A stretch of DNA of 52,182 bases, from assembly GCA_016872215.1 (NCBI GenBank), contig VHAX01000013.1, forward strand, positions 1-52,182, given 5' to 3'. This DNA comes from Sphingomonadales bacterium. GTDB lineage: Bacteria; Bacteroidota; Bacteroidia; UBA7662. The first letter of the stretch is position 1. Each line of letters opens with the position of its first letter. Made by a program: the position numbers and the translations under genes. The notes below the pieces were generated by a model. It saw only the letters and a list, made by a program, of their open reading frames with translations. It did no database searches and was not told the DNA's origin. Of this stretch, positions 1 to 52,182 are shown in pieces.

Positions 1-1
1 A

Positions 2-148
2 GAACGTGTCCACGAACTCCGGCTAAGGGTGGCCGATTATCGGGGGATTGGACGATTCGTGTTGGGACTAGCCGACGATCTCGATATCATCGGGCCGCCC
101 GATTTTGTGAAGTACCTGAGCAATCGGGTTGGCAGTTTGTTGAAATAA
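2..148 (+). CDS. WYL-domain transcriptional regulator, C-terminal fragment
   Basis: Only the last 48 codons lie in the window; the gene enters from the left edge and stops with TAA at 146-148. The fragment contains GRFVLGLADDLDIIGPPDF followed by a short basic helix. This matches the C-terminal end of WYL-domain regulators, where a 'RFVLGLG..v.vlgP..l' segment precedes a final helix. WYL proteins usually have an N-terminal winged helix and a ligand-sensing WYL domain and control transcription in the cytoplasm. Neither of those upstream parts can be seen here. The assignment rests on this short tail, so family membership is likely but the regulated genes are unknown. Confidence 0.6.
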   Translation, partial: ERVHELRLRVADYRGIGRFVLGLADDLDIIGPPDFVKYLSNRVGSLLK

Positions 149-171
149 TCATCGTCCGCCAGAAGTTTGAC

Positions 172-208
172 GGGGTTTGATGGGGGAGTTACGGGGTTTT
201 GACGGGGG
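172..208 (+). other. G-quadruplex-type motif
   Basis: Four runs of G lie on the plus strand at 172-175, 182-186, 193-196 and 204-208, separated by loops of 6, 7 and 7 nt. The repeating unit is close to GACGGGGTTT. It lies in the gap between the WYL gene and the next small gene, immediately before a palindrome. The spacing is compatible with an intramolecular four-layer quadruplex, but folding is inferred. Confidence 0.5.
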
Positions 209-214
209 TTTTTG

Positions 215-233
215 TGTGACAAAAGATGTCACA
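215..233. promoter_or_regulatory. Inverted repeat, possible operator
   Basis: TGTGACA-N5-TGTCACA is a perfect 7-bp inverted repeat with a 5-nt spacer, 38 bp before the ATG at 271. Its size and symmetry fit a dimeric regulator's operator. A weak hairpin is also possible, but no T-run follows, so it is not a terminator. The cognate protein is unknown; the WYL regulator just upstream is one candidate by proximity only. Confidence 0.35.
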
Positions 234-270
234 ACCCGGCTTCATGTTTGTACACACAAAACAAACTACC

Positions 271-499
271 TATGGCACGTTTCACATCACCCAGGGTTTT
301 GATGCTGCGTTTTGCAGACGAAATCGAGCTGGTGCCCTTCGACCAGCCACTCTTACTTCCCGAAGGCATGTCACCCATCCGTCACGCACATCAAGTTGAG
401 GCGATGACCCCAGACGATTCAGTTAAGGCTCCGGGTGTCCACGCCCACATCTCCCCATTCGAGAGCCCCCTTATTCCATTGTTCCACCCTGCAGCCTAA
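271..499 (+). CDS. Hypothetical protein
   Basis: This is a 76-codon frame starting at ATG 271; a TTG at 212 is an alternative but would include the palindrome. I do not recognise the family. The N-terminus has an acidic beta-rich segment (LMLRFADEIELVPFDQPLLL) and the rest is Pro/His-rich with no membrane segment or signal peptide. It stops 5 nt before the next small gene in the same direction, so the two may be co-transcribed. With no recognisable domain, this may be a real small gene or a chance frame. Confidence 0.35.
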
Positions 500-504
500 A
501 CGAT

Positions 505-864
505 ATGTTCACCCCCACTCTTTCCCTGCGTTCAATAGCCCATTCAGCGGCCTATTATTTCGGTCTTCGTCATTTAGGCTTGTGGCGCTACAACTCGCGA
601 CGGGCGCGCAATACAGCCGTGCTCCTCTCAGCCCCTATGATGTATACGCCCGATTGTCTTCCACAATTCTACAATCCGAACCGTGTGGCGCGCCTTTCGT
701 TCGTGTACGACCAAGAACTCGAAATTGCACGGGTGTGGGTCGTACAGTGGGGCGTGCGCATCGGTCAACTTCCGCTGCCCTCAGCTCAAAGGGCCTTCAA
801 AATAATACGGGACGGGCATTATCCGGAGGTGCGCATCAAATCCGACACAGCCGTACTTTTGTAG
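505..864 (+). CDS. Small protein with HIRAN-like C-terminal half
   Basis: The protein has 119 residues. Residues 60-112 align without gaps, by eye, to the end of HIRAN domains. They show a beta strand, an acidic 'YDQELE' where HIRAN has 'NPYDpnA', the strand RVWVV, a turn leading into IGQLP (86-90, like 'kiGylP'), then a helix and a final strand. HIRAN domains bind DNA 3' ends or damaged DNA and occur alone or fused to helicases and nucleases. The first 50 residues are basic and unrecognised. The gene ends one base before ridA and lies 5 nt after another small gene. The HIRAN assignment is tentative. Confidence 0.45.
   Translation: MFTPTLSLRSIAHSAAYYFGLRHLGLWRYNSRRARNTAVLLSAPMMYTPDCLPQFYNPNRVARLSFVYDQELEIARVWVVQWGVRIGQLPLPSAQRAFKIIRDGHYPEVRIKSDTAVLL
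854..861 (+). promoter_or_regulatory. -7 box of ridA promoter
   Basis: TACTTTTG matches the Bacteroidota consensus TAnnTTTG exactly. It lies only 4 nt before the ATG at 866 and inside the last codons of the preceding gene. If used, transcription would begin at or within a few bases of the start codon, giving an almost leaderless mRNA. No clear -33 TTTG is seen. Confidence 0.4.
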
Positions 865-865
865 T

Positions 866-1309
866 ATGGAAAGTATATCTACCCAACAAGCCCCTAATCC
901 TGTGGGCAGTTACCCCCATGCCCGCCGCGTTGGAAACCTCTTGTTTCTATCCGGAATTGGTCCGCGTGCGGCCGGCACAGACGCCTCCGACCCGCACGTG
1001 CCGGGACTAACCCTCGATAAAAACGGGAATTTTTTGGAATTTGATTTCGCCGCTCAGGTGCATCAGGTGATGGCTAATGTGACGGCCGTTCTGCAGGTTA
1101 GCGGAGTGGGCTGGCAAGATGTGGTGGATGTTACGGTGTTCCTCACCCATATGCGGCGCGATTTCCATACCTTCAACCGCATATATGCTGAATATATGGC
1201 ACCGCTCGAACCAAAGCCTTGTCGAACCACGGTTGAAGTAACGGCACTCCCCACAGCGATTGCAATTGAAATAAAGTGCATCGCCGTGATCCCGGAGCGC
1301 ATGATTTAA
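866..1309 (+). CDS. RidA-family deaminase (2-aminomuconate deaminase-like)
   Basis: The protein has 147 residues and a single YjgF/YER057c/UK114 fold. RidA proteins hydrolyse reactive enamine/imine intermediates in the cytoplasm; a branch of this size acts as 2-aminomuconate deaminase in tryptophan/kynurenine breakdown. Visible family marks are VGNLLFLSGIGPR (22-34), the helix plus DVVDVTVFLTHM (85-96), the conserved Arg120 in CRTTVEVTALP and Glu135 in IEIKCIA. The long loop GLTLDKNGNFLEFDFAAQ is typical of the aminomuconate-deaminase-like group rather than short RidA. No other kynurenine genes are in the window, so the substrate is inferred. It converges with rnc. Confidence 0.8.
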   Translation: MESISTQQAPNPVGSYPHARRVGNLLFLSGIGPRAAGTDASDPHVPGLTLDKNGNFLEFDFAAQVHQVMANVTAVLQVSGVGWQDVVDVTVFLTHMRRDFHTFNRIYAEYMAPLEPKPCRTTVEVTALPTAIAIEIKCIAVIPERMI

Positions 1310-1408
1310 TTTCTTTCCGGGCCTAACATATGTAATGACACTGCACCGGATGACCACCCCCAGGAATATTGGGGATGAATCTTCTTTAGTTAAGGCGCGT
1401 GGGTTCTG

Positions 1409-2152
1409 CTATACGGGGTCTTTGCCCAATTTCTGCTCCAGGAAATACGCAGCGGCGTTTTGTTCCGCCATTTTCCGGCTGCTGTCTGTGGCTTTGGCCA
1501 CTGTCTGACCGTCGAGGAGAACCCTAACCGTAATTTTTCCCTTTCGGCTCCGTTCGAAGCGGTTTTCCACCTCAAAGCTGATCCTCTTGCCGTTTCTCTG
1601 CGCCCATTCCACAAGTCTACTCTTGTAGTTATGGTCGGTAATGGTTAGCTCTTCCAAGTCCACAAACGGCGTGAGGATGCGGTTGCAAATAAAATGATAG
1701 GTTCTTGGGTAGCCTTGGTCGAGGTATATGGCCCCCAGAAACGCCTCGAAAACATCCGCATTCATATTTTTGCTCGTTTCATTGCGGCGATTGCCGGCTG
1801 TGTGCTGCAACATTTTATCCAAACCCAGCTCCCGGGCCAATGTGTCGAGAAATTGGGTGTTCACGACCTTCGAACGCATATTGGTGAGAAAACCTTCGTC
1901 ACGGTACGGAAACCGGCGAAATAATACATCTGCCACGACCAAATCCAAAACTGCATCACCCAAATACTCCAGACGTTCGTTACTCTTGTGTAGGCCATCC
2001 TCCAGTCCCACGCGAGCGCTCGAGTGGGTAAATGCGAGCTCGTAGAGGTGCATTGACTTTGGGTACAAATCCGTCAACTCGAAAATCCGGGTTGCCAAGG
2101 GGTTGGACCCCCGCAACAAACGCTTGCGGACACGATCAATGAGCCTCTTCAC
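1409..2152 (-). CDS. rnc: Ribonuclease III
   Basis: This 247-residue enzyme cuts double-stranded RNA in rRNA processing and mRNA turnover. The signature NERLEYLGDAVLDL (58-71) holds catalytic Glu62 and Asp66, and Glu136 lies in ADVFEAFLGAIYLDQG. A dsRNA-binding domain occupies about 175-244, ending with the Lys/Ala-rich helix SSRKMAEQNAAAYFLEQ. Length is normal for the family. The ATG lies 13 nt after the fabF stop, so acpP-fabF-rnc reads as one operon, the order conserved across Bacteroidota. Confidence 0.97.
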   Translation of the reverse strand: MKRLIDRVRKRLLRGSNPLATRIFELTDLYPKSMHLYELAFTHSSARVGLEDGLHKSNERLEYLGDAVLDLVVADVLFRRFPYRDEGFLTNMRSKVVNTQFLDTLARELGLDKMLQHTAGNRRNETSKNMNADVFEAFLGAIYLDQGYPRTYHFICNRILTPFVDLEELTITDHNYKSRLVEWAQRNGKRISFEVENRFERSRKGKITVRVLLDGQTVAKATDSSRKMAEQNAAAYFLEQKLGKDPV

Positions 2153-2165
2153 AACCCAAATATCC

Positions 2166-3419
2166 TCATCCTTCGTAGCGGCGAAATATCACAGAAGTAT
2201 TATGCCCGCCAAATCCAAAGGTATTGCTCAAAGCGGCCCTGATCGGTCGCTTGCGCACCTGGTTAAACGTTAAATCAAGACGGGTATCAAGTTCCGGGTC
2301 ATCCGTAAAATGGTTGATCGTAGGAGGAACTGTTTCGCTCTGAATAGCTAAAATAGCTGCCACGGCTTCCACGGCCCCAGCCGCTCCAAGCAGGTGTCCG
2401 GTCATCGATTTGGTGGAACTGATACTCATCCGGTAGGCGTCCTCGCCAAAGACGGTTTGAATGGCTTTCACCTCACTGACATCCCCCAGAGGGGTCGATG
2501 TGCCGTGTACGTTGATGTAGTCGATGTCGCCCGTCGACAAGCCGGCATCAGCCAAGGCGGCGCGCATCACCAATGTGGCGCCAAGTCCCTCCGGATGGGG
2601 CGCTGTGATGTGGTTGGCGTCGGCAGATAAGCCGCAACCTGCCAATTCCGCATATATACGGGCTCCCCGTTGCAGCGCATGATCGAGCGCTTCCAGAATC
2701 AAGGCTGCGCCCCCCTCCCCAAGCACGAATCCATCGCGGTCGAGGTCGAACGGTCGCGAGGCAGTGGCGGGACTATCATTACGTTCGCTCAGGGCCTTCA
2801 TGGCGTTGAAGCCGCCCACACCCGCCTGGTTAACGGCGGCTTCCGATCCGCCCGTCACCATCACATCGGCTTTCCCCATCCGAATGAGGTTCATGGAGTC
2901 GATGAGGGCGTTGTTGGCACTGGCACATGCCGAAACCGTGGTGTAATTCGGGCCTCGCAATCCATAGCGGATGCTGATGTAGCCCGGGGCGATATCGCCA
3001 ATCATTTTGGGGATGAAAAACGGATTGAACCGCGGCGTGCCATCACCCTCAATGTAGGATTTGACTTCTTCAAAAAAAGTGAATATGCCCCCGATTCCAG
3101 AACCCCAAACTACTCCGACGCGGTTGGCATCGAATGGGGCGCCCATAAGACCTGAGTCACGCATTGCTTCCTCGCAGGCCACCATAGCGTATTGCGCAAA
3201 AGGATCCATTTTACGAGCCTCTTTGCGATCAAAATGTTGTTCTGGGTCGAATCCCTTCAGCTCAGCGGCGAAACGGGTGCGAAATCTGGAGGCATCAAAA
3301 CGGGTTATGGGCGCTGCACCGCTTATGCCGGTGATCAACCCATTCCAGTATTCAGAAACCGTATTTCCAATGGGCGTGAGCGCTCCGAGACCCGTAACCA
3401 CTACACGTCGCATCTGCAT
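2166..3419 (-). CDS. fabF: Beta-ketoacyl-ACP synthase II
   Basis: The protein has 417 residues. It condenses malonyl-ACP with acyl-ACP in type II fatty-acid elongation in the cytosol. The thiolase fold carries the catalytic triad: Cys165 in TVSACASANN, His305 in VHGTSTPLGD and His342 in KSMTGHLLGAAGAVEA, with Lys337 beside it. Length and motif spacing are normal. It follows acpP by 12 nt and precedes rnc by 13 nt on the same strand, so it is produced together with its carrier protein. Confidence 0.98.
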   Translation of the reverse strand: MQMRRVVVTGLGALTPIGNTVSEYWNGLITGISGAAPITRFDASRFRTRFAAELKGFDPEQHFDRKEARKMDPFAQYAMVACEEAMRDSGLMGAPFDANRVGVVWGSGIGGIFTFFEEVKSYIEGDGTPRFNPFFIPKMIGDIAPGYISIRYGLRGPNYTTVSACASANNALIDSMNLIRMGKADVMVTGGSEAAVNQAGVGGFNAMKALSERNDSPATASRPFDLDRDGFVLGEGGAALILEALDHALQRGARIYAELAGCGLSADANHITAPHPEGLGATLVMRAALADAGLSTGDIDYINVHGTSTPLGDVSEVKAIQTVFGEDAYRMSISSTKSMTGHLLGAAGAVEAVAAILAIQSETVPPTINHFTDDPELDTRLDLTFNQVRKRPIRAALSNTFGFGGHNTSVIFRRYEG

Positions 3420-3431
3420 AGCTTGCGGAGT

Positions 3432-3668
3432 TTATTTCACATTCGCCTCCAGATAGGAGATGGCCTGGCCTACGGTGGTAATACTTTCCGCCTGGTCGTC
3501 GGGGATGGAAATGTTAAATTCCTTTTCGAACTCCATAATCAGCTCTACCGTGTCAAGGGAATCTGCACCCAAATCGTTGGTGAAGCTGGCCTCGGGGGTA
3601 ACATCATTTTCGTCTACGCCAAGCTTTTCTACAATGATGGACCGCACTTTCGATGCTATATCAGACAT
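3432..3668 (-). CDS. acpP: Acyl carrier protein
   Basis: This 78-residue acidic four-helix protein carries growing acyl chains in fatty-acid synthesis. The phosphopantetheine site is Ser37 in [17 protein letters not shown]. It is the first gene of the acpP-fabF-rnc operon. A well-formed Bacteroidota promoter lies upstream at 3697-3728, with both a -33 TTTG and a -7 TACCTTTG. Divergent transcription on the other side serves the pyk pair. Confidence 0.98.
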
Positions 3669-3696
3669 TTCTGTTGGTTTTAATGAATAATCGCCA

Positions 3697-3728
3697 CAAA
3701 GGTAAGGGAACTATGGCACATTATCAAA
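3697..3728 (-). promoter_or_regulatory. Promoter of acpP-fabF-rnc
   Basis: On the minus strand, TTTG (3728-3725) is followed after 20 nt by TACCTTTG (3704-3697). This is the housekeeping consensus TTTG-N19/21-TAnnTTTG of Bacteroidota sigma factor. The predicted start lies around 3690, giving a 5' leader of roughly 20 nt before the acpP ATG at 3668. Confidence 0.75.
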
Positions 3729-3762
3729 TAGTAGTGTCGGGGGAATTTTCACCGTTATGCAT

Positions 3763-3770
3763 TAACTTTG
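3763..3770 (+). promoter_or_regulatory. -7 box of the IPExxxVDY-pyk promoter
   Basis: TAACTTTG matches TAnnTTTG and lies 10 nt before the first GTG at 3781, so the leader is very short or absent. No good -33 TTTG is visible at the right distance. It is divergent from the acpP promoter, with about 58 bp between the two -7 boxes. Confidence 0.5.
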
Positions 3771-3780
3771 TAACCCTTTA

Positions 3781-4422
3781 GTGGTTGTTGTGGCAAAAAA
3801 AAACCTATTCATTGACATTGGCTTTAGCCAGAATTTGGTGGGGCTGCGTACCACCCGTCGCCCCTGGCAGGTGGCCTGGTTTTTCAACGAGCATTTCTCC
3901 ACTCAATTTTGCCGGATTCCCGACTGGTTCTCCGGAATTGCATTGGAGACCGGGGGTGTTTGGACTTCGGGATTAGCGGATGGGACGGAGCCGGCAAGTG
4001 GATCAGGGCATATAAGTGCCGCGGGACGGGAAGGTGGTGCGGGCCAAGCAGACACGGCGGGTCTGAAAAGTGGGGCGACAAGAACAAAAGGCACGAAGCG
4101 GATAAGTAATTCGGCAATAGTAATCCCAAAGGAATTAGGAGTGCCTGAGTCTACGGATACCAACTCTTTTACCTGCTACAGCTGGACTTCTGAACAGGAC
4201 ATGCCTCTGGCCTATTTATTGAAAACCGCATCTCAATTCGGGGTTGTATCACCTGCCCTTCGCGACGCGTGCGACTACCTCCTTTTTTATTCCAATGAAG
4301 CCCCCCTGCCCGAACCCGGGCTACTGGCGGCTCAGGTCCACCAACACAAGTATTTTGGATACGCCATGGCCATTCCATCCGATGACAAACGCTGGTCGCG
4401 GCAAATCCCCATATTCTTTTGA
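3781..4422 (+). CDS. IPExxxVDY family protein with a long insert
   Basis: A frame of 213 codons with GTG start (3781, or GTG 3790; there is no in-frame ATG nearby). The N-terminal part (NLVGLRTTRRPWQVAWFFNE) and the end (ALRDACDYLLFYS...YAMAIPS) resemble the small Bacteroidota proteins of the IPExxxVDY family, which sit next to pyk and whose role is unknown. Family members are usually about 150 residues. Here a Gly/Ala/Ser/Thr-rich stretch of about 50 residues (roughly 70-120) is inserted in the middle. The name-giving motif is degenerate (SPALRDACDY). The stop at 4420-4422 is 8 nt before the pyk ATG. Confidence 0.6.
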   Translation: MVVVAKKNLFIDIGFSQNLVGLRTTRRPWQVAWFFNEHFSTQFCRIPDWFSGIALETGGVWTSGLADGTEPASGSGHISAAGREGGAGQADTAGLKSGATRTKGTKRISNSAIVIPKELGVPESTDTNSFTCYSWTSEQDMPLAYLLKTASQFGVVSPALRDACDYLLFYSNEAPLPEPGLLAAQVHQHKYFGYAMAIPSDDKRWSRQIPIFF

Positions 4423-4430
4423 TCCGATCC

Positions 4431-5873
4431 ATGGCCAACAAATCAATATACCGCCGCCGAACCAAAATCGTTGCTACCGTTGGCCCGGCCTGTTCTGATA
4501 AAGCTGTATTGAGTCGCCTCATTAAGGCCGGCGTCAATGTTTTTCGGTTGAACTTTTCATATGCCGTCTATGATAACCTTGAACGGGTGATCCGCGATGT
4601 GCGCGACCTGAACCGACAACTGGGCGCCCACACGGCCTTGCTGGGCGACCTGCAGGGTCCCAAAATCCGCGTCGGCGAAATACAAAACAACGGTATTACC
4701 CTGCGCAAGGGCGATAAAATCCTATTCACCACCGTACCGTGTATGGGCGATGCCCAACACATCTACCTTAACTATAAAGAGTTCCCTCTAGATGTGGAAG
4801 AGGGCGACCTAGTGTTGCTTGATGACGGTAAAATCAAACTGGAGGTGCTGAGAAGCAACCGCCTCGACGAGGTCGAATTGGTGACAGTTTATGGGGGACT
4901 ACTCACTTCGAAAAAGGGGGTTAACCTCCCAAATACGAAGGTCTCGCTTCCGTCACTCACCGAAAAGGACCAGCGTGACCTCAATTTTATCCTCGATCAC
5001 GACCTCGATTGGGTTGCCCTGTCCTTCGTACGTAGTCCGAATGACGTGAAGGAGTTGCGCAAACGCATTCAAGACCGGGGCAAAGACACCCATATCATTT
5101 CTAAAATTGAAAAACCCGCAGCAGTCGCTGAAATCGATGCCATCATTGCAGAATCAGACGGGATTATGGTGGCCCGGGGCGACCTGGGCGTAGAGTATCC
5201 CATCGAAAAACTTCCCCTGATCCAAAAATCGATTGTTAAAAAATGCCTCAACCAATGCAAGCCGGTCATTATCGCAACCCAAATGATGGAAAGCATGATC
5301 ACCCAGTTCATGCCAACCCGGGCTGAGGCCAACGACGTGGCCAACGCGGTTTTGGATGGCGCCGATGCCCTAATGCTCAGCGGAGAAACCTCGGTTGGCC
5401 AGCATCCGGTACAGGTAATTGAATATATGAGCCGGATTATCGAAACGGTGGAACAAGAGGTCGAGGGAATCTACTACCGCGAACACGCTGAATCGGCTGA
5501 CAGCGAACAGTCCTTATCCGACTCCCTATGCTATTTAGCGGGGCGCGCTGCAAAATATGTTCGAGCCCACGGAATTGTGGGCCTCACCCGATCGGGATAC
5601 ACAGCCTACCAGGTGGCCAGCTACCGCCCGTTGTGTTCTGTGTTCATCTTCACCCCCAATCCTCGGCTGTTGACCCGTATCAGCCTTATTTGGGGGGTTC
5701 GTGCTTTTTTTTACGATAAACAATCGGGCACCAACCAAACAATCGATGAAGTGCTCTCTTTCCTGAAGAACCATAAATACATCCGGAAGGGGGATGTGGT
5801 GGTGAATACCGGTGCCATGCCGGTGGGCAGCGACGGCCGTGCGAATTTTCTGAAAATTTCACGCATTGGGTAG
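4431..5873 (+). CDS. pyk: Pyruvate kinase
   Basis: A 480-residue glycolytic enzyme making pyruvate and ATP from phosphoenolpyruvate. I chose the ATG at 4431 because MANKSIYRRRTKIVATVGPAC begins where the family begins; a TTG at 4419 overlaps the previous stop. Visible motifs are GDLQGPKIRVG at the start of domain B, the active-site ISKIEKPAAVAEIDAI with catalytic Lys, the MVARGDLGVE Mg/substrate loop, IIATQMMESMI and the MLSGETSVGQHP turn. The C-terminal domain is complete. It is paired with the IPExxxVDY gene upstream and no terminator is obvious behind it. Confidence 0.97.
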   Translation: MANKSIYRRRTKIVATVGPACSDKAVLSRLIKAGVNVFRLNFSYAVYDNLERVIRDVRDLNRQLGAHTALLGDLQGPKIRVGEIQNNGITLRKGDKILFTTVPCMGDAQHIYLNYKEFPLDVEEGDLVLLDDGKIKLEVLRSNRLDEVELVTVYGGLLTSKKGVNLPNTKVSLPSLTEKDQRDLNFILDHDLDWVALSFVRSPNDVKELRKRIQDRGKDTHIISKIEKPAAVAEIDAIIAESDGIMVARGDLGVEYPIEKLPLIQKSIVKKCLNQCKPVIIATQMMESMITQFMPTRAEANDVANAVLDGADALMLSGETSVGQHPVQVIEYMSRIIETVEQEVEGIYYREHAESADSEQSLSDSLCYLAGRAAKYVRAHGIVGLTRSGYTAYQVASYRPLCSVFIFTPNPRLLTRISLIWGVRAFFYDKQSGTNQTIDEVLSFLKNHKYIRKGDVVVNTGAMPVGSDGRANFLKISRIG

Positions 5874-5885
5874 GCTCTTGTAATC

Positions 5886-6941
5886 ATGTTGGCCTGTAAA
5901 ACAAGAAGTGCTAACTACATTTGCTGGTCGATTTTATTATTTTTAATTATAGGGTCTTTAATCATATTTTACCAAGAAGTTATGATATCGAGTATGTAAA
6001 ATTCAAATACAACACAGGATTTTGGGCCCTTAATACTGGATCAAAAATTTGTTATTCATTATTGAAGCGCGCTATTAAGTGCGAAAAAAATTATTCAATT
6101 ATCTATTTACACGGCGGGCCAGGGGGCTCGATTTCAAGCAGAATTATTGCGGAGAATGAATTTTTGACAAATGAAGGTTTCAATGTTTATTTCTATGATC
6201 AGGCCGGGTGTGGAATGTCAAATAGATTGTCCAATATTAAAGAATATACTTTAGAAAGGGCATATTGAGGATTTAGATGCCATTATAAATAAAATCAATA
6301 CACCAATCATTTTACTTGGCCAATCATGGGGATCTGTATTAGCCGCTGCATATTTATCGAAATACCCGCATAAGATTACCTCAATTATTTTTATCAGCCC
6401 AGGGCCCATTTACCCGTTAAACCCAAACCTGAATCGTCGGGATTCTTTCATAAAGCACAAATTAAAAAGGCCGGCCAAATCAAATAAAGTTGCGTCCGAT
6501 CAAGTTTATAATATTAGGATGCAAACTATTCGAATGCTTGCCACAAGGCACGGAATTAAATTAGCAAAAGATGATGAGGCAGATGATTTTGCATTGCTGG
6601 AAAAATCCAAAACCAACAAATCTTGCTTATGCGACACTTCTCTAATTATAAATTCAGACAATAAGAGCGGATATTTCTGTGGGATTATGACGTATTATAA
6701 CTTGTTGAGGATAAAAGATTTTAGAGATCGTATTAACGGCAAAAATTTACCCGTTTTGGTTTTAAAGGGTCAATGTGATAATCAACCACTGGGCGCAGCA
6801 AATGAGTATTTAGAACTTTTTCCAAACTCACAATTTAAGTTGATAACTAATGCGGGCCATTTTATCAGCTTTGAGCAACACGAAAACTATAAAAGCGCAT
6901 TAATACGGTTTTTAAGACAATACGCTTGCACTCGACAATAG
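5886..6941 (+). pseudogene. Alpha/beta hydrolase (proline iminopeptidase-like), frameshifted
   Basis: The parts of one S33-type hydrolase are spread over three frames. Part 1 (5886-5999) gives a membrane anchor, SILLFLIIGSLIIFYQEV. Part 2 (about 5985-6268) gives GFWALNTGSKICYSLL and the oxyanion motif YLHGGPGGS, then YDQAGCGMS, and hits a stop. Part 3 (about 6258-6941) continues with IEDLDAIINK, nucleophile GQSWGS, Asp in LKGQCDNQP and His in NAGHF. Removing one G from the GGG at 6258-6260 restores LERHIEDLDAI, the expected text. A second shift near 5980-5995 is needed to join the anchor. The region is clearly more AT-rich than its neighbours, suggesting acquisition. Homopolymer sequencing error is possible for one break but less likely for both. 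Confidence 0.75.
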
Positions 6942-7004
6942 CGTTGCGCAACCGCGCAAGAGCCCAATTTGTTCAGGCAGATGTCGGACAATGGGATGAT
7001 TTAT

Positions 7005-8642
7005 TCAATTATCTCGATAGCGAGGGTGCCAGGGGGGTCTGCGACTCCAGGCACACTGTAGGTGTGTCCATCGCTCCATGTCGCGGATTATGAGTACCTC
7101 GGGTTGCGTCAGATGATCTATGTCACCCCAGAAATTACCGACCAGATACCTCATCCAAAAAGGCCGTCTAATTCCCCCTTCGTTGAAGAACAGGCCCATT
7201 TCAGCCGTTCGGCTACGCTTTCTGTCTCCAATCAAAAAATAGATTGCGCCACCCGCAGGGTACAAAAGATTTCGGGTTCCACAACTGTCCACCCACACTT
7301 TTTGTACCCCTTTTATTCCCTTTATTCGGTTAACCAGACGTTGATATGCTCCTTGATACGTGGTGTATCCTCTTTCGCTTCGCTCTCCTGATCCATACAA
7401 TTTGACCCACTTTTTGAGCAGCCGTTCTAAAGGCTGAATATCCCCTATTAATGCCAACGCAAGGTGTCTCGAAACAGTTGTCGGCCGTTCTCCATTTAGC
7501 CGGTGTTTGAAACTATCGGGTTCTGTAAATCTCTGTGGACCGATAGTAGATAATATGATTTTGCCGTCTTTACCAGCCATGATGATTCGTCGATCGGGCA
7601 GCATTCGTGCAACATGCATGCCTGTCTCATCATGGAATGCCTGCCAATCAAGGCCACCACTATAGGTGATGTCGCAGCCCGTAGGGCCTACTGCCAGCCA
7701 GCAGAAGGTGTCGATCGGTAGGACGCACTCCCTGTAACCACGGGTAGGGATGCGTGGATTCCACCACATGCCATATCGATTACCCGCAACGACCCCATGT
7801 GTGATTTGCGTATTTTGGTAGTCTCCTCCAACCACTACCCACTGACTATCAGGGGTGATGGCGATGGAGAAGCCGCCTCGACTGGGCGTACCGTGCAGCA
7901 GGTACGCCAGTTCGCCAGATAGCGTATCAGGAAAGCGTAAATGAATTCCCGCCAGTGCGGGATTGGGTATATCAGTACGAATGTGCGACCAACTTTGTCC
8001 CCGATCGCGGCTGTACCATAACCTGCATGTCTGTCCACCACTGATAATGGCCATCGTGCTATCTCCCACACAAACAATGCTCGTGCCGCTAGCAGCAAAT
8101 GCGGCTTCTCCCGGTGCAAACAATGGCCGAGTCGTATCCACGGGTTCTGTCCATGTGCGGCCGGCATCTTGGGTAAACAGCAGTAACAGCCTACCATTGT
8201 CTTCGGGATCACCAAATAGCACCCCGCGGCTGTCATTCCAGAAGTCAATTCCATCGAAAAAGGCCTGTGGGTTGCTTGGTCGATAAACGATCGACCATTG
8301 CTGACCTCCGTCTTTGGTGCGCCAGATTGCGGGTTGCTTTCCAGATGTTGCGGCAATAGCCTCTAAGTCATTAAAAGCATAAACACTTCTAAAATCGACA
8401 GAATCGCCCGCTGGCTGAGCCGAAATCCATGATTGTCCCGCGTCGGTAGTGTGGCAAAGCCACCCTTTACTCCCGCCTACCCACCAATCCTTGTTGCCGG
8501 TTACCGATAATGACCTGATATTGGAAGTGTTGCCCGTCGATAATCGAATAAATGTGGTGTCTGGTTGACCCAATACCGAACCCGGGAAGCAAAAAAAGAT
8601 AAAAATAAATAATATCCGATTTTTGAACCTTCCTATTTCCAT
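7005..8642 (-). CDS. Exported YCF48/BNR-type beta-propeller protein with unknown C-terminal domain
   Basis: The protein has 545 residues and a signal peptide (hydrophobic core ILFIFIFFCFPGSVLG). Residues about 30-370 form repeated sheets with 'T.DGG..W' turns: TTDAGQSW, RTKDGGQQW, TQDAGRTW, SRDRGQSW and SGGLDW. These are the marks of photosynthesis-assembly-factor-like (YCF48) propellers, common in secreted Bacteroidota proteins and with no fixed function. The last 150 residues are different, basic and aromatic-rich, and I do not recognise them. The gene starts inside the end of the lipoprotein gene (10-nt overlap) and is the last of a ten-gene run. Confidence 0.7.
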   Translation of the reverse strand: MEIGRFKNRILFIFIFFCFPGSVLGQPDTTFIRLSTGNTSNIRSLSVTGNKDWWVGGSKGWLCHTTDAGQSWISAQPAGDSVDFRSVYAFNDLEAIAATSGKQPAIWRTKDGGQQWSIVYRPSNPQAFFDGIDFWNDSRGVLFGDPEDNGRLLLLFTQDAGRTWTEPVDTTRPLFAPGEAAFAASGTSIVCVGDSTMAIISGGQTCRLWYSRDRGQSWSHIRTDIPNPALAGIHLRFPDTLSGELAYLLHGTPSRGGFSIAITPDSQWVVVGGDYQNTQITHGVVAGNRYGMWWNPRIPTRGYRECVLPIDTFCWLAVGPTGCDITYSGGLDWQAFHDETGMHVARMLPDRRIIMAGKDGKIILSTIGPQRFTEPDSFKHRLNGERPTTVSRHLALALIGDIQPLERLLKKWVKLYGSGERSERGYTTYQGAYQRLVNRIKGIKGVQKVWVDSCGTRNLLYPAGGAIYFLIGDRKRSRTAEMGLFFNEGGIRRPFWMRYLVGNFWGDIDHLTQPEVLIIRDMERWTHLQCAWSRRPPWHPRYRDN

Positions 8643-10405
8643 ATCAATTCACTGAGGTCTATTTGTAAATCTCTTCTATCGATTGGTGATAAAGACCATT
8701 GTGCAGTATGATTGTGCTCTGCTCTTCTGTTTAATCGCCAGGACGCTGAATCGTGCTTAGTGTTTTTATTTTCATCGGAATATATGGTCACTGAATAAGT
8801 CCCTGGCAAAAGTCCGAGTGTTGGCTGTCCATGATCCCACCCACCCTGTTCTGCGTCTGTGAAGCGATATACTCCGCACTTGTAGCCGGAAGCATCAACT
8901 ATTTCTACAGTACGTCCGGATTGCGCCCATTTAGCAATTTCGGATAGTTGTTTTTCTTTTTTCGATGTAATAACACTTATATTTTTAACAAGGCTGTCCG
9001 ATACCACCTTAAATACCTGAAATACCGAGTCAAGTACTTGCCCACCTCCTCCAAAAATTGACCCACGCGGAATAATGAATTTATAGATTCTACCAGGGAT
9101 TAATACCTCCGGTATGGCAAAGGATAAAAGACCCTCAACGTAAATGTACATTGCCCCTGTCTGCACAACCCGACCGCTTGTAGTGTCTGCCCAAATGATT
9201 GCGGCCGTATCAATTCGTTCCAATGGCACATCGCCCGTATACCGCAAAAAACTCCTTCCTGCGCACAGCTCCGGAACACCCGTATTTATTGGCTTTAATA
9301 GTGGAAGTTCATTGACAGTTGTACCGGTCGCCTTGGCTTGCTCCGGAATGGGTATTGTCCTTCGGATGATGGTGTCTGCGCGGTGGATCATTTTACAGAC
9401 CGCTACAACCTGGCCCAGTTCTGCATTTTTGTAGGCCTCACCCATAAAGACATATGCGGTGTCTCCCTTCCAGTATTGTAGCTTTGTTATAGAATCACCA
9501 GTTACCCCCCCCTCAATAATCCAATTCAATTCAGTGGGACGAGCACTAAAAGTAATTCCGAGCCATCCGGGCCATTTTTCAACATAATCCATTATGCGGG
9601 ATTGCTCGTCTCGATCGATGGACAAACTCAAAAAACAAGTCAGCGATGAATCATAGGAACTCTGTATTGGGCGCACAGGGATATCAATAAAATCGAATGC
9701 CTCACCCGCCTTATAAAACGCGTCTTTGTTTTCGTCGGCCCATACAAACAAACGAAAATCTCTCATAGGCAAATAGCCGAGGAAAAATCTACCGCTGTCG
9801 TCGGTCGTTGTCCAATATCGTGCCTTCTGTTTATAGACCACAGAATCACCTGATTCAACCCAATCATATAAAGCTACGCGCGCCTGAGGCCTTGGCTTCG
9901 CATTCGAAGCGTCTGATACACGACCCGATATCCAACCGGTGTCGATCGTGGGGCCCGTTGAAAAAACATGTTTGAATTCCTTGAGCTTGTTACCTTCCGT
10001 GAAATCAACCACCGCATCGCCCATATAGAGCGTGTACGTAGTGGATGTATCCAGTGGGACGGCGTTAAAATCAACTACGATTCGATTTATGGCATCTCGG
10101 ATGATGGGGGGCTTTCCAGGGTCGGGTAGCATCCGAATGGTGCCTCGGTTTTGAATTCTGACAAATTCATTGAATTGGAACGTTAGTCGATCTCCATTAT
10201 ATCCTGTGGTGAACCAGGCCGGCTCTGCTTTAATTAACTGCGGGGGGATGCTATCACGTGGGCCACCCGTGGGCGCAACCATATTCGCACAGCCTCCCAA
10301 ATAGATCGAGGGTGACAAAAAACACAGTCTCATCAATAGAATTAGAATGGGAAACTTCAGCCACGTTCCGCTCGCGCTTTCGAACTTCTGATCAGTTCGA
10401 TTCAT
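8633..10405 (-). CDS. Lipoprotein with Ig-like (SbsA/Big_5-type) domain
   Basis: The protein has 590 residues. The N-terminus has a hydrophobic stretch ending in the lipobox LGGC, followed by the typical Bacteroidota text MVAPTGGPRDSIPP. This marks an outer-membrane-bound lipoprotein. Residues about 50-150 resemble the SbsA Ig-like fold (LTFQFNEFV ... TTYTLYMGDAVVDFTEGN). A carboxypeptidase-regulatory-like beta domain follows (GRFFLGYLPMRDFRLFVWAD). The remainder is beta-rich and unassigned. Family members occur in most Bacteroidota; their function is not established. It overlaps both neighbours (4 and 10 nt). Confidence 0.8.
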   Translation of the reverse strand: MNRTDQKFESASGTWLKFPILILLMRLCFLSPSIYLGGCANMVAPTGGPRDSIPPQLIKAEPAWFTTGYNGDRLTFQFNEFVRIQNRGTIRMLPDPGKPPIIRDAINRIVVDFNAVPLDTSTTYTLYMGDAVVDFTEGNKLKEFKHVFSTGPTIDTGWISGRVSDASNAKPRPQARVALYDWVESGDSVVYKQKARYWTTTDDSGRFFLGYLPMRDFRLFVWADENKDAFYKAGEAFDFIDIPVRPIQSSYDSSLTCFLSLSIDRDEQSRIMDYVEKWPGWLGITFSARPTELNWIIEGGVTGDSITKLQYWKGDTAYVFMGEAYKNAELGQVVAVCKMIHRADTIIRRTIPIPEQAKATGTTVNELPLLKPINTGVPELCAGRSFLRYTGDVPLERIDTAAIIWADTTSGRVVQTGAMYIYVEGLLSFAIPEVLIPGRIYKFIIPRGSIFGGGGQVLDSVFQVFKVVSDSLVKNISVITSKKEKQLSEIAKWAQSGRTVEIVDASGYKCGVYRFTDAEQGGWDHGQPTLGLLPGTYSVTIYSDENKNTKHDSASWRLNRRAEHNHTAQWSLSPIDRRDLQIDLSELIWK

Positions 10406-11307
10406 GAATTATTCCTCTTTCGAAAAAAGTAAACCTGACTGCTACAGGCATCTTTTTTCAGCTTGGCGCTGCACAAAAACCATAGGCCCTTCAACAAACC
10501 AAGGATTGAAGAGGCTGCTGATCCCGAACGGTATTTTTCGCTCAAGATCGAAACATACATAGGGTCGAAGATCATGGGGCGTGTCGAAAGGCATTCAAAA
10601 CCGAACGCTTCAACAAACTTCCGCAGCATATTGGGTCGAAAATGGTATAGATGTCGCGGCACATCCCAGGCTGCCCAATGCTGTTTGTAATGCTGTGCAT
10701 CTGTTGACATCGGATTGGGTACGGCCACTACAAACAAGCCACCAGGCATTATGAGTTTGTGCAGGCAATTAACGTGTGTCCGCAAATCATGCACGTGCTC
10801 TAAAACATGCCACATAGTAACGACCCCAAACTGATCATTCGTTATTTTCAGCCATTCCTCATTGTTTACCTTTAATCCGTGTAGACGCCTGGCGCGTTCA
10901 GCCGTGGCCGGATCGGGCTCAACCACCAGAACATCCCAACCTGAACTACTCATGTGCGATGCAAATTCACCCGTGCCACAGCCCACATCCAACAATCGGC
11001 GTTGAATGTGGCCGCCCCATCTCTCTACTTGTTTCTTTTTAACCCCAATTGTATATTGACGTACCCAACGATACATTGCATTAATTAGCCCTGGTGCATC
11101 TGCACCAGTGTGCGACACATAGTCATCGCTTTGATAGTATGAACCAATATTCACCTGATCAGGACGAGGATTCGTATACCAGAGTCCGCATTCGCCGCAA
11201 CAAACAACCGCAAATACCTCCTTCGATACGGAATAATCAACGATACTTTGTGAATCTACCGGTTTATTCAGGCTTTCGCAGGCAGGACAAGCTTTCAGTG
11301 TTTCCAT
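10402..11307 (-). CDS. Class I SAM-dependent methyltransferase with N-terminal zinc-ribbon-like motif
   Basis: The protein has 301 residues. A cysteine cluster begins the chain: CPACES at 8-13, then CCGECGLWYTNPRP near 36-49. This is the putative-zinc-binding start seen in many methyltransferases of this group. The SAM-binding motif I is RRLLDVGCGTGEFASHM near residue 105; WHVLEHVHD and a post-motif strand GLFVVAVPNP follow. The C-terminus has a short hydrophobic segment (SILGLLKGLWFLCSA), so it may touch the membrane. The substrate is unknown. The start lies 13 nt inside mnmG, suggesting translational coupling. Confidence 0.85.
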   Translation of the reverse strand: METLKACPACESLNKPVDSQSIVDYSVSKEVFAVVCCGECGLWYTNPRPDQVNIGSYYQSDDYVSHTGADAPGLINAMYRWVRQYTIGVKKKQVERWGGHIQRRLLDVGCGTGEFASHMSSSGWDVLVVEPDPATAERARRLHGLKVNNEEWLKITNDQFGVVTMWHVLEHVHDLRTHVNCLHKLIMPGGLFVVAVPNPMSTDAQHYKQHWAAWDVPRHLYHFRPNMLRKFVEAFGFECLSTRPMIFDPMYVSILSEKYRSGSAASSILGLLKGLWFLCSAKLKKDACSSQVYFFRKRNNS

Positions 11308-13184
11308 TCAGCACCTTTATTCAAATATACCATTAGTATGCTAATGTCGGCAGGAGAGACCCCTGAAAGCCGTGAAGCTTGTCCCAATGATTCTGGCCTC
11401 ATTGCCGACAATTTTTCCCTTCCCTCATGCGACAAAGCGCGTATCGTTTGAAAATTAAAATCAGGCTTTAGGTAGATGTGATCCAAATTCGACATCCTGC
11501 GTGCCTGTTCTTCCTCCCGTTCAATGTAACTGCGGTACTTCCATTGAATTTCCGCCTGTTCGGCATCCTCCTCTGGAAAATCAACTAAAAAGGAGCTAAG
11601 GTGTCCAGAGGCCGCCGACAATTCTCGTATTCCTATGCCAGGGCGCAGCAAGATGCTACCCCACTTCACCTTTTGGTTAATCGGCGCCTCTTCGTGATCG
11701 ATTAACACAGGGTTCACCTCCTTTGGCTCAGCGGTTTTCTGCCGCAGAAACTTCGTGATCGACTCCACATTCCTCACCTTTTGCTCAACACGTGTGTGTC
11801 GATCTTCGCCTATTAAACCGTTGCGAAAGGCGATTTCAGAAAGGCGGATGTCAGCATTGTCCTGACGCAACAAAATCCTGTGCTCCGCGCGCGAGGTAAA
11901 CATTCGATATGGTTCATCCGTACCCTTATTGATCAAATCATCGATCAGCACGCCTATATAGGCCTCAGAACGGCTCAAAACCAGTGATTGCCGGTCGTTT
12001 ATGGCCAAATTGGCATTGGCGCCAGCGAGTAAGCCCTGACAAGCAGCCTCCTCATAGCCTGTGGTTCCGTTGATTTGTCCCGCAAAAAACAATCCCTCCA
12101 CATTCTTGGTCTCAAGCGACGGTCTCAATTGCGTTGGCGGAAAGTAATCGTACTCGATGGCATATCCCGGCCTGAACATACGCGCCTGTTCGAATCCGGG
12201 AATCTTGCGAAGCGCCGCGTACTGAACTTCCTGTGGCAAAGAAGTTGAAAACCCATTGATATACATCTCCACGGTATTCCACCCCTCCGGTTCCACAAAA
12301 ATCTGGTGCCGATCACGTTCAGCAAACCGGTTGATTTTATCTTCTATACTCGGACAATAACGCGGACCCAATCCCTTGATGCTACCATTGTACATGGGCG
12401 AACGGTCGAAACCCGTGCGCAGGAGATCATGCACAGCCTCATTGGTGTAGGTAATCCAACATGATCGCTGCCTTTCCAATGGGCGGGTATCGGTGAACGA
12501 AAACTTACCCGGGTGTTCATCGCCCCTCTGTTCCTCCATCTTCGAGTAATTCAGGCTGCGCCCGTCAATTCGGGGTGGCGTGCCTGTCTTCATACGCCCC
12601 GTAGTGAAACCAAGCGCCATCAACTGTTCGCTTATTCCATAGGATGCGTGCTCTCCGCTTCTTCCGCCTCTTTGTTGCTTCTCCCCCACATGCATGAGAC
12701 CATTGAGAAAGGTGCCTGTCGTTAAGACCACGGCTCTTGCCAAAAAGTGCGTTCCCATGGCAGTGCGCACACCCTCAACCCGGGTGCCACTATCAGCCAA
12801 CAGCAGCTCCACCACAGCGTCTTGCCAAAAGTGAACGCCCTCGGTCTCCTCCAGCATTTGTCGCCAAAGCGCCGCAAACATCATCCTGTCGTTTTGCGTT
12901 CGTGGACTCCACATGGCGGGGCCCTTGGATCGATTGAGCATTCGAAACTGAATGGCCGTTCGGTCGCTCACAATCCCAGAGTAGCCACCGAGAGCATCAA
13001 TCTCGCGAACAATTTGTCCCTTCGCTACACCACCCATTGCCGGGTTACACGACATCTGGGCAATGGTCTGCATATTCATGCTTATAAGCAACACCTTCGA
13101 GCCCATACGCGCGGCCGCGGCTGCAGCCTCACAACCAGCGTGGCCCCCGCCCACCACAATCACATCATAGTCGACCCGCATCAT
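11295..13184 (-). CDS. mnmG: tRNA uridine-5-carboxymethylaminomethyl synthase, FAD subunit
   Basis: The protein has 629 residues. With MnmE it installs the carboxymethylaminomethyl group at U34 of tRNAs for split codon boxes. The FAD-binding start VIVVGGGHAGCEAAAAAARMG, the two GidA signatures (GPRYCPSIEDKI and GQINGTTGYEEAA) and a helical C-terminus ending in the L.R..RISGVSPADI-type tRNA-binding tail are visible. Length is normal. MnmG genes are often close to the origin, which fits the oriC candidate 8 kb away. The gene overlaps ybeY by 4 nt and the methyltransferase by 13 nt. Confidence 0.98.
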   Translation of the reverse strand: MMRVDYDVIVVGGGHAGCEAAAAAARMGSKVLLISMNMQTIAQMSCNPAMGGVAKGQIVREIDALGGYSGIVSDRTAIQFRMLNRSKGPAMWSPRTQNDRMMFAALWRQMLEETEGVHFWQDAVVELLLADSGTRVEGVRTAMGTHFLARAVVLTTGTFLNGLMHVGEKQQRGGRSGEHASYGISEQLMALGFTTGRMKTGTPPRIDGRSLNYSKMEEQRGDEHPGKFSFTDTRPLERQRSCWITYTNEAVHDLLRTGFDRSPMYNGSIKGLGPRYCPSIEDKINRFAERDRHQIFVEPEGWNTVEMYINGFSTSLPQEVQYAALRKIPGFEQARMFRPGYAIEYDYFPPTQLRPSLETKNVEGLFFAGQINGTTGYEEAACQGLLAGANANLAINDRQSLVLSRSEAYIGVLIDDLINKGTDEPYRMFTSRAEHRILLRQDNADIRLSEIAFRNGLIGEDRHTRVEQKVRNVESITKFLRQKTAEPKEVNPVLIDHEEAPINQKVKWGSILLRPGIGIRELSAASGHLSSFLVDFPEEDAEQAEIQWKYRSYIEREEEQARRMSNLDHIYLKPDFNFQTIRALSHEGREKLSAMRPESLGQASRLSGVSPADISILMVYLNKGAEWKH

Positions 13185-13762
13185 CCTATGTCATTAGTAA
13201 GCCCACCCCTGGCCAGCCCATGTTCCACGTGGAACATTAGATTGTCCGCTTCGCCGGAACGGGCACCTCCATCCTTCTCGCGACCAGTCCTCTTCAACGC
13301 CGAAGCTACGCCCGAATCAGGTTGTTCCACGTGGAACTTTCTAATCCTTAAGGCATCGTTTTCTTTTTGGCGCATTTTGGCCTGCTCCTCCCTGGTTTTA
13401 TCATCCTGCCCCATTAAATGTAGTAGTCCATGCACCATAACACGGTGCAGTTCTTCCCAATACGTCACCCCTAAGTTGCGGGCATTTTCTGCAACCCTTT
13501 CTGTGCTTATGTAACATTCACCATTAATTTGTTTTTTCAATGTAATATCATTGCTCGTACAAGGAAATGTGATGATATCCGTATAGGTATTGTGTTTCAA
13601 ATACCTGGTGTTCAGCTGGTTTATATATTCGTCACCACATAAAATATAGTTCAAATTAGCACCCTCAAAGTCGGCCCCGAGCAAAACAGCATTCAACCAG
13701 GCGCGAACTTCCCGTTTTTGTTTTAAGGCCAGCCCTCCCTCCGCGACAAAAAACCGGATCAC
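13181..13762 (-). CDS. ybeY: rRNA maturation endoribonuclease YbeY with C-terminal extension
   Basis: The protein has 193 residues. YbeY is a zinc-dependent RNase acting in 16S rRNA 3' maturation and ribosome quality control. The metal motif is H111GLLHLMGQDD with His115; the third ligand position is Asp, as usual in Bacteroidota where K/QDD replaces YDH. The enzyme core ends near residue 140. About 53 further residues follow that YbeY proteins normally lack. They are polar and probably disordered, and they contain FHVEQ (143-147) and FHVEH (177-181), which are the translations of two parS sites. It overlaps mnmG and the HATPase gene by 4 nt each. Confidence 0.93.
   Translation of the reverse strand: MIRFFVAEGGLALKQKREVRAWLNAVLLGADFEGANLNYILCGDEYINQLNTRYLKHNTYTDIITFPCTSNDITLKKQINGECYISTERVAENARNLGVTYWEELHRVMVHGLLHLMGQDDKTREEQAKMRQKENDALRIRKFHVEQPDSGVASALKRTGREKDGGARSGEADNLMFHVEHGLARGGLTNDIG
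13221..13236. other. parS: parS partition site 1
   Basis: TGTTCCACGTGGAACA is a perfect 16-bp palindrome that fits the ParB-binding consensus TGTTnCACGTGnAACA at every fixed position. It lies in the 3' end of ybeY, 37 bp from the start of mnmG. ParB bound here would help load SMC and segregate the origin. It reads FHVEH on the minus strand. Confidence 0.88.
13323..13338. other. parS: parS partition site 2
   Basis: TGTTCCACGTGGAACT differs from site 1 only in the last base. It lies 102 bp (34 codons) from site 1 and is also inside ybeY, reading FHVEQ. Two closely spaced copies make chance very unlikely, as do the location beside mnmG and the 8.2 kb distance to the oriC candidate. Confidence 0.85.
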
Positions 13763-14160
13763 GATTTCAGGTTTATGGAAAACGCTGCAGTGCGCTCCTC
13801 CCTCCTGTATTCGAAATGGTCGCTAACCCAGCGGGTCAGCAAAACTCCTCTTCCGCCCTCTTGGGCAAGCCGTGATTCGGCAGTCGGGTCGGGCACATCG
13901 CTCTCATCAAATCCCTCGCCCTGATCCACCACCTCACAATGAAATACATTGCATTCAGCGTAGCATCGAATCACAACATCCTTGGAGGGATCAAATAAAT
14001 TACCGTGTTGCAGGGCGTTGCGTACACTCTCACCGAGGGCCAGGCGGATTTTGGTCTCGCATTCGGTAGACAACTCGTACATATGCCCTAAATCCGAGAT
14101 GATCTGGTCGATCAGGGCCGTGCCCTGGGTAAGGGTTTGAAGGGTTGCCTCGAACTTCAT
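13759..14160 (-). CDS. HATPase-fold protein, anti-sigma factor (RsbW)-like
   Basis: The protein has 133 residues and a single GHKL ATPase fold. The N box is LGESVRNALQHGN (about 44-56), the G1 box is VVDQGEGFDESDV and the G2-like loop EGGRGVLLTRWVSD follows. This is the size of RsbW/SpoIIAB-type serine kinases that bind sigma factors, rather than a full sensor kinase. Whether it has kinase activity or a sigma-factor partner cannot be read from the sequence. In Bacteroidota a gene of this type commonly precedes ybeY and follows the DUF4175 gene, as here, with 4-nt overlaps on both sides. Confidence 0.82.
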   Translation of the reverse strand: MKFEATLQTLTQGTALIDQIISDLGHMYELSTECETKIRLALGESVRNALQHGNLFDPSKDVVIRCYAECNVFHCEVVDQGEGFDESDVPDPTAESRLAQEGGRGVLLTRWVSDHFEYRREERTAAFSINLKS

Positions 14161-17100
14161 GGGCGAATCTGAGAAAAATACCGGTCCACCTTTTGCCGAT
14201 AATAGGGATTGAGCTGTGGACTCACGGTCCGGTACATCTCCAGGGTGCGCATCTTCTCACGCTTGTAGGCCTCAAAAGCAGGGGGCTCACGACGAGATAC
14301 CTGTTGAGCGGTATTGGCTCGCCGTTCATCATCCCACTCGCGCTCACGCTCCGCCTTCTCAGCCTCTAAAAGACGTGTTATGATCTCTTCTTGCCGACGC
14401 ACACTCTCCTCGGTCAGCCTCTTATTCACCAGGTCCTTTTCCGTCTTCTCCATTTCCTTTACCAGCTTGTCTAAATCGCCTAAACCTCCCTTTCCGTCCT
14501 TGTTGTCCGCCTTCTCGGCCTCTAAAAGACGTGTCATGATCTCTTCTTGCCGACGCACACTCTCCTCGGTCAGCCTCTTATTCACCAGGTCCTTTTCCGT
14601 CTTCTCCATTTCCTTTACCAGCTTGTCTAAATCGCCTAAACCTCCCTTTCCGTCCTTGTTGAGCTCCTCATTCAGGCGCTGTAACTCGCGACGAATGGCT
14701 TCTTGTCGCGCCACCATTTCACCAAAAGCCTGACTCTCCTGTCGATTACGCCCCTGCTGACCGTCCTTCTTGCCCGCGCCATGTTGACCCATCTGCTGCC
14801 GCATCTGTTTCATCTGATCGTTTAGTGACTTCTGCATCTGCGACATCTTGCTCAAACGCCCCGATCCCCCACCCATCCCGGGCTTTTTACACTGCTGCTG
14901 CCCGTCCATATTGTTCGCCTTCTCCTGTTGCAGATTGTTCAACAGCTCCGACAACATCAACGCAAGATTGTTGGCAGACGTCATCACATACTGTTGACGG
15001 CTTTTGATCTCCGAAATCCGGCGATCACCAAGCGCCGCCATGGCCTTCTCAATGTTTAGGTTGATGAGACCCATCTCGCGGGCCACAATACTCTCCAGCT
15101 GCATCACGCGCGAGGCCAATGCGGTTAGGCTGTCCTCCAGAAGACGTGCCTCCTCCTTCAGGCGCACCTGATCCTGACCCATCTCCACAAAAACCGGAGA
15201 ATAGGCGCTGTTCTCCTGCAGGCGATCCATCAGCTTCTCCTGCCGAAAGGAATAGCGAATCAGGTTTTCGAGCAACATTCGCAGTGATTCTATATTCTCG
15301 TCGAGCATCTGCATCTCCTGACTCTGAATGTCCTCCCGGATTTTCTGCGCCATATCCTTCATCTTTCCCGCTGCGCTCTTCTGCTGGGCTGCCGCCTTCT
15401 TTTGATTCTGTTCCGATAAACTCTGTTTCGCCCCATCCATTTCCTGGCTGATTTCGCGCGATTGTTCACCAAGCTTATCAAAATCTATTGGGTTCTTCAA
15501 TTCGCTGTTCTCCTTCTCCAATTCCCCTGCATACTTCTCCTGCTCGGAAAACTCCTTGTTGAGTACCTCCTGTTCCTTTTTCAGGGATTCGCTTATCTCG
15601 CTTGTTGACTGCTCACTGCGGCGTGCCAATTCATCCTGCTTACGAGCCAATTCATCCAGCTTTCTGGCCAGTTGATCCGCCTTCTGCTCCACCTCCATTT
15701 CTTTAAAAAACTCCAGCATGCGATCGAGCTCCTTTTCCACCTGTGACTGATCAAACTTCATTTTGTCGAGCTGCTCCCGCATTTTGTCGCTCTTCTGCTG
15801 ATCCATCATCTTTTCAAGCTCCTCCATCATCTTGCGCATCTCGTCGTTCAGCAGACGATTGGCCATTTCCTGCAGTTTCGCCTGCTTCTCCAAAATTTCT
15901 TTCTTCTGCTCGTCGCTTCTGAGCCGGCTGTTTTCCTGCATATTGTTGACCGCGTCGCGCAGCTGTTGCCGAACCTCCGCCTGCCTTTGTTTAATCTGTT
16001 CGATCAGGCGCTTGTCCTCCCAGCTCAATTCTTTTTTATCGACCAGCTTACGTAGCAGTTTCTCTGCATCCCGCTCTATCTTCTGGCTTTCGGAGATTGC
16101 CTTCTCCAGCTGATCGGTCGTTTCTGCTGTATTAGAGGTGATTTTTTCTTCTCGTTGTTCCTCCGTCAGACTGCGGTATTGGAATGTGGTGGTACGGGAT
16201 TTCTTGGCTCCATTCACCCCATCGTTGTCGGACACCTCGAAATAATAATCGACATAAGAACCATTACGCAATCCCAGCGTGGTAACATCAAAATAATAGA
16301 AAAAACGCTGTCTGTTGCCCTTACCCAAGCTCAACGGCTGAACCTTTAGCTCTCCCTGTGGCACGCCAAGGGGATCAAACATTCGATAACAGAATGATAA
16401 AGAAGAAAAGCCGTGGTCGTCGCTAATTTCTCCATCGAAATAACGAACACCTGCCTGAAGGCTGTCGGGCTGCTCACCCGCCTCAATAACCGGCCAGTGA
16501 TCGGGTATCACCCGTAAGGTAAAGGCCATGCTGTCGGCGCGCGGATTTGATCGGTTTTTGAAGCGAATGCTATAGCGCATCTCCTGACGGGCAGAATGGG
16601 CAACAGTGAACCTGCCAGAACCCTTGCGTTCACCTGAAATTTTACTGCCATCGCTCAGCCCTAAAGACAAAGTGTCGATGCTACGTGTCTGAACTTTCCA
16701 GGTGATGCGGGTGCCCTCGGGCACCACCAGATCCCCTGTGTTCTGCAGAGATTGATTTGTTTTGCCCAAATATGCAGGAAATACCAGTTCCACCTCGAAG
16801 CGTTCCACAACCGGGCGCGCCACCACATTCAAGTCGTAGGTCAGTGAGGTGAATTCATCTGCCCGGAACATAAGTCTCATTCCGGGCTTCACCTGAGGAA
16901 TTTCTGCCTCGAATACCCCCACTTCAGCTGTGTTTTGCATCCGAATCCACTGCCCAGAATGCGATAAATAGGCCTCAGCGGGCACTACCGATCCCCTCAA
17001 ACGCAGACGCAGGAGTGCTGTTTCAGATTGCTCGAACTGCTCATTACTGTTAATCCAATCGAAGATGAACGGCGCTTCCCGCACATACTCGCGGTTGTAG

Positions 17101-17678
17101 CGCACCACCTTCTCACCACCCTTACTCAGCAATGATGGGGCAACAATCAGAACCAGGATAAATAAGGTAGCAACCGGAATCAGAATCTTTAGGTGGCGGC
17201 GGTTGGACTTCAGATCGATCATAGTGAGCATGGGAATAGGCATCAGCATACGCGTGCGTTGCTCCACGCTCGCCACCAGCAGCTCCATTGAAAAACCCGG
17301 CGAACGGCGGGCCGATTCGCTGAGTTCGAGGGTGTTCACCAGTTTGTCGCGCACCTCCGGAAAATGTTCCCCGATCAATTTCGCGGCCTGGCGATGGTTC
17401 ATACCCTGCAACCAGCCCATGCGCCTGAGCAATGGTAGTCCCACCAAACAAATGGTGAAATAGAGATTCAGGGCAAGGAAGCTATAAAACAGGGCGGCGC
17501 GTGCCCAACCGTGCCAATAGGTGTAGAAAGCCGTGGTGGCCACGAGCAACCAGGAGCCTAGTAGCAGTGACAGGATGAGAATCACGCCCCTGATGACCTG
17601 GTTGAGGTACCACTTCTGAATGAACCGGTCTAATCGGTTTAATAAATCCTGATAAGTGGGCACCTTAGGGTCGGCCAT
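14157..17678 (-). CDS. DUF4175 family membrane protein
   Basis: A large protein of 1173 residues. The N-terminus has transmembrane helices near 27-48, 56-82 and 150-172. A beta-rich, probably periplasmic part follows to about 510. The rest is almost wholly charged coiled coil (Glu/Lys/Gln-rich, about 510-1130). This layout is that of DUF4175 proteins, found in Bacteroidota and some Proteobacteria and of unknown function. The coiled coil contains a fresh tandem duplication of 52 residues (unit begins DNKDGKGGLGDLDKLVKEME). It overlaps xth by 14 nt and the HATPase gene by 4 nt. Confidence 0.85.
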   Translation of the reverse strand: MADPKVPTYQDLLNRLDRFIQKWYLNQVIRGVILILSLLLGSWLLVATTAFYTYWHGWARAALFYSFLALNLYFTICLVGLPLLRRMGWLQGMNHRQAAKLIGEHFPEVRDKLVNTLELSESARRSPGFSMELLVASVEQRTRMLMPIPMLTMIDLKSNRRHLKILIPVATLFILVLIVAPSLLSKGGEKVVRYNREYVREAPFIFDWINSNEQFEQSETALLRLRLRGSVVPAEAYLSHSGQWIRMQNTAEVGVFEAEIPQVKPGMRLMFRADEFTSLTYDLNVVARPVVERFEVELVFPAYLGKTNQSLQNTGDLVVPEGTRITWKVQTRSIDTLSLGLSDGSKISGERKGSGRFTVAHSARQEMRYSIRFKNRSNPRADSMAFTLRVIPDHWPVIEAGEQPDSLQAGVRYFDGEISDDHGFSSLSFCYRMFDPLGVPQGELKVQPLSLGKGNRQRFFYYFDVTTLGLRNGSYVDYYFEVSDNDGVNGAKKSRTTTFQYRSLTEEQREEKITSNTAETTDQLEKAISESQKIERDAEKLLRKLVDKKELSWEDKRLIEQIKQRQAEVRQQLRDAVNNMQENSRLRSDEQKKEILEKQAKLQEMANRLLNDEMRKMMEELEKMMDQQKSDKMREQLDKMKFDQSQVEKELDRMLEFFKEMEVEQKADQLARKLDELARKQDELARRSEQSTSEISESLKKEQEVLNKEFSEQEKYAGELEKENSELKNPIDFDKLGEQSREISQEMDGAKQSLSEQNQKKAAAQQKSAAGKMKDMAQKIREDIQSQEMQMLDENIESLRMLLENLIRYSFRQEKLMDRLQENSAYSPVFVEMGQDQVRLKEEARLLEDSLTALASRVMQLESIVAREMGLINLNIEKAMAALGDRRISEIKSRQQYVMTSANNLALMLSELLNNLQQEKANNMDGQQQCKKPGMGGGSGRLSKMSQMQKSLNDQMKQMRQQMGQHGAGKKDGQQGRNRQESQAFGEMVARQEAIRRELQRLNEELNKDGKGGLGDLDKLVKEMEKTEKDLVNKRLTEESVRRQEEIMTRLLEAEKADNKDGKGGLGDLDKLVKEMEKTEKDLVNKRLTEESVRRQEEIITRLLEAEKAEREREWDDERRANTAQQVSRREPPAFEAYKREKMRTLEMYRTVSPQLNPYYRQKVDRYFSQIRP
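14351..14662. repeat. 156-bp tandem duplication inside the DUF4175 gene
   Basis: Two copies of 156 bp lie head to tail (14351-14506 and 14507-14662). I see only two clear base differences between them (A/G at 14361 versus 14517, and T/C in the GTTATG versus GTCATG segment) plus a slightly different end. The unit is 52 codons, so the frame is kept and a 52-residue coiled-coil block is doubled. Such near-identity implies a recent event. Confidence 0.93.
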
Positions 17679-18450
17679 TGATGGAAATGTTGAGTTGTAG
17701 GTCTAATGGGCAATGATCGGAATGCATGGCGAAGGGGTGCAGGCGGGCATCTCCAATCCGATCAGAAAGAGCTTCGCTGATCATGTTGTAATCGATGCGC
17801 CACCCTAGGTTTTTCTCGCGCGAACCAGCGCGATATGACCACCAGCTGTATTGACCCGCTCCTGGTTGCACCCTGCGGAAACTGTCGCACCAACCTTCGT
17901 CGACCCAATGGGCAAACCAGGTGCGTTCCTCGGGGAGAAAACCAGACACCGTGGCGTTACGCACCGGGTCGTGGATGTCGATGGCTTCGCGACAAATATT
18001 ATAATCTCCACTGATGATAATGTTTTTTTGGGTGTGAAGCAGGTCGCGTGTGTAGATGGTGAAGAAGTCCAGAAACTCCATCTTCTTCTCCTGCCGGTGG
18101 TCGCCACTGCTGCCGGAGGGTATGTAGACCGACACAAAACTGCAGTTGTCGAAATCTGCACGGATGATGCGCCCTTCCTGATCGATCCAGTCGGTGCCGC
18201 ATCCATACACAAGCTTTTTGGGTTCGATTCGGGTCAGAATCGCCACACCAGAATATCCTTTTTTTTCAGCGGGGAATATGTATGGCTCGTAGCCGATACG
18301 ACGAAATTCACCCCAGTCGAACTGATCCGCATCGGCTTTGATCTCCTGAAGGGCCACAACATCCGCGTCGGATGTCTGGATCCAATCGACCAATCCTTTG
18401 CGTGCTGCAGCCCGCACGCCGTTGACATTATAGGTCAGAAATCGCGTCAC
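17665..18450 (-). CDS. xth: Exodeoxyribonuclease III (AP endonuclease)
   Basis: The protein has 261 residues. This Mg-dependent enzyme cuts DNA at abasic sites in base-excision repair. Visible parts of the exonuclease-endonuclease-phosphatase fold are Asn8 in TYNVNGVRAA, Glu36 in VVALQEIKAD, the SGDYNICREAIDIHDP loop with catalytic Asp and Asn, and SDHCPLDLQL near the end. Length and motif order are normal. It overlaps the cyclophilin gene (4 nt) and DUF4175 (14 nt), so its expression is tied to the long operon. Confidence 0.95.
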   Translation of the reverse strand: MTRFLTYNVNGVRAAARKGLVDWIQTSDADVVALQEIKADADQFDWGEFRRIGYEPYIFPAEKKGYSGVAILTRIEPKKLVYGCGTDWIDQEGRIIRADFDNCSFVSVYIPSGSSGDHRQEKKMEFLDFFTIYTRDLLHTQKNIIISGDYNICREAIDIHDPVRNATVSGFLPEERTWFAHWVDEGWCDSFRRVQPGAGQYSWWSYRAGSREKNLGWRIDYNMISEALSDRIGDARLHPFAMHSDHCPLDLQLNISINGRP

Positions 18451-19163
18451 TTTATTACAACAGCCTTCAGTATTTTCACATCCTGAACGGGGCGATCGCC
18501 GGCTGCCGTTTTCACAGCAGCAATCAGATCGATGACTTCAAGTCCATCAATCACCTCACCATACACCGTGTAACCTCCGTCGAGATGTGGGGTGCCCCCT
18601 ATTTTTTTGTAGGCGTCGCGTTGCTCCGGGCTGAACTTGGAACCACGCTGTGCTTCAAAACTATTGAGTTCCCCATCGCTCCATTTGCGTCCCTGAACCA
18701 AGTAGAACTGGCAACCACTCGAGCGCTTCTCAGGGTTCACCTGGTCGCCCTGACGAGCGGCCGACAACGCTCCCTTTTTATGGAATAAAGCGGGATTGAA
18801 CTCGGCGGGCACCGTATAACCCACATCGCCAGACCCCAGCATTTGTCCGGCAGGCGCGTTTTTCGACTGCGGATCTCCACCCTGTATCATAAAGTCTTTG
18901 ATCACTCTGTGAAACAACACCCCATCATAAAATCCATCCTTCACCAACTTCAACATATTGTCGCGGTGCCCGGGGGTTTCATTATACAGGCGCACCCGGA
19001 TTTCGCCCTTATCTGTCTGGAACTCCACAATCGGTGATTTTCCTGAACCTGCTGCCTGCACCGGTAGCACCGATGAGTTGTTCTGCGCCTGTGCGGTTGA
19101 AAAAGAAAAACAGACCACCGATAGTCCACACACACGTGTAAAATCATTCATAAATTTATTCAT
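18447..19163 (-). CDS. Exported cyclophilin-type peptidyl-prolyl isomerase
   Basis: The protein has 238 residues. An N-terminal signal peptide ends near SFSTAQAQN. The cyclophilin domain runs from about 45 to the end. It contains NMLKLVKDGFYDGVLFHRVIKDFMIQGGDPQSK (catalytic Arg in FHRVI) and the later GGYTVYGEVIDGLEVID. Two insertions typical of bacterial secreted forms separate the core strands. It would assist protein folding in the periplasm. It follows the conserved unknown gene by 2 nt and overlaps xth by 4 nt. Confidence 0.93.
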   Translation of the reverse strand: MNKFMNDFTRVCGLSVVCFSFSTAQAQNNSSVLPVQAAGSGKSPIVEFQTDKGEIRVRLYNETPGHRDNMLKLVKDGFYDGVLFHRVIKDFMIQGGDPQSKNAPAGQMLGSGDVGYTVPAEFNPALFHKKGALSAARQGDQVNPEKRSSGCQFYLVQGRKWSDGELNSFEAQRGSKFSPEQRDAYKKIGGTPHLDGGYTVYGEVIDGLEVIDLIAAVKTAAGDRPVQDVKILKAVVIK

Positions 19164-19165
19164 TG

Positions 19166-19555
19166 TTATTTTGTTTTTTCAGAAACACGAAAATAGTTGA
19201 TTTCCTCAAAGTAATGGAGGCAGGCCCCTTTCAATAATTCTTCTTGTTCGGGTAGGTTCACCGCCGGCAGTGTTTTGAGCAGTCGGTAATGGGGCCAGCC
19301 ATCCGGATCGCGGCCGGTGAATTCATAATAACCCAAAAATGAGAGCACCTCGCAAACGGCCACATGCATCAGATCCTGCTTTTCCTCCTTGGTGAACGAC
19401 TCTTCAGGTCGGCCCAAAACGTTCACGCCTATGAGAAACAAAACCGCCTGCAGGTCGGGTTTCTTTCCGAAATCTTCCTTGAGGCGAGTGCGCAGTTCTT
19501 CCCAGGAGATCGCCAATCCGGTCGATTTGGGGGCATGGGCAGGGGATGTTGACAT
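19166..19555 (-). CDS. Conserved Bacteroidota protein of unknown function
   Basis: The protein has 129 residues, soluble and without signal peptide. The pattern DLQAVLFLIGVNVLG, then FTKEEKQDLMHVAVCEVLSFLGYYE and DGWPHYRLLKTLP, is one I recognise from small conserved proteins in Bacteroidota, but no function is known. It is probably all-alpha with a short beta end. It is the first gene of the ten-gene minus-strand run, 2 nt ahead of the cyclophilin gene. The 47-bp gap before it is very AT-rich, with two TATATTTATAT elements, and probably holds the operon promoter. Confidence 0.7.
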   Translation of the reverse strand: MSTSPAHAPKSTGLAISWEELRTRLKEDFGKKPDLQAVLFLIGVNVLGRPEESFTKEEKQDLMHVAVCEVLSFLGYYEFTGRDPDGWPHYRLLKTLPAVNLPEQEELLKGACLHYFEEINYFRVSEKTK

Positions 19556-19602
19556 ACAACTATATATAAATATAGATATAAATATAGAATTAAGTTATGA
19601 AC

Positions 19603-20415
19603 TCAACGTGGGTGGTTGAGAATCAGAAATGCGTCGGCATCCTTGAGGAATGGTAATCGTGCGCGCGCATCCTGCAAGATTTCCCTGTCTATTTTTGTGC
19701 TGATCACTGTGTCGGCCTCACCAGCGTTCACGATGACGGTTCCCCAAGGGTCTATGACCTGGCTGTTTCCGGAGTATGGTATAGAAAATCCGTCTTCCCC
19801 TACCCGGTTCACACCCACCACATAGGCCTGATTTTCTATGGCCCGTGCCTGCAGCAGTGTATTCCACGCAGTGATTCGCACAGAAGGCCAATTGGCCACA
19901 TACACCAATACATCGTAGTTAAGGACGTTGCGTGACCAAACAGGAAAGCGCAGGTCGTAGCAGATTTGTGGACAAACACGAAAGCCATTTACATCCCACA
20001 ACATACGCCTATTGCCGCGCGTGTACTTCTGATCCTCCCCTGCCAAACTAAACAAATGCCTCTTTTCGTAGGTCTGAACCGTGCCGGAGGGTGACAACAA
20101 TACAAACATGTTATAAAAACGGCCTCCCTTCTTCATCATCAACGAACCGCCGAGGTAGTAGCCCCCCTCTGCCGCACGTGCACGCATCCATGACAACACT
20201 GAATCATTCTTTCTCCATCGACATGCAACACCTTCTTGCTCCATGGAGAAACCTGTACTGAACATTTCTGGTAAAAGCACCAAGTGGGTATAGCCTTCTG
20301 TACCCAAATCCCGTTCATCTGCAGCCCATTCATCCAATCGATGACCTAAATCGGTGGTATTGGCAATCGGATCGCGCCAATGAAGATGCGCCTGAACCAA
20401 ATGAACCTTCAGCAT
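19603..20415 (-). CDS. Omega-amidase, nitrilase superfamily (YafV-like)
   Basis: The protein has 270 residues. The catalytic set of the nitrilase superfamily is complete: Glu50 in LLPEMFSTGF, Lys118 in YEKRHLF and Cys152 in QICYDLRFPVWSRN. The FSTGFS motif and length match YafV/Nit2-type omega-amidases, which hydrolyse 2-oxoglutaramate (or 2-oxosuccinamate) to the 2-oxo acid and ammonia in the cytosol. It overlaps the aminotransferase gene by 7 nt. Together they can form the transaminase-plus-omega-amidase route that drives methionine re-synthesis from its 2-oxo acid using glutamine. Confidence 0.9.
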   Translation of the reverse strand: MLKVHLVQAHLHWRDPIANTTDLGHRLDEWAADERDLGTEGYTHLVLLPEMFSTGFSMEQEGVACRWRKNDSVLSWMRARAAEGGYYLGGSLMMKKGGRFYNMFVLLSPSGTVQTYEKRHLFSLAGEDQKYTRGNRRMLWDVNGFRVCPQICYDLRFPVWSRNVLNYDVLVYVANWPSVRITAWNTLLQARAIENQAYVVGVNRVGEDGFSIPYSGNSQVIDPWGTVIVNAGEADTVISTKIDREILQDARARLPFLKDADAFLILNHPR

Positions 20416-21548
20416 AATGATAGGCGATTAGCAGCTTCATATAAAACATCATCCGTTTTCGCAAAACAAAAACGTACCAGCCGCGCTTCTAAAGGCTTCT
20501 GCATGAAGGGTGATAAAGGAATGGCAGCCACACCCCATTCCCGGATGAGACGTTGACAAAAATCTACATCTCCCTCATCGCTGATTCGGCTGTAATCTGC
20601 CAACTGGAAGTAGGTCGACCTGCTAGGCAGCATCGAAAATCGGGTATTCTCCATGGCCTGCAGAAATTTGTCTCGCTTTCTCTGGTAGAAGTTCGATAAA
20701 TACCGGTAGGAATCATCTGTCGATAAAAACTGACTAAATACATGTTGCGCCACACTGTTAACCGAAAACACTACAAACTGATGGACCTGCCTAAACCTTC
20801 TAGTCCAATCTTCTTGGGCTAAAACATAACCCACTTTCCAACCCGTATTGTGGTAGGTTTTTCCAAAAGAAACCACACAAAACAACCTATCACGAATAGC
20901 GGACCTCGTGCATGAGGAAATAAAGGCTTTACCATCAAACACCATATGCTCGTATACTTCATCGCACAACAGCAATAAATCATTCTCCACCACTAAATTC
21001 TCGATCTCCTGCCAATCGTTGTCCGATAAAAATATTCCCGCAGGATTGTGTGGTTGGTTGATAATAATCAGTTTTGTTTGAGAAGTTATAGCGGCACGTA
21101 CTGCATCCCAATCCCAATGAAAAGAACCATAGTTATACGTCAGCGGAACATGAATAGGCCGGGCTCCAGCCATGAGAACTCCAGGCCGGTAAGAATCATA
21201 GGCCGGATCGATTATAATTACCTCATCTCCTTCCTTTACACAGGCCTGCAAAGCAGTATAAATTGCCTGCGTTGCACCCGCCGATATTGTAATTTCCCGT
21301 TCAGCATCCCAAACCGATCCGTAATAGACCGCCACTTTTTCGGCCAGTGCTGTTCGCAATATGGTTAAACCCGCCATTGGGGCATATTGATGAACGGAAT
21401 AGGACACCATCTTGCTAAGTGCTGCCGTCAACCCAATATCAGGTTCAAAATTTGGAAAACCCTGCGCCAAGTTGATAGCGTTGTATTGTCTTGCCATAGC
21501 CGACATTATCGTAAAAACACTTTCTTCTTCTTGTATGCCCTTCCACAT
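20409..21548 (-). CDS. Methionine (glutamine-type) aminotransferase, YbdL-like
   Basis: The protein has 379 residues and is a fold-type I PLP enzyme. Lys230 in SFGKTYHNTGWKVGYV is the PLP lysine; NQPHNPAG and DEVYEHMVF are the usual cofactor contacts. The start NLAQGFPNFEPD matches YbdL and kynurenine/glutamine aminotransferases, which transfer the amino group from glutamine or methionine to 2-oxo acids. The ATG at 21548 begins directly at the edge of the oriC candidate. The overlap with the omega-amidase gene supports a shared pathway in methionine salvage. Confidence 0.9.
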   Translation of the reverse strand: MWKGIQEEESVFTIMSAMARQYNAINLAQGFPNFEPDIGLTAALSKMVSYSVHQYAPMAGLTILRTALAEKVAVYYGSVWDAEREITISAGATQAIYTALQACVKEGDEVIIIDPAYDSYRPGVLMAGARPIHVPLTYNYGSFHWDWDAVRAAITSQTKLIIINQPHNPAGIFLSDNDWQEIENLVVENDLLLLCDEVYEHMVFDGKAFISSCTRSAIRDRLFCVVSFGKTYHNTGWKVGYVLAQEDWTRRFRQVHQFVVFSVNSVAQHVFSQFLSTDDSYRYLSNFYQRKRDKFLQAMENTRFSMLPSRSTYFQLADYSRISDEGDVDFCQRLIREWGVAAIPLSPFMQKPLEARLVRFCFAKTDDVLYEAANRLSLC

Positions 21549-21985
21549 AAAACTTAACTATCCTTGCAAAAATTGATTGTTTTTTTTGCCCAGCAAATTA
21601 TAATCAATATTTTTTAAAAATTGATTGTTGTTGTTAGGGTTGTTTATTTGTGGATAAAAAAAAATATTTTTTTTTTCAACCCTCATCAACACACTCATCC
21701 ACAACGAATCTGATCAGGAATGAGGTATAGTTTATAAGTTTAGTTTGTTTTACGACCACTATCAACAGTGTGGATGAAAAAGTAGGAGGTTGGTGGGGAT
21801 AAAATATATAATAAATACTGTTGAAAACACCTGTGCAGGAAGTGGAAAAAAAAATATAAAAAAACTAATCCAAGGAAAGAATGTGTTTCATCAACATCCA
21901 TAGTCTCCAAAAGAGGAGGATGTGAACATGACCGCAAACAACTTATCAACAGAAAAAAAATGCAATTTGTAACATCATATAAGTA
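21549..21985. other. oriC: Chromosomal replication origin (oriC) candidate
   Basis: A 437-bp gene-free AT-rich segment. DnaA boxes against TTATCCACA: exact at 21649-21657 (minus). One mismatch: 21695-21703 (plus), 21769-21777 (minus), 21794-21802 (minus, TTATCCCCA) and 21943-21951 (plus, TTATCAACA). Two mismatches: 21683-21691, 21759-21767, 21819-21827 and 21888-21896. The left part (21571-21680) is T/A-rich with the repeat AAAATTGATTGTT occurring twice and long A/T runs, as expected for a DNA unwinding element. All genes to the left down to 7005 are minus-strand, and parS sites lie 8.2 kb away. dnaA is not adjacent, which is common in Bacteroidota. Confidence 0.88.
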
Positions 21986-22549
21986 TTACAGGCAGAACCA
22001 ATCCTTGTAGACCGGGCTGGGGAGCAGGTAGCGCACGGAATGACCTGATGCATGCAGATCACGGATTAGGGTCGAGGAAATCTCCAGTAGGGGGGCATCT
22101 ACCATTTGAACTGATGGGTGGAACTGGAGTGCACAATCAACACTTCCTTGGCGTGGGTACACAAGAACGGGGAAGCGCATGAGTATTTTATTGTATGCTT
22201 TCCAGCGGTGGAACTGCTCGAGGTTGTCCTGCCCGATAATCAGGTGAAAAGAATGCTCAGGGTATTTTTCAGTGAGAGCATTCAGCGTGTGGATGGTGTA
22301 GGAGGGCAAAGATAAGCTAAATTCAATGTCACATACACGGAACTGGGGATTGTCGGCAATAGACATACTCACCCACCTCAGGCGGTCAGCTTGGTGGTAC
22401 AAATCCTTATCGTTTTTGAAGGGATTGCCGGGCGACACCACGAACCAAACCTCGCTGAGGGCACAGTGCGACACAAAATATTCAGCCAAAATGAGATGGC
22501 CTGTGTGTACCGGGTTGAACGAACCGAAAAAAAGACCAACAACACTCAT
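21986..22549 (-). CDS. nadD: Nicotinate-nucleotide adenylyltransferase
   Basis: The protein has 187 residues from the ATG at 22549, chosen because MSVVGLFFGSFNPVHTGHL is the normal start and its ATGA overlaps the gmk stop. It adenylylates nicotinate mononucleotide in NAD synthesis. The nucleotidyltransferase motif GSFNPVHTGH and the ISSTLIRDLHASG signature near the C-terminus are present. An upstream in-frame start would add 16 residues inside gmk and is unlikely. It ends beside the oriC candidate and is the last gene of a minus-strand set with yicC and gmk. Confidence 0.95.
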   Translation of the reverse strand: MSVVGLFFGSFNPVHTGHLILAEYFVSHCALSEVWFVVSPGNPFKNDKDLYHQADRLRWVSMSIADNPQFRVCDIEFSLSLPSYTIHTLNALTEKYPEHSFHLIIGQDNLEQFHRWKAYNKILMRFPVLVYPRQGSVDCALQFHPSVQMVDAPLLEISSTLIRDLHASGHSVRYLLPSPVYKDWFCL

Positions 22550-23124
22550 AGTGGAAGGGATAGAAACGCGCGAATACGATCGACCAACTGTGTGCAAGCC
22601 ACATCTAAATTATTGTTCGGTTGTATATAGTCGAATAAATATGCCAAACGTACCTCCTCGGCAGCTTTTCTAAGTCGGATGCGTATGAGTTCCTCCGTTT
22701 CCGTTTTACGCGCCCGCAGCCTTTGTTCGAGCATGTCGATGCCCCCGGCGTCCACAAAAATAGATAGAGCCTGGTTACCATAAGCTTTTTTTATATTGAG
22801 ACCACCCCGCACATCCACATCAAAAACGACAGACAGGCCGCGCGACAAACATTCATCGACTGAAGACTTCAGAGTGCCGTAAAAAATCCCCGCATACACC
22901 TCTTCCCACTCCAAAAAAGCGTTCTCTTGCAACAACTCCCGGAAACGGTCGGTCGACAAAAACCAATAGTCTCGTCCATCCTCTTCGTGTGAGCGCCGCG
23001 CCCGGGTGGTGGCGCTAACCGAGAACTGCATATCTGGCAAGACCGACAACAGGCGACGCGCTATGGTGGTTTTACCACTGCCCGATGGGGCGCTGAGGAT
23101 GATGAGTTTACCAGGAACGGTCAT
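22546..23124 (-). CDS. gmk: Guanylate kinase
   Basis: The protein has 192 residues. It phosphorylates GMP/dGMP to the diphosphate. The P-loop SAPSGSGKTTIARRLL is at 10-25, followed by the GMP-binding SVSATTRARRSHEEDGRDYWF and EWEEVYAGIFYGTLKSSVDE segments. Length is normal. It starts 4 nt after the yicC stop and its stop overlaps the nadD start, so yicC-gmk-nadD form one unit. Confidence 0.97.
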   Translation of the reverse strand: MTVPGKLIILSAPSGSGKTTIARRLLSVLPDMQFSVSATTRARRSHEEDGRDYWFLSTDRFRELLQENAFLEWEEVYAGIFYGTLKSSVDECLSRGLSVVFDVDVRGGLNIKKAYGNQALSIFVDAGGIDMLEQRLRARKTETEELIRIRLRKAAEEVRLAYLFDYIQPNNNLDVACTQLVDRIRAFLSLPL

Positions 23125-23128
23125 ATAG

Positions 23129-23998
23129 CTACATCAGATTTTGCACCTGCTCACGGATGCGCTCGAGTTGGGTTTTCATTTCCACAACCACCCGTTGCAC
23201 GCCTGAATGGTTCGCTTTGGATCCTATCGTGTTGATTTCACGCCCCATCTCCTGCGCAACGAAGCCCAGGGTGCGGCCGGTGTTTTCTTCTTGAAGGGCC
23301 TGACGGAAAAATCTACAGTGTTCGGCCAGACGCTGTTTCTCCTCGCTGATGTCGAGTTTATCGACATACAGCACGATCTCCTGCTCGAGGCGCATTCGCC
23401 CCTCTTCTGAAGGCATATTGACCCGCTCGAGCAGCTCCGACAGCCGCTCGCGGTGGGATATAACCCGCTCCGGATCGATTCGGTCTACCAGCGACAGGCC
23501 GGTTTCAATTTCCAGGCAGCATTGTTCAAGGTCGCGGGCTATTGCCTGGCCCTCCCGCTGGCGAAACTCGTTGAGCACACGTGAAGCCTCTTCCAGCACT
23601 TCTATCCACAACTGTTCGTCGCCCGGATCGACCTCATCTGTCGTTGATTTCAGTAAGAGCGACGCGCCCCACAGTCCAGCCGGCATTTCGGTTTCTGCCA
23701 CCCGCCCGCTAGCTACGCAGTAGTCAACCCACTGTTTCTGCAGGCTATCGATCAGCTTGGTATTGAGGCGAAGATCCGACTCCTCGCGTAAGTCCCAGTT
23801 TAGGGTGAGTTGACATTTACCCCGTTCGAGGCGTGACTGCAGCCACTGCCGGATGGGAAACTCCCAGGAAGCCAGTGGGGCAGGCAGACGCATACTGAGG
23901 TCGAACTGTCTGGAATTGAGGCAGCGCAATTCGGCGCTGAGTGTACCCCGGCTAGTGGTTTTTTCTGCTTTCCCATAGCCGGTCATGGAGCGAATCAT
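23129..23998 (-). CDS. YicC family endoribonuclease
   Basis: The protein has 289 residues. The start MIRSMTGYGKAE and ELRCLNSRQFDLSMRLP are hallmarks of the YicC family. The C-terminal half has EEKQRLAEHCRFFRQAL and RTLGFVAQEMGREINTIGSKAN, the conserved DUF1732 end. YicC-type proteins act as endoribonucleases or modulate RNA decay. YicC next to gmk is a widely conserved pair. The gene lies 33 nt after the EamA transporter on the same strand. Confidence 0.95.
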   Translation of the reverse strand: MIRSMTGYGKAEKTTSRGTLSAELRCLNSRQFDLSMRLPAPLASWEFPIRQWLQSRLERGKCQLTLNWDLREESDLRLNTKLIDSLQKQWVDYCVASGRVAETEMPAGLWGASLLLKSTTDEVDPGDEQLWIEVLEEASRVLNEFRQREGQAIARDLEQCCLEIETGLSLVDRIDPERVISHRERLSELLERVNMPSEEGRMRLEQEIVLYVDKLDISEEKQRLAEHCRFFRQALQEENTGRTLGFVAQEMGREINTIGSKANHSGVQRVVVEMKTQLERIREQVQNLM

Positions 23999-24031
23999 GT
24001 TTTTTATTCTTTTGGTGGCGAAAATACGGGA

Positions 24032-24958
24032 TTATTTGCGGGCTCTACCCACCATAAACACACCGGCCATCACGAGGCTGCCGAATGCGAGCTGCGCGAA
24101 GTGCAGTCTTTCGCCCCAGAACAGCCCGAATACCGCCGCCAGCAGGGGCTGCAGGTAAATGTAGCTACCCACAACTGTGGCGCGGGTGTGCTTGAGCGAC
24201 CATACATTGAGCCAGTAGGCACCCACGCTGATGCCCAGGATGATGAACCAAAAGCACACCCAATCACTCAGGCTAAACTGTCCCCACTCGATCGATGAGA
24301 GCCCCCCCCAGCCAAAGGGGGCCACGAGGATGCTGCCGTAGAGGAACAGCCAGCGCATGAGCTGCAGGGTATCGAAGCGGTTGAGCAGGGGTTTTACCAT
24401 AATCAGATACACCGCGAAGAAGAGGGCGTTCACGAGCACCATAAGGTTTCCGGCCACGGTATTGGGCCTGGCCCCGGCGGTGACCACGGTGTCGGCGCTG
24501 TATATAAGGAGTGCCGCCCCTAGTGCCCCGAAGAGCATACCACTGATTTTAAGGAGCCCCGCCTTCTCTTTTAGAAACACCAGGGCGAAGGCGAGAATGA
24601 AGATGGGTGTTGTGATCATAATGACCGCTGCGCTTACCGGGGAACTTACGGTAAGTCCCTTAAAGAAGAGGAGCATGTTGCCGGCCACGCCAAATACAGC
24701 ACATGCAAGCAGCCGGCGGTGTTCGCCCACCGTGGGAGTGTGCAGCGCCTGACGGGCGGAGGTCGGCAGCAGGGAGTAGACCGCCCAGAAGACAGCGCAG
24801 GAGATCCACACTCTGAGCAAGATGAAGGGCTCAGGGGAGATAAGTCGCGGCATGATTTGCTGCGCGATGCTGTAGGAGGCGCCGTAGAATAGCGCGGCCA
24901 ACAAAAGGGAGCCGTGAACCTTTAGGGTGTTTTGTTCGTTTACTGTGCTTTGAGCCAT
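24032..24958 (-). CDS. EamA/DMT-family transporter
   Basis: The protein has 308 residues from the ATG at 24958. A longer open frame exists upstream but overlaps the divergent metal-binding gene and has no membrane character. About ten hydrophobic helices occur in two repeats, with the EamA start SLLLAALFYGASYSIAQQIMP and the second-repeat text GNLMVLVNALFFAVYLIMVK. Such drug/metabolite transporters export small metabolites; the substrate is unknown. The start is 42 bp from the divergent HMA gene. It may be the first gene of a unit with yicC-gmk-nadD. Confidence 0.9.
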   Translation of the reverse strand: MAQSTVNEQNTLKVHGSLLLAALFYGASYSIAQQIMPRLISPEPFILLRVWISCAVFWAVYSLLPTSARQALHTPTVGEHRRLLACAVFGVAGNMLLFFKGLTVSSPVSAAVIMITTPIFILAFALVFLKEKAGLLKISGMLFGALGAALLIYSADTVVTAGARPNTVAGNLMVLVNALFFAVYLIMVKPLLNRFDTLQLMRWLFLYGSILVAPFGWGGLSSIEWGQFSLSDWVCFWFIILGISVGAYWLNVWSLKHTRATVVGSYIYLQPLLAAVFGLFWGERLHFAQLAFGSLVMAGVFMVGRARK

Positions 24959-25000
24959 CTCACGTGAAGGTGACGCGAAATAAAGCAAGAAACAACCTCT

Positions 25001-25447
25001 ATGCATACACCCAACCGAATATTGAAATACCCCCTCTTGTCGCTGATGCCCACGGCCTTGTTTTTTTGGACGACACCCTCCCCCGTCCTGGGCGTCGGGT
25101 ATGATACACCCGGTCTGCATGCTTCGGCGGGCGTGATGAATGGAGGTGCGCAAAAGCCGCCTAAGAAGAAGGAGATCCGGTTTTTGGTGAAAGGTAACTG
25201 TGGACAATGTGAGCAGCGGATTTTGGAAGCACTCGACCAGAGAGGGATTATTGCCGCGGGATGGGACCGCAACCAGCAGGAGGCCTGGGTGGTGTTTAAG
25301 CCATCGCTGGTGAGCGAAGAGCAGATTCACGACTACATCGCGGCTGCCGGCCACGACACCGCGCTGAAGAAGGCCAATTCGGAGGTCTACAAGCGTCTAC
25401 CCCAGTGCTGTTTATACCGAGACGGCCTGAATGTACATGATGATTAG
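25001..25447 (+). CDS. Heavy-metal-associated (HMA) domain protein, exported
   Basis: The protein has 148 residues. An N-terminal hydrophobic segment (YPLLSLMPTALFFW) may be a signal peptide. Residues 57-122 form an HMA domain: the metal-binding motif GNCGQC (Cys67, Cys70), a beta-alpha-beta run, and AAAGHDT (His118). The C-terminal EVYKRLPQCCLYRD carries an extra Cys pair (136-137), typical of a Bacteroidota HMA subgroup. The likely role is periplasmic copper or other soft-metal binding. A TonB receptor with a Cys pair lies 1.7 kb downstream, and similar proteins are often associated with such receptors (inference). Confidence 0.85.
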   Translation: MHTPNRILKYPLLSLMPTALFFWTTPSPVLGVGYDTPGLHASAGVMNGGAQKPPKKKEIRFLVKGNCGQCEQRILEALDQRGIIAAGWDRNQQEAWVVFKPSLVSEEQIHDYIAAAGHDTALKKANSEVYKRLPQCCLYRDGLNVHDD

Positions 25448-25802
25448 CGGGGGTATGGTCGAGTTGGGCTATGACGGCCTGCTGGTTCCACCAATATCTT
25501 TGAAAAAGCCGAAAGGAGTTGATTGTGCTTTGTGGGGCGTATAATAATTTAGAAAACATAAAGCTCAATGAGCTTAAAGAGGCGATTTGGGTGTGTAAGC
25601 GAGGGGGTGCCTGGTGGATAACAAGTCATAGGCAAGGAATGCATACATTACAGACAAACGAGAGAGCCGCCCAAGGATGATCCGGATGGTTCTTTATAAT
25701 ATTTTTGTATAATTGACAAAAAAAGTGGAGACCAGAACCCACTCAAAAAAACGGGGCGTAATCCGAAAAGCCTTATGAGTAGGAAAAATAAATTTATCCA
25801 CA
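25448..25802. other. Intergenic region, 355 bp
   Basis: No convincing gene is seen. The first 100 bp could encode a 36-residue peptide from the ATG at 25440, which I do not support. AAGCTCAATGAGCTT (25561-25575) is a small perfect hairpin without a T-run. TATTTTTG at 25700-25707 is a possible -7 box about 95 bp before the next gene. The last 9 bases form an exact DnaA box (25794-25802). Confidence 0.6.
25794..25802 (+). promoter_or_regulatory. Exact DnaA box abutting a start codon
   Basis: TTATCCACA ends at the base before the ATG at 25803. It is identical to the best box in the oriC candidate 4 kb away. A DnaA bound here would cover the start of the membrane-protein gene. A single box can occur by chance. 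Confidence 0.4.
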
Positions 25803-26573
25803 ATGGAAAAAAATTTACCCTTTGTATCCTTGTCTTTAGCTGATAATGGGTACAACAAACTGGTTATTCCTTTTTTAGGAAAACTTGATGGAGGAAGTGT
25901 TTTTAAAAACATTATTACTCTTTTGCTTTCTGTATTAGCAGTTGCGCTTTTGCTGGGCGGGATTTATCTGAGCGTTGATGGTTTATTTGGAGATGATTGC
26001 TTTATTCAAAGTCACATTTCAGGCGAGGGGCTAAGCGGGGGCAAAAAAGCCGGTGCTGTTGTTGGTCTAATCGTTGGGTTTGCAACAAGCATTTTAGCCG
26101 CCTGGTCGGCATTTAGTATTTTAAAAAAGCGCACAGAACAAATGAAAACCATCGAATATGACGGCCTATTATCCTTTGTTTTTGTAAAAGCTTCACCAAG
26201 ATTAATTTTGGTTACAGGAGAGCTGCTGTTTGTTCTATATTTATACATGGGAATTCTTCAAATTATTGCGGCCTTAGTGGGTTCATCTGTATACGCGCCC
26301 CTACTCGGATACACTGCATCAGTACTGAGTGTTTTTCCCGGAATGGAATATTTTTCCGAATCAATTCCTCAACAAATTGTTGGTGATTATGATAATTTTG
26401 GGCAACATATTAAAATAGGAATTATGAGCACGGCGTTGTCTTTTCTTTTGCTAATCATATTCTATATATATAAAGAAATCTATAACTACATTATGAAATT
26501 AGCAACAAATCTTATTTCATTTTTACCAAAATTTGCAATTCCTATTGCAATAAGAAAGAGAAACGAAAATTAA
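25803..26573 (+). CDS. Orphan membrane protein
   Basis: The protein has 256 residues. I do not recognise a family. Hydrophobic segments lie near 36-60 (ITLLLSVLAVALLLGGIYL), 82-105, 135-170 and 205-225, giving four or five transmembrane helices. Gly-rich GEGLSGGKKAGAVVG lies between the first two. The C-terminus is basic. The gene is much more AT-rich than its neighbours and stands alone between a DnaA box and a strong terminator, so it may be acquired DNA. Confidence 0.65.
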   Translation: MEKNLPFVSLSLADNGYNKLVIPFLGKLDGGSVFKNIITLLLSVLAVALLLGGIYLSVDGLFGDDCFIQSHISGEGLSGGKKAGAVVGLIVGFATSILAAWSAFSILKKRTEQMKTIEYDGLLSFVFVKASPRLILVTGELLFVLYLYMGILQIIAALVGSSVYAPLLGYTASVLSVFPGMEYFSESIPQQIVGDYDNFGQHIKIGIMSTALSFLLLIIFYIYKEIYNYIMKLATNLISFLPKFAIPIAIRKRNEN

Positions 26574-26586
26574 ATACCAAAACCAG

Positions 26587-26631
26587 CCCATAACCGCCCC
26601 TCCCTGCCAATGGGGCGGTTGTGGGTTATTT
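26587..26631 (+). terminator. Rho-independent terminator
   Basis: CCCATAACCGCCCC (26587-26600) pairs with GGGGCGGTTGTGGG (26612-26625) around an 11-nt loop; the stem is nearly perfect and GC-rich. TTATTTT follows. It lies 14 bp after the membrane-protein stop codon. Confidence 0.85.
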
Positions 26632-27130
26632 TAACGTTTGCAAGGCCAATAAACTTTTGTACAAATCTGACAGATTAGGGCCTATAATCTACGAGTAGCT
26701 ATTGAGCGCCATGCTTTCTTGACTTCAGGTTGCCTTTCCAAAAAAGGATTTAAATTTCTGTTGTCTATTTCGGTCTGACCATGACGGCGATTTCGGTCAA
26801 ACACCCCCGCTTTGAAAGATGCATATATGTAATATGACGTGCAAAGGACAGGGTGTAATATAGGATAGGGGAATTGGGGAGTACTACACAGAGCCGGTTC
26901 ACTTGAAACTGACCCGCCTTTAGTAGTGGGGTTGGAAGCACGACCAGCCGAGTATACCAGTGTAATTGCCCCCATTTAGGTAAAACGACCCCAGTTCCGG
27001 GCAAATTACCCCCCATTCCGGTAAACTAACATCCTTGGATTGGTATCGGTTTGAAACGGAATTATCAGCCGGCCTTGCAGCACCTTAAAATGGCGGAAAA
27101 GCAAATGTCTCGAAGGGCAATAAACTGACG
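26626..27130. other. Gene-free region with repeats, possible insertion-sequence end
   Basis: No gene is supported here. Three direct repeats with an exact 20-bp period start at 26968, 26988 and 27008 (core CCCCATTCCGGTAAA with variation). Two copies of ATTTCGGTC lie at 26768-26776 and 26790-26798. Arrays of short direct repeats with an ATTYCGG core at an element edge are typical of IS21-family ends, where transposase binds. No istA or istB frame and no target duplication is visible, so at most a degraded end remains. Confidence 0.4.
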
Positions 27131-27136
27131 ACTCTG

Positions 27137-27144
27137 TATTTTTG
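27137..27144 (+). promoter_or_regulatory. -7 box of TonB receptor gene
   Basis: TATTTTTG matches TAnnTTTG and ends 8 nt before the ATG at 27153, so the mRNA would have almost no leader. No convincing -33 element is seen. Confidence 0.4.
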
Positions 27145-27152
27145 GGTTGTAT

Positions 27153-29537
27153 ATGCACCAAAGATCTAAAATAACGGGGCGATGGAAGCACAAGAGGCGG
27201 TTTCGTTGGCCATTTTTGAGCCGCCGACGCGTTTCGTTGATGCCGGTTTTGCTCTTGCTCATCAACATAAGCGCTTATACCGAATCGAGTGGTCAATCCA
27301 GTCCCGCCCCCGATACTCTCAAAGGCGTGGTGGTGGAACAAAATGCGCAAGGGCGCTTTCAGCCGCTTCCTATGGCGCATGTCTATTGGCTGGGTACGCT
27401 GCGGGGCACCATCACCAATGCCCAGGGACTATTCATACTACCGGCTCATCCCGAAACGCGACAACTTGTGGTGCGCTACACCGGGTATGAGCCGGACACC
27501 CTCTTCATCCGGGAATTCCGCAACACCCAGGTGGTGTTGCGCACGCAGGAACGATTCGGATTGGTGGAGGTGACCGAACAAAGGGCCACCTCGTTCATAT
27601 CGCGCGCCGAGGCACGCAACGCCCGCGTGATCACCGAGGGCGAACTCTTCAAGGCAGCTTGTTGTAACCTCTCAGAAAGTTTTGAAACAAATCCATCGGT
27701 GGAAGTGACCTACACCGACGCCGCTTCGGGAGTGAAACAAATCCAAATGCTCGGTTTGTCGGGCGCCTACGTGCAGCTGCTTAGGGAAAATCTACCAGGG
27801 ATAAGGGGCCTGGCCACACATTACGGACTGGCCCTGCTGCCAGGTTCGTGGATCGACGAGATGCAGCTCACCCAGGGCCCCGGATCGGTGGTGAACGGCT
27901 ATGAAAGCCTGACCGGACAAATCAATCTGGAGGTTAAAAAGCCCGACTATCCGGGGCGGGTGATGCTCAACGCATACCAAAACCAGATGGGGCGATCGGA
28001 GGCGAATATTGTTGTGACGCAGCCCTTATCACCCCATTGGAGTAGCATCCTGCTCCTGCACGCCAACCACATGGAAGGCACCCCTGATATTAATAAAGAT
28101 GGATTCGTGGACCTGCCGGCGGGGCGGCAATTTAACGGACTTCTCCGCCTGCACTATAAGAATGGGGTAGGATTAACCGGACAACTGGCCATCAGAGGCG
28201 TTGACGACCGGCGCCGGGGCGGACAAGTGAATTACCAGCACGAACGGGCGCGCGATGAGCAACCAGGGGTTTACGGATTGCAAACCGGTATCGGGCAACA
28301 AGAGGCCTTCGGAAAACTGGGCTATGTGTTTCCCGCGCACAAATACCGATCTACGGGCTTGCTGTGGAGTGCGTCGGCCACGCAGCTCGACAGCCGTTTT
28401 GGGCAGCGCGATTACTACGGCGAGCAGCACACGCGCAGCGCCCAGTTCATCTATCAGGATATTTTGGGCGACACCCGTAACCGTTACAGGGCTGGTGTGA
28501 GTTGGCTCGACGACCGCTATTCGGAATGGGTCGACACCCTCGCCATTTCATATCCCGTGATACCCTTGCCCGGCGACTCCTCTCGCCTCGATTTTGCACG
28601 CCATGAGCGTGTACCGGGGGTCTTTACCGAGATAACCCTGGAGCGGGGTAAGCATCTTTGGGTGTTGGGACTGCGCTACGACCGCCACAATCTATACGGC
28701 GGGCAATGGTGTCCGCGTTTGAACTGGAAGTGGGATCTGAATGAGGGCGATCAGCTGCGGTTTTCTGCCGGGAGGGGATTTCGGGTGGCTTCGGTACTGG
28801 CCGAGCAGCAGGGTGGGCTGGTGAGTGGCCGACGTCTGATTATCGACAGACAAAAAGAACGTGGTGCCTGGGGGCTTGAAGCGGAACGGGCCTGGCATAT
28901 GGGCCTCCACGGCAACCACGATTTCCGCTTTCGCTTTCGATCGGCGCGTGTATCGATGGATCTTCAGCAGACGTGGTTTATGGGGCAAGTGGTGGCTGAT
29001 TACGACGAATCGCCCAAGGAACTTCATCTTTATTCTCTCGATGGCATATCGTACAGCCGCAGTGCACAACTGGAGGTGGAGGTTCAGCCGCGCAAACGCA
29101 TGGAGCTCAGGTTGGCTTACCGACTGCAGGATGTTCAAACGGATTACCGGGTTGGTAGACTCAGCCGGCCTCTGGTGCCCAAAAGCCGGGGTCTGATCAA
29201 CCTGTCATGGAAATCCAAAAACCGTTGGGATTTCGATTTTACCCTACACACATTTGGAAGTAAGCGGTTGCCCTCTACGATGAGCAATCCCGATTCGTTT
29301 AGTATGCGGCCGGAATCGCCAGTGTATGCGGTGGGCTTTTTTCAGGTCACCAAGAACTTCGATCGCTCGTCGTTCTACCTCGGCATAGAGAATCTGACCG
29401 ATTTCCGCCAAACCGATCTGATAGTCTCGGCTAAGCATCCCTTCTCCCCTTATTTCGACGCTTCCCTCGTTTGGGGCCCGGCGATTGAGCGGATGGTGTA
29501 TGTGGGATGGCGCTGGCGCCTTGTGCCGGCTATGTGA
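27153..29537 (+). CDS. TonB-dependent outer-membrane receptor
   Basis: The protein has 794 residues from the ATG at 27153. After a basic stretch and a signal sequence (MPVLLLLINISAYTESSGQ) comes a carboxypeptidase-regulatory-like domain (55-130), then the plug (about 160-265, QGPGSVVNGYESLTGQINLEV) and a beta-barrel to the end. The plug carries AACCNLSESFETNPSVEV with Cys170-Cys171. This subgroup is common in Bacteroidota, often near HMA proteins, which suggests metal (perhaps copper) uptake, but the ligand is not shown. It has no SusD partner, so a polysaccharide role is unlikely. Confidence 0.93.
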   Translation: MHQRSKITGRWKHKRRFRWPFLSRRRVSLMPVLLLLINISAYTESSGQSSPAPDTLKGVVVEQNAQGRFQPLPMAHVYWLGTLRGTITNAQGLFILPAHPETRQLVVRYTGYEPDTLFIREFRNTQVVLRTQERFGLVEVTEQRATSFISRAEARNARVITEGELFKAACCNLSESFETNPSVEVTYTDAASGVKQIQMLGLSGAYVQLLRENLPGIRGLATHYGLALLPGSWIDEMQLTQGPGSVVNGYESLTGQINLEVKKPDYPGRVMLNAYQNQMGRSEANIVVTQPLSPHWSSILLLHANHMEGTPDINKDGFVDLPAGRQFNGLLRLHYKNGVGLTGQLAIRGVDDRRRGGQVNYQHERARDEQPGVYGLQTGIGQQEAFGKLGYVFPAHKYRSTGLLWSASATQLDSRFGQRDYYGEQHTRSAQFIYQDILGDTRNRYRAGVSWLDDRYSEWVDTLAISYPVIPLPGDSSRLDFARHERVPGVFTEITLERGKHLWVLGLRYDRHNLYGGQWCPRLNWKWDLNEGDQLRFSAGRGFRVASVLAEQQGGLVSGRRLIIDRQKERGAWGLEAERAWHMGLHGNHDFRFRFRSARVSMDLQQTWFMGQVVADYDESPKELHLYSLDGISYSRSAQLEVEVQPRKRMELRLAYRLQDVQTDYRVGRLSRPLVPKSRGLINLSWKSKNRWDFDFTLHTFGSKRLPSTMSNPDSFSMRPESPVYAVGFFQVTKNFDRSSFYLGIENLTDFRQTDLIVSAKHPFSPYFDASLVWGPAIERMVYVGWRWRLVPAM

Positions 29538-29602
29538 GCCTGTTTTGGTTATTTGGATGTTTATTTAAATTCGCCAAACAAGGACAATACTCCCCTTTTG
29601 CC

Positions 29603-29830
29603 ATGGAAGCACATGATTTGCACCACGAATTCCCCATGCACTACGAGAGAATTCACGACTTAAAAATGAACGAAAGCCATTTTAGGCACTTGTTCGACCA
29701 ATACCATGAGGTGAACAAAGAGATTCAACGAATCGAACAGTCCGGGGTTTTTACAGACGATGTATTGAACGGGTTTCGACACCGGCGCAGCCAGCTCAAG
29801 GACGGGCTATTCGCTATGCTGACGGCATAA
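29603..29830 (+). CDS. YdcH/DUF465 family small protein
   Basis: The protein has 75 residues from the ATG at 29603; the longer frame overlaps the receptor gene. The text HDLHHEFPMHYERIHDLK, then SHFRHLFDQYHEVNKEIQRIE and a final RRSQLKDGLFAML, matches the DUF465 (YdcH) two-helix coiled-coil family. Members are small cytoplasmic proteins of unknown role. It lies 65 nt after the receptor stop and 25 nt before the FAH-family gene. Confidence 0.85.
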   Translation: MEAHDLHHEFPMHYERIHDLKMNESHFRHLFDQYHEVNKEIQRIEQSGVFTDDVLNGFRHRRSQLKDGLFAMLTA

Positions 29831-29855
29831 GCCGAGCATCCTTATTTTTACGGCC

Positions 29856-30467
29856 GTGAAAATCATTTGCATTGGTCGTAATTATGCGGAACACGCCCGC
29901 GAGCTCAATAATGAGGTGCCCGCTGAGCCCATTGTGTTTATGAAACCGGAAAGCGCCCTCATTCGCGATGGCAAGCCGTTTTTCCTGCCTGATCACCCGA
30001 GAGATGTGCACCATGAACTGGAAATTGTTTTGCGTGTTGGCCGCAACGGCAAGCACATTGCTGAGCGTTTTGCATCAACGTACATCGACCGAATAGGTTT
30101 GGGCATCGATTTCACCGCTCGAACGCTGCAATCTGAACTGAAGAGCCGCGGCCTTCCCTGGGAACTCGCCAAGGGCTTCGACGGTTCAGCCATTTTGGGT
30201 GATTGGTTAACACCCGAAGAGCTGGGATGGCCACGGTTGCTGTCGCTCAGGCTTGAGGTGAACGGGGAAATCCGGCAGTCGGGCGACACAGGTCAACTGC
30301 TTTTTTCGTTCGAACGAATCATTAGTTTTGTGTCACGCTACTTCACCCTGAAGACGGGGGATCTGATTTATACTGGTACCCCAGCGGGAGTAGGTCCGGT
30401 ACAAAGGGGCGATCGGCTCCAGGGCTACCTGAACGAACGGCTCATGCTTCAGTGCAAAGTCTGCTAG
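29856..30467 (+). CDS. Fumarylacetoacetate hydrolase family protein (FAHD1/YcgM-like)
   Basis: The protein has 203 residues with a GTG start at 29856. MKIICIGRNYAEHARELNNEVP and PIVFMKPESALI are the start of the FAHD1/YcgM branch. The metal ligands lie in HHELEIVL, and the C-terminal YTGTPAGVGPVQRGDRL closes the active site. Members decarboxylate oxaloacetate or hydrolyse acylpyruvates. The exact substrate here is unknown. Length is normal for the branch. It converges with a crotonase gene. Confidence 0.9.
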   Translation: MKIICIGRNYAEHARELNNEVPAEPIVFMKPESALIRDGKPFFLPDHPRDVHHELEIVLRVGRNGKHIAERFASTYIDRIGLGIDFTARTLQSELKSRGLPWELAKGFDGSAILGDWLTPEELGWPRLLSLRLEVNGEIRQSGDTGQLLFSFERIISFVSRYFTLKTGDLIYTGTPAGVGPVQRGDRLQGYLNERLMLQCKVC

Positions 30468-30520
30468 CCCAATAGATTCGAGAAACCGAAATAATCAGGT
30501 GAGCGCATGCAGCGTAGCGA

Positions 30521-31303
30521 CTATAATCCCTTAAAGTTGGGTTTGCGCTTTTCGTTGAAGGCTTGAACCCCTTCTGCATAATCAGCGCTGCTTCCGGCAA
30601 TTTTCTGACATTGGGCTTCGTATTCAAGCATGGTATCGAGGTCGGAGTGAAAGCTTTTGTTCAGCATTTTCTTCATGAGTGCGATGGCTTTGGTGGGCGC
30701 TGATTTATAGTAGTCGGTGTAGGCCTCTACCGCCGAGTCGAGCTCATCGGCCGGAACTGAGCGGTTGATCATGCCCCAAGAGGCCGCTTCGGGTGCGGAA
30801 ACGCGGTTACCCATAGTGCTGAGTTCAAAGGCACGGGCCGAACCTACCAATCGGGGTAAGAAATACGACGAACCGGAATCCAGTACCAGTCCCACATTCA
30901 CAAATACCTCTATGAAAACAGCCGTTTCTACGGCCACAACGAGATCGCAGGCCAGGACTAGTGAACAACCCGCGCCGGCCGCCACCCCATTTACCCGGCC
31001 GATGACCGGCACAGGCAGGTTGCGCAAGGCGCGGATGATCGGGTTGTAGCGCAGGTAGAGCGACTCCGACAAATCCCGTTTTTCGGTCCCGCCGGAGATG
31101 GCCTTCAGGTCCTGACCCGAGCAAAAGGCCTTGCCGGCGCCGGTCAATACCAAAACGCGCACATCCTTGTTGCGAGCCGTTTGCTTTAGTGCATCCTGCA
31201 ATTCATAGCTCATTTCGTTGTTGAAGGCGTTGAATACATCAGGTCGGTTGAGGACGATGCGGGCAACGCTGTCTTCTACGGTATACAGGAGGTGGGTATA
31301 CAT
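30521..31303 (-). CDS. Enoyl-CoA hydratase/isomerase, PaaG-type
   Basis: The protein has 260 residues and a crotonase fold. The oxyanion-hole segments are AFCSGQDLKA (59-68) and NGVAAGAGCSLVLACD (105-120). The first crotonase Glu is absent (Ser114), while Asp142 in LVLDSGSSYFLPRLVG is the acid/base of PaaG-type isomerases. That fits ring-1,2-epoxyphenylacetyl-CoA isomerase or a delta3-delta2-enoyl-CoA isomerase better than a plain hydratase. No other paa genes are in the window, so a fatty-acid isomerase role is equally likely. Confidence 0.85.
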   Translation of the reverse strand: MYTHLLYTVEDSVARIVLNRPDVFNAFNNEMSYELQDALKQTARNKDVRVLVLTGAGKAFCSGQDLKAISGGTEKRDLSESLYLRYNPIIRALRNLPVPVIGRVNGVAAGAGCSLVLACDLVVAVETAVFIEVFVNVGLVLDSGSSYFLPRLVGSARAFELSTMGNRVSAPEAASWGMINRSVPADELDSAVEAYTDYYKSAPTKAIALMKKMLNKSFHSDLDTMLEYEAQCQKIAGSSADYAEGVQAFNEKRKPNFKGL

Positions 31304-31345
31304 AACAGGAATCTAGGTTAAGTGGACGAGTTTTGGGTGATTTAT

Positions 31346-31505
31346 AGTTCTTTTCGTAAACAAGAAGTGAGTTGGGTATCAGAGTTCTTTTTTTGCAGAT
31401 GCGCAGTGGTCAGGTATTAAAGTTCTTTTCGTAAACAAGAAGTGAGTTGGGTATCAGAGTTCTTTTTTTTGCAGATGCGCAGTGGTCAGGTATTAAAGTT
31501 CTTTT
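31346..31505. repeat. 75/76-bp tandem repeat after rpoN
   Basis: AGTTCTTTTCGTAAACAAG starts at 31346 and again at 31421, and AGTTCTTTTC a third time at 31497. The first two units are 75 and 76 bp and differ essentially in the length of one T-run (7 versus 8). The third, partial copy is the real end of rpoN (minus strand codons for KEL and the stop). So the last bases of rpoN and its downstream DNA have been duplicated. Confidence 0.92.
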
Positions 31506-32962
31506 CTAAGACGGGCAACGGGCAGGTTCATGGCTTCGCGGTATTTGGCAATGGTTCTACGGGCAATGTTATAGCCCCGCTCGTTCAGGATTTCGGAGAG
31601 CTTCTCGTCCGACAAAGGCTGGTCTTTGGATTCCCCGGCAATGAGCTCACTAAGAATTTCTTTTACCTCGATGCTTGATGCTTCCTCACCGCTGTCGGTC
31701 ATGATGCCTTCCGAGAAAAAGCGTTTGAGCAAGAATGTGCCGTATTCAGTCTGCACGTATTTGCTGTTGGCTACCCTCGAAATGGTGCTGATGTCGAGCC
31801 CCACACGGTCGGCCACGTCTTTGAGGATCATCGGCCGGATTCGGGTGAAATCGCCCGTCCTAAAAAAGGCATCCTGCAGCTCCACGATCACCTCCATGCT
31901 GCTGAGTAGTGTGTGCTGCCGCTGTTTGATGGCGTCGATAAACCAGCGGGCAGAGTCGATTTTTTGTTTCACAAAGGCAACCGCCTCGCGCATGTTCTTG
32001 TCTTTTTTGGTCGATTTCTCATAGTCGCGGAACATATCTTTGTACTGACTGCTTACCCGCAGTTCGGGGGCATTTCGGGCGTTAAGGCGCACCACCAGAC
32101 GGCCTTCCTCGTAGGTTACTACGAAATCGGGGATTACCTGCTGGGTTTTGTCACTCGTAGGTTTGGCATTGCCGGGGCGGGGGTTGAGGTGCAGGATTAC
32201 CCGATGCGCGCGTCGAAGATGTTCGTCACTGAGTTCCAGTCCCCGGGCGATTTTGTCGTAGTGCTTGCGTGTGTATTCGTCGAAGTAGCGCCCCAGAATG
32301 GCCCGGGCGTGTTCTACGGCCTCTTTGGCGGGCAGCCGTTCGAGTTGTAGGAGCAGGCATTCACGCAGGTCGCGGGCGCCAATACCGGCGGGGTCGAATT
32401 GTTGGATGCGGCGGAGCATCGACTCTACTTCTTCGTCGGCCACCATCAGATTGTGGGAGAAGGCGAGGTCGTCGGCTACGGAGGTCACCGCTCTGCGCAG
32501 GTATCCGTCGTGGTCGAGGCTTCCGATGATTTGCTGACCGATCAACTGTTCGGTCTCGCTCAGTGTGAGGAGTCGGAGTTGCTCCACGAGGTCATCGTGG
32601 AAGCTGTCCTCCACCCGAATGGGGATGGTGCGGTCGTCGTCGTCATCGCAATAGTTGTTGTCAGCTAGCCGGTAATCGGGAGTGTCATCATCTTCGATGT
32701 AGTCAGACAGGTCCTCATTGGCAGGGTCGTCCCCCTCTTCCGCTTCCCCCGAAGCACCCGGACTTTGCTCGTCGAGATCGGAGTAGACATCTTCCTGCTT
32801 TTCATCCTCCCAGTCAGCCTCCTCGAGCGCGGGATTGTCCTCGAGTTCTTCTTTTATCCTTTGTTCAAGCAGGGAGGACGGCACCTGGAGCAGTTTTACG
32901 AACTGTATTTGCTGTGGCGATAGTCGCGCCAATAGTTTTTGTCGGAGTCCCTGTCGCAGCAT
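31493..32962 (-). CDS. rpoN: RNA polymerase sigma-54 factor
   Basis: The protein has 489 residues from the ATG at 32962; a TTG 21 nt upstream lies inside the promoter palindrome and is rejected. Region I is Gln/Leu-rich (LRQGLRQKLLARLSPQQIQFVKLL), region II is very acidic (about 60-130), and the RpoN box ARRTIAKYRE stands near residue 467. Sigma-54 needs an AAA+ activator, none of which is in the window. It is divergent from asnS with start codons only 53 bp apart. Its 3' end is copied in a tandem repeat. Confidence 0.97.
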   Translation of the reverse strand: MLRQGLRQKLLARLSPQQIQFVKLLQVPSSLLEQRIKEELEDNPALEEADWEDEKQEDVYSDLDEQSPGASGEAEEGDDPANEDLSDYIEDDDTPDYRLADNNYCDDDDDRTIPIRVEDSFHDDLVEQLRLLTLSETEQLIGQQIIGSLDHDGYLRRAVTSVADDLAFSHNLMVADEEVESMLRRIQQFDPAGIGARDLRECLLLQLERLPAKEAVEHARAILGRYFDEYTRKHYDKIARGLELSDEHLRRAHRVILHLNPRPGNAKPTSDKTQQVIPDFVVTYEEGRLVVRLNARNAPELRVSSQYKDMFRDYEKSTKKDKNMREAVAFVKQKIDSARWFIDAIKQRQHTLLSSMEVIVELQDAFFRTGDFTRIRPMILKDVADRVGLDISTISRVANSKYVQTEYGTFLLKRFFSEGIMTDSGEEASSIEVKEILSELIAGESKDQPLSDEKLSEILNERGYNIARRTIAKYREAMNLPVARLRKEL

Positions 32963-32980
32963 GATTTCGGTGTGGAATGC

Positions 32981-32998
32981 CAAAAATAGCTATTTTTG
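32981..32998. promoter_or_regulatory. Palindromic divergent promoter rpoN/asnS
   Basis: CAAAAATAGCTATTTTTG is a perfect 18-bp palindrome. Each half is a TAnnTTTG -7 box: TATTTTTG on the plus strand (32991-32998) for asnS and on the minus strand (32988-32981) for rpoN. Start codons lie 17 nt (asnS, 33016) and 18 nt (rpoN, 32962) beyond the boxes, so both leaders are short. Polymerases could not use both sides at once. Confidence 0.65.
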
Positions 32999-33015
32999 AG
33001 CCCAAACGTGAAAAA

Positions 33016-34539
33016 ATGAGCGCAACGACGATCGATGTTCTATCTAAACATATAGGGGATACGGTGGATTTGCAGGGATGGCTGATGGGCAAACGCACGG
33101 GTAAGGGCCTGGTTTTTCTGGTGATGCGCGATGGCTTTGGCATGTGCCAGTGTGTGGTCGACGAGCAACAGGTGTCGCCCGCAGTCTTCGAAGATGCCCG
33201 TCGTTTGACGCAGGAGAGCAGTTTCCGGTTGACGGGTGAGGTGGTGGCAGATGAACGACAAATGGGGAGTGTAGAGGTTCGGGTACATGCGCTCGACATT
33301 TTGTCGATCAGTCAAGAATACCCCATCTCACCGAAGGAACACGGCATCGATTTTTTGATGGACCACCGTCACCTGTGGCTACGCAGTAAGCGCCAGTGGG
33401 CCATCATGCGCATCCGCAACACTCTGATCATGGCCATCCACGAATTTTTTCAGTCGGAGGGCTTTATTCAGATGGATGCACCCATTTTTACCGACAATGC
33501 TTGTGAGGGCACGTCGACCTTATTTGCCACCGATTTCTACGGCCACCCCGCGTATTTGAGTCAGAGTGGACAACTATACGGCGAGGCGATGGCCATGGCT
33601 TTTGGAAAGATCTATACATTTGGCCCCACCTTTAGAGCAGAAAAGTCGAAAACACGCCGGCATCTGAGCGAATTCTGGATGATAGAACCCGAGATGGCCT
33701 TCCACGACCTTTCTATGAACATGGATGTGATCGAGAGTTTTCTTCGCTATGTGGTGCAAAAGGTGCTCGAAAAGAACACGCTCGAACTCGAAGTTATTGG
33801 TCGCGATCCGGCGGTTTTGCAGCGTGTGGCGGAACCCTTTCCCCGCATCACCTATGAGGATGCCGTGGCCATCCTGAAAGGCGAAAAAGAGGTGGGCGGA
33901 CAAAACGCACTGGAGACGCTGGAGGCTGATTTAAAGCAATTAGAGGCGCGTGCTACCGGAGTGCGCCAAGAGATCGTACAAAGGGAAGAGCAATTGAGGA
34001 AACCGGGACTCAAAAAAGGGGAAATAGGGTTCTACCAGTCGCGACTACAATCACTCAAAGAGGAGTTATCAGAATATGATGAGCAAATGCGCAACATCCC
34101 CATTTGGTTGAAATCGGCCGCCCAGTTTAGGATGGGCAATGATTTTGGAGGTTCCGATGAAACGGTGCTGACCCGCCTGTTTCAAACTCCGATTATGGTC
34201 TACAACTGGCCACATGAGGTAAAGGCCTTCTATATGAAGCGCGACGAGGACGATGCCCGCTGGGCAAAGGGGGTGGATGTTCTGGCCCCGGAGGGATACG
34301 GAGAAATCGTTGGGGGTGGCGAACGGGAAACGAACCTCGATTGGCTCATCAAAAAGATCAACGAACATGGCTTGCCTATGGAGGCATTTGAATGGTATCT
34401 CGATTTGCGTCGATATGGGTCGGTGCCCCACGCGGGCTTCGGACTAGGATTGGAGCGACTAGTGGCCTGGGTATGCAAGTTGCCACACGTACGGGAGACC
34501 ATCCCCTTCCCGCGGATGTACGGACGGATTGCGCCGTAG
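33016..34539 (+). CDS. asnS: Asparaginyl-tRNA synthetase with coiled-coil insert
   Basis: The protein has 507 residues from the ATG at 33016. The N-terminal OB fold binds the anticodon (VDLQGWLMGKRTGKGLVFLVM). Class II motif 2 (FRAEKSKTRRHLSEFWMIEPE, from 207) and motif 3 (GFGLGLERLVAW, near the end) are intact. Residues about 295-360 form a charged coiled coil (LEADLKQLEARATGVRQEI ... LQSLKEELSEYDEQ) that ordinary AsnRS of about 465 residues lack. The insert replaces a short loop in the catalytic domain. Confidence 0.95.
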   Translation: MSATTIDVLSKHIGDTVDLQGWLMGKRTGKGLVFLVMRDGFGMCQCVVDEQQVSPAVFEDARRLTQESSFRLTGEVVADERQMGSVEVRVHALDILSISQEYPISPKEHGIDFLMDHRHLWLRSKRQWAIMRIRNTLIMAIHEFFQSEGFIQMDAPIFTDNACEGTSTLFATDFYGHPAYLSQSGQLYGEAMAMAFGKIYTFGPTFRAEKSKTRRHLSEFWMIEPEMAFHDLSMNMDVIESFLRYVVQKVLEKNTLELEVIGRDPAVLQRVAEPFPRITYEDAVAILKGEKEVGGQNALETLEADLKQLEARATGVRQEIVQREEQLRKPGLKKGEIGFYQSRLQSLKEELSEYDEQMRNIPIWLKSAAQFRMGNDFGGSDETVLTRLFQTPIMVYNWPHEVKAFYMKRDEDDARWAKGVDVLAPEGYGEIVGGGERETNLDWLIKKINEHGLPMEAFEWYLDLRRYGSVPHAGFGLGLERLVAWVCKLPHVRETIPFPRMYGRIAP

Positions 34540-34579
34540 CCCCCCTGTCGGATAGCAACAACGGTGACCCTTGTGGCCG

Positions 34580-35060
34580 CCCGGCAACGGCGACCAACAT
34601 CACAATACGGAATAACCGATCATCTTAACACATGAGCGACTGCTTTGTGCCATAGGGACGGAACTCCAGGAAGAACCCCCCATTAAGGGACTATGAGGGT
34701 TCAGCCGATGAAGCGAAACCAGGTGGCGATGGGCTCATATAATCTGGCATACCTACTTTCAAATCACCAGCATTATCGGTGGCAAGCGCACTGAGGTAAT
34801 AGTCGCGCATGTAATAGTAATGCGCAGCGGCAATCATGGTGATTAGTCCCGACACCAATTAAGGCGATTTTCCATTTACCGACGGCCTGACTTCTTTCGA
34901 AGAAGAACACCCTGGCGGTAAATATGGCGATAAGCCCCATAAAAAACGCAAATCCTGTAACGTTGACCGGGTTGGGGGCGGCGCTGAGGAAGAGTGAATG
35001 TGTTGAAATAAGGCTAAATTTTGGGAAAAATATAACAATAACAAGCGGCCGCCAATTTTG
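34580..35060 (-). pseudogene. Proteorhodopsin-type microbial rhodopsin, decayed remnant
   Basis: Minus-strand pieces in changing frames give the first four helices of a light-driven pump. Helix A to B loop: TGFAFFMGLIAIFTARVFFF then ERSQAVGKWKIALIGVG (to 34850). After an extra G in the GGG at 34848-34850: GLITMIAAAHYYYMRDYY (helix B). After another shift: EPIATWFRFIG, then TGA (34703-34701) where family members have Trp of 'RYxDW', then TLIVP (helix C). Later: FFLEFRPYGTKQSLM and MIGYSVL/VMLVAVAG (helix D). Helices E-G, with the retinal lysine, are missing. No start codon is seen. Several independent lesions make this a true pseudogene. Confidence 0.78.
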
Positions 35061-35143
35061 ATTAAAAACGCCCGGATTTTATCAAAAAAACAGCAAAAAA
35101 ATATCGAATTGCGCCCATTGGGGGGGTGATCCCAAAAATTTTT

Positions 35144-36052
35144 TCAGGCAGGGCGGCTTCCCCGGTGGATCAGCCAGATGCCCGTTAGGATAGAACCCAT
35201 ACCAATCAGGTGAGACAAACCCAATAACTCACCAGCCCACCACCCCCAACCCAAGGCCACAAGCGGCATTAGGTAGGTGGTGGTGGAGGCGAAAACGGGT
35301 CCGCTGACTTGAATCAGGCGGTTGAAGAGCACCAGGCTGATCGCAGATCCCAGTACCGATAGTAATGCTAGTCCACCTATCGCCCGCAATGCCTCGGGTT
35401 CCGCACAACGCTGGAGGAAGTCGCCCGAAAACAGGATGACCAAGGTGAAGGGTGCCACCAAAGCTAGGGGTATGGCTGCCGAAAGCAAGGGATTGAACTG
35501 TCGGAGGTGTCGACCCACGGTATTAACGCTGGTTCCATACATGAGGGTGGCCGCAACCACGAGCAGGGCCCACTGCCAATTAGGGTCGAATTGACCATTA
35601 CCACGGATGAGAATCAAAATCAACGCCCCGCTGAAGCCAACTCCCACCCCCAGAAGTTTGATTTTATTGAAGGGTAACCCAAACCACCAAACCCCCAGCA
35701 ATAGTGTGAACATGGGCGTGAGGGCGTTGAGGGCACCGGCGGTTGAACTTTCCAGCCGAGTCTGTGCAAGGGCAAACAAAAAGGCGGGGATGCCGTTGCC
35801 CACTAGTCCCACCACCCCCAGCCAGAGTAATTTACTACGCACATCTTCTACACCCGCACGCACTAAGCGGTGCACCATAAAGGGCAGCAAGGTGAGGGCG
35901 GCGGCGGAAATGCGAAAAGCGCCTACCTGAACGGCTGTGAACGCGGTTAGAGCCGTTTTGATGAGGATGAAGGAGCTGCCCCAAACGCATGATAAAAACA
36001 ACAAGGCCACCCACGGCCAATAGCGGTGAGTGGATGTGGTTAGGGCGGCCAT
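35144..36052 (-). CDS. EamA/DMT-family transporter
   Basis: The protein has 302 residues from the ATG at 36052. The upstream extension of the frame is Cys/His/Pro-rich and unlike the family start. Ten hydrophobic helices are visible in two EamA repeats, beginning VALLFLSCVWGSSFILIKTAL and with the second repeat near QWALLVVAATLMYGTSVNTVG. The typical PLVALGWGWWAGE end is present. The substrate is unknown. It is distinct from the EamA gene at 24032. A -7 box TACTTTTG (minus, 36095-36088) lies upstream. Confidence 0.9.
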   Translation of the reverse strand: MAALTTSTHRYWPWVALLFLSCVWGSSFILIKTALTAFTAVQVGAFRISAAALTLLPFMVHRLVRAGVEDVRSKLLWLGVVGLVGNGIPAFLFALAQTRLESSTAGALNALTPMFTLLLGVWWFGLPFNKIKLLGVGVGFSGALILILIRGNGQFDPNWQWALLVVAATLMYGTSVNTVGRHLRQFNPLLSAAIPLALVAPFTLVILFSGDFLQRCAEPEALRAIGGLALLSVLGSAISLVLFNRLIQVSGPVFASTTTYLMPLVALGWGWWAGELLGLSHLIGMGSILTGIWLIHRGSRPA

Positions 36053-36203
36053 GTGCAGGAGGTGGGATGGATGCCCCAGGGGCGCAGCAAAAGTACACCT
36101 ATATAAGCACGGGTGCGATGATCTTCTCATGAATTTGGTTGCCAATGCGCCCGATATAGGTGGTGGAAGAGAGGTGGGTGCAACAAAAGAAGCGCGGCAC
36201 GCT

Positions 36204-36211
36204 TAATTTTG
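36204..36211 (+). promoter_or_regulatory. -7 box of gltX promoter
   Basis: TAATTTTG fits TAnnTTTG and ends 20 nt before the gltX ATG at 36232. It is divergent from the TACTTTTG box of the EamA gene at 36088-36095. A -33 element is not obvious. Confidence 0.45.
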
Positions 36212-36231
36212 TGGCGCAATCCAAAGTATTT

Positions 36232-37770
36232 ATGAATCAGGGCACCCCTCCCCGCCTACGCTTCGCACCTAGTCCCACCGGACCCCTGCACCCCGGTGGC
36301 GTACGCACCGCTTTGTTCAACTACCTTTTGGCCCGGCAGACGGGCGGAACCTTTGTTTTGAGGATTGAAGACACCGATCAAAACCGTTTTGTTGAGGGGG
36401 CCGAGCAGTTTATTATCGATTCGCTGGCTTGGTGTGGGATAAAATTTGACGAGGGGGTGCATATGGGCGGGCCATACGGTCCCTATCGACAAAGTGAACG
36501 CAAATCGATGTACCGTCAATACGCGACGGAATTGGTCGAAAAAGGGGCGGCCTATTACGCCTTCGACACAGAACAGGAGCTCGATGAAATGCGCGACCGC
36601 ATGAAGGCATCGGGCACGGCATCTCCCCAATACAACAGCATCACCAGGGTGAACATGAAAAACTCCCTGAGTTTGCCCGCCGATGAAGTCCGGCGTCGCC
36701 TCGGGGCCGGCGATCCCTATGTGATTCGTTTTCGCATGCCCCGCAACGAAGAGTTACGCGTTCAGGATGTGATCCGTGGTTGGGTGGTTGTGAACACGGC
36801 CCAGCTCGACGATAAGGTGTTGTTCAAGAGCGATGGGATGCCCACTTACCACCTTGCGAATGTGGTAGACGACAAGCTGATGCGCATCACTCACGTGATT
36901 CGTGGCGAAGAGTGGCTTCCAAGTACCCCCCTGCACGTATTGCTCTATCGGGCCTTCGGATGGGAGGACAGCATGCCCCAGTTTGCCCACCTACCTTTGT
37001 TGCTGAAACCCGATGGCGACGGAAAGCTTAGCAAGCGCGATGGCGATCGGTTAGGACTACCATTCTACGCGATTAGTTGGACGAACCCGGAAACGGGAGA
37101 AACCACAGCGGGATACCGCGAAGCTGGGTATTTCCCGAATGCGTATGTGAACTTCCTGGCCCTGCTGGGCTGGAATCCGGGCGACAACCGTGAGATGTTT
37201 ACAATGGAAGAGCTAGTGCAGCTTTTTAGTTTGGAACGGGTGAACAAGCACGGCGCGCGCTATGATTTCCAGAAGTTAGCGTGGTTCAACCAGCAGTACC
37301 TGCGAAAGATTGCACCCGCAGATCTAGCCTTGATGGTGCGCCCCCAGGTGGAAGCCGCGGGATGGCAGACCACATCCGGGTTTTTGGAAGAGGTGTGTCG
37401 ACTCATGCGGGAGCGTCTGACGTTGGTGGGTGATTTCTCGAATATGTGTATTTATTTCTTCGAATTTCCCCGGCAATATGACCCAGAGGTGGTGGAGAAG
37501 AGGTGGAAATCCCCCGTCCCATCCTGTTTTTTATCACTCGCCGACGCTTTGGAAAGGGTCGATGCGATGGGGGCCGGCGAGCTGGAGTCGGTATTTGAAT
37601 CGATTGTGGTAGCAGCGGGGCTAAAACAAGGACAACTGATGCAGGCGTTTCGCCTCGCGCTGAGTGGTGAAGTGGGTGGACCGGCCTTGTTTGAAATGGG
37701 CGCACTGCTCGGGCGCGATTCGGTGGTGGCCCGCTTGCGACGCGCGGTTGAAATGCTCGGACATGGCTAA
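36232..37770 (+). CDS. gltX: Glutamyl-tRNA synthetase
   Basis: The protein has 512 residues from the ATG at 36232, where MNQGTPPRLRFAPSPTGPLH begins. It charges tRNA-Glu. The class I signature reads HPGG (20-23), with Pro in place of the usual Ile/Leu/Met/Val of HIGH. The second signature is KLSKRDGDR near 265. The catalytic core and helical anticodon-binding end are complete. Its stop overlaps the start of a small conserved gene by 8 nt, a pairing seen in other Bacteroidota. Confidence 0.96.
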   Translation: MNQGTPPRLRFAPSPTGPLHPGGVRTALFNYLLARQTGGTFVLRIEDTDQNRFVEGAEQFIIDSLAWCGIKFDEGVHMGGPYGPYRQSERKSMYRQYATELVEKGAAYYAFDTEQELDEMRDRMKASGTASPQYNSITRVNMKNSLSLPADEVRRRLGAGDPYVIRFRMPRNEELRVQDVIRGWVVVNTAQLDDKVLFKSDGMPTYHLANVVDDKLMRITHVIRGEEWLPSTPLHVLLYRAFGWEDSMPQFAHLPLLLKPDGDGKLSKRDGDRLGLPFYAISWTNPETGETTAGYREAGYFPNAYVNFLALLGWNPGDNREMFTMEELVQLFSLERVNKHGARYDFQKLAWFNQQYLRKIAPADLALMVRPQVEAAGWQTTSGFLEEVCRLMRERLTLVGDFSNMCIYFFEFPRQYDPEVVEKRWKSPVPSCFLSLADALERVDAMGAGELESVFESIVVAAGLKQGQLMQAFRLALSGEVGGPALFEMGALLGRDSVVARLRRAVEMLGHG

Positions 37771-38059
37771 GAAAACCGAAGAAGCCAAGCCCAAACTTAA
37801 TCCCAATCTGCAGGGATTCGACATCCGCATCAATTCCTTTGGGGAAATCGTACCCAATTGGGATTTGTCACGGCTCAATGAGTTCCTCGACAAGAATGTG
37901 CCCGACAAAAAGCTCGTTGACCGCCCCGATCATGTGAATCGTCGCCCCGAGGCAATCTCCCCCGAGACCGATGCACCGAAGCCGACCAAACAGCCTGCAC
38001 CAGCTGATGACCGGCCAGACGCGTCGACTTCTTCCGACCCTGAATCCCAACCCCTTTGA
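37763..38059 (+). CDS. Small conserved protein linked to gltX
   Basis: The protein has 98 residues from the ATG at 37763. The conserved core is GFDIRINSFGEIVPNWDLSR followed by LNEFLDKNVPDKKL; the last 45 residues are Pro/Asp/Ser-rich and probably disordered. I recognise this core from small Bacteroidota proteins of unknown function that follow gltX. It overlaps gltX by 8 nt and is followed by a crotonase gene after 5 nt, so the three are probably translated from one mRNA. Confidence 0.7.
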   Translation: MAKKTEEAKPKLNPNLQGFDIRINSFGEIVPNWDLSRLNEFLDKNVPDKKLVDRPDHVNRRPEAISPETDAPKPTKQPAPADDRPDASTSSDPESQPL

Positions 38060-38064
38060 ATCCT

Positions 38065-38844
38065 ATGGAACTCGTACTCTTTGAAAAGAAAGCGGGCGTT
38101 GCCCAGATTACCATAAACCGTCCTGATAAAATGAATGCCCTGAACCGGGCAGTTTTGGCCGAATTGGACCGCTGTTTTCAGCAGGCGTTGAGCGACCCCA
38201 AGTTGTTTGGTGTGGTCATTACGGGCGCAGGCGACCGCGCATTTGTGGCAGGCGCCGATATCAGCGAGTTTGCCCATTATTCCGCGGAGGAGGCAAGAGA
38301 ATTGTCGACCTTCGGACAAGGATTGTTTCGGCGGATTGAGGAATCGCCCAAGCCCGTGGTGGCCGCGGTGCATGGTTTTGCACTTGGTGGAGGATGTGAA
38401 CTGGCTATGGCTTGTCACCTCCGCATCGCCACCCGGGCCGCCCGTTTTGGTCAACCTGAGGTAAGCCTCGGTGTGGTGCCCGGCTATGGCGGCACCCAGC
38501 GGCTGGTTCAGCTGGTGGGCAAGGCTAAGGCTCTGGAGATGCTCTGCACGGGCGACCCAATCGATGCGGGTGAGGCACATCGACTCGGACTCGCCAATCA
38601 TGTGGTGGAGGAGCAGTCGGAGCTGTTGCCCCATGCGCACGCTGTTTTGCAACGGATGTTTCTGCGGGGCGGACAAGCAGTAGCTGGTTGTATTGAGCTG
38701 GTGAACGACTTTTTCCATGCGGATCGGGATGGCTATGCCCAAGAGTCCGCCTGCTTTGGCCGTTTGTTTGAATCCGACGAGTTTCGTGAGGGCGTTGGCG
38801 CCTTCATGGAGAAGCGCAAACCCAATTTCCGCCAAAAACCCTAA
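38065..38844 (+). CDS. Enoyl-CoA hydratase (crotonase family)
   Basis: The protein has 259 residues from the ATG at 38065. Both catalytic glutamates of a true hydratase are present: Glu112 in [10 protein letters not shown] and Glu132 in [18 protein letters not shown]. The oxyanion segment [10 protein letters not shown] is intact. It should hydrate 2-enoyl-CoA in fatty-acid beta-oxidation or amino-acid breakdown. It differs in this from the PaaG-type gene at 30521, which lacks the first Glu. It lies 16 nt before fumC. Confidence 0.93.
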
Positions 38845-38860
38845 ATCCAAATCAAACCAG

Positions 38861-40273
38861 ATGAACACCAACCACGAAACCCCACGCTTTCGCATCGAAA
38901 AAGACACGCTTGGCGAGGTTCAGGTGCCAGCCCATGTCTATTGGGGTGCACAAACGGAGCGGTCACGCAATAATTTCCCTATTGGTCCGGAGGGCAGCAT
39001 GCCCCGCGAAATCATACATGCTTTCGCGCACCTCAAACGTGCCGCCGCGAGTGCCAATCAGGAACTAGGCGTATTGTCGGCCGAAAAAGCCGATTTGATC
39101 GCCCGAGTTTGTCAGGAGATCCTTGACGGACAGTTGGATGACCAGTTTCCTCTGGTGATTTGGCAGACTGGTTCTGGTACGCAAAGCAATATGAATTGCA
39201 ATGAGGTGATCGCCAACCGGGGACATGTGCTTACAGGTGGGGAATTGGTCGACGAGAAGAAGGCGCTGCATCCCAACGATGACGTGAACCGTTCCCAGAG
39301 CTCCAACGACACCTTTCCCACGGCGATGCATATAGCGGCCTATACCCTGGTGGTGCAATGTACCCTACCGGGAATAGAGGCGCTGCGCAGCACGCTGAAC
39401 GAAAAAGCCACAGCATTTGACGCCATAGTAAAAACCGGCCGGACACATTTTATGGACGCGACACCGCTGACGCTGGGACAAGAATTCAGTGGCTACGTAC
39501 ACCAGTTGGATATGGGGATGCGTGCCTTGTGCAATGCCCTCACAGCGGTATCGGAACTCGCTCTTGGGGGCACTGCGGTGGGCACCGGACTCAACTCGCC
39601 CAAGGGCTATGCAGCTCTGGTGGCCCAAAAAATCGCAGAATCAACCGGCCTTCCCTTCATAACCGCCCCCAATAAATTTGAGGCCCTTGCCGCACACGAC
39701 GCGATGGTGGAACTTTCCGGAGCCTTGCGCCGGGTGGCGGTCTCCCTGATGAAGATCGGCAATGACATCCGGATGCTAAGCAGCGGTCCACGCTCGGGGA
39801 TTGGCGAAATCACCATCCCCGACAACGAACCCGGATCGTCGATCATGCCAGGCAAGGTGAATCCTACCCAGCCAGAGGCACTCACCATGGTAGCGGCTCA
39901 GGTGATGGGCAACGACGTGGCGGTTGGCATCGGGGGCAGTAATGGCCATTTCGAACTGAACGCCTTCAAACCTATGATTGCGGCGAATGTATTGCATAGC
40001 GCACGCCTGATTGGCGATGCTTGCCGGTCGTTTTGCGACAAATGCGCAGTGGGTATCGTTCCTAATCATGAGGTGATTAAAAGGCATCTCGACAACTCCC
40101 TGATGCTCGTTACGGCCCTGAATCCGCATATTGGCTACGACAATGCAGCGCGCATTGCCAAAACCGCGCACAAAGAGGGCACAACCCTTCGTGAGGCGGC
40201 CCTGAAGCTGGGACTCATAGATGGAGTGGATTTCGACAGATGGGTCGATCCATCGGATATGGTGGGTCGGTAA
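38861..40273 (+). CDS. fumC: Fumarate hydratase, class II
   Basis: The protein has 470 residues from the ATG at 38861; a longer frame overlaps the crotonase gene. It interconverts fumarate and malate in the TCA cycle without iron-sulfur. [17 protein letters not shown], the [11 protein letters not shown] motif, [15 protein letters not shown] and the family signature [16 protein letters not shown] are all present. Length is normal. Confidence 0.97.
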
Positions 40274-40603
40274 TGTTTATGAATCTCTTGCTTTTCAACA
40301 GCGAGAGAAGCGACCCTAAAATTGCCTAATCCACCCGGTCTTGAGAAGAGCAAATCCCGATCTTCGTTCGATGAATCAAATCCGAGAGGCAATAGTTGTC
40401 TTTTGTACATCAGGCCAATCAAATGGCTCAGAGGTTATTGGTCATTCAAATATTGTTTAAATCCAAAAAAAGAAAATCCCCTCATTTCGAGGGGATTTAG
40501 GTGATGAAATGGGCGATTGTTAACAGAATGCGGACTAAATAATGATAATCCAGTCTGCGTCAAGCCATCAGAAGCGCCATGAGCACTCCTCAATCGGAGG
40601 AAA
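40274..40603. other. Intergenic region, 330 bp
   Basis: This lies between the convergent ends of fumC and a small exported-protein gene. Apart from the hairpin at 40474-40498 I see no gene, repeat or RNA structure. No separate terminator close behind fumC is visible. Confidence 0.6.
40474..40498 (-). terminator. Rho-independent terminator, probably bidirectional
   Basis: AAATCCCCTC (40474-40483) pairs perfectly with GAGGGGATTT (40489-40498) around ATTTC. On the minus strand the hairpin is followed by TTCTTTTTTT, so it ends transcription of the small exported gene (stop at 40604). It may also stop read-through from fumC. Confidence 0.75.
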
Positions 40604-40810
40604 TTAGGTGGTGGGCTTCTTCGCAGCGCAACAGGATTTGCCGCCTGTGGTTCCCGAAGCCCCGCTGGCACAACCCGGCTTCTTCTCGACCTGCTCGGTT
40701 GTGGTGGCGGTGCTGTGGCAGCTCTTGCTCTTCTTCTTCTTGTCATTGCCCCCGAAGGCTACTACTGACACCAGACTCAGCATCATAACACCCAAAACAA
40801 ACTTTTTCAT
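40604..40810 (-). CDS. Small exported Lys/Cys-rich protein
   Basis: The protein has 68 residues from the ATG at 40810. MKKFVLGVMMLSLVSVVAFG is a clear signal peptide. The mature part is Lys/Ser/Thr-rich (NDKKKKSKSCHSTATTTEQ) with four Cys, ending GGKSCCAAKK. I do not recognise a family; metal binding is possible but not shown. A -7 box TATATTTG (minus, 40855-40848) lies upstream and a terminator downstream, so it appears to be its own small transcription unit behind the M1 peptidase gene. Confidence 0.7.
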   Translation of the reverse strand: MKKFVLGVMMLSLVSVVAFGGNDKKKKSKSCHSTATTTEQVEKKPGCASGASGTTGGKSCCAAKKPTT

Positions 40811-40847
40811 AAAAATAAATTTAATAGCAAACAAATAAGGTGAACCA

Positions 40848-40855
40848 CAAATATA
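40848..40855 (-). promoter_or_regulatory. -7 box for small exported protein
   Basis: TATATTTG on the minus strand fits TAnnTTTG, 37 nt before the ATG at 40810. It lies just behind the stop of the M1 peptidase gene. No -33 TTTG is visible. Confidence 0.4.
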
Positions 40856-40861
40856 CATGGT

Positions 40862-42994
40862 TTAAGGGGATTTTGGTACGAATCGAGAAAAAAATTGCGC
40901 GCCATACCAACCGGGACCCTGTTTAGCTGGGGAAGCACCTGGAGCCGAACGAATACGCAGCACATACCAACCCGAGGCAGGCATATTAGGCCATTCCCAC
41001 TCGTCGTAGAGGCTTTGATCGCTCAGGGGGTGGGAGCCCAGTATTCGTCCCGTGGGGTCATACAATTCCGCAACGCCAAAGCCCCTGAGGGCTATGGATC
41101 GATCGATGCATAGGGTATTTGCCCTAAAAGTGGCCGTGAAACCGGTATACCCCCCCTTAGCGTCCGATGCTTGTCCACCATAAACCTCCGCAGGCCATGC
41201 CAGGATGTCGGCTTCGGGGTCGAATACAAAGCTGTCGGGCGTAAAAGGTAGGGTAAAGGCGTCTATTCGTGCATGTCCGTTGAAGTCAACCTCAAGGTCG
41301 AGGCTGTCGCTCCCGCCATGGGCCCGCAAAAACAGCCGCTGGGCAAAGGGACGCGCCGAAGGGTCGGGTTCGAGTTGGCGAGTATGCAGCCACAAATCGG
41401 CACCATCGCTGGTCCACCTGAATTGATAGCGCGGGTAGCCACTTTCGTAGATGTAGCGGCGAAAAAAGCCGTCGAGCGAACATTGGCAGGCCTGCTCAAG
41501 AAAGCCCTGCAGTTGGGTGGTGCGTGCGAATCCGAAGCGGATACCAGGGGCTTGCAGGTAGGCCTTGAGCCCTGCGGCCATGACCGAGTCGCCCAGCTGT
41601 CGCCGCAACTGATGCAAAATAAATCCCGCTTTGTGGTAGGTGGTACGCTGACGAAAAATACGTTGGGTAAGGCTGGTGTCGGTCACAAACACCGTATCGG
41701 CCGGCACGCCCAGAGCCGATGTGAGGTTGCTTCTTTTCCACGGAAGAAACCAGTACCCGTTTTCGTGTATGCCCTCGAAGCAGAGGCCCACCATCCAGGT
41801 GGCGAAGCCCTCGTTGAGCCAGATGTCTTGCCAACTTCCGCAGGTTACGGCATTGCCAAACCATTGGTGTGCTAGTTCATGGGCCATCAGATCGTAGCCC
41901 CAGCTGCCCATCGAACTCATGGTGTTGTGTTCCATCCCCCCCGAAAAGATACTGATTTGCATGTGGCCATATTTTTCTTTGGCAAAGGGATAAGGGCCAA
42001 ACCAGTCCGAGAAGTGGCGCAGCATATCGGGTAGCCAGTTGCGTAGGCGGGGAAAGGCCAGGGCGGTGTCGGCGGTGTATACATAATTCAGAACACGAAC
42101 TGTATCGCCCGGGGTTAAAAGGGGTACCATTTGCTCCAGAGTTTCGTAGCGACTCACCGCGGTGCCCAGCAGATAGGGCGGCATACTGTAGTGGTGGTGC
42201 CAGTGGTACAACACCCGTTGTCCGACGGTGTCGATACGTTTGAGTAGTCCCGGCCCACCGGCGCGGAATCCGAGGGGAATATCGGCCACGAAGACGGTGG
42301 TGTCGGCCCGCACGCCGAGGTGCTGGAATGACGGCCACCAGTCGCGGCAGCCGTATGGTTGTGAGAGGGTCCACAACACGGGAATGCTGTCGGCACTGTG
42401 GCGCGCGGTCATGAAGGAACCAAATCCGTTGGGGTTTATGGGGGGCACCCCGGCGTAGCGGATGCGCAAGTCGAAGGGCTGCCAGGCGGGCCATCCTCCG
42501 GGGATGGGGAATGAGAGGGCTAGTTGTAGGGTATCGCGACGAAATGAGAGGGATTGGTCTGACAGCCACACGGAATCGACCTGTAGCGCGCGGTCGAGGT
42601 CAAGGTACAACTCGTTCATCGGAGCATCGAGACTCAATCGATAAAGTACTTGTCCCGCCACATAGCGCTGGTCGGGGTCTAAGCGCACGTTCAGCTCTTG
42701 CTTTTGGATACGTACCGGACTGTAGGTAGTGGGTTGAGATGATTGCCGGTGGTTCGGATCAGTTGTCAACGCCCTACAAATATGTATGTCCAATTCCCCC
42801 GCCGACAGACCGTGCGGTATATTGTGTCTGGCCCGCTCATTGGGTAAATCCTCCCCATGATATTTTGACTGGAGGTTGACTTGTGCGCGGCTTGAGTGGT
42901 GGTGTAGGGATGCAATTGTGAACCCCATTATGAGGAGAACCTGCAAGGGCAACCGGTATCTGGGCCCCGAGTTGGCGAGCAAACGAAGCATCAT
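40862..42994 (-). CDS. Secreted M1 family aminopeptidase
   Basis: The protein has 710 residues. A signal sequence ([22 protein letters not shown]) leads into an aminopeptidase-N-like beta domain. The zinc site is [10 protein letters not shown] ... NEGFATWM, near residue 370, preceded by the substrate motif GGMEHNTM. The last 90 residues ([15 protein letters not shown] ... [14 protein letters not shown]) resemble a type IX secretion sorting domain, so it is probably exported across the outer membrane. It starts 4 nt inside the cyanophycinase-like gene; the two secreted peptidases form an operon. Confidence 0.9.
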
Positions 42995-44334
42995 CGATGG
43001 GTGTGCAATAGAACGCGGTTCACCCGACCATCATCGGTGTGCAGCAGATAGGGGCCGCTGGGGTATTGACCGACCGGGAGGCTTCCGGGCCATGGGCCGC
43101 TACTCACAAGCGATCCCCGCACATCGCGCAGACCATAATTCCCTTGGTAGCCGGGCATGTTCAAACGATCGCTGGCGGGATTGGGATACGGACTTAGCCG
43201 CTGGTTGATGTCGCCCCGATCAATGCCGCCGGTCGACAAGCTATCGCAGAACGAAACGGATGTTCCCGGTCCTTCCGAAAATAGGCCTGACTGCACCCAC
43301 CAGTGCACCCATTCGCCTCCACTGCCTTGTCTCCACCCACTCAGATCGAAAGTGTTTGTACCCTGTTGGGTGCCTTTCACTCTGTATACCTTTACGGCTT
43401 GTTCCCCCCTGTTCCATGACAGAGCCACGGATGGTCTCAGCATTTCGGGTTGCCAGGGTGGGATGCAATTACCTTGGGCGAAGTAAGCGTTGTCGTCGCT
43501 CTGCGGAAATCCACCGAAGACCCTTGCCAATCCACCACTATCGATGCATACCGCAGTGTACTCGTCGCACGCGATGGCACGCATCCGCACGCTGCTGTCG
43601 CCCGCTTGTCGACCCATAAAAGCCATGAGGCGCCCCCTGCGGTCGGGGTTATCGAAGTGGGTATCGGTGATGGTTCGGTTGAGGTAGGGCATACGGAGGA
43701 AATCGTTGGAACCAACCGTTGCGGTGTTGTGGTATGGATTGGCGAGCAGGTCGGCCGAAAGGGCTGTGCCGTTGAGTGCCGCGAAGTAGTGCGACCCCAG
43801 AATGGCCATGCCTGCGCTCGTGCCCCCAATAGGCACACCGCGTTGTACTACGGCTTCTTGTAGAGCCTGTTTCAGGGGTGTGTTTTTCCAATAGTTCACA
43901 TAATTGGCCTGGTCGCCCCCGGCGATCCAAATAGCTTCTGCTTCCCGAACACGCCTCAGCACGTAGGGGTCGTAGGCGCTGTTGCGCGCGGGGAGCACAA
44001 GGGTTTCTACTGAATTGACCGTGAGCCCCAGCGTGCTGAAGAGGTAGCTGTTGTAGCCGTTCGACCCGGTGCAGCGCAGTACCAGTACATCTCCCAGGCC
44101 GGATCTTTGCATCCACCAGCGCATGGCGTTGTCGTTTTCGGTCGAGCCACCCATGAGGCAGATGCCCGGAACGACTGCCGTTTGCACATCACTGCTATCG
44201 CCTGTCAGGTAGCTTGTATAGGCCTGGGCTTGGGCCGAACGGGGAGTGGTGACCGAAAGGATCAGAACCGAAAGGATGATATGAAGGCAGGTGATTAAAC
44301 ACAGGGGGTTTTGGGGGTACGGGAACAGGCACAT
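42991..44334 (-). CDS. Cyanophycinase-like peptidase (S51 family), secreted
   Basis: The protein has 447 residues. A signal peptide ([20 protein letters not shown]) is followed by a class-I-amidotransferase-like fold: [28 protein letters not shown] and the nucleophile Ser in [11 protein letters not shown]. This is the S51 pattern of cyanophycinase, which hydrolyses multi-L-arginyl-poly-L-aspartate. In heterotrophs, relatives may act on other aspartyl peptides. The end, [16 protein letters not shown] to the C-terminus, is a type IX sorting domain. It overlaps the M1 peptidase gene by 4 nt. Confidence 0.85.
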
Positions 44335-44535
44335 TGGGCTCGGTTATGGAGAGGGGATAAAGTCCCTACAAATCTAATAAGTCACGTAATATGCGTAACT
44401 TCGCACATTATTTACAAAAACCATTTTATTTTGGTTCGAACCGGCCATGTTTTTCAGCTGCAACGTCAACAAAAAGCAATTTGACTGGTTTTATTATCTG
44501 TTTGAACATTTATACTAATATTCCTAAAATAAAAT

Positions 44536-45843
44536 ATGATTGAAACGAATACATCCCACAAAGTAAAAGACATTGAACTTGCTGATTGGGGTCGCAAGGA
44601 GATCCGTTTGGCCGAGGCGGAAATGCCGGGATTGATGGCGCTTCGTGCCGAGTTTGGCGCATCGAAGCCGCTAAAAGGTGCGCGCATCGCGGGCTGTTTG
44701 CATATGACCATTCAGACTGCTGTGCTCATTGAGACCCTGGTGGAACTCGGTGCCGAGGTCAGTTGGTCGAGCTGCAATATTTTCTCGACACAGGACCATG
44801 CCGCCGCGGCCATTGCAGCTGCAGGAATTCCTGTTTATGCCTGGAAGGGCATGTCGGAGGAAGAATATGAGTGGTGCATCGAGCAGACCCTACATGCATT
44901 TGAAGGGAGCAAGCCATTGAATATGATTCTCGATGACGGGGGCGACCTCACCAATGTGGTGTTGGACCGCTATCCGGAGCTGGCGGCTGGCGTACGCGGA
45001 ATCTCGGAGGAAACCACTACCGGGGTGGCACGACTTTATCGCCGAATGCGGGAGGGCACCCTACCCGTGCCGGCCATTAATGTGAACGATTCGGTCACCA
45101 AATCCAAATTCGATAATAAATATGGTTGTCGAGAGTCGGCCGTTGATGCTATTCGTCGCGCCACTGACATTATGATGGCGGGTAAGGTGGTTGTCGTATG
45201 CGGCTACGGAGATGTTGGTAAGGGTACGGCCGAATCGTTTCGGGGTGCGGGCGCACGTGTGATCGTGACCGAAATCGACCCGATTTGTGCCCTGCAGGCG
45301 GCCATGGAAGGTTATGAGGTGAAGCGACTCGATTCGGTGGTTGATCAGGTGGATATCGTGGTGACGGCCACGGGCAACTACAACATCGTGACGCGCGCGC
45401 ATTTTCTGTGTATGAAGGACAAAACAATCGTGTGCAACATTGGGCATTTCGACAACGAAATCGACATGGCCTGGCTGAATGCCAACTATAAGCACATGAA
45501 GTATACTATCAAGCCTCAGGTGGATGTGTATGAGATTGAAGGCAAGGAAATCATCGTATTGGCCGAGGGCCGTCTGGTGAACCTGGGTTGCGCCATGGGC
45601 CACCCCAGTTTTGTGATGTCGAACTCTTTCACCAACCAGACCTTGGCACAGATTGAGCTTTGGAACAGTGCAGGTGGCTACAAAAACGAGGTGTATGTGC
45701 TGCCCAAGCACTTGGATGAGAAGGTGGCGCGCCTGCACCTGTCGAAAATCGGTGTTGAGCTCGAGCAGTTGCGCCCCGAGCAGGCCGAATACATCGGAGT
45801 TGATGCTCTGGGTCCGTTCAAGAACGATATGTATCGCTATTGA
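44536..45843 (+). CDS. ahcY: Adenosylhomocysteinase
   Basis: The protein has 435 residues. It splits S-adenosylhomocysteine into adenosine and homocysteine, clearing the product of methyltransferases. The NAD-binding [19 protein letters not shown], the substrate segment [14 protein letters not shown]-type (here [15 protein letters not shown]), [20 protein letters not shown] and the C-terminal Lys-Tyr end (KNDMYRY) are present. It is preceded by a 200-bp AT-rich gap and followed by tRNA-Gln. Confidence 0.98.
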
Positions 45844-45870
45844 CGGCTCGTCACGCCCTCGCTCTCTTGC

Positions 45871-45904
45871 TTTGGGTTTTTCGCGCTTTTTTTTCGTACC
45901 TTTG
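45871..45904 (+). promoter_or_regulatory. Promoter of tRNA-Gln
   Basis: TTTG (45871-45874) and TACCTTTG (45897-45904) are separated by 22 nt, close to the Bacteroidota consensus. The tRNA begins 30 nt further on. Confidence 0.55.
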
Positions 45905-45934
45905 CGCGCCCTGTGGATGGTGGGGCATCTTTAC

Positions 45935-46007
45935 TGGCCGATGGTGTAACTGGCAACACGTCTGATTTTGGTTCAGAAGAGTCTAGGTTCGACCCCTAGT
46001 CGGCCAA
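45935..46007 (+). tRNA. tRNA-Gln (anticodon UUG)
   Basis: This is 73 nt long. The acceptor stem TGGCCGA pairs with TCGGCCA. The anticodon stem TCTGA/TCAGA encloses the loop TTTTGGT with anticodon TTG. The T arm has CTAGG TTCGACC CCTAG. CCA is not encoded. It stands alone, with a promoter upstream and a terminator right behind. Confidence 0.96.
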
Positions 46008-46010
46008 CAA

Positions 46011-46037
46011 AAACCGCCCTTGTGGCGGTTTTTTTTG
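46011..46037 (+). terminator. Rho-independent terminator after tRNA-Gln
   Basis: AAACCGCC (46011-46018), a 5-nt loop and GGCGGTTT (46024-46031) are followed by a run of T. It starts 3 nt after the tRNA 3' end. Confidence 0.9.
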
Positions 46038-46212
46038 TGGAAATGAGTTTGGAATAGGATGCAAAGAAATCCCCCCGATTTTTCTACATTTGATCTGTGC
46101 GTATTTGTCAAAGTAAATCCCTGAATTCCAAAATAGTAAGGCCATTGAAGTATCTGTGAGAACCTTACTCAGATCTCATCAAAAAGCCCGTTGAACAGGT
46201 CATAAAAGTTGA

Positions 46213-47337
46213 ATGATGAATAAGAACGAATGGATGGAGCCCGTGCAGGGGGTGATGGCACAGGTTGTGGCCGGGCACACGGTAGGTCAGTTGCTTTTGG
46301 TGGCTACACTCTTGCTGCTGGCCTTCCTATTGAAGCGCAGAGGGGCGCGGATTGTAAACCAGCTTGTGTTTAGGGCCTTTGATTCAACAAGTGTGCAGGG
46401 CGACGAGCAGCGGAGGAACCGCGATGAGTTTGTGCAGATGCTGTCGCTGCCCATGCAGGCCTTTAGCATGGCTTTGGTCTTTTATCTCTGCTTCACACTG
46501 TTGAATATACCCCAGACAGTGCGGGTCTTTGAAAAGGACCTGCGTGTGCATCACTTTGCAGACATGTTTATGCAGTTGCTGCTGATTGTGCGCCTGATCC
46601 GCCTCTTACTTGGCCTAACCACATTCCTTGGCGTGTATTGGACCCGAAGAGCGGAGGGTGGATTCATCCGGCTCGACAAGCAAATGATACCGTTTACGGT
46701 AGACGGCATCAAGATACTACTGGTCATTTTCGGAATTTTACTGGCGGCAGGTGGGGTGTTTGATGCCGATGTGACAGCTTTGATTGGTGGACTGGGAATC
46801 GGTGGACTGGCAGTGGCTCTGGCGGCTCAGGAAAGCCTGGCCAACTTGCTCGGCTCGTTCACCATTTTCTTGGACAAGCCATTTCAGGTCGGTGACAGTG
46901 TGGAATTCAGCGGCGTTTCCGGCACTATAGAAAAGGTCGGCTTTCGGTCGACACGTATTCGTACGCTCGACAAGACCCTGTTAACCGTACCCAATAAGAA
47001 CCTTGTAGGTGCCCCGCTCAACAACATGAGTGAGGGCACGCAAAAGAGGGCCCGATTCCAGTTGACGTTGAATGCTACAACACCTGCCGACGCGTTGAAG
47101 GCTATAGTAGTCGAGATCCGCACGGCCTTGACAGAGCACCCACAGATTGAGCATGGGGCTCAGGTTCATTTCTTCGACTACACCGAAAAGGGGTATGTGG
47201 TGCAGGTAAATTACCTCGTGAATACGGGTAGCCATGAGGTCTATTGCGGCGTGCGCGAGGAGGTTAACTTCAGGATATATGATATCATCCGCCAAAACGG
47301 AAGCACCTTGGCGATGGACAGCAGGTCCAACGCCTAG
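46213..47337 (+). CDS. MscS-family mechanosensitive channel
   Basis: The protein has 374 residues. Hydrophobic helices lie near 25-40, 80-100, 115-140 and 165-190. The pore helix and following beta domain are recognisable in GGLGIGGLAVALAAQESLAN and LGSFTIFLDKPFQVGDSVEF, then GTIEKVGFRSTRIRT and VPNKNLV. These are the MscS core. It would release solutes on hypo-osmotic shock. The start could be either of the two adjacent ATGs. It stands alone. Confidence 0.93.
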   Translation: MMNKNEWMEPVQGVMAQVVAGHTVGQLLLVATLLLLAFLLKRRGARIVNQLVFRAFDSTSVQGDEQRRNRDEFVQMLSLPMQAFSMALVFYLCFTLLNIPQTVRVFEKDLRVHHFADMFMQLLLIVRLIRLLLGLTTFLGVYWTRRAEGGFIRLDKQMIPFTVDGIKILLVIFGILLAAGGVFDADVTALIGGLGIGGLAVALAAQESLANLLGSFTIFLDKPFQVGDSVEFSGVSGTIEKVGFRSTRIRTLDKTLLTVPNKNLVGAPLNNMSEGTQKRARFQLTLNATTPADALKAIVVEIRTALTEHPQIEHGAQVHFFDYTEKGYVVQVNYLVNTGSHEVYCGVREEVNFRIYDIIRQNGSTLAMDSRSNA

Positions 47338-47483
47338 GTTGTGCGTAGAAGAGTAACCCGGTTAAATCCGCTATCCCCGGTTTTCCATTACATTATTAGA
47401 AATTGTAATCGCCCTGCATCATTATCAGTCGTTTGCTTTCGTAAGCGCACACATGGCTCTTCCCAATAGCCCCCTAATTTCCC

Positions 47484-47491
47484 TATTTTTG
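47484..47491 (+). promoter_or_regulatory. -7 box of glyS-metG promoter
   Basis: TATTTTTG fits TAnnTTTG and lies 17 nt before the glyS ATG at 47509. A matching -33 element is not obvious. Confidence 0.45.
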
Positions 47492-47508
47492 TCGACCTAC
47501 TCCCAATC

Positions 47509-49077
47509 ATGAGCGTTGAAGACTCCTTTAAGAATGTAATTGCCCACGCCAAGGAATACGGATTCGTGTTTCCGTCGAGCGAATTGTACGATGGGTTGTC
47601 GGCGGTCTACGACTACGGACAGGCCGGAGCGGCCCTCAAAAACAACATCCGCAACTATTGGTGGAAGTCGATGGTTCAGCTCCACGAGAACATCGTGGGA
47701 ATAGATGCTGCTATTTTTATGCATCCTACGATCTGGAAAGCGTCGGGGCATGTCGACGCGTTCAATGATCCGTTGATCGACAACAAGGACTCGCGCAAAC
47801 GATACCGGGCCGATGTGTTGATTGAAGAACAAATCGCAAAAATCAGCGCGAAAATCGATAAAGAGGTGGAAAAGGGACGTGCCCGCTTTGGGGATGCCTT
47901 CGACGAAGTTCAATTTAGGGCCACAAACCCGAATGTGCTCCGCAACCGCGAAAAAATCGAGGAAATTGAGCGCCGAATGAAAGGGGCCCTGGATGCCGAC
48001 GACCTTCAATCCCTCAAACAGCTCATCGAAGACCTCGAAGTGGCTTGTCCTATCAGCGGCACCCGCAATTGGACCGATGTGCGGCAGTTCAACCTTATGT
48101 TCAGCACGGAAATGGGAGCTGTGAGCGGTGAATCGGGTACAATCTACCTGAGGCCCGAAACCGCCCAGGGAATTTTCGTGAATTTCTCGAACGTACAAAA
48201 ATCTGGGCGCATGAAAGTGCCCTTTGGCATCGCTCAAACAGGCAAGGCTTTCCGCAACGAAATCGTGGCAAGACAGTTTATTTTCCGTATGCGCGAGTTT
48301 GAGCAAATGGAAATGCAGTTTTTTGTGCGTCCAGGTACCGAAATGCAATGGTATTCTTATTGGAAGCAGGCGCGTATGCGGTGGCACGAACAACTGGGTA
48401 TGGGAATGGATGCGTACCGCTACCATGATCACCTGAAGCTGGCGCACTATGCCAATGCAGCCTGTGATATTGAATTTGCCTTCCCCTTCGGTTTTAAGGA
48501 ATTGGAGGGCATCCACTCGAGAACAGATTTTGATTTGAGTAGCCATGAGCGCCACAGCGGTAAAAAGTTAAGGTATTTCGATCCGGAAACCAATGAATCG
48601 TATGTGCCTTATGTGGTAGAAACTTCCATAGGCCTCGATCGCATATTCCTGGCGGTATTGTCGCGCGCCTATACCGAAGAGCGCCTGCCCGATGGCAGTG
48701 AGCGGACTGTTTTGCGTATCCCGCCCTTTTTGGCCCCCATACAGGTGGCCGTACTGCCACTGGTGAAGAAGGACGGACTGCCCGAGTTTGCCCTCACTGT
48801 TCTCGATGCTTTGCGCTATCGCTATCAGGTTCAATACGACGATAAGGATAGCATTGGTAAACGCTACCGCCGGCAAGATGCTTTGGGCACCCCGATGTGT
48901 GTAACCATCGACCACCAGTCGCTCGAAGACGGCCAGGTTACGGTGCGGGTTCGCGACACCATGCAACAGGAAAGGCTAACATTGGAGGGGTTATTCTCCT
49001 TTTTGGAGCGAGAAGTGGGCCTCGAGCCCGTATTGCGTGCATTGCACGAACGGCAGTCGGAGGGCCTTCCCGCTTGA
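47509..49077 (+). CDS. glyS: Glycyl-tRNA synthetase (single-chain, class II)
   Basis: The protein has 522 residues, of the eukaryote/archaea-like alpha2 type found in many Bacteroidota rather than the alpha2-beta2 enzyme. YGFVFPSSELYDGLSAVYDYG, the class II motif 2 (GKAFRNEIVARQFIFRMREFEQMEMQFF) and motif 3 (ETSIGLDRIFLAVLSRAY) are clear. The C-terminal anticodon domain contains VAVLPLVKKDGLPE. The stop TGA overlaps the TTG start of metG. Confidence 0.97.
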   Translation: MSVEDSFKNVIAHAKEYGFVFPSSELYDGLSAVYDYGQAGAALKNNIRNYWWKSMVQLHENIVGIDAAIFMHPTIWKASGHVDAFNDPLIDNKDSRKRYRADVLIEEQIAKISAKIDKEVEKGRARFGDAFDEVQFRATNPNVLRNREKIEEIERRMKGALDADDLQSLKQLIEDLEVACPISGTRNWTDVRQFNLMFSTEMGAVSGESGTIYLRPETAQGIFVNFSNVQKSGRMKVPFGIAQTGKAFRNEIVARQFIFRMREFEQMEMQFFVRPGTEMQWYSYWKQARMRWHEQLGMGMDAYRYHDHLKLAHYANAACDIEFAFPFGFKELEGIHSRTDFDLSSHERHSGKKLRYFDPETNESYVPYVVETSIGLDRIFLAVLSRAYTEERLPDGSERTVLRIPPFLAPIQVAVLPLVKKDGLPEFALTVLDALRYRYQVQYDDKDSIGKRYRRQDALGTPMCVTIDHQSLEDGQVTVRVRDTMQQERLTLEGLFSFLEREVGLEPVLRALHERQSEGLPA

Positions 49078-51248
49078 CGCGTTATTTAGTTACCGCCGCG
49101 CTTCCCTATGCCAACGGACCCATTCATCTCGGACATTTGGCAGGGTGCTACCTCCCTGCGGATGTGTACGTGCGTTGGCTGAAGGCACGGGGTGAGGAGG
49201 TTTTGCTGATATGCGGTACCGATGAACACGGCGTGGCTATAGAATTGCGGGCCCGTAAGGAGGGTTGCACACCCACGGAGTTGGTTGACCGCTATTATAC
49301 CCAAATCAAAAAGTCGTTCGATGATTTCGGCATTGAATTTAGTCACTTTTCCCGCACAAGTCGCCCCATTCACCACGAAACTGCCACGGATTTCTTCAGG
49401 TCGCTCTATGAAAAGGGGGTATTTGAAGAACGGGTAACCGAACAATTCTATGATGAAGAAGCAGGGCAATTTCTAGCCGATCGCTATTTAATCGGGGTTT
49501 GTCCGAAGTGCAGTTTCGACCAGGCCTATGGTGACCAATGCGAGCGCTGCGGCTCGTCGCTCTCACCCGATGAGCTTATCAAACCCCGATCCGCATTGAG
49601 TGGCGCCACCCCGGTTCTCCGGTCGACCCGCAACTGGTTTCTGCCGATGGACAAGCTCGCTGAGGGCTCGGTGTTTCGCACTTATGCGGAGCGTGTAGCC
49701 AACTGGCGCTCCCATGTGCGTGGTCAATTTAACAGCTGGATCAACCAAGGGCTGATGGCACGCAGCATGACGCGCGACCTCAACTGGGGAATTCCAGTAC
49801 CGCTGAAGGGTGCCGAAGGAAAGGTATTGTATGTGTGGTTTGATGCACCTATTGGCTACATCAGCGCCACCCGGGAGTATTTCCGGCTTCAAGGGGGCGT
49901 GGACAGCGAGGAGGCTTGGAAAACCTGGTGGCAATCGCCCGATACGCAACTCGTGCATTTTATCGGGAAGGACAACATCGTATTTCATACCATCATTTTT
50001 CCGATGATTCTTGCCGAGCAGGGTTCCTATGTGCTGCCTGCACAGGTTCCCGCCAATGAATTCCTCAATTTGGAAGGCGAAAAAATCAGCACATCACGCA
50101 ACCACGCGATTTGGCTGCATGAATATTTGGTTGATCTGCCGGGGCGGCAAGATGAATTGCGTTATGTGTTGACTGCTATCGCGCCGGAGAGTAAGGACAG
50201 CGATTTTACCTGGCTCGACTACCAGGCGCGGGTGAACAATGAGCTGGTTGCGATCTTGGGTAATTTTGTGAACCGCGTGATGGTGCTGACGCATAAGTTC
50301 TGCAACGGACGGGTTCCCGATCCTGCAACGGGTCATGCATTGAGTGTCGACCTCCACCCTGCCCTCGAGAGCTGCTGGCTGGAGGTCGACAATGCCCGCG
50401 AGGAATTATACGCCCTTATGGGTGAATTTCGCTTGCGCGAGGCGCAGGTGGCGATGATGCGTTTGGCACGCGCCGGCAATAAGTTCCTGGCGGAAACTGA
50501 GCCATGGAAGCGGGTGAAGGAGGATCCCCAGACAGCAGCGGGCATATTATATGTAGGCCTTCAGATTTGCGCCCACCTGGCGGTGGCATGCGAGCCCTTT
50601 TTGCCGGCCACGTCTCAGAAAATACGTGGACAATTGGGGTGGAACACCTTATCAGCCGAGTTTATTCGCGAGTGGTGGATCGATTGCGCTTCCACATCGG
50701 ATTGTAGAGATCGTCACAACCCCCACTTGTTGGGCTCTGAACAAGAGCTGGGCGCTGCCGTGCATTTGTTCACTCCGATCTCCAACGAGCAAATCCAGCC
50801 GCTGCGCGATCGTCTGGTACGTTTCTCGACCGCTCAAGGTGAATCCGCGGATGCTCAAGCTGTACAATCAAAAAACCAAAACAACACGGAAATGGAATAC
50901 GAAAAGTTTGTGCCGGTGAAACCGGAGGTGGCGTATCCCGATTTTGAGAAACTCGATTTGCGCGTGGCGCAGATTCGATCCGCTGAACGGGTGGAAGGAG
51001 CCGATAAACTGCTGAAGCTGGACATCGGTTTGGGCTTTGAACAAAGGGTGGTGGTGAGTGGAATTGCCCAATATTTTGAGCCCGAAGGCCTGGTCGGACA
51101 AAAAGTAGTGCTTCTGGCGAACCTGGCTCCGCGCAAGATCAGGGGACAGATGTCGCAGGGTATGATTCTACTGGCTGAAAATTCTGATGGCCGTCTGGTT
51201 TTTGCAAGACCCGATGCTGATGCAGAACCCGGGGCTGTAATTCGTTAA
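49074..51248 (+). CDS. metG: Methionyl-tRNA synthetase
   Basis: The protein has 724 residues with a TTG start at 49074. The TTG overlaps the glyS stop (TTGA) and gives the normal beginning (TRYLVTAALPYANGPIHLGH); there is no suitable ATG. HLGH at 18-21 is the first class I signature. A zinc knuckle with CPKC and CERC follows near 145-165, KISTSRN is the second signature, and a C-terminal tRNA-binding domain starts around FEKLDLRVAQIRSAERVEGA. The weak start and stop overlap suggest translation coupled to glyS. Confidence 0.95.
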   Translation: MTRYLVTAALPYANGPIHLGHLAGCYLPADVYVRWLKARGEEVLLICGTDEHGVAIELRARKEGCTPTELVDRYYTQIKKSFDDFGIEFSHFSRTSRPIHHETATDFFRSLYEKGVFEERVTEQFYDEEAGQFLADRYLIGVCPKCSFDQAYGDQCERCGSSLSPDELIKPRSALSGATPVLRSTRNWFLPMDKLAEGSVFRTYAERVANWRSHVRGQFNSWINQGLMARSMTRDLNWGIPVPLKGAEGKVLYVWFDAPIGYISATREYFRLQGGVDSEEAWKTWWQSPDTQLVHFIGKDNIVFHTIIFPMILAEQGSYVLPAQVPANEFLNLEGEKISTSRNHAIWLHEYLVDLPGRQDELRYVLTAIAPESKDSDFTWLDYQARVNNELVAILGNFVNRVMVLTHKFCNGRVPDPATGHALSVDLHPALESCWLEVDNAREELYALMGEFRLREAQVAMMRLARAGNKFLAETEPWKRVKEDPQTAAGILYVGLQICAHLAVACEPFLPATSQKIRGQLGWNTLSAEFIREWWIDCASTSDCRDRHNPHLLGSEQELGAAVHLFTPISNEQIQPLRDRLVRFSTAQGESADAQAVQSKNQNNTEMEYEKFVPVKPEVAYPDFEKLDLRVAQIRSAERVEGADKLLKLDIGLGFEQRVVVSGIAQYFEPEGLVGQKVVLLANLAPRKIRGQMSQGMILLAENSDGRLVFARPDADAEPGAVIR

Positions 51249-51269
51249 GCCTGTTGTTGCGCTTTGACC

Positions 51270-52043
51270 ATGGGTTTTTTTCGCGATTCATTCGGACATT
51301 GGTACCTCGCAAAGCGCCTGCTCTATATGGTGGTGGGGGCGTATGGATACATCGGTCTGAATATCCGCAACCGCATGGTGATCCGGGGCAGTCGTAATTT
51401 GAAGGGACTACCCGAACAGAATGTATTGTTTGTGAGTAACCACCAGACTTATTTCCGCGACGTTATGGCCATGTTGCATGTGATGTGTGCGGTACGATGG
51501 CGGATGTTCGACCATCTGGGCCTCCCCATTTATCTGCTTACGCCCCGTTCGCGCGTGTATTTTGTGGCGGCTGAGGAAACAATGAAACGGGGAGGGTGGC
51601 TTCCCAAACTATTTGCCCTAGGGGGAGCCATCACCGTCACCCGAACCTGGCGCAACGAGAGTAAGGAGGTGAGTCGAAAGGTGGTGAAAACGGATATCGA
51701 CAACATCAATCGTGCGCTTGCCGAGGGTTGGGTGATTACTTTTCCACAGGGAACAACAGCTGCTTTTGCACCTGGGCGCAAGGGTACGGCCCACATTATC
51801 CGGCAGAACCGCCCGGTGGTGGTGCCCGTGGTGATTGACGGATTTCGCCGGGCCTTCGATAAGAAGGGACTGTTGTTGAAGAAGAAGGGTGTTCGTTTGA
51901 AAATGACATTTAAACCCCCGATGGAATTCGACTATGAGGCTTCCAACGAGGAAATTTTGGAACGGGTTATGGATGCTATTGAGCAGTCGGATAGGTTTCG
52001 CTTTTTGCACTACCGAAAATCCGGATCAGACGAATCACAGTAG
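51270..52043 (+). CDS. Lysophospholipid acyltransferase (PlsC-like)
   Basis: The protein has 257 residues from the ATG at 51270. The acyltransferase motif reads SNHQTYFRDVM, which is H-X5-D (His58, Asp64) rather than the usual H-X4-D; a similar HQTYFxD occurs in Bacteroidota relatives as I recall them. Motif III is TFPQGTTAAF, and PVVVPVVIDGFRRAF follows. The protein would acylate lysophosphatidic acid or another lysolipid at the inner membrane. It is 21 nt after metG on the same strand. Confidence 0.85.
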   Translation: MGFFRDSFGHWYLAKRLLYMVVGAYGYIGLNIRNRMVIRGSRNLKGLPEQNVLFVSNHQTYFRDVMAMLHVMCAVRWRMFDHLGLPIYLLTPRSRVYFVAAEETMKRGGWLPKLFALGGAITVTRTWRNESKEVSRKVVKTDIDNINRALAEGWVITFPQGTTAAFAPGRKGTAHIIRQNRPVVVPVVIDGFRRAFDKKGLLLKKKGVRLKMTFKPPMEFDYEASNEEILERVMDAIEQSDRFRFLHYRKSGSDESQ

Positions 52044-52182
52044 GAAAGGGGCGAACGGGGCTTTAAATTTCGTTGACGCCGCCGTTTTGACTGAAAAGCC
52101 GATTTTCGGGCGGTGGTGGTTGTTTACCCGGAGGTCTAAAGTTTTCTGAGACCGTTGTTCCATGGGTTAAATGGTGAGCTGG

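Follow-up and report, generated by a model that had tools for sequence, protein, structure and literature searches.

Several features of described bacterial origins bear on the locus reported here. The gidA (mnmG) gene is one of the indicator genes used by Ori-Finder (PMC2275245), TTGT and TTATT are the motifs of the E. coli ssDUE (PMC10316083), and the length of the spacer between the better DnaA box and the DnaA-trios is known to peak at 10–13 bp (PMC8287927). The window analyzed in this study, 52,182 nucleotides in length, is the complete contig C13 of the 2.09-Mb, 53-contig and 99% complete genome of a Bacteroidia bacterium. As judged from its sequence, the 437-bp gap separating the start of a methionine aminotransferase gene from the stop of nadD, both genes lying on the minus strand (Table 1), is almost certainly the chromosomal oriC of this bacterium, and very likely the only oriC of the genome. 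The first-pass annotation had marked this box-rich gap between ybdL and nadD as a probable oriC; its exact bounds were verified, and the proposal was borne out: boxes are locally in excess, the skew has its minimum nearby (in three relatives as well as in the window), a conserved core is present as a single copy, and mnmG is linked.

Table 1. Features of the putative oriC and its surroundings (positions in the window)
Feature	Position	Strand	Basis or remark
Putative oriC, intergenic	21549..21985	.	Ten predicted DnaA boxes (1 exact, 4 one-mismatch, 5 two-mismatch)
mnmG (gidA)	11295..13184	-	Origin-linked marker gene, 8.4 kb from core
Methionine aminotransferase (YbdL-type)	20409..21548	-	Left neighbour
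nadD	21986..22597	-	Right neighbour
AAAATTGATTGTT copy 1	21569..21581	+	A/T-rich flank; direct reading
Probable DNA unwinding element	21595..21674	.	Third least stable 80-bp stretch of window
Conserved oriC core	21604..21660	+	A/T stretch, TTG/TTA trinucleotides, GGG, degenerate box, exact box; sole strong R1 match in genome
AAAATTGATTGTT copy 2	21617..21629	+	Runs into TTG repeats; direct reading
TTGTTGTTGTTAG	21625..21637	+	TTGT motifs on + strand only, single TAG trio beside GGG
Exact DnaA box TTATCCACA	21649..21657	-	11 bp from TAG trio; box scan and direct reading
One-mismatch DnaA box TCATCCACA	21695..21703	+	Box scan
One-mismatch DnaA box TCATCCACA	21769..21777	-	Box scan
One-mismatch DnaA box TTATCCCCA	21794..21802	-	Box scan
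One-mismatch DnaA box TTATCAACA	21943..21951	+	Box scan
Two-mismatch DnaA boxes (n=5)	21683, 21759, 21819, 21841, 21888		Box scan

The DnaA encoded in this genome carries the canonical GGRDHSTVIHSC box-binding signature, and thus TTATCCACA is the box to be expected. The earlier count of one exact and four one-mismatch boxes was right, while that of the two-mismatch boxes had to be raised from four to five. Boxes with at most one mismatch numbered five in the gap against a mean of 0.24 in dinucleotide shuffles, and five or more were obtained in 0 of 20,000 shuffles, a clustering above chance as expected of an oriC. The gap was the densest box cluster of the window, and its box score of 26 compared with 15 for the best 437-bp stretch elsewhere (874 kb of the genome outside the window). 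A similar box density in many other intergenic regions had been named beforehand as an observation that would speak against an origin; the sampled parts of the genome contained no cluster to compare with it. Over the whole genome, boxes with at most one mismatch were about as frequent as matches to a reversed-pattern control (487 vs 468), indicating that the box excess at the gap is local. The rightmost one-mismatch box is among those best kept in place across the genus (ACTTATC[A/T]ACA).

The minimum of the cumulative GC skew had been predicted near 21.7 kb; it was found within the window at 24313, 2.3–2.8 kb from the gap, which does not refute the origin reading. Since the genome itself is fragmented into 53 contigs, relatives with long contigs were also used for the skew. 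The minimum and the top box cluster were located at 182266 and 184461, respectively, in G008 (400 kb), at 472544 and 475821 in G005 (261 kb), and at 159893 and 156421 in G010 (106 kb), the top cluster of each stretch examined being the one beside nadD. The association with the GC-skew minimum that characterizes an oriC was thus seen in the window and in stretches of 106–400 kb from three relatives, and the offset of 2–3.5 kb between minimum and cluster was counted against the oriC reading.

In the alignment, the conserved core lies at the aminotransferase side and consists of an A/T stretch, TTGTTGTTGTTAGGG, and then CTGTGnAAAnGTGGATAA, in which a good box comes after a weak one. R1, a sequence-only profile of this core of approximately 60 bp trained with G001, G020, and G004 left out, matched 16 of the 21 genomes of the order, each of them exactly once. 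The held-out genomes were matched with E-values of 1.8e-11 (G001), 4.3e-10 (G020), and 1.4e-5 (G004), and the next-best match in the window's own genome had an E-value of 0.31. Among the 21 genomes, R1 found no match in G007, G014, G015, and G016, which belong to family f1 and are all fragmented (110–250 contigs), and the one f3 genome, G018, possessed neither a box cluster at nadD nor the R1 core; with the exception of these four f1 genomes and the single f3 genome, the core was conserved in a single copy per genome, as expected of an oriC. In G004 and G001, the core was located at the extreme end of a contig (G004:C23:17-80 and G001:C182:279-336), suggesting that oriC may be a place where assemblies are prone to break. 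The box cluster adjoins nadD in genomes of f1, the family of the bacterium under study, and of its sister family f2, and no box cluster was observed beside nadD in f3 and other families. A scan of the NadD loci of other Bacteroidota likewise revealed no adjoining box cluster except at L099, which belongs to the f1 genome G006, and hence linkage to nadD is peculiar to families f1 and f2. In the f1 genomes G008, G005, G010, and G006, nadA is situated between the origin and the aminotransferase gene; it is missing there in the window's genus.

Within the order, the distance from the core to mnmG was 1.4 kb (f2) or about 8–9 kb (f1) wherever both were on the same contig, held-out G004 included. 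In the window, where mnmG is accompanied by ybeY, the distance agrees with the closeness to mnmG/gidA of a gidA-linked oriC. Given that gidA is an Ori-Finder indicator gene, the location of the origin is ordinary, and a relocation to a novel place, considered for the unusual neighbours nadD and ybdL, was rejected in view of this ordinary mnmG-linked setting. The gap was confirmed not to adjoin dnaA, which was located on contig C5. A search of the 400, 261, and 106 kb around the origins of G008, G005, and G010, in which the positive control was found, did not find dnaA either. A dnaA-adjacent origin was rejected, since the skew of C5 is close to a local maximum, and not to its minimum, at dnaA. 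The additional claim of the first-pass annotation, that annotation by dnaA position would miss this origin, was correct as to the distance of dnaA but overstated, because origin finders use more than dnaA, and the same contig carries mnmG/gidA, which is among the listed indicator genes (PMC2275245). On C5, the cumulative skew is lowest at 20.3 kb and climbs from there until it peaks at 57.7 kb, and one exact DnaA box, possibly for autoregulation, is found just upstream of dnaA (G000:C5:48461, locus L036). In the literature searched, a Bacteroidetes oriC linked to gidA was not found beyond general indicator-gene statements, although it may nonetheless have been reported.

In other families, R1 yielded nine weaker matches among 198 Bacteroidia genomes, with E-values from 7e-6 to 9e-4. 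For seven of the nine (G110, G113, G144, G203, G094, G177, and G206), mnmG shared the contig with the match at a distance of 3.7–8.4 kb, and for the remaining two it was on a different contig; by our own arithmetic, a chance placement no more than 10 kb from a given gene has, in a genome of about 3 Mb, a probability below 1% in each case. Sub-threshold matches in G034, G030, and G038 (E 0.01–0.15) also lay 3.8–4.7 kb from mnmG. Several of the matches outside the order sit in dense box clusters, and the match in G087, which is without strong boxes, is probably false. The skew around these matches gave a mixed picture, with good agreement in G144 and G113, an offset of 24 kb in G094, and no support in G203. 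Their immediate neighbours differ (nadA, pheS, an AMP-binding enzyme, an ABC transporter), and we interpret the whole as an ancient origin that is linked to mnmG and has undergone reshuffling of its flanks. It is conceivable, albeit somewhat doubtful, that one oriC core is common to the Bacteroidia, with tandem TTG/TTA trinucleotides and a single terminal TAG or AAG at the place taken by the DnaA-trios in B. subtilis, and that this core, an unwinding element of the class's own, stays near mnmG amid reshuffled flanks. Two loci are worth recording. L216 (genome G058), an example of the dense clusters matched outside the order, contains, at 1196–1520 directly upstream of nadA, an R1 match with 8 exact, 8 one-mismatch, and 8 two-mismatch boxes in about 440 bp, and L090 of Siphonobacter sp. 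SORGH_AS_0500 contains at approximately 20081, about 10 kb from nadD, 2 exact, 2 one-mismatch, and 5 two-mismatch boxes, a possible origin of that genome.

Direct reading of the A/T-rich flank recovered both copies of AAAATTGATTGTT, the repeated element pointed out in the first-pass annotation, and the element of low stability expected in an oriC was present beside the boxes. Its plus strand carries six TTGT motifs (21549–21700) and one TTATT, and none was present on the minus strand; the TTGT/TTATT motifs thus occur on the strand reading into TGTGGATAA, as in an ssDUE of the E. coli type. The exact box lies 11 bp from TAG and GGG. By the DnaA-trio rule, at least three 3'-NAN-5' trios are required within 16 bp of a box, and only one, TAG, was found at the core box; matches to the rule at other boxes were non-conserved and, given how loose the rule is, come as no surprise. 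A canonical DnaA-trio BUS was therefore not adopted. Taken together, the low stability, the TTGT/TTATT motifs on the plus strand, and the failure of the three-trio rule favor opening with capture of the T-rich plus strand. In the mechanism we propose, ATP-DnaA supplied from the distant dnaA would bind the exact box together with the weaker ones lying to the right of it, and the bound DnaA would then oligomerize and open the A/T-rich element at about 21580–21640. By analogy with the ssDUE-recruitment model of E. coli, DnaA might hold the plus strand with its TTGT repeats and TAG in single-stranded form, the single TAG being a possible DnaA contact, and the open plus strand would allow DnaB to load and two forks to leave.

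A cluster of boxes is not in itself proof of an origin, and the gap might instead serve to titrate DnaA or to regulate it, as a datA- or DARS-like site close to the real origin, a view to which the second, smaller box cluster 4 kb away at 25355–25802 lends some weight. We regard this as very improbable, since the gap includes an unwinding element whose GC cluster adjoins a box, occurs in single copy, and in four genomes lies where the skew switches, with no denser cluster in the sampled sequence. The true origin could also be sought in the intergenic region 25355–25802 itself, where gene direction switches: the skew minimum falls between both sites, and this region contains an exact box at 25794, a one-mismatch box at 25613, and weaker ones, with a further one-mismatch box at 25199 inside the neighbouring gene. 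Its box score, however, is 14 against 26 in the gap, it is without the conserved core, its exact box abuts a DUF805 RNA element (25720–25789, Rfam RF03081), and in relatives the nadD cluster alone stands out, so that this placement has hardly any probability left. As for chance enrichment, the A+T content of the gap, 70%, does raise loose-box counts, but its score was reached in 0 of 20,000 composition-preserving shuffles, and the conservation of both position and core in relatives refutes this explanation, whose probability we consider negligible.

The assignment of the gap as oriC fixes the origin for an uncultured lineage whose 53-contig genome makes whole-genome skew unusable, and provides a reference point for estimates of replication rate from read depth. 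The origin is of the ordinary, known mnmG-linked kind, and the useful by-products are the core profile and the mnmG rule: the R1 profile together with mnmG linkage constitutes a rule for locating oriC in fragmented Bacteroidia genomes. In addition, the T-rich trinucleotides raise the testable question of what motif in single-stranded DNA is required by DnaA in bacteria other than the model species.

Compared with the gidA(mnmG)-linked oriC of the E. coli gidA-mioC type, the locus shares a box cluster and an A/T-rich element near mnmG, at the skew switch and away from dnaA. It differs in that mnmG is not adjacent, eight or so genes lying between, and in that its direct neighbours are nadD and the methionine aminotransferase gene (nadA in some relatives). 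Like the DUE of E. coli oriC (PMC10316083), it has a TTGT-bearing T-rich strand of the same polarity toward the TGTGGATAA box, whereas its tandem TTG trinucleotides end in TAGGG directly before the box pair and no 13-mers were recognized. With the BUS and DnaA-trios of B. subtilis (PMC6669920, PMC8287927), it has in common the box, the 11-bp spacer, the GC cluster, one TAG trio, and an A/T-rich repeat of 3-bp periodicity; unlike in that system, the central adenine is found in the first trio only, and those that follow are TTG/TGT.

Follow-up and report, generated by a model that had tools for sequence, protein, structure and literature searches.

A proteorhodopsin-type pseudogene beside asnS, accompanied by a wrecked blh, in a bacterium of the Bacteroidota lineage UBA7662

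The window analyzed here is a stretch of 52,182 nucleotides (contig VHAX01000013.1, positions 1 to 52,182) from the draft assembly GCA_016872215.1, a Sphingomonadales bacterium that GTDB places in UBA7662 of the Bacteroidota. Within it, a gap of 604 bp (34540-35143 by ORF coordinates) separates a gene that we take, from the earlier note and the shape of its protein, to be asnS from a second gene that presumably encodes an EamA-like transporter. The frames of both neighbors are open. On the minus strand of the gap lies the remnant of the 5' half of a proteorhodopsin-type gene, its pieces distributed over more than one frame (Table 1).

Table 1. Features of the rhodopsin remnant and its flanks, in window coordinates
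Feature	Position	Strand	Basis
asnS, flank, ordinary constraint	32977..34539	+	ORF, ortholog comparison, codon-position counts
Deletion junction; helices E to G and most of the spacer to asnS missing, ~50 bp left	34540..34589	-	alignment, junction search
Rhodopsin pseudogene, remnant of helices A to D	34590..34985	-	blastn to G002 (34985-34607) and G001 (34985-34590), alignments
Stretch with five frame-changing length differences	34600..34860	-	alignment; near 34858, 34728, 34685, 34628, and 34605
TGA at Trp codon; adjoining codon Asp in 7/7 open genes	34701..34703	-	alignment
Remnant of the first eight codons (G002 count)	34986..35009	-	alignment, upstream sequences
EamA-like transporter gene, other flank	35144..36145	-	ORF, comparison with relatives

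In blastn comparisons with the open rhodopsin genes of two congeners, the remnant shared 78% DNA identity with that of G002 over 390 bp (E = 2e-62; 230 bits) and 77% with that of G001 over 405 bp, compared to a maximum of 28.8 bits among 500 first-order Markov random sequences with the dinucleotide makeup of the segment. The G002 rhodopsin as a tblastn query matched 34985-34857 (66% of 44 amino acids; E = 4e-12) and 34888-34589 (53% of 106 columns; E = 1e-22), and the segment scored 88.6 bits at best, compared to at most 21.6 bits in the 500 random sequences (465 of which gave any match). The identity to G002, the outscoring of 500/500 random sequences, and the same surroundings in the congeners all point to descent from a rhodopsin gene. 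Alignable homology reaches from the region of the start codon into helix D, most of which is readable, and is lost near 34590. The earlier note had placed a rhodopsin remnant with recognizable helices A to D on the minus strand behind asnS, and these matches bear it out, with the pieces it quoted for helices A, B, and C lying where it put them. Its further remark that the helices can be read by eye needs qualification: the remnant was found by DNA and tblastn comparison, but the Pfam rhodopsin profile (PF01036) gave no match in the host genome at an E value of 0.001, and the two stop-free pieces of the remnant matched neither PF01036 nor anything else in Pfam above the cutoff, whereas the G002 frame does match. 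A 38-residue piece of the remnant, searched alone, placed proteorhodopsins at the top among solved structures, weakly (E = 0.0065). By place and sequence, the wreck is the ortholog of a congener frame (L022:341-1135) that matches PF01036 (E = 1.8e-38) and that finds entries named proteorhodopsin first among solved structures (9jov; E = 2.4e-60).

Unlike proteorhodopsin pumps, the wreck has no start codon, single frame, helices E to G, or retinal-binding lysine, and the codons of its D/T/E motif are changed. Opposite the ATG of G002, the window reads ATT (35009-35007), and the earliest possible start in the first rhodopsin frame, at 34940, falls within helix A. Where at least three frame breaks had been noticed before, the alignment shows five frame-changing length differences (+1 twice, +2 once, -1 once, and -5 once) and, additionally, an in-frame loss of 3 bp. 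The nonsense codon reported at an expected tryptophan is a TGA, at a position where each of the seven open genes encodes Trp. With the ATT start, the five indels, and the TGA, no single open frame with a start codon is left. In pumps of this type, the D/T/E motif marks positions of the proton path, with the Asp proton acceptor and the Glu donor in helix C, and the Schiff-base Lys sits in helix G. The codons aligned to Asp, Thr, and Glu are all changed in the remnant, with Asp to Gly at codon 95 and Glu to Gly at codon 106; the Glu change sits beside a gap, and the residues called around the 5-bp gap are alignment-dependent. As the alignment stops in helix D, helices E to G are absent, in agreement with the first reading, and the remnant therefore has no retinal-binding lysine and falls short of the seven helices of a rhodopsin. 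Also mostly missing from the window is the spacer between rhodopsin and asnS, which measures ~205 bp in G002. The 77-base junction (34536-34612) had no match except itself better than an E value of 0.26 in six genomes, no direct or inverted repeats of at least 12 bases were found in 34400-35160, and a 16-base piece taken from the junction is found nowhere else in the window.

The distribution of changes over codon positions indicates that the remnant does not evolve under selection as a rhodopsin. Across 393 gap-free columns aligned for three congeners (the window species, G001, and G002), changes specific to the window fell on codon positions 1/2/3 as 17/19/29, those specific to G001 as 1/0/14, and those specific to G002 as 2/1/9, with eight columns differing in all three. 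In columns where at least four of five outgroups agree, the respective counts were 11/15/12, 0/0/4, and 0/0/1. In the neighboring asnS, the changes of the window were 21/8/91 over 1,560 columns. When positions 1 and 2 together were set against position 3, the remnant differed from the asnS of the window (Fisher's exact test, P = 4e-5) and from the two open rhodopsins (P = 4e-4). Codons invariant in the seven open genes number 104, of which 100 are readable in the remnant and 26 are changed, including the stop; leaving out each open gene in turn gave 0 to 2 changes in 104 to 106 invariant codons. An alternative hypothesis is that the remaining frames still yield a short membrane peptide, kept for a new use, and two 55-codon open frames with rhodopsin-like residues (34773-34940 and 34691-34858) could supply one. 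We consider this very improbable, as the changes are spread evenly over codon positions across the remnant and the stop-free pieces lack any Pfam match above the cutoff.

The pseudogene claim rests on one draft assembly of one strain, in 53 contigs, and an assembly or sequencing error could in principle have disrupted a gene that is intact in the organism. The chance of this appears minimal, however, given the 26 changed codons out of 100, the five frame-changing indels, the lost start, and the large deletion, next to flanking asnS and EamA-like frames that are both open, and given the wreck, on a different contig, of another gene linked to it in function (see below). We are highly confident in reading the remnant as a unitary pseudogene of a light-driven proton pump of the proteorhodopsin type. 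Roughly estimated, its decay may span about half of the branch, a figure worked out by hand with third positions taken as neutral, on a branch that includes the stem of the other two congeners. The statement in the earlier note that phototrophy was lost recently thus stands as to the loss, but "recently" is too strong.

The same place in relatives supports descent from an open gene. PF01036 was searched in 100 genomes, host included, and matched in 24; among the 20 relatives that share its genus, family, or order with the host, 14 had a match. In G002, the end of the EamA-like gene, the rhodopsin, and asnS follow in order on one contig, so that the sister genome carries an open rhodopsin exactly at this place. 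In G001, an open rhodopsin lies beside the EamA-like gene at a contig end, and asnS is found near the end of another contig; in the assembly of the third congener, G003 (85% complete), an asnS ortholog and an EamA match are both missing. Rhodopsin and asnS also lie tail to tail on one contig in three genomes of the same family (G006, G008, and G010), and in G006 the EamA-like gene comes next after the pair. This order is not family-wide: the available asnS flanks of G004, G007, and G011 (same family), like those of G017 (same order), showed no rhodopsin, though these genomes have one elsewhere. No rhodopsin remnants were detected at an E value of 1e-3 in the flanks (up to 1,500 bp) of rhodopsin-less relatives, covering asnS and EamA in G005, G018, and G019 and EamA only in G013 and G015. 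A single loss is the simpler reading, given the open gene of the congeners and its position next to asnS in three genomes outside the genus. In DNA trees of asnS (13 genomes) and crtB (nine genomes), the window species falls next to the group formed by the other congeners, a split that is weakly supported in both (54/39 for asnS and 46/34 for crtB).

Several irregularities were observed in these relatives. The open rhodopsin of G001 (L021:880-1056) has no in-frame ATG, GTG, or TTG before helix A, and ~58 bp found upstream in G002 are missing there, which perhaps reflects incipient decay or a fault of the assembly. Also in G001, the EamA-like match (C38:1054-2043) contains one internal TGA. In a class-level relative, G076 (C1:1676815-1677481), the rhodopsin is split between two frames, the second of which contains a TAG; this could be a fresh break or a sequencing error.

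No intact rhodopsin was found elsewhere in the host: with the G002 rhodopsin as the query, its genome (99.3% complete) gave the wreck alone, even at an E value of 10. A search for heliorhodopsin gave no match in six genomes, and none in its controls either. New relative to the earlier note, the gene for retinal formation, blh (beta-carotene 15,15'-dioxygenase; PF15461), is also wrecked, on another contig. The profile gave 0 matches in the host genome, and the wreck was located at the orthologous place on contig C39, between genes that we presume to be methyltransferase-like and tadA-like. Unlike the CrtY-Blh fusion of G001 and G006, the C39 piece lacks the cyclase part and roughly the N-terminal half of Blh. 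What remains (about 11725-12158) corresponds to the C-terminal half of G001 Blh, with which it shares 69% DNA identity over 344 bp, and is broken in frame near its end. Against Pfam, it reached PF15461 at an E value of 0.014 and 15.4 bits, under the cutoff of 28. Its codon-position changes (14/10/22, compared to 9/3/20 in G001) show only mild relaxation, and divergence at blh is much greater in G002 (28/21/30). No working gene of its own for retinal formation was thus found in the host genome.

Among the 20 relatives, PF15461 matched in nine, all of them among the 14 with a rhodopsin, and in none of the seven rhodopsin-less genomes, host included (Fisher's exact test, P = 0.007, with kinship ignored and some genomes incomplete). 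A blh of one's own is not strictly required, as 5 of the 14 rhodopsin-bearing relatives have no Blh match and pumping without it may therefore occur; these five (G004, G010, G016, G017, and G020; 85 to 99% complete) could be users of outside retinal or reflect assembly gaps. Rhodopsin bearers without blh are also reported in PMC12422013. By the same token, the host might have kept pumping through another rhodopsin that the assembly missed, taking its retinal from outside, and a completeness of 99.3% leaves room for an unassembled second copy. That only the wreck is matched at so permissive a threshold in so complete a genome makes this reading very improbable, and on the evidence above we reject it together with an assembly error and a retained peptide. 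The preferred reading remains that of a pseudogene: together, the wrecks of the pump and of blh indicate that this lineage, since diverging from its congeners, has lost the pump as well as the retinal supply.

The Blh of relatives merits mention in its own right. In G006, Blh forms the C-terminal portion of a 667-amino-acid protein with a lycopene cyclase domain (L066:1471-3474), a natural CrtY-Blh fusion in which both domains were verified by Pfam, in this genome alone; shared frames suggest the same in G008, G011, G014, and G001, where the cyclase frame continues into Blh up to the contig end. Of 198 genomes surveyed across the class, 26 exceeded the Blh cutoff, and in 13 of these the Blh frame measured 650 to 699 amino acids, so the fusion may be common. 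Among the titles and openings of abstracts surveyed, none mentions a CrtY-Blh fusion, and one concerns a crtIBY fusion (PMC10016063). A weak, sub-cutoff Blh match with two internal stops (G051:C2:252249-252587) is possibly another blh wreck.

Carotenoid genes, by comparison with pump and retinal gene, have stayed. The host genome has crtB (C7), crtI (C7; two matches over the cutoff), and a separate lycopene cyclase (C18), and a carotenoid is therefore probably still made. We infer that light-driven pumping ceased to pay in this lineage, which would have stopped selection on the pump and the retinal gene; both would then have been left to accumulate point changes and deletions. Carotenoid synthesis, apparently kept, would have been retained for another use. 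A wider possibility is that the whole genus is midway in losing rhodopsin phototrophy, with both genes dead here and the pump of G001 open but without a start through a 5' deletion; we regard this as rather unlikely and put it forward tentatively.

Gene loss of this sort is already known. Proteorhodopsin is described as missing from some members of groups that otherwise have it, namely, Methylophilaceae (PMC6794327) and Tenacibaculum (PMC5561996), and the marine Methylophilaceae retain another rhodopsin (PMC6794327). What is described there is absence, whereas the present genome still carries the decaying gene at its old position, together with its retinal gene. The available text of PMC6794327, PMC12661815, PMC12422013, PMC9239080, PMC3646047, and PMC5561996 describes no proteorhodopsin pseudogene. 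The present locus is a clean, controlled additional example, strengthened by the second wreck.

Phototrophy by rhodopsin is usually scored as present or absent, and a half-decayed pump together with a half-decayed retinal gene, set against the open copies of the congeners, gives the difference a direction: loss, rather than a failure to gain. It also serves as a warning that a profile search misses such remnants. In this lineage, the pump and the retinal supply both went and the carotenoid genes stayed, and the half-decayed genes offer a clock on the loss. A genus-wide loss, if true, could be linked to a change of niche and given a date.
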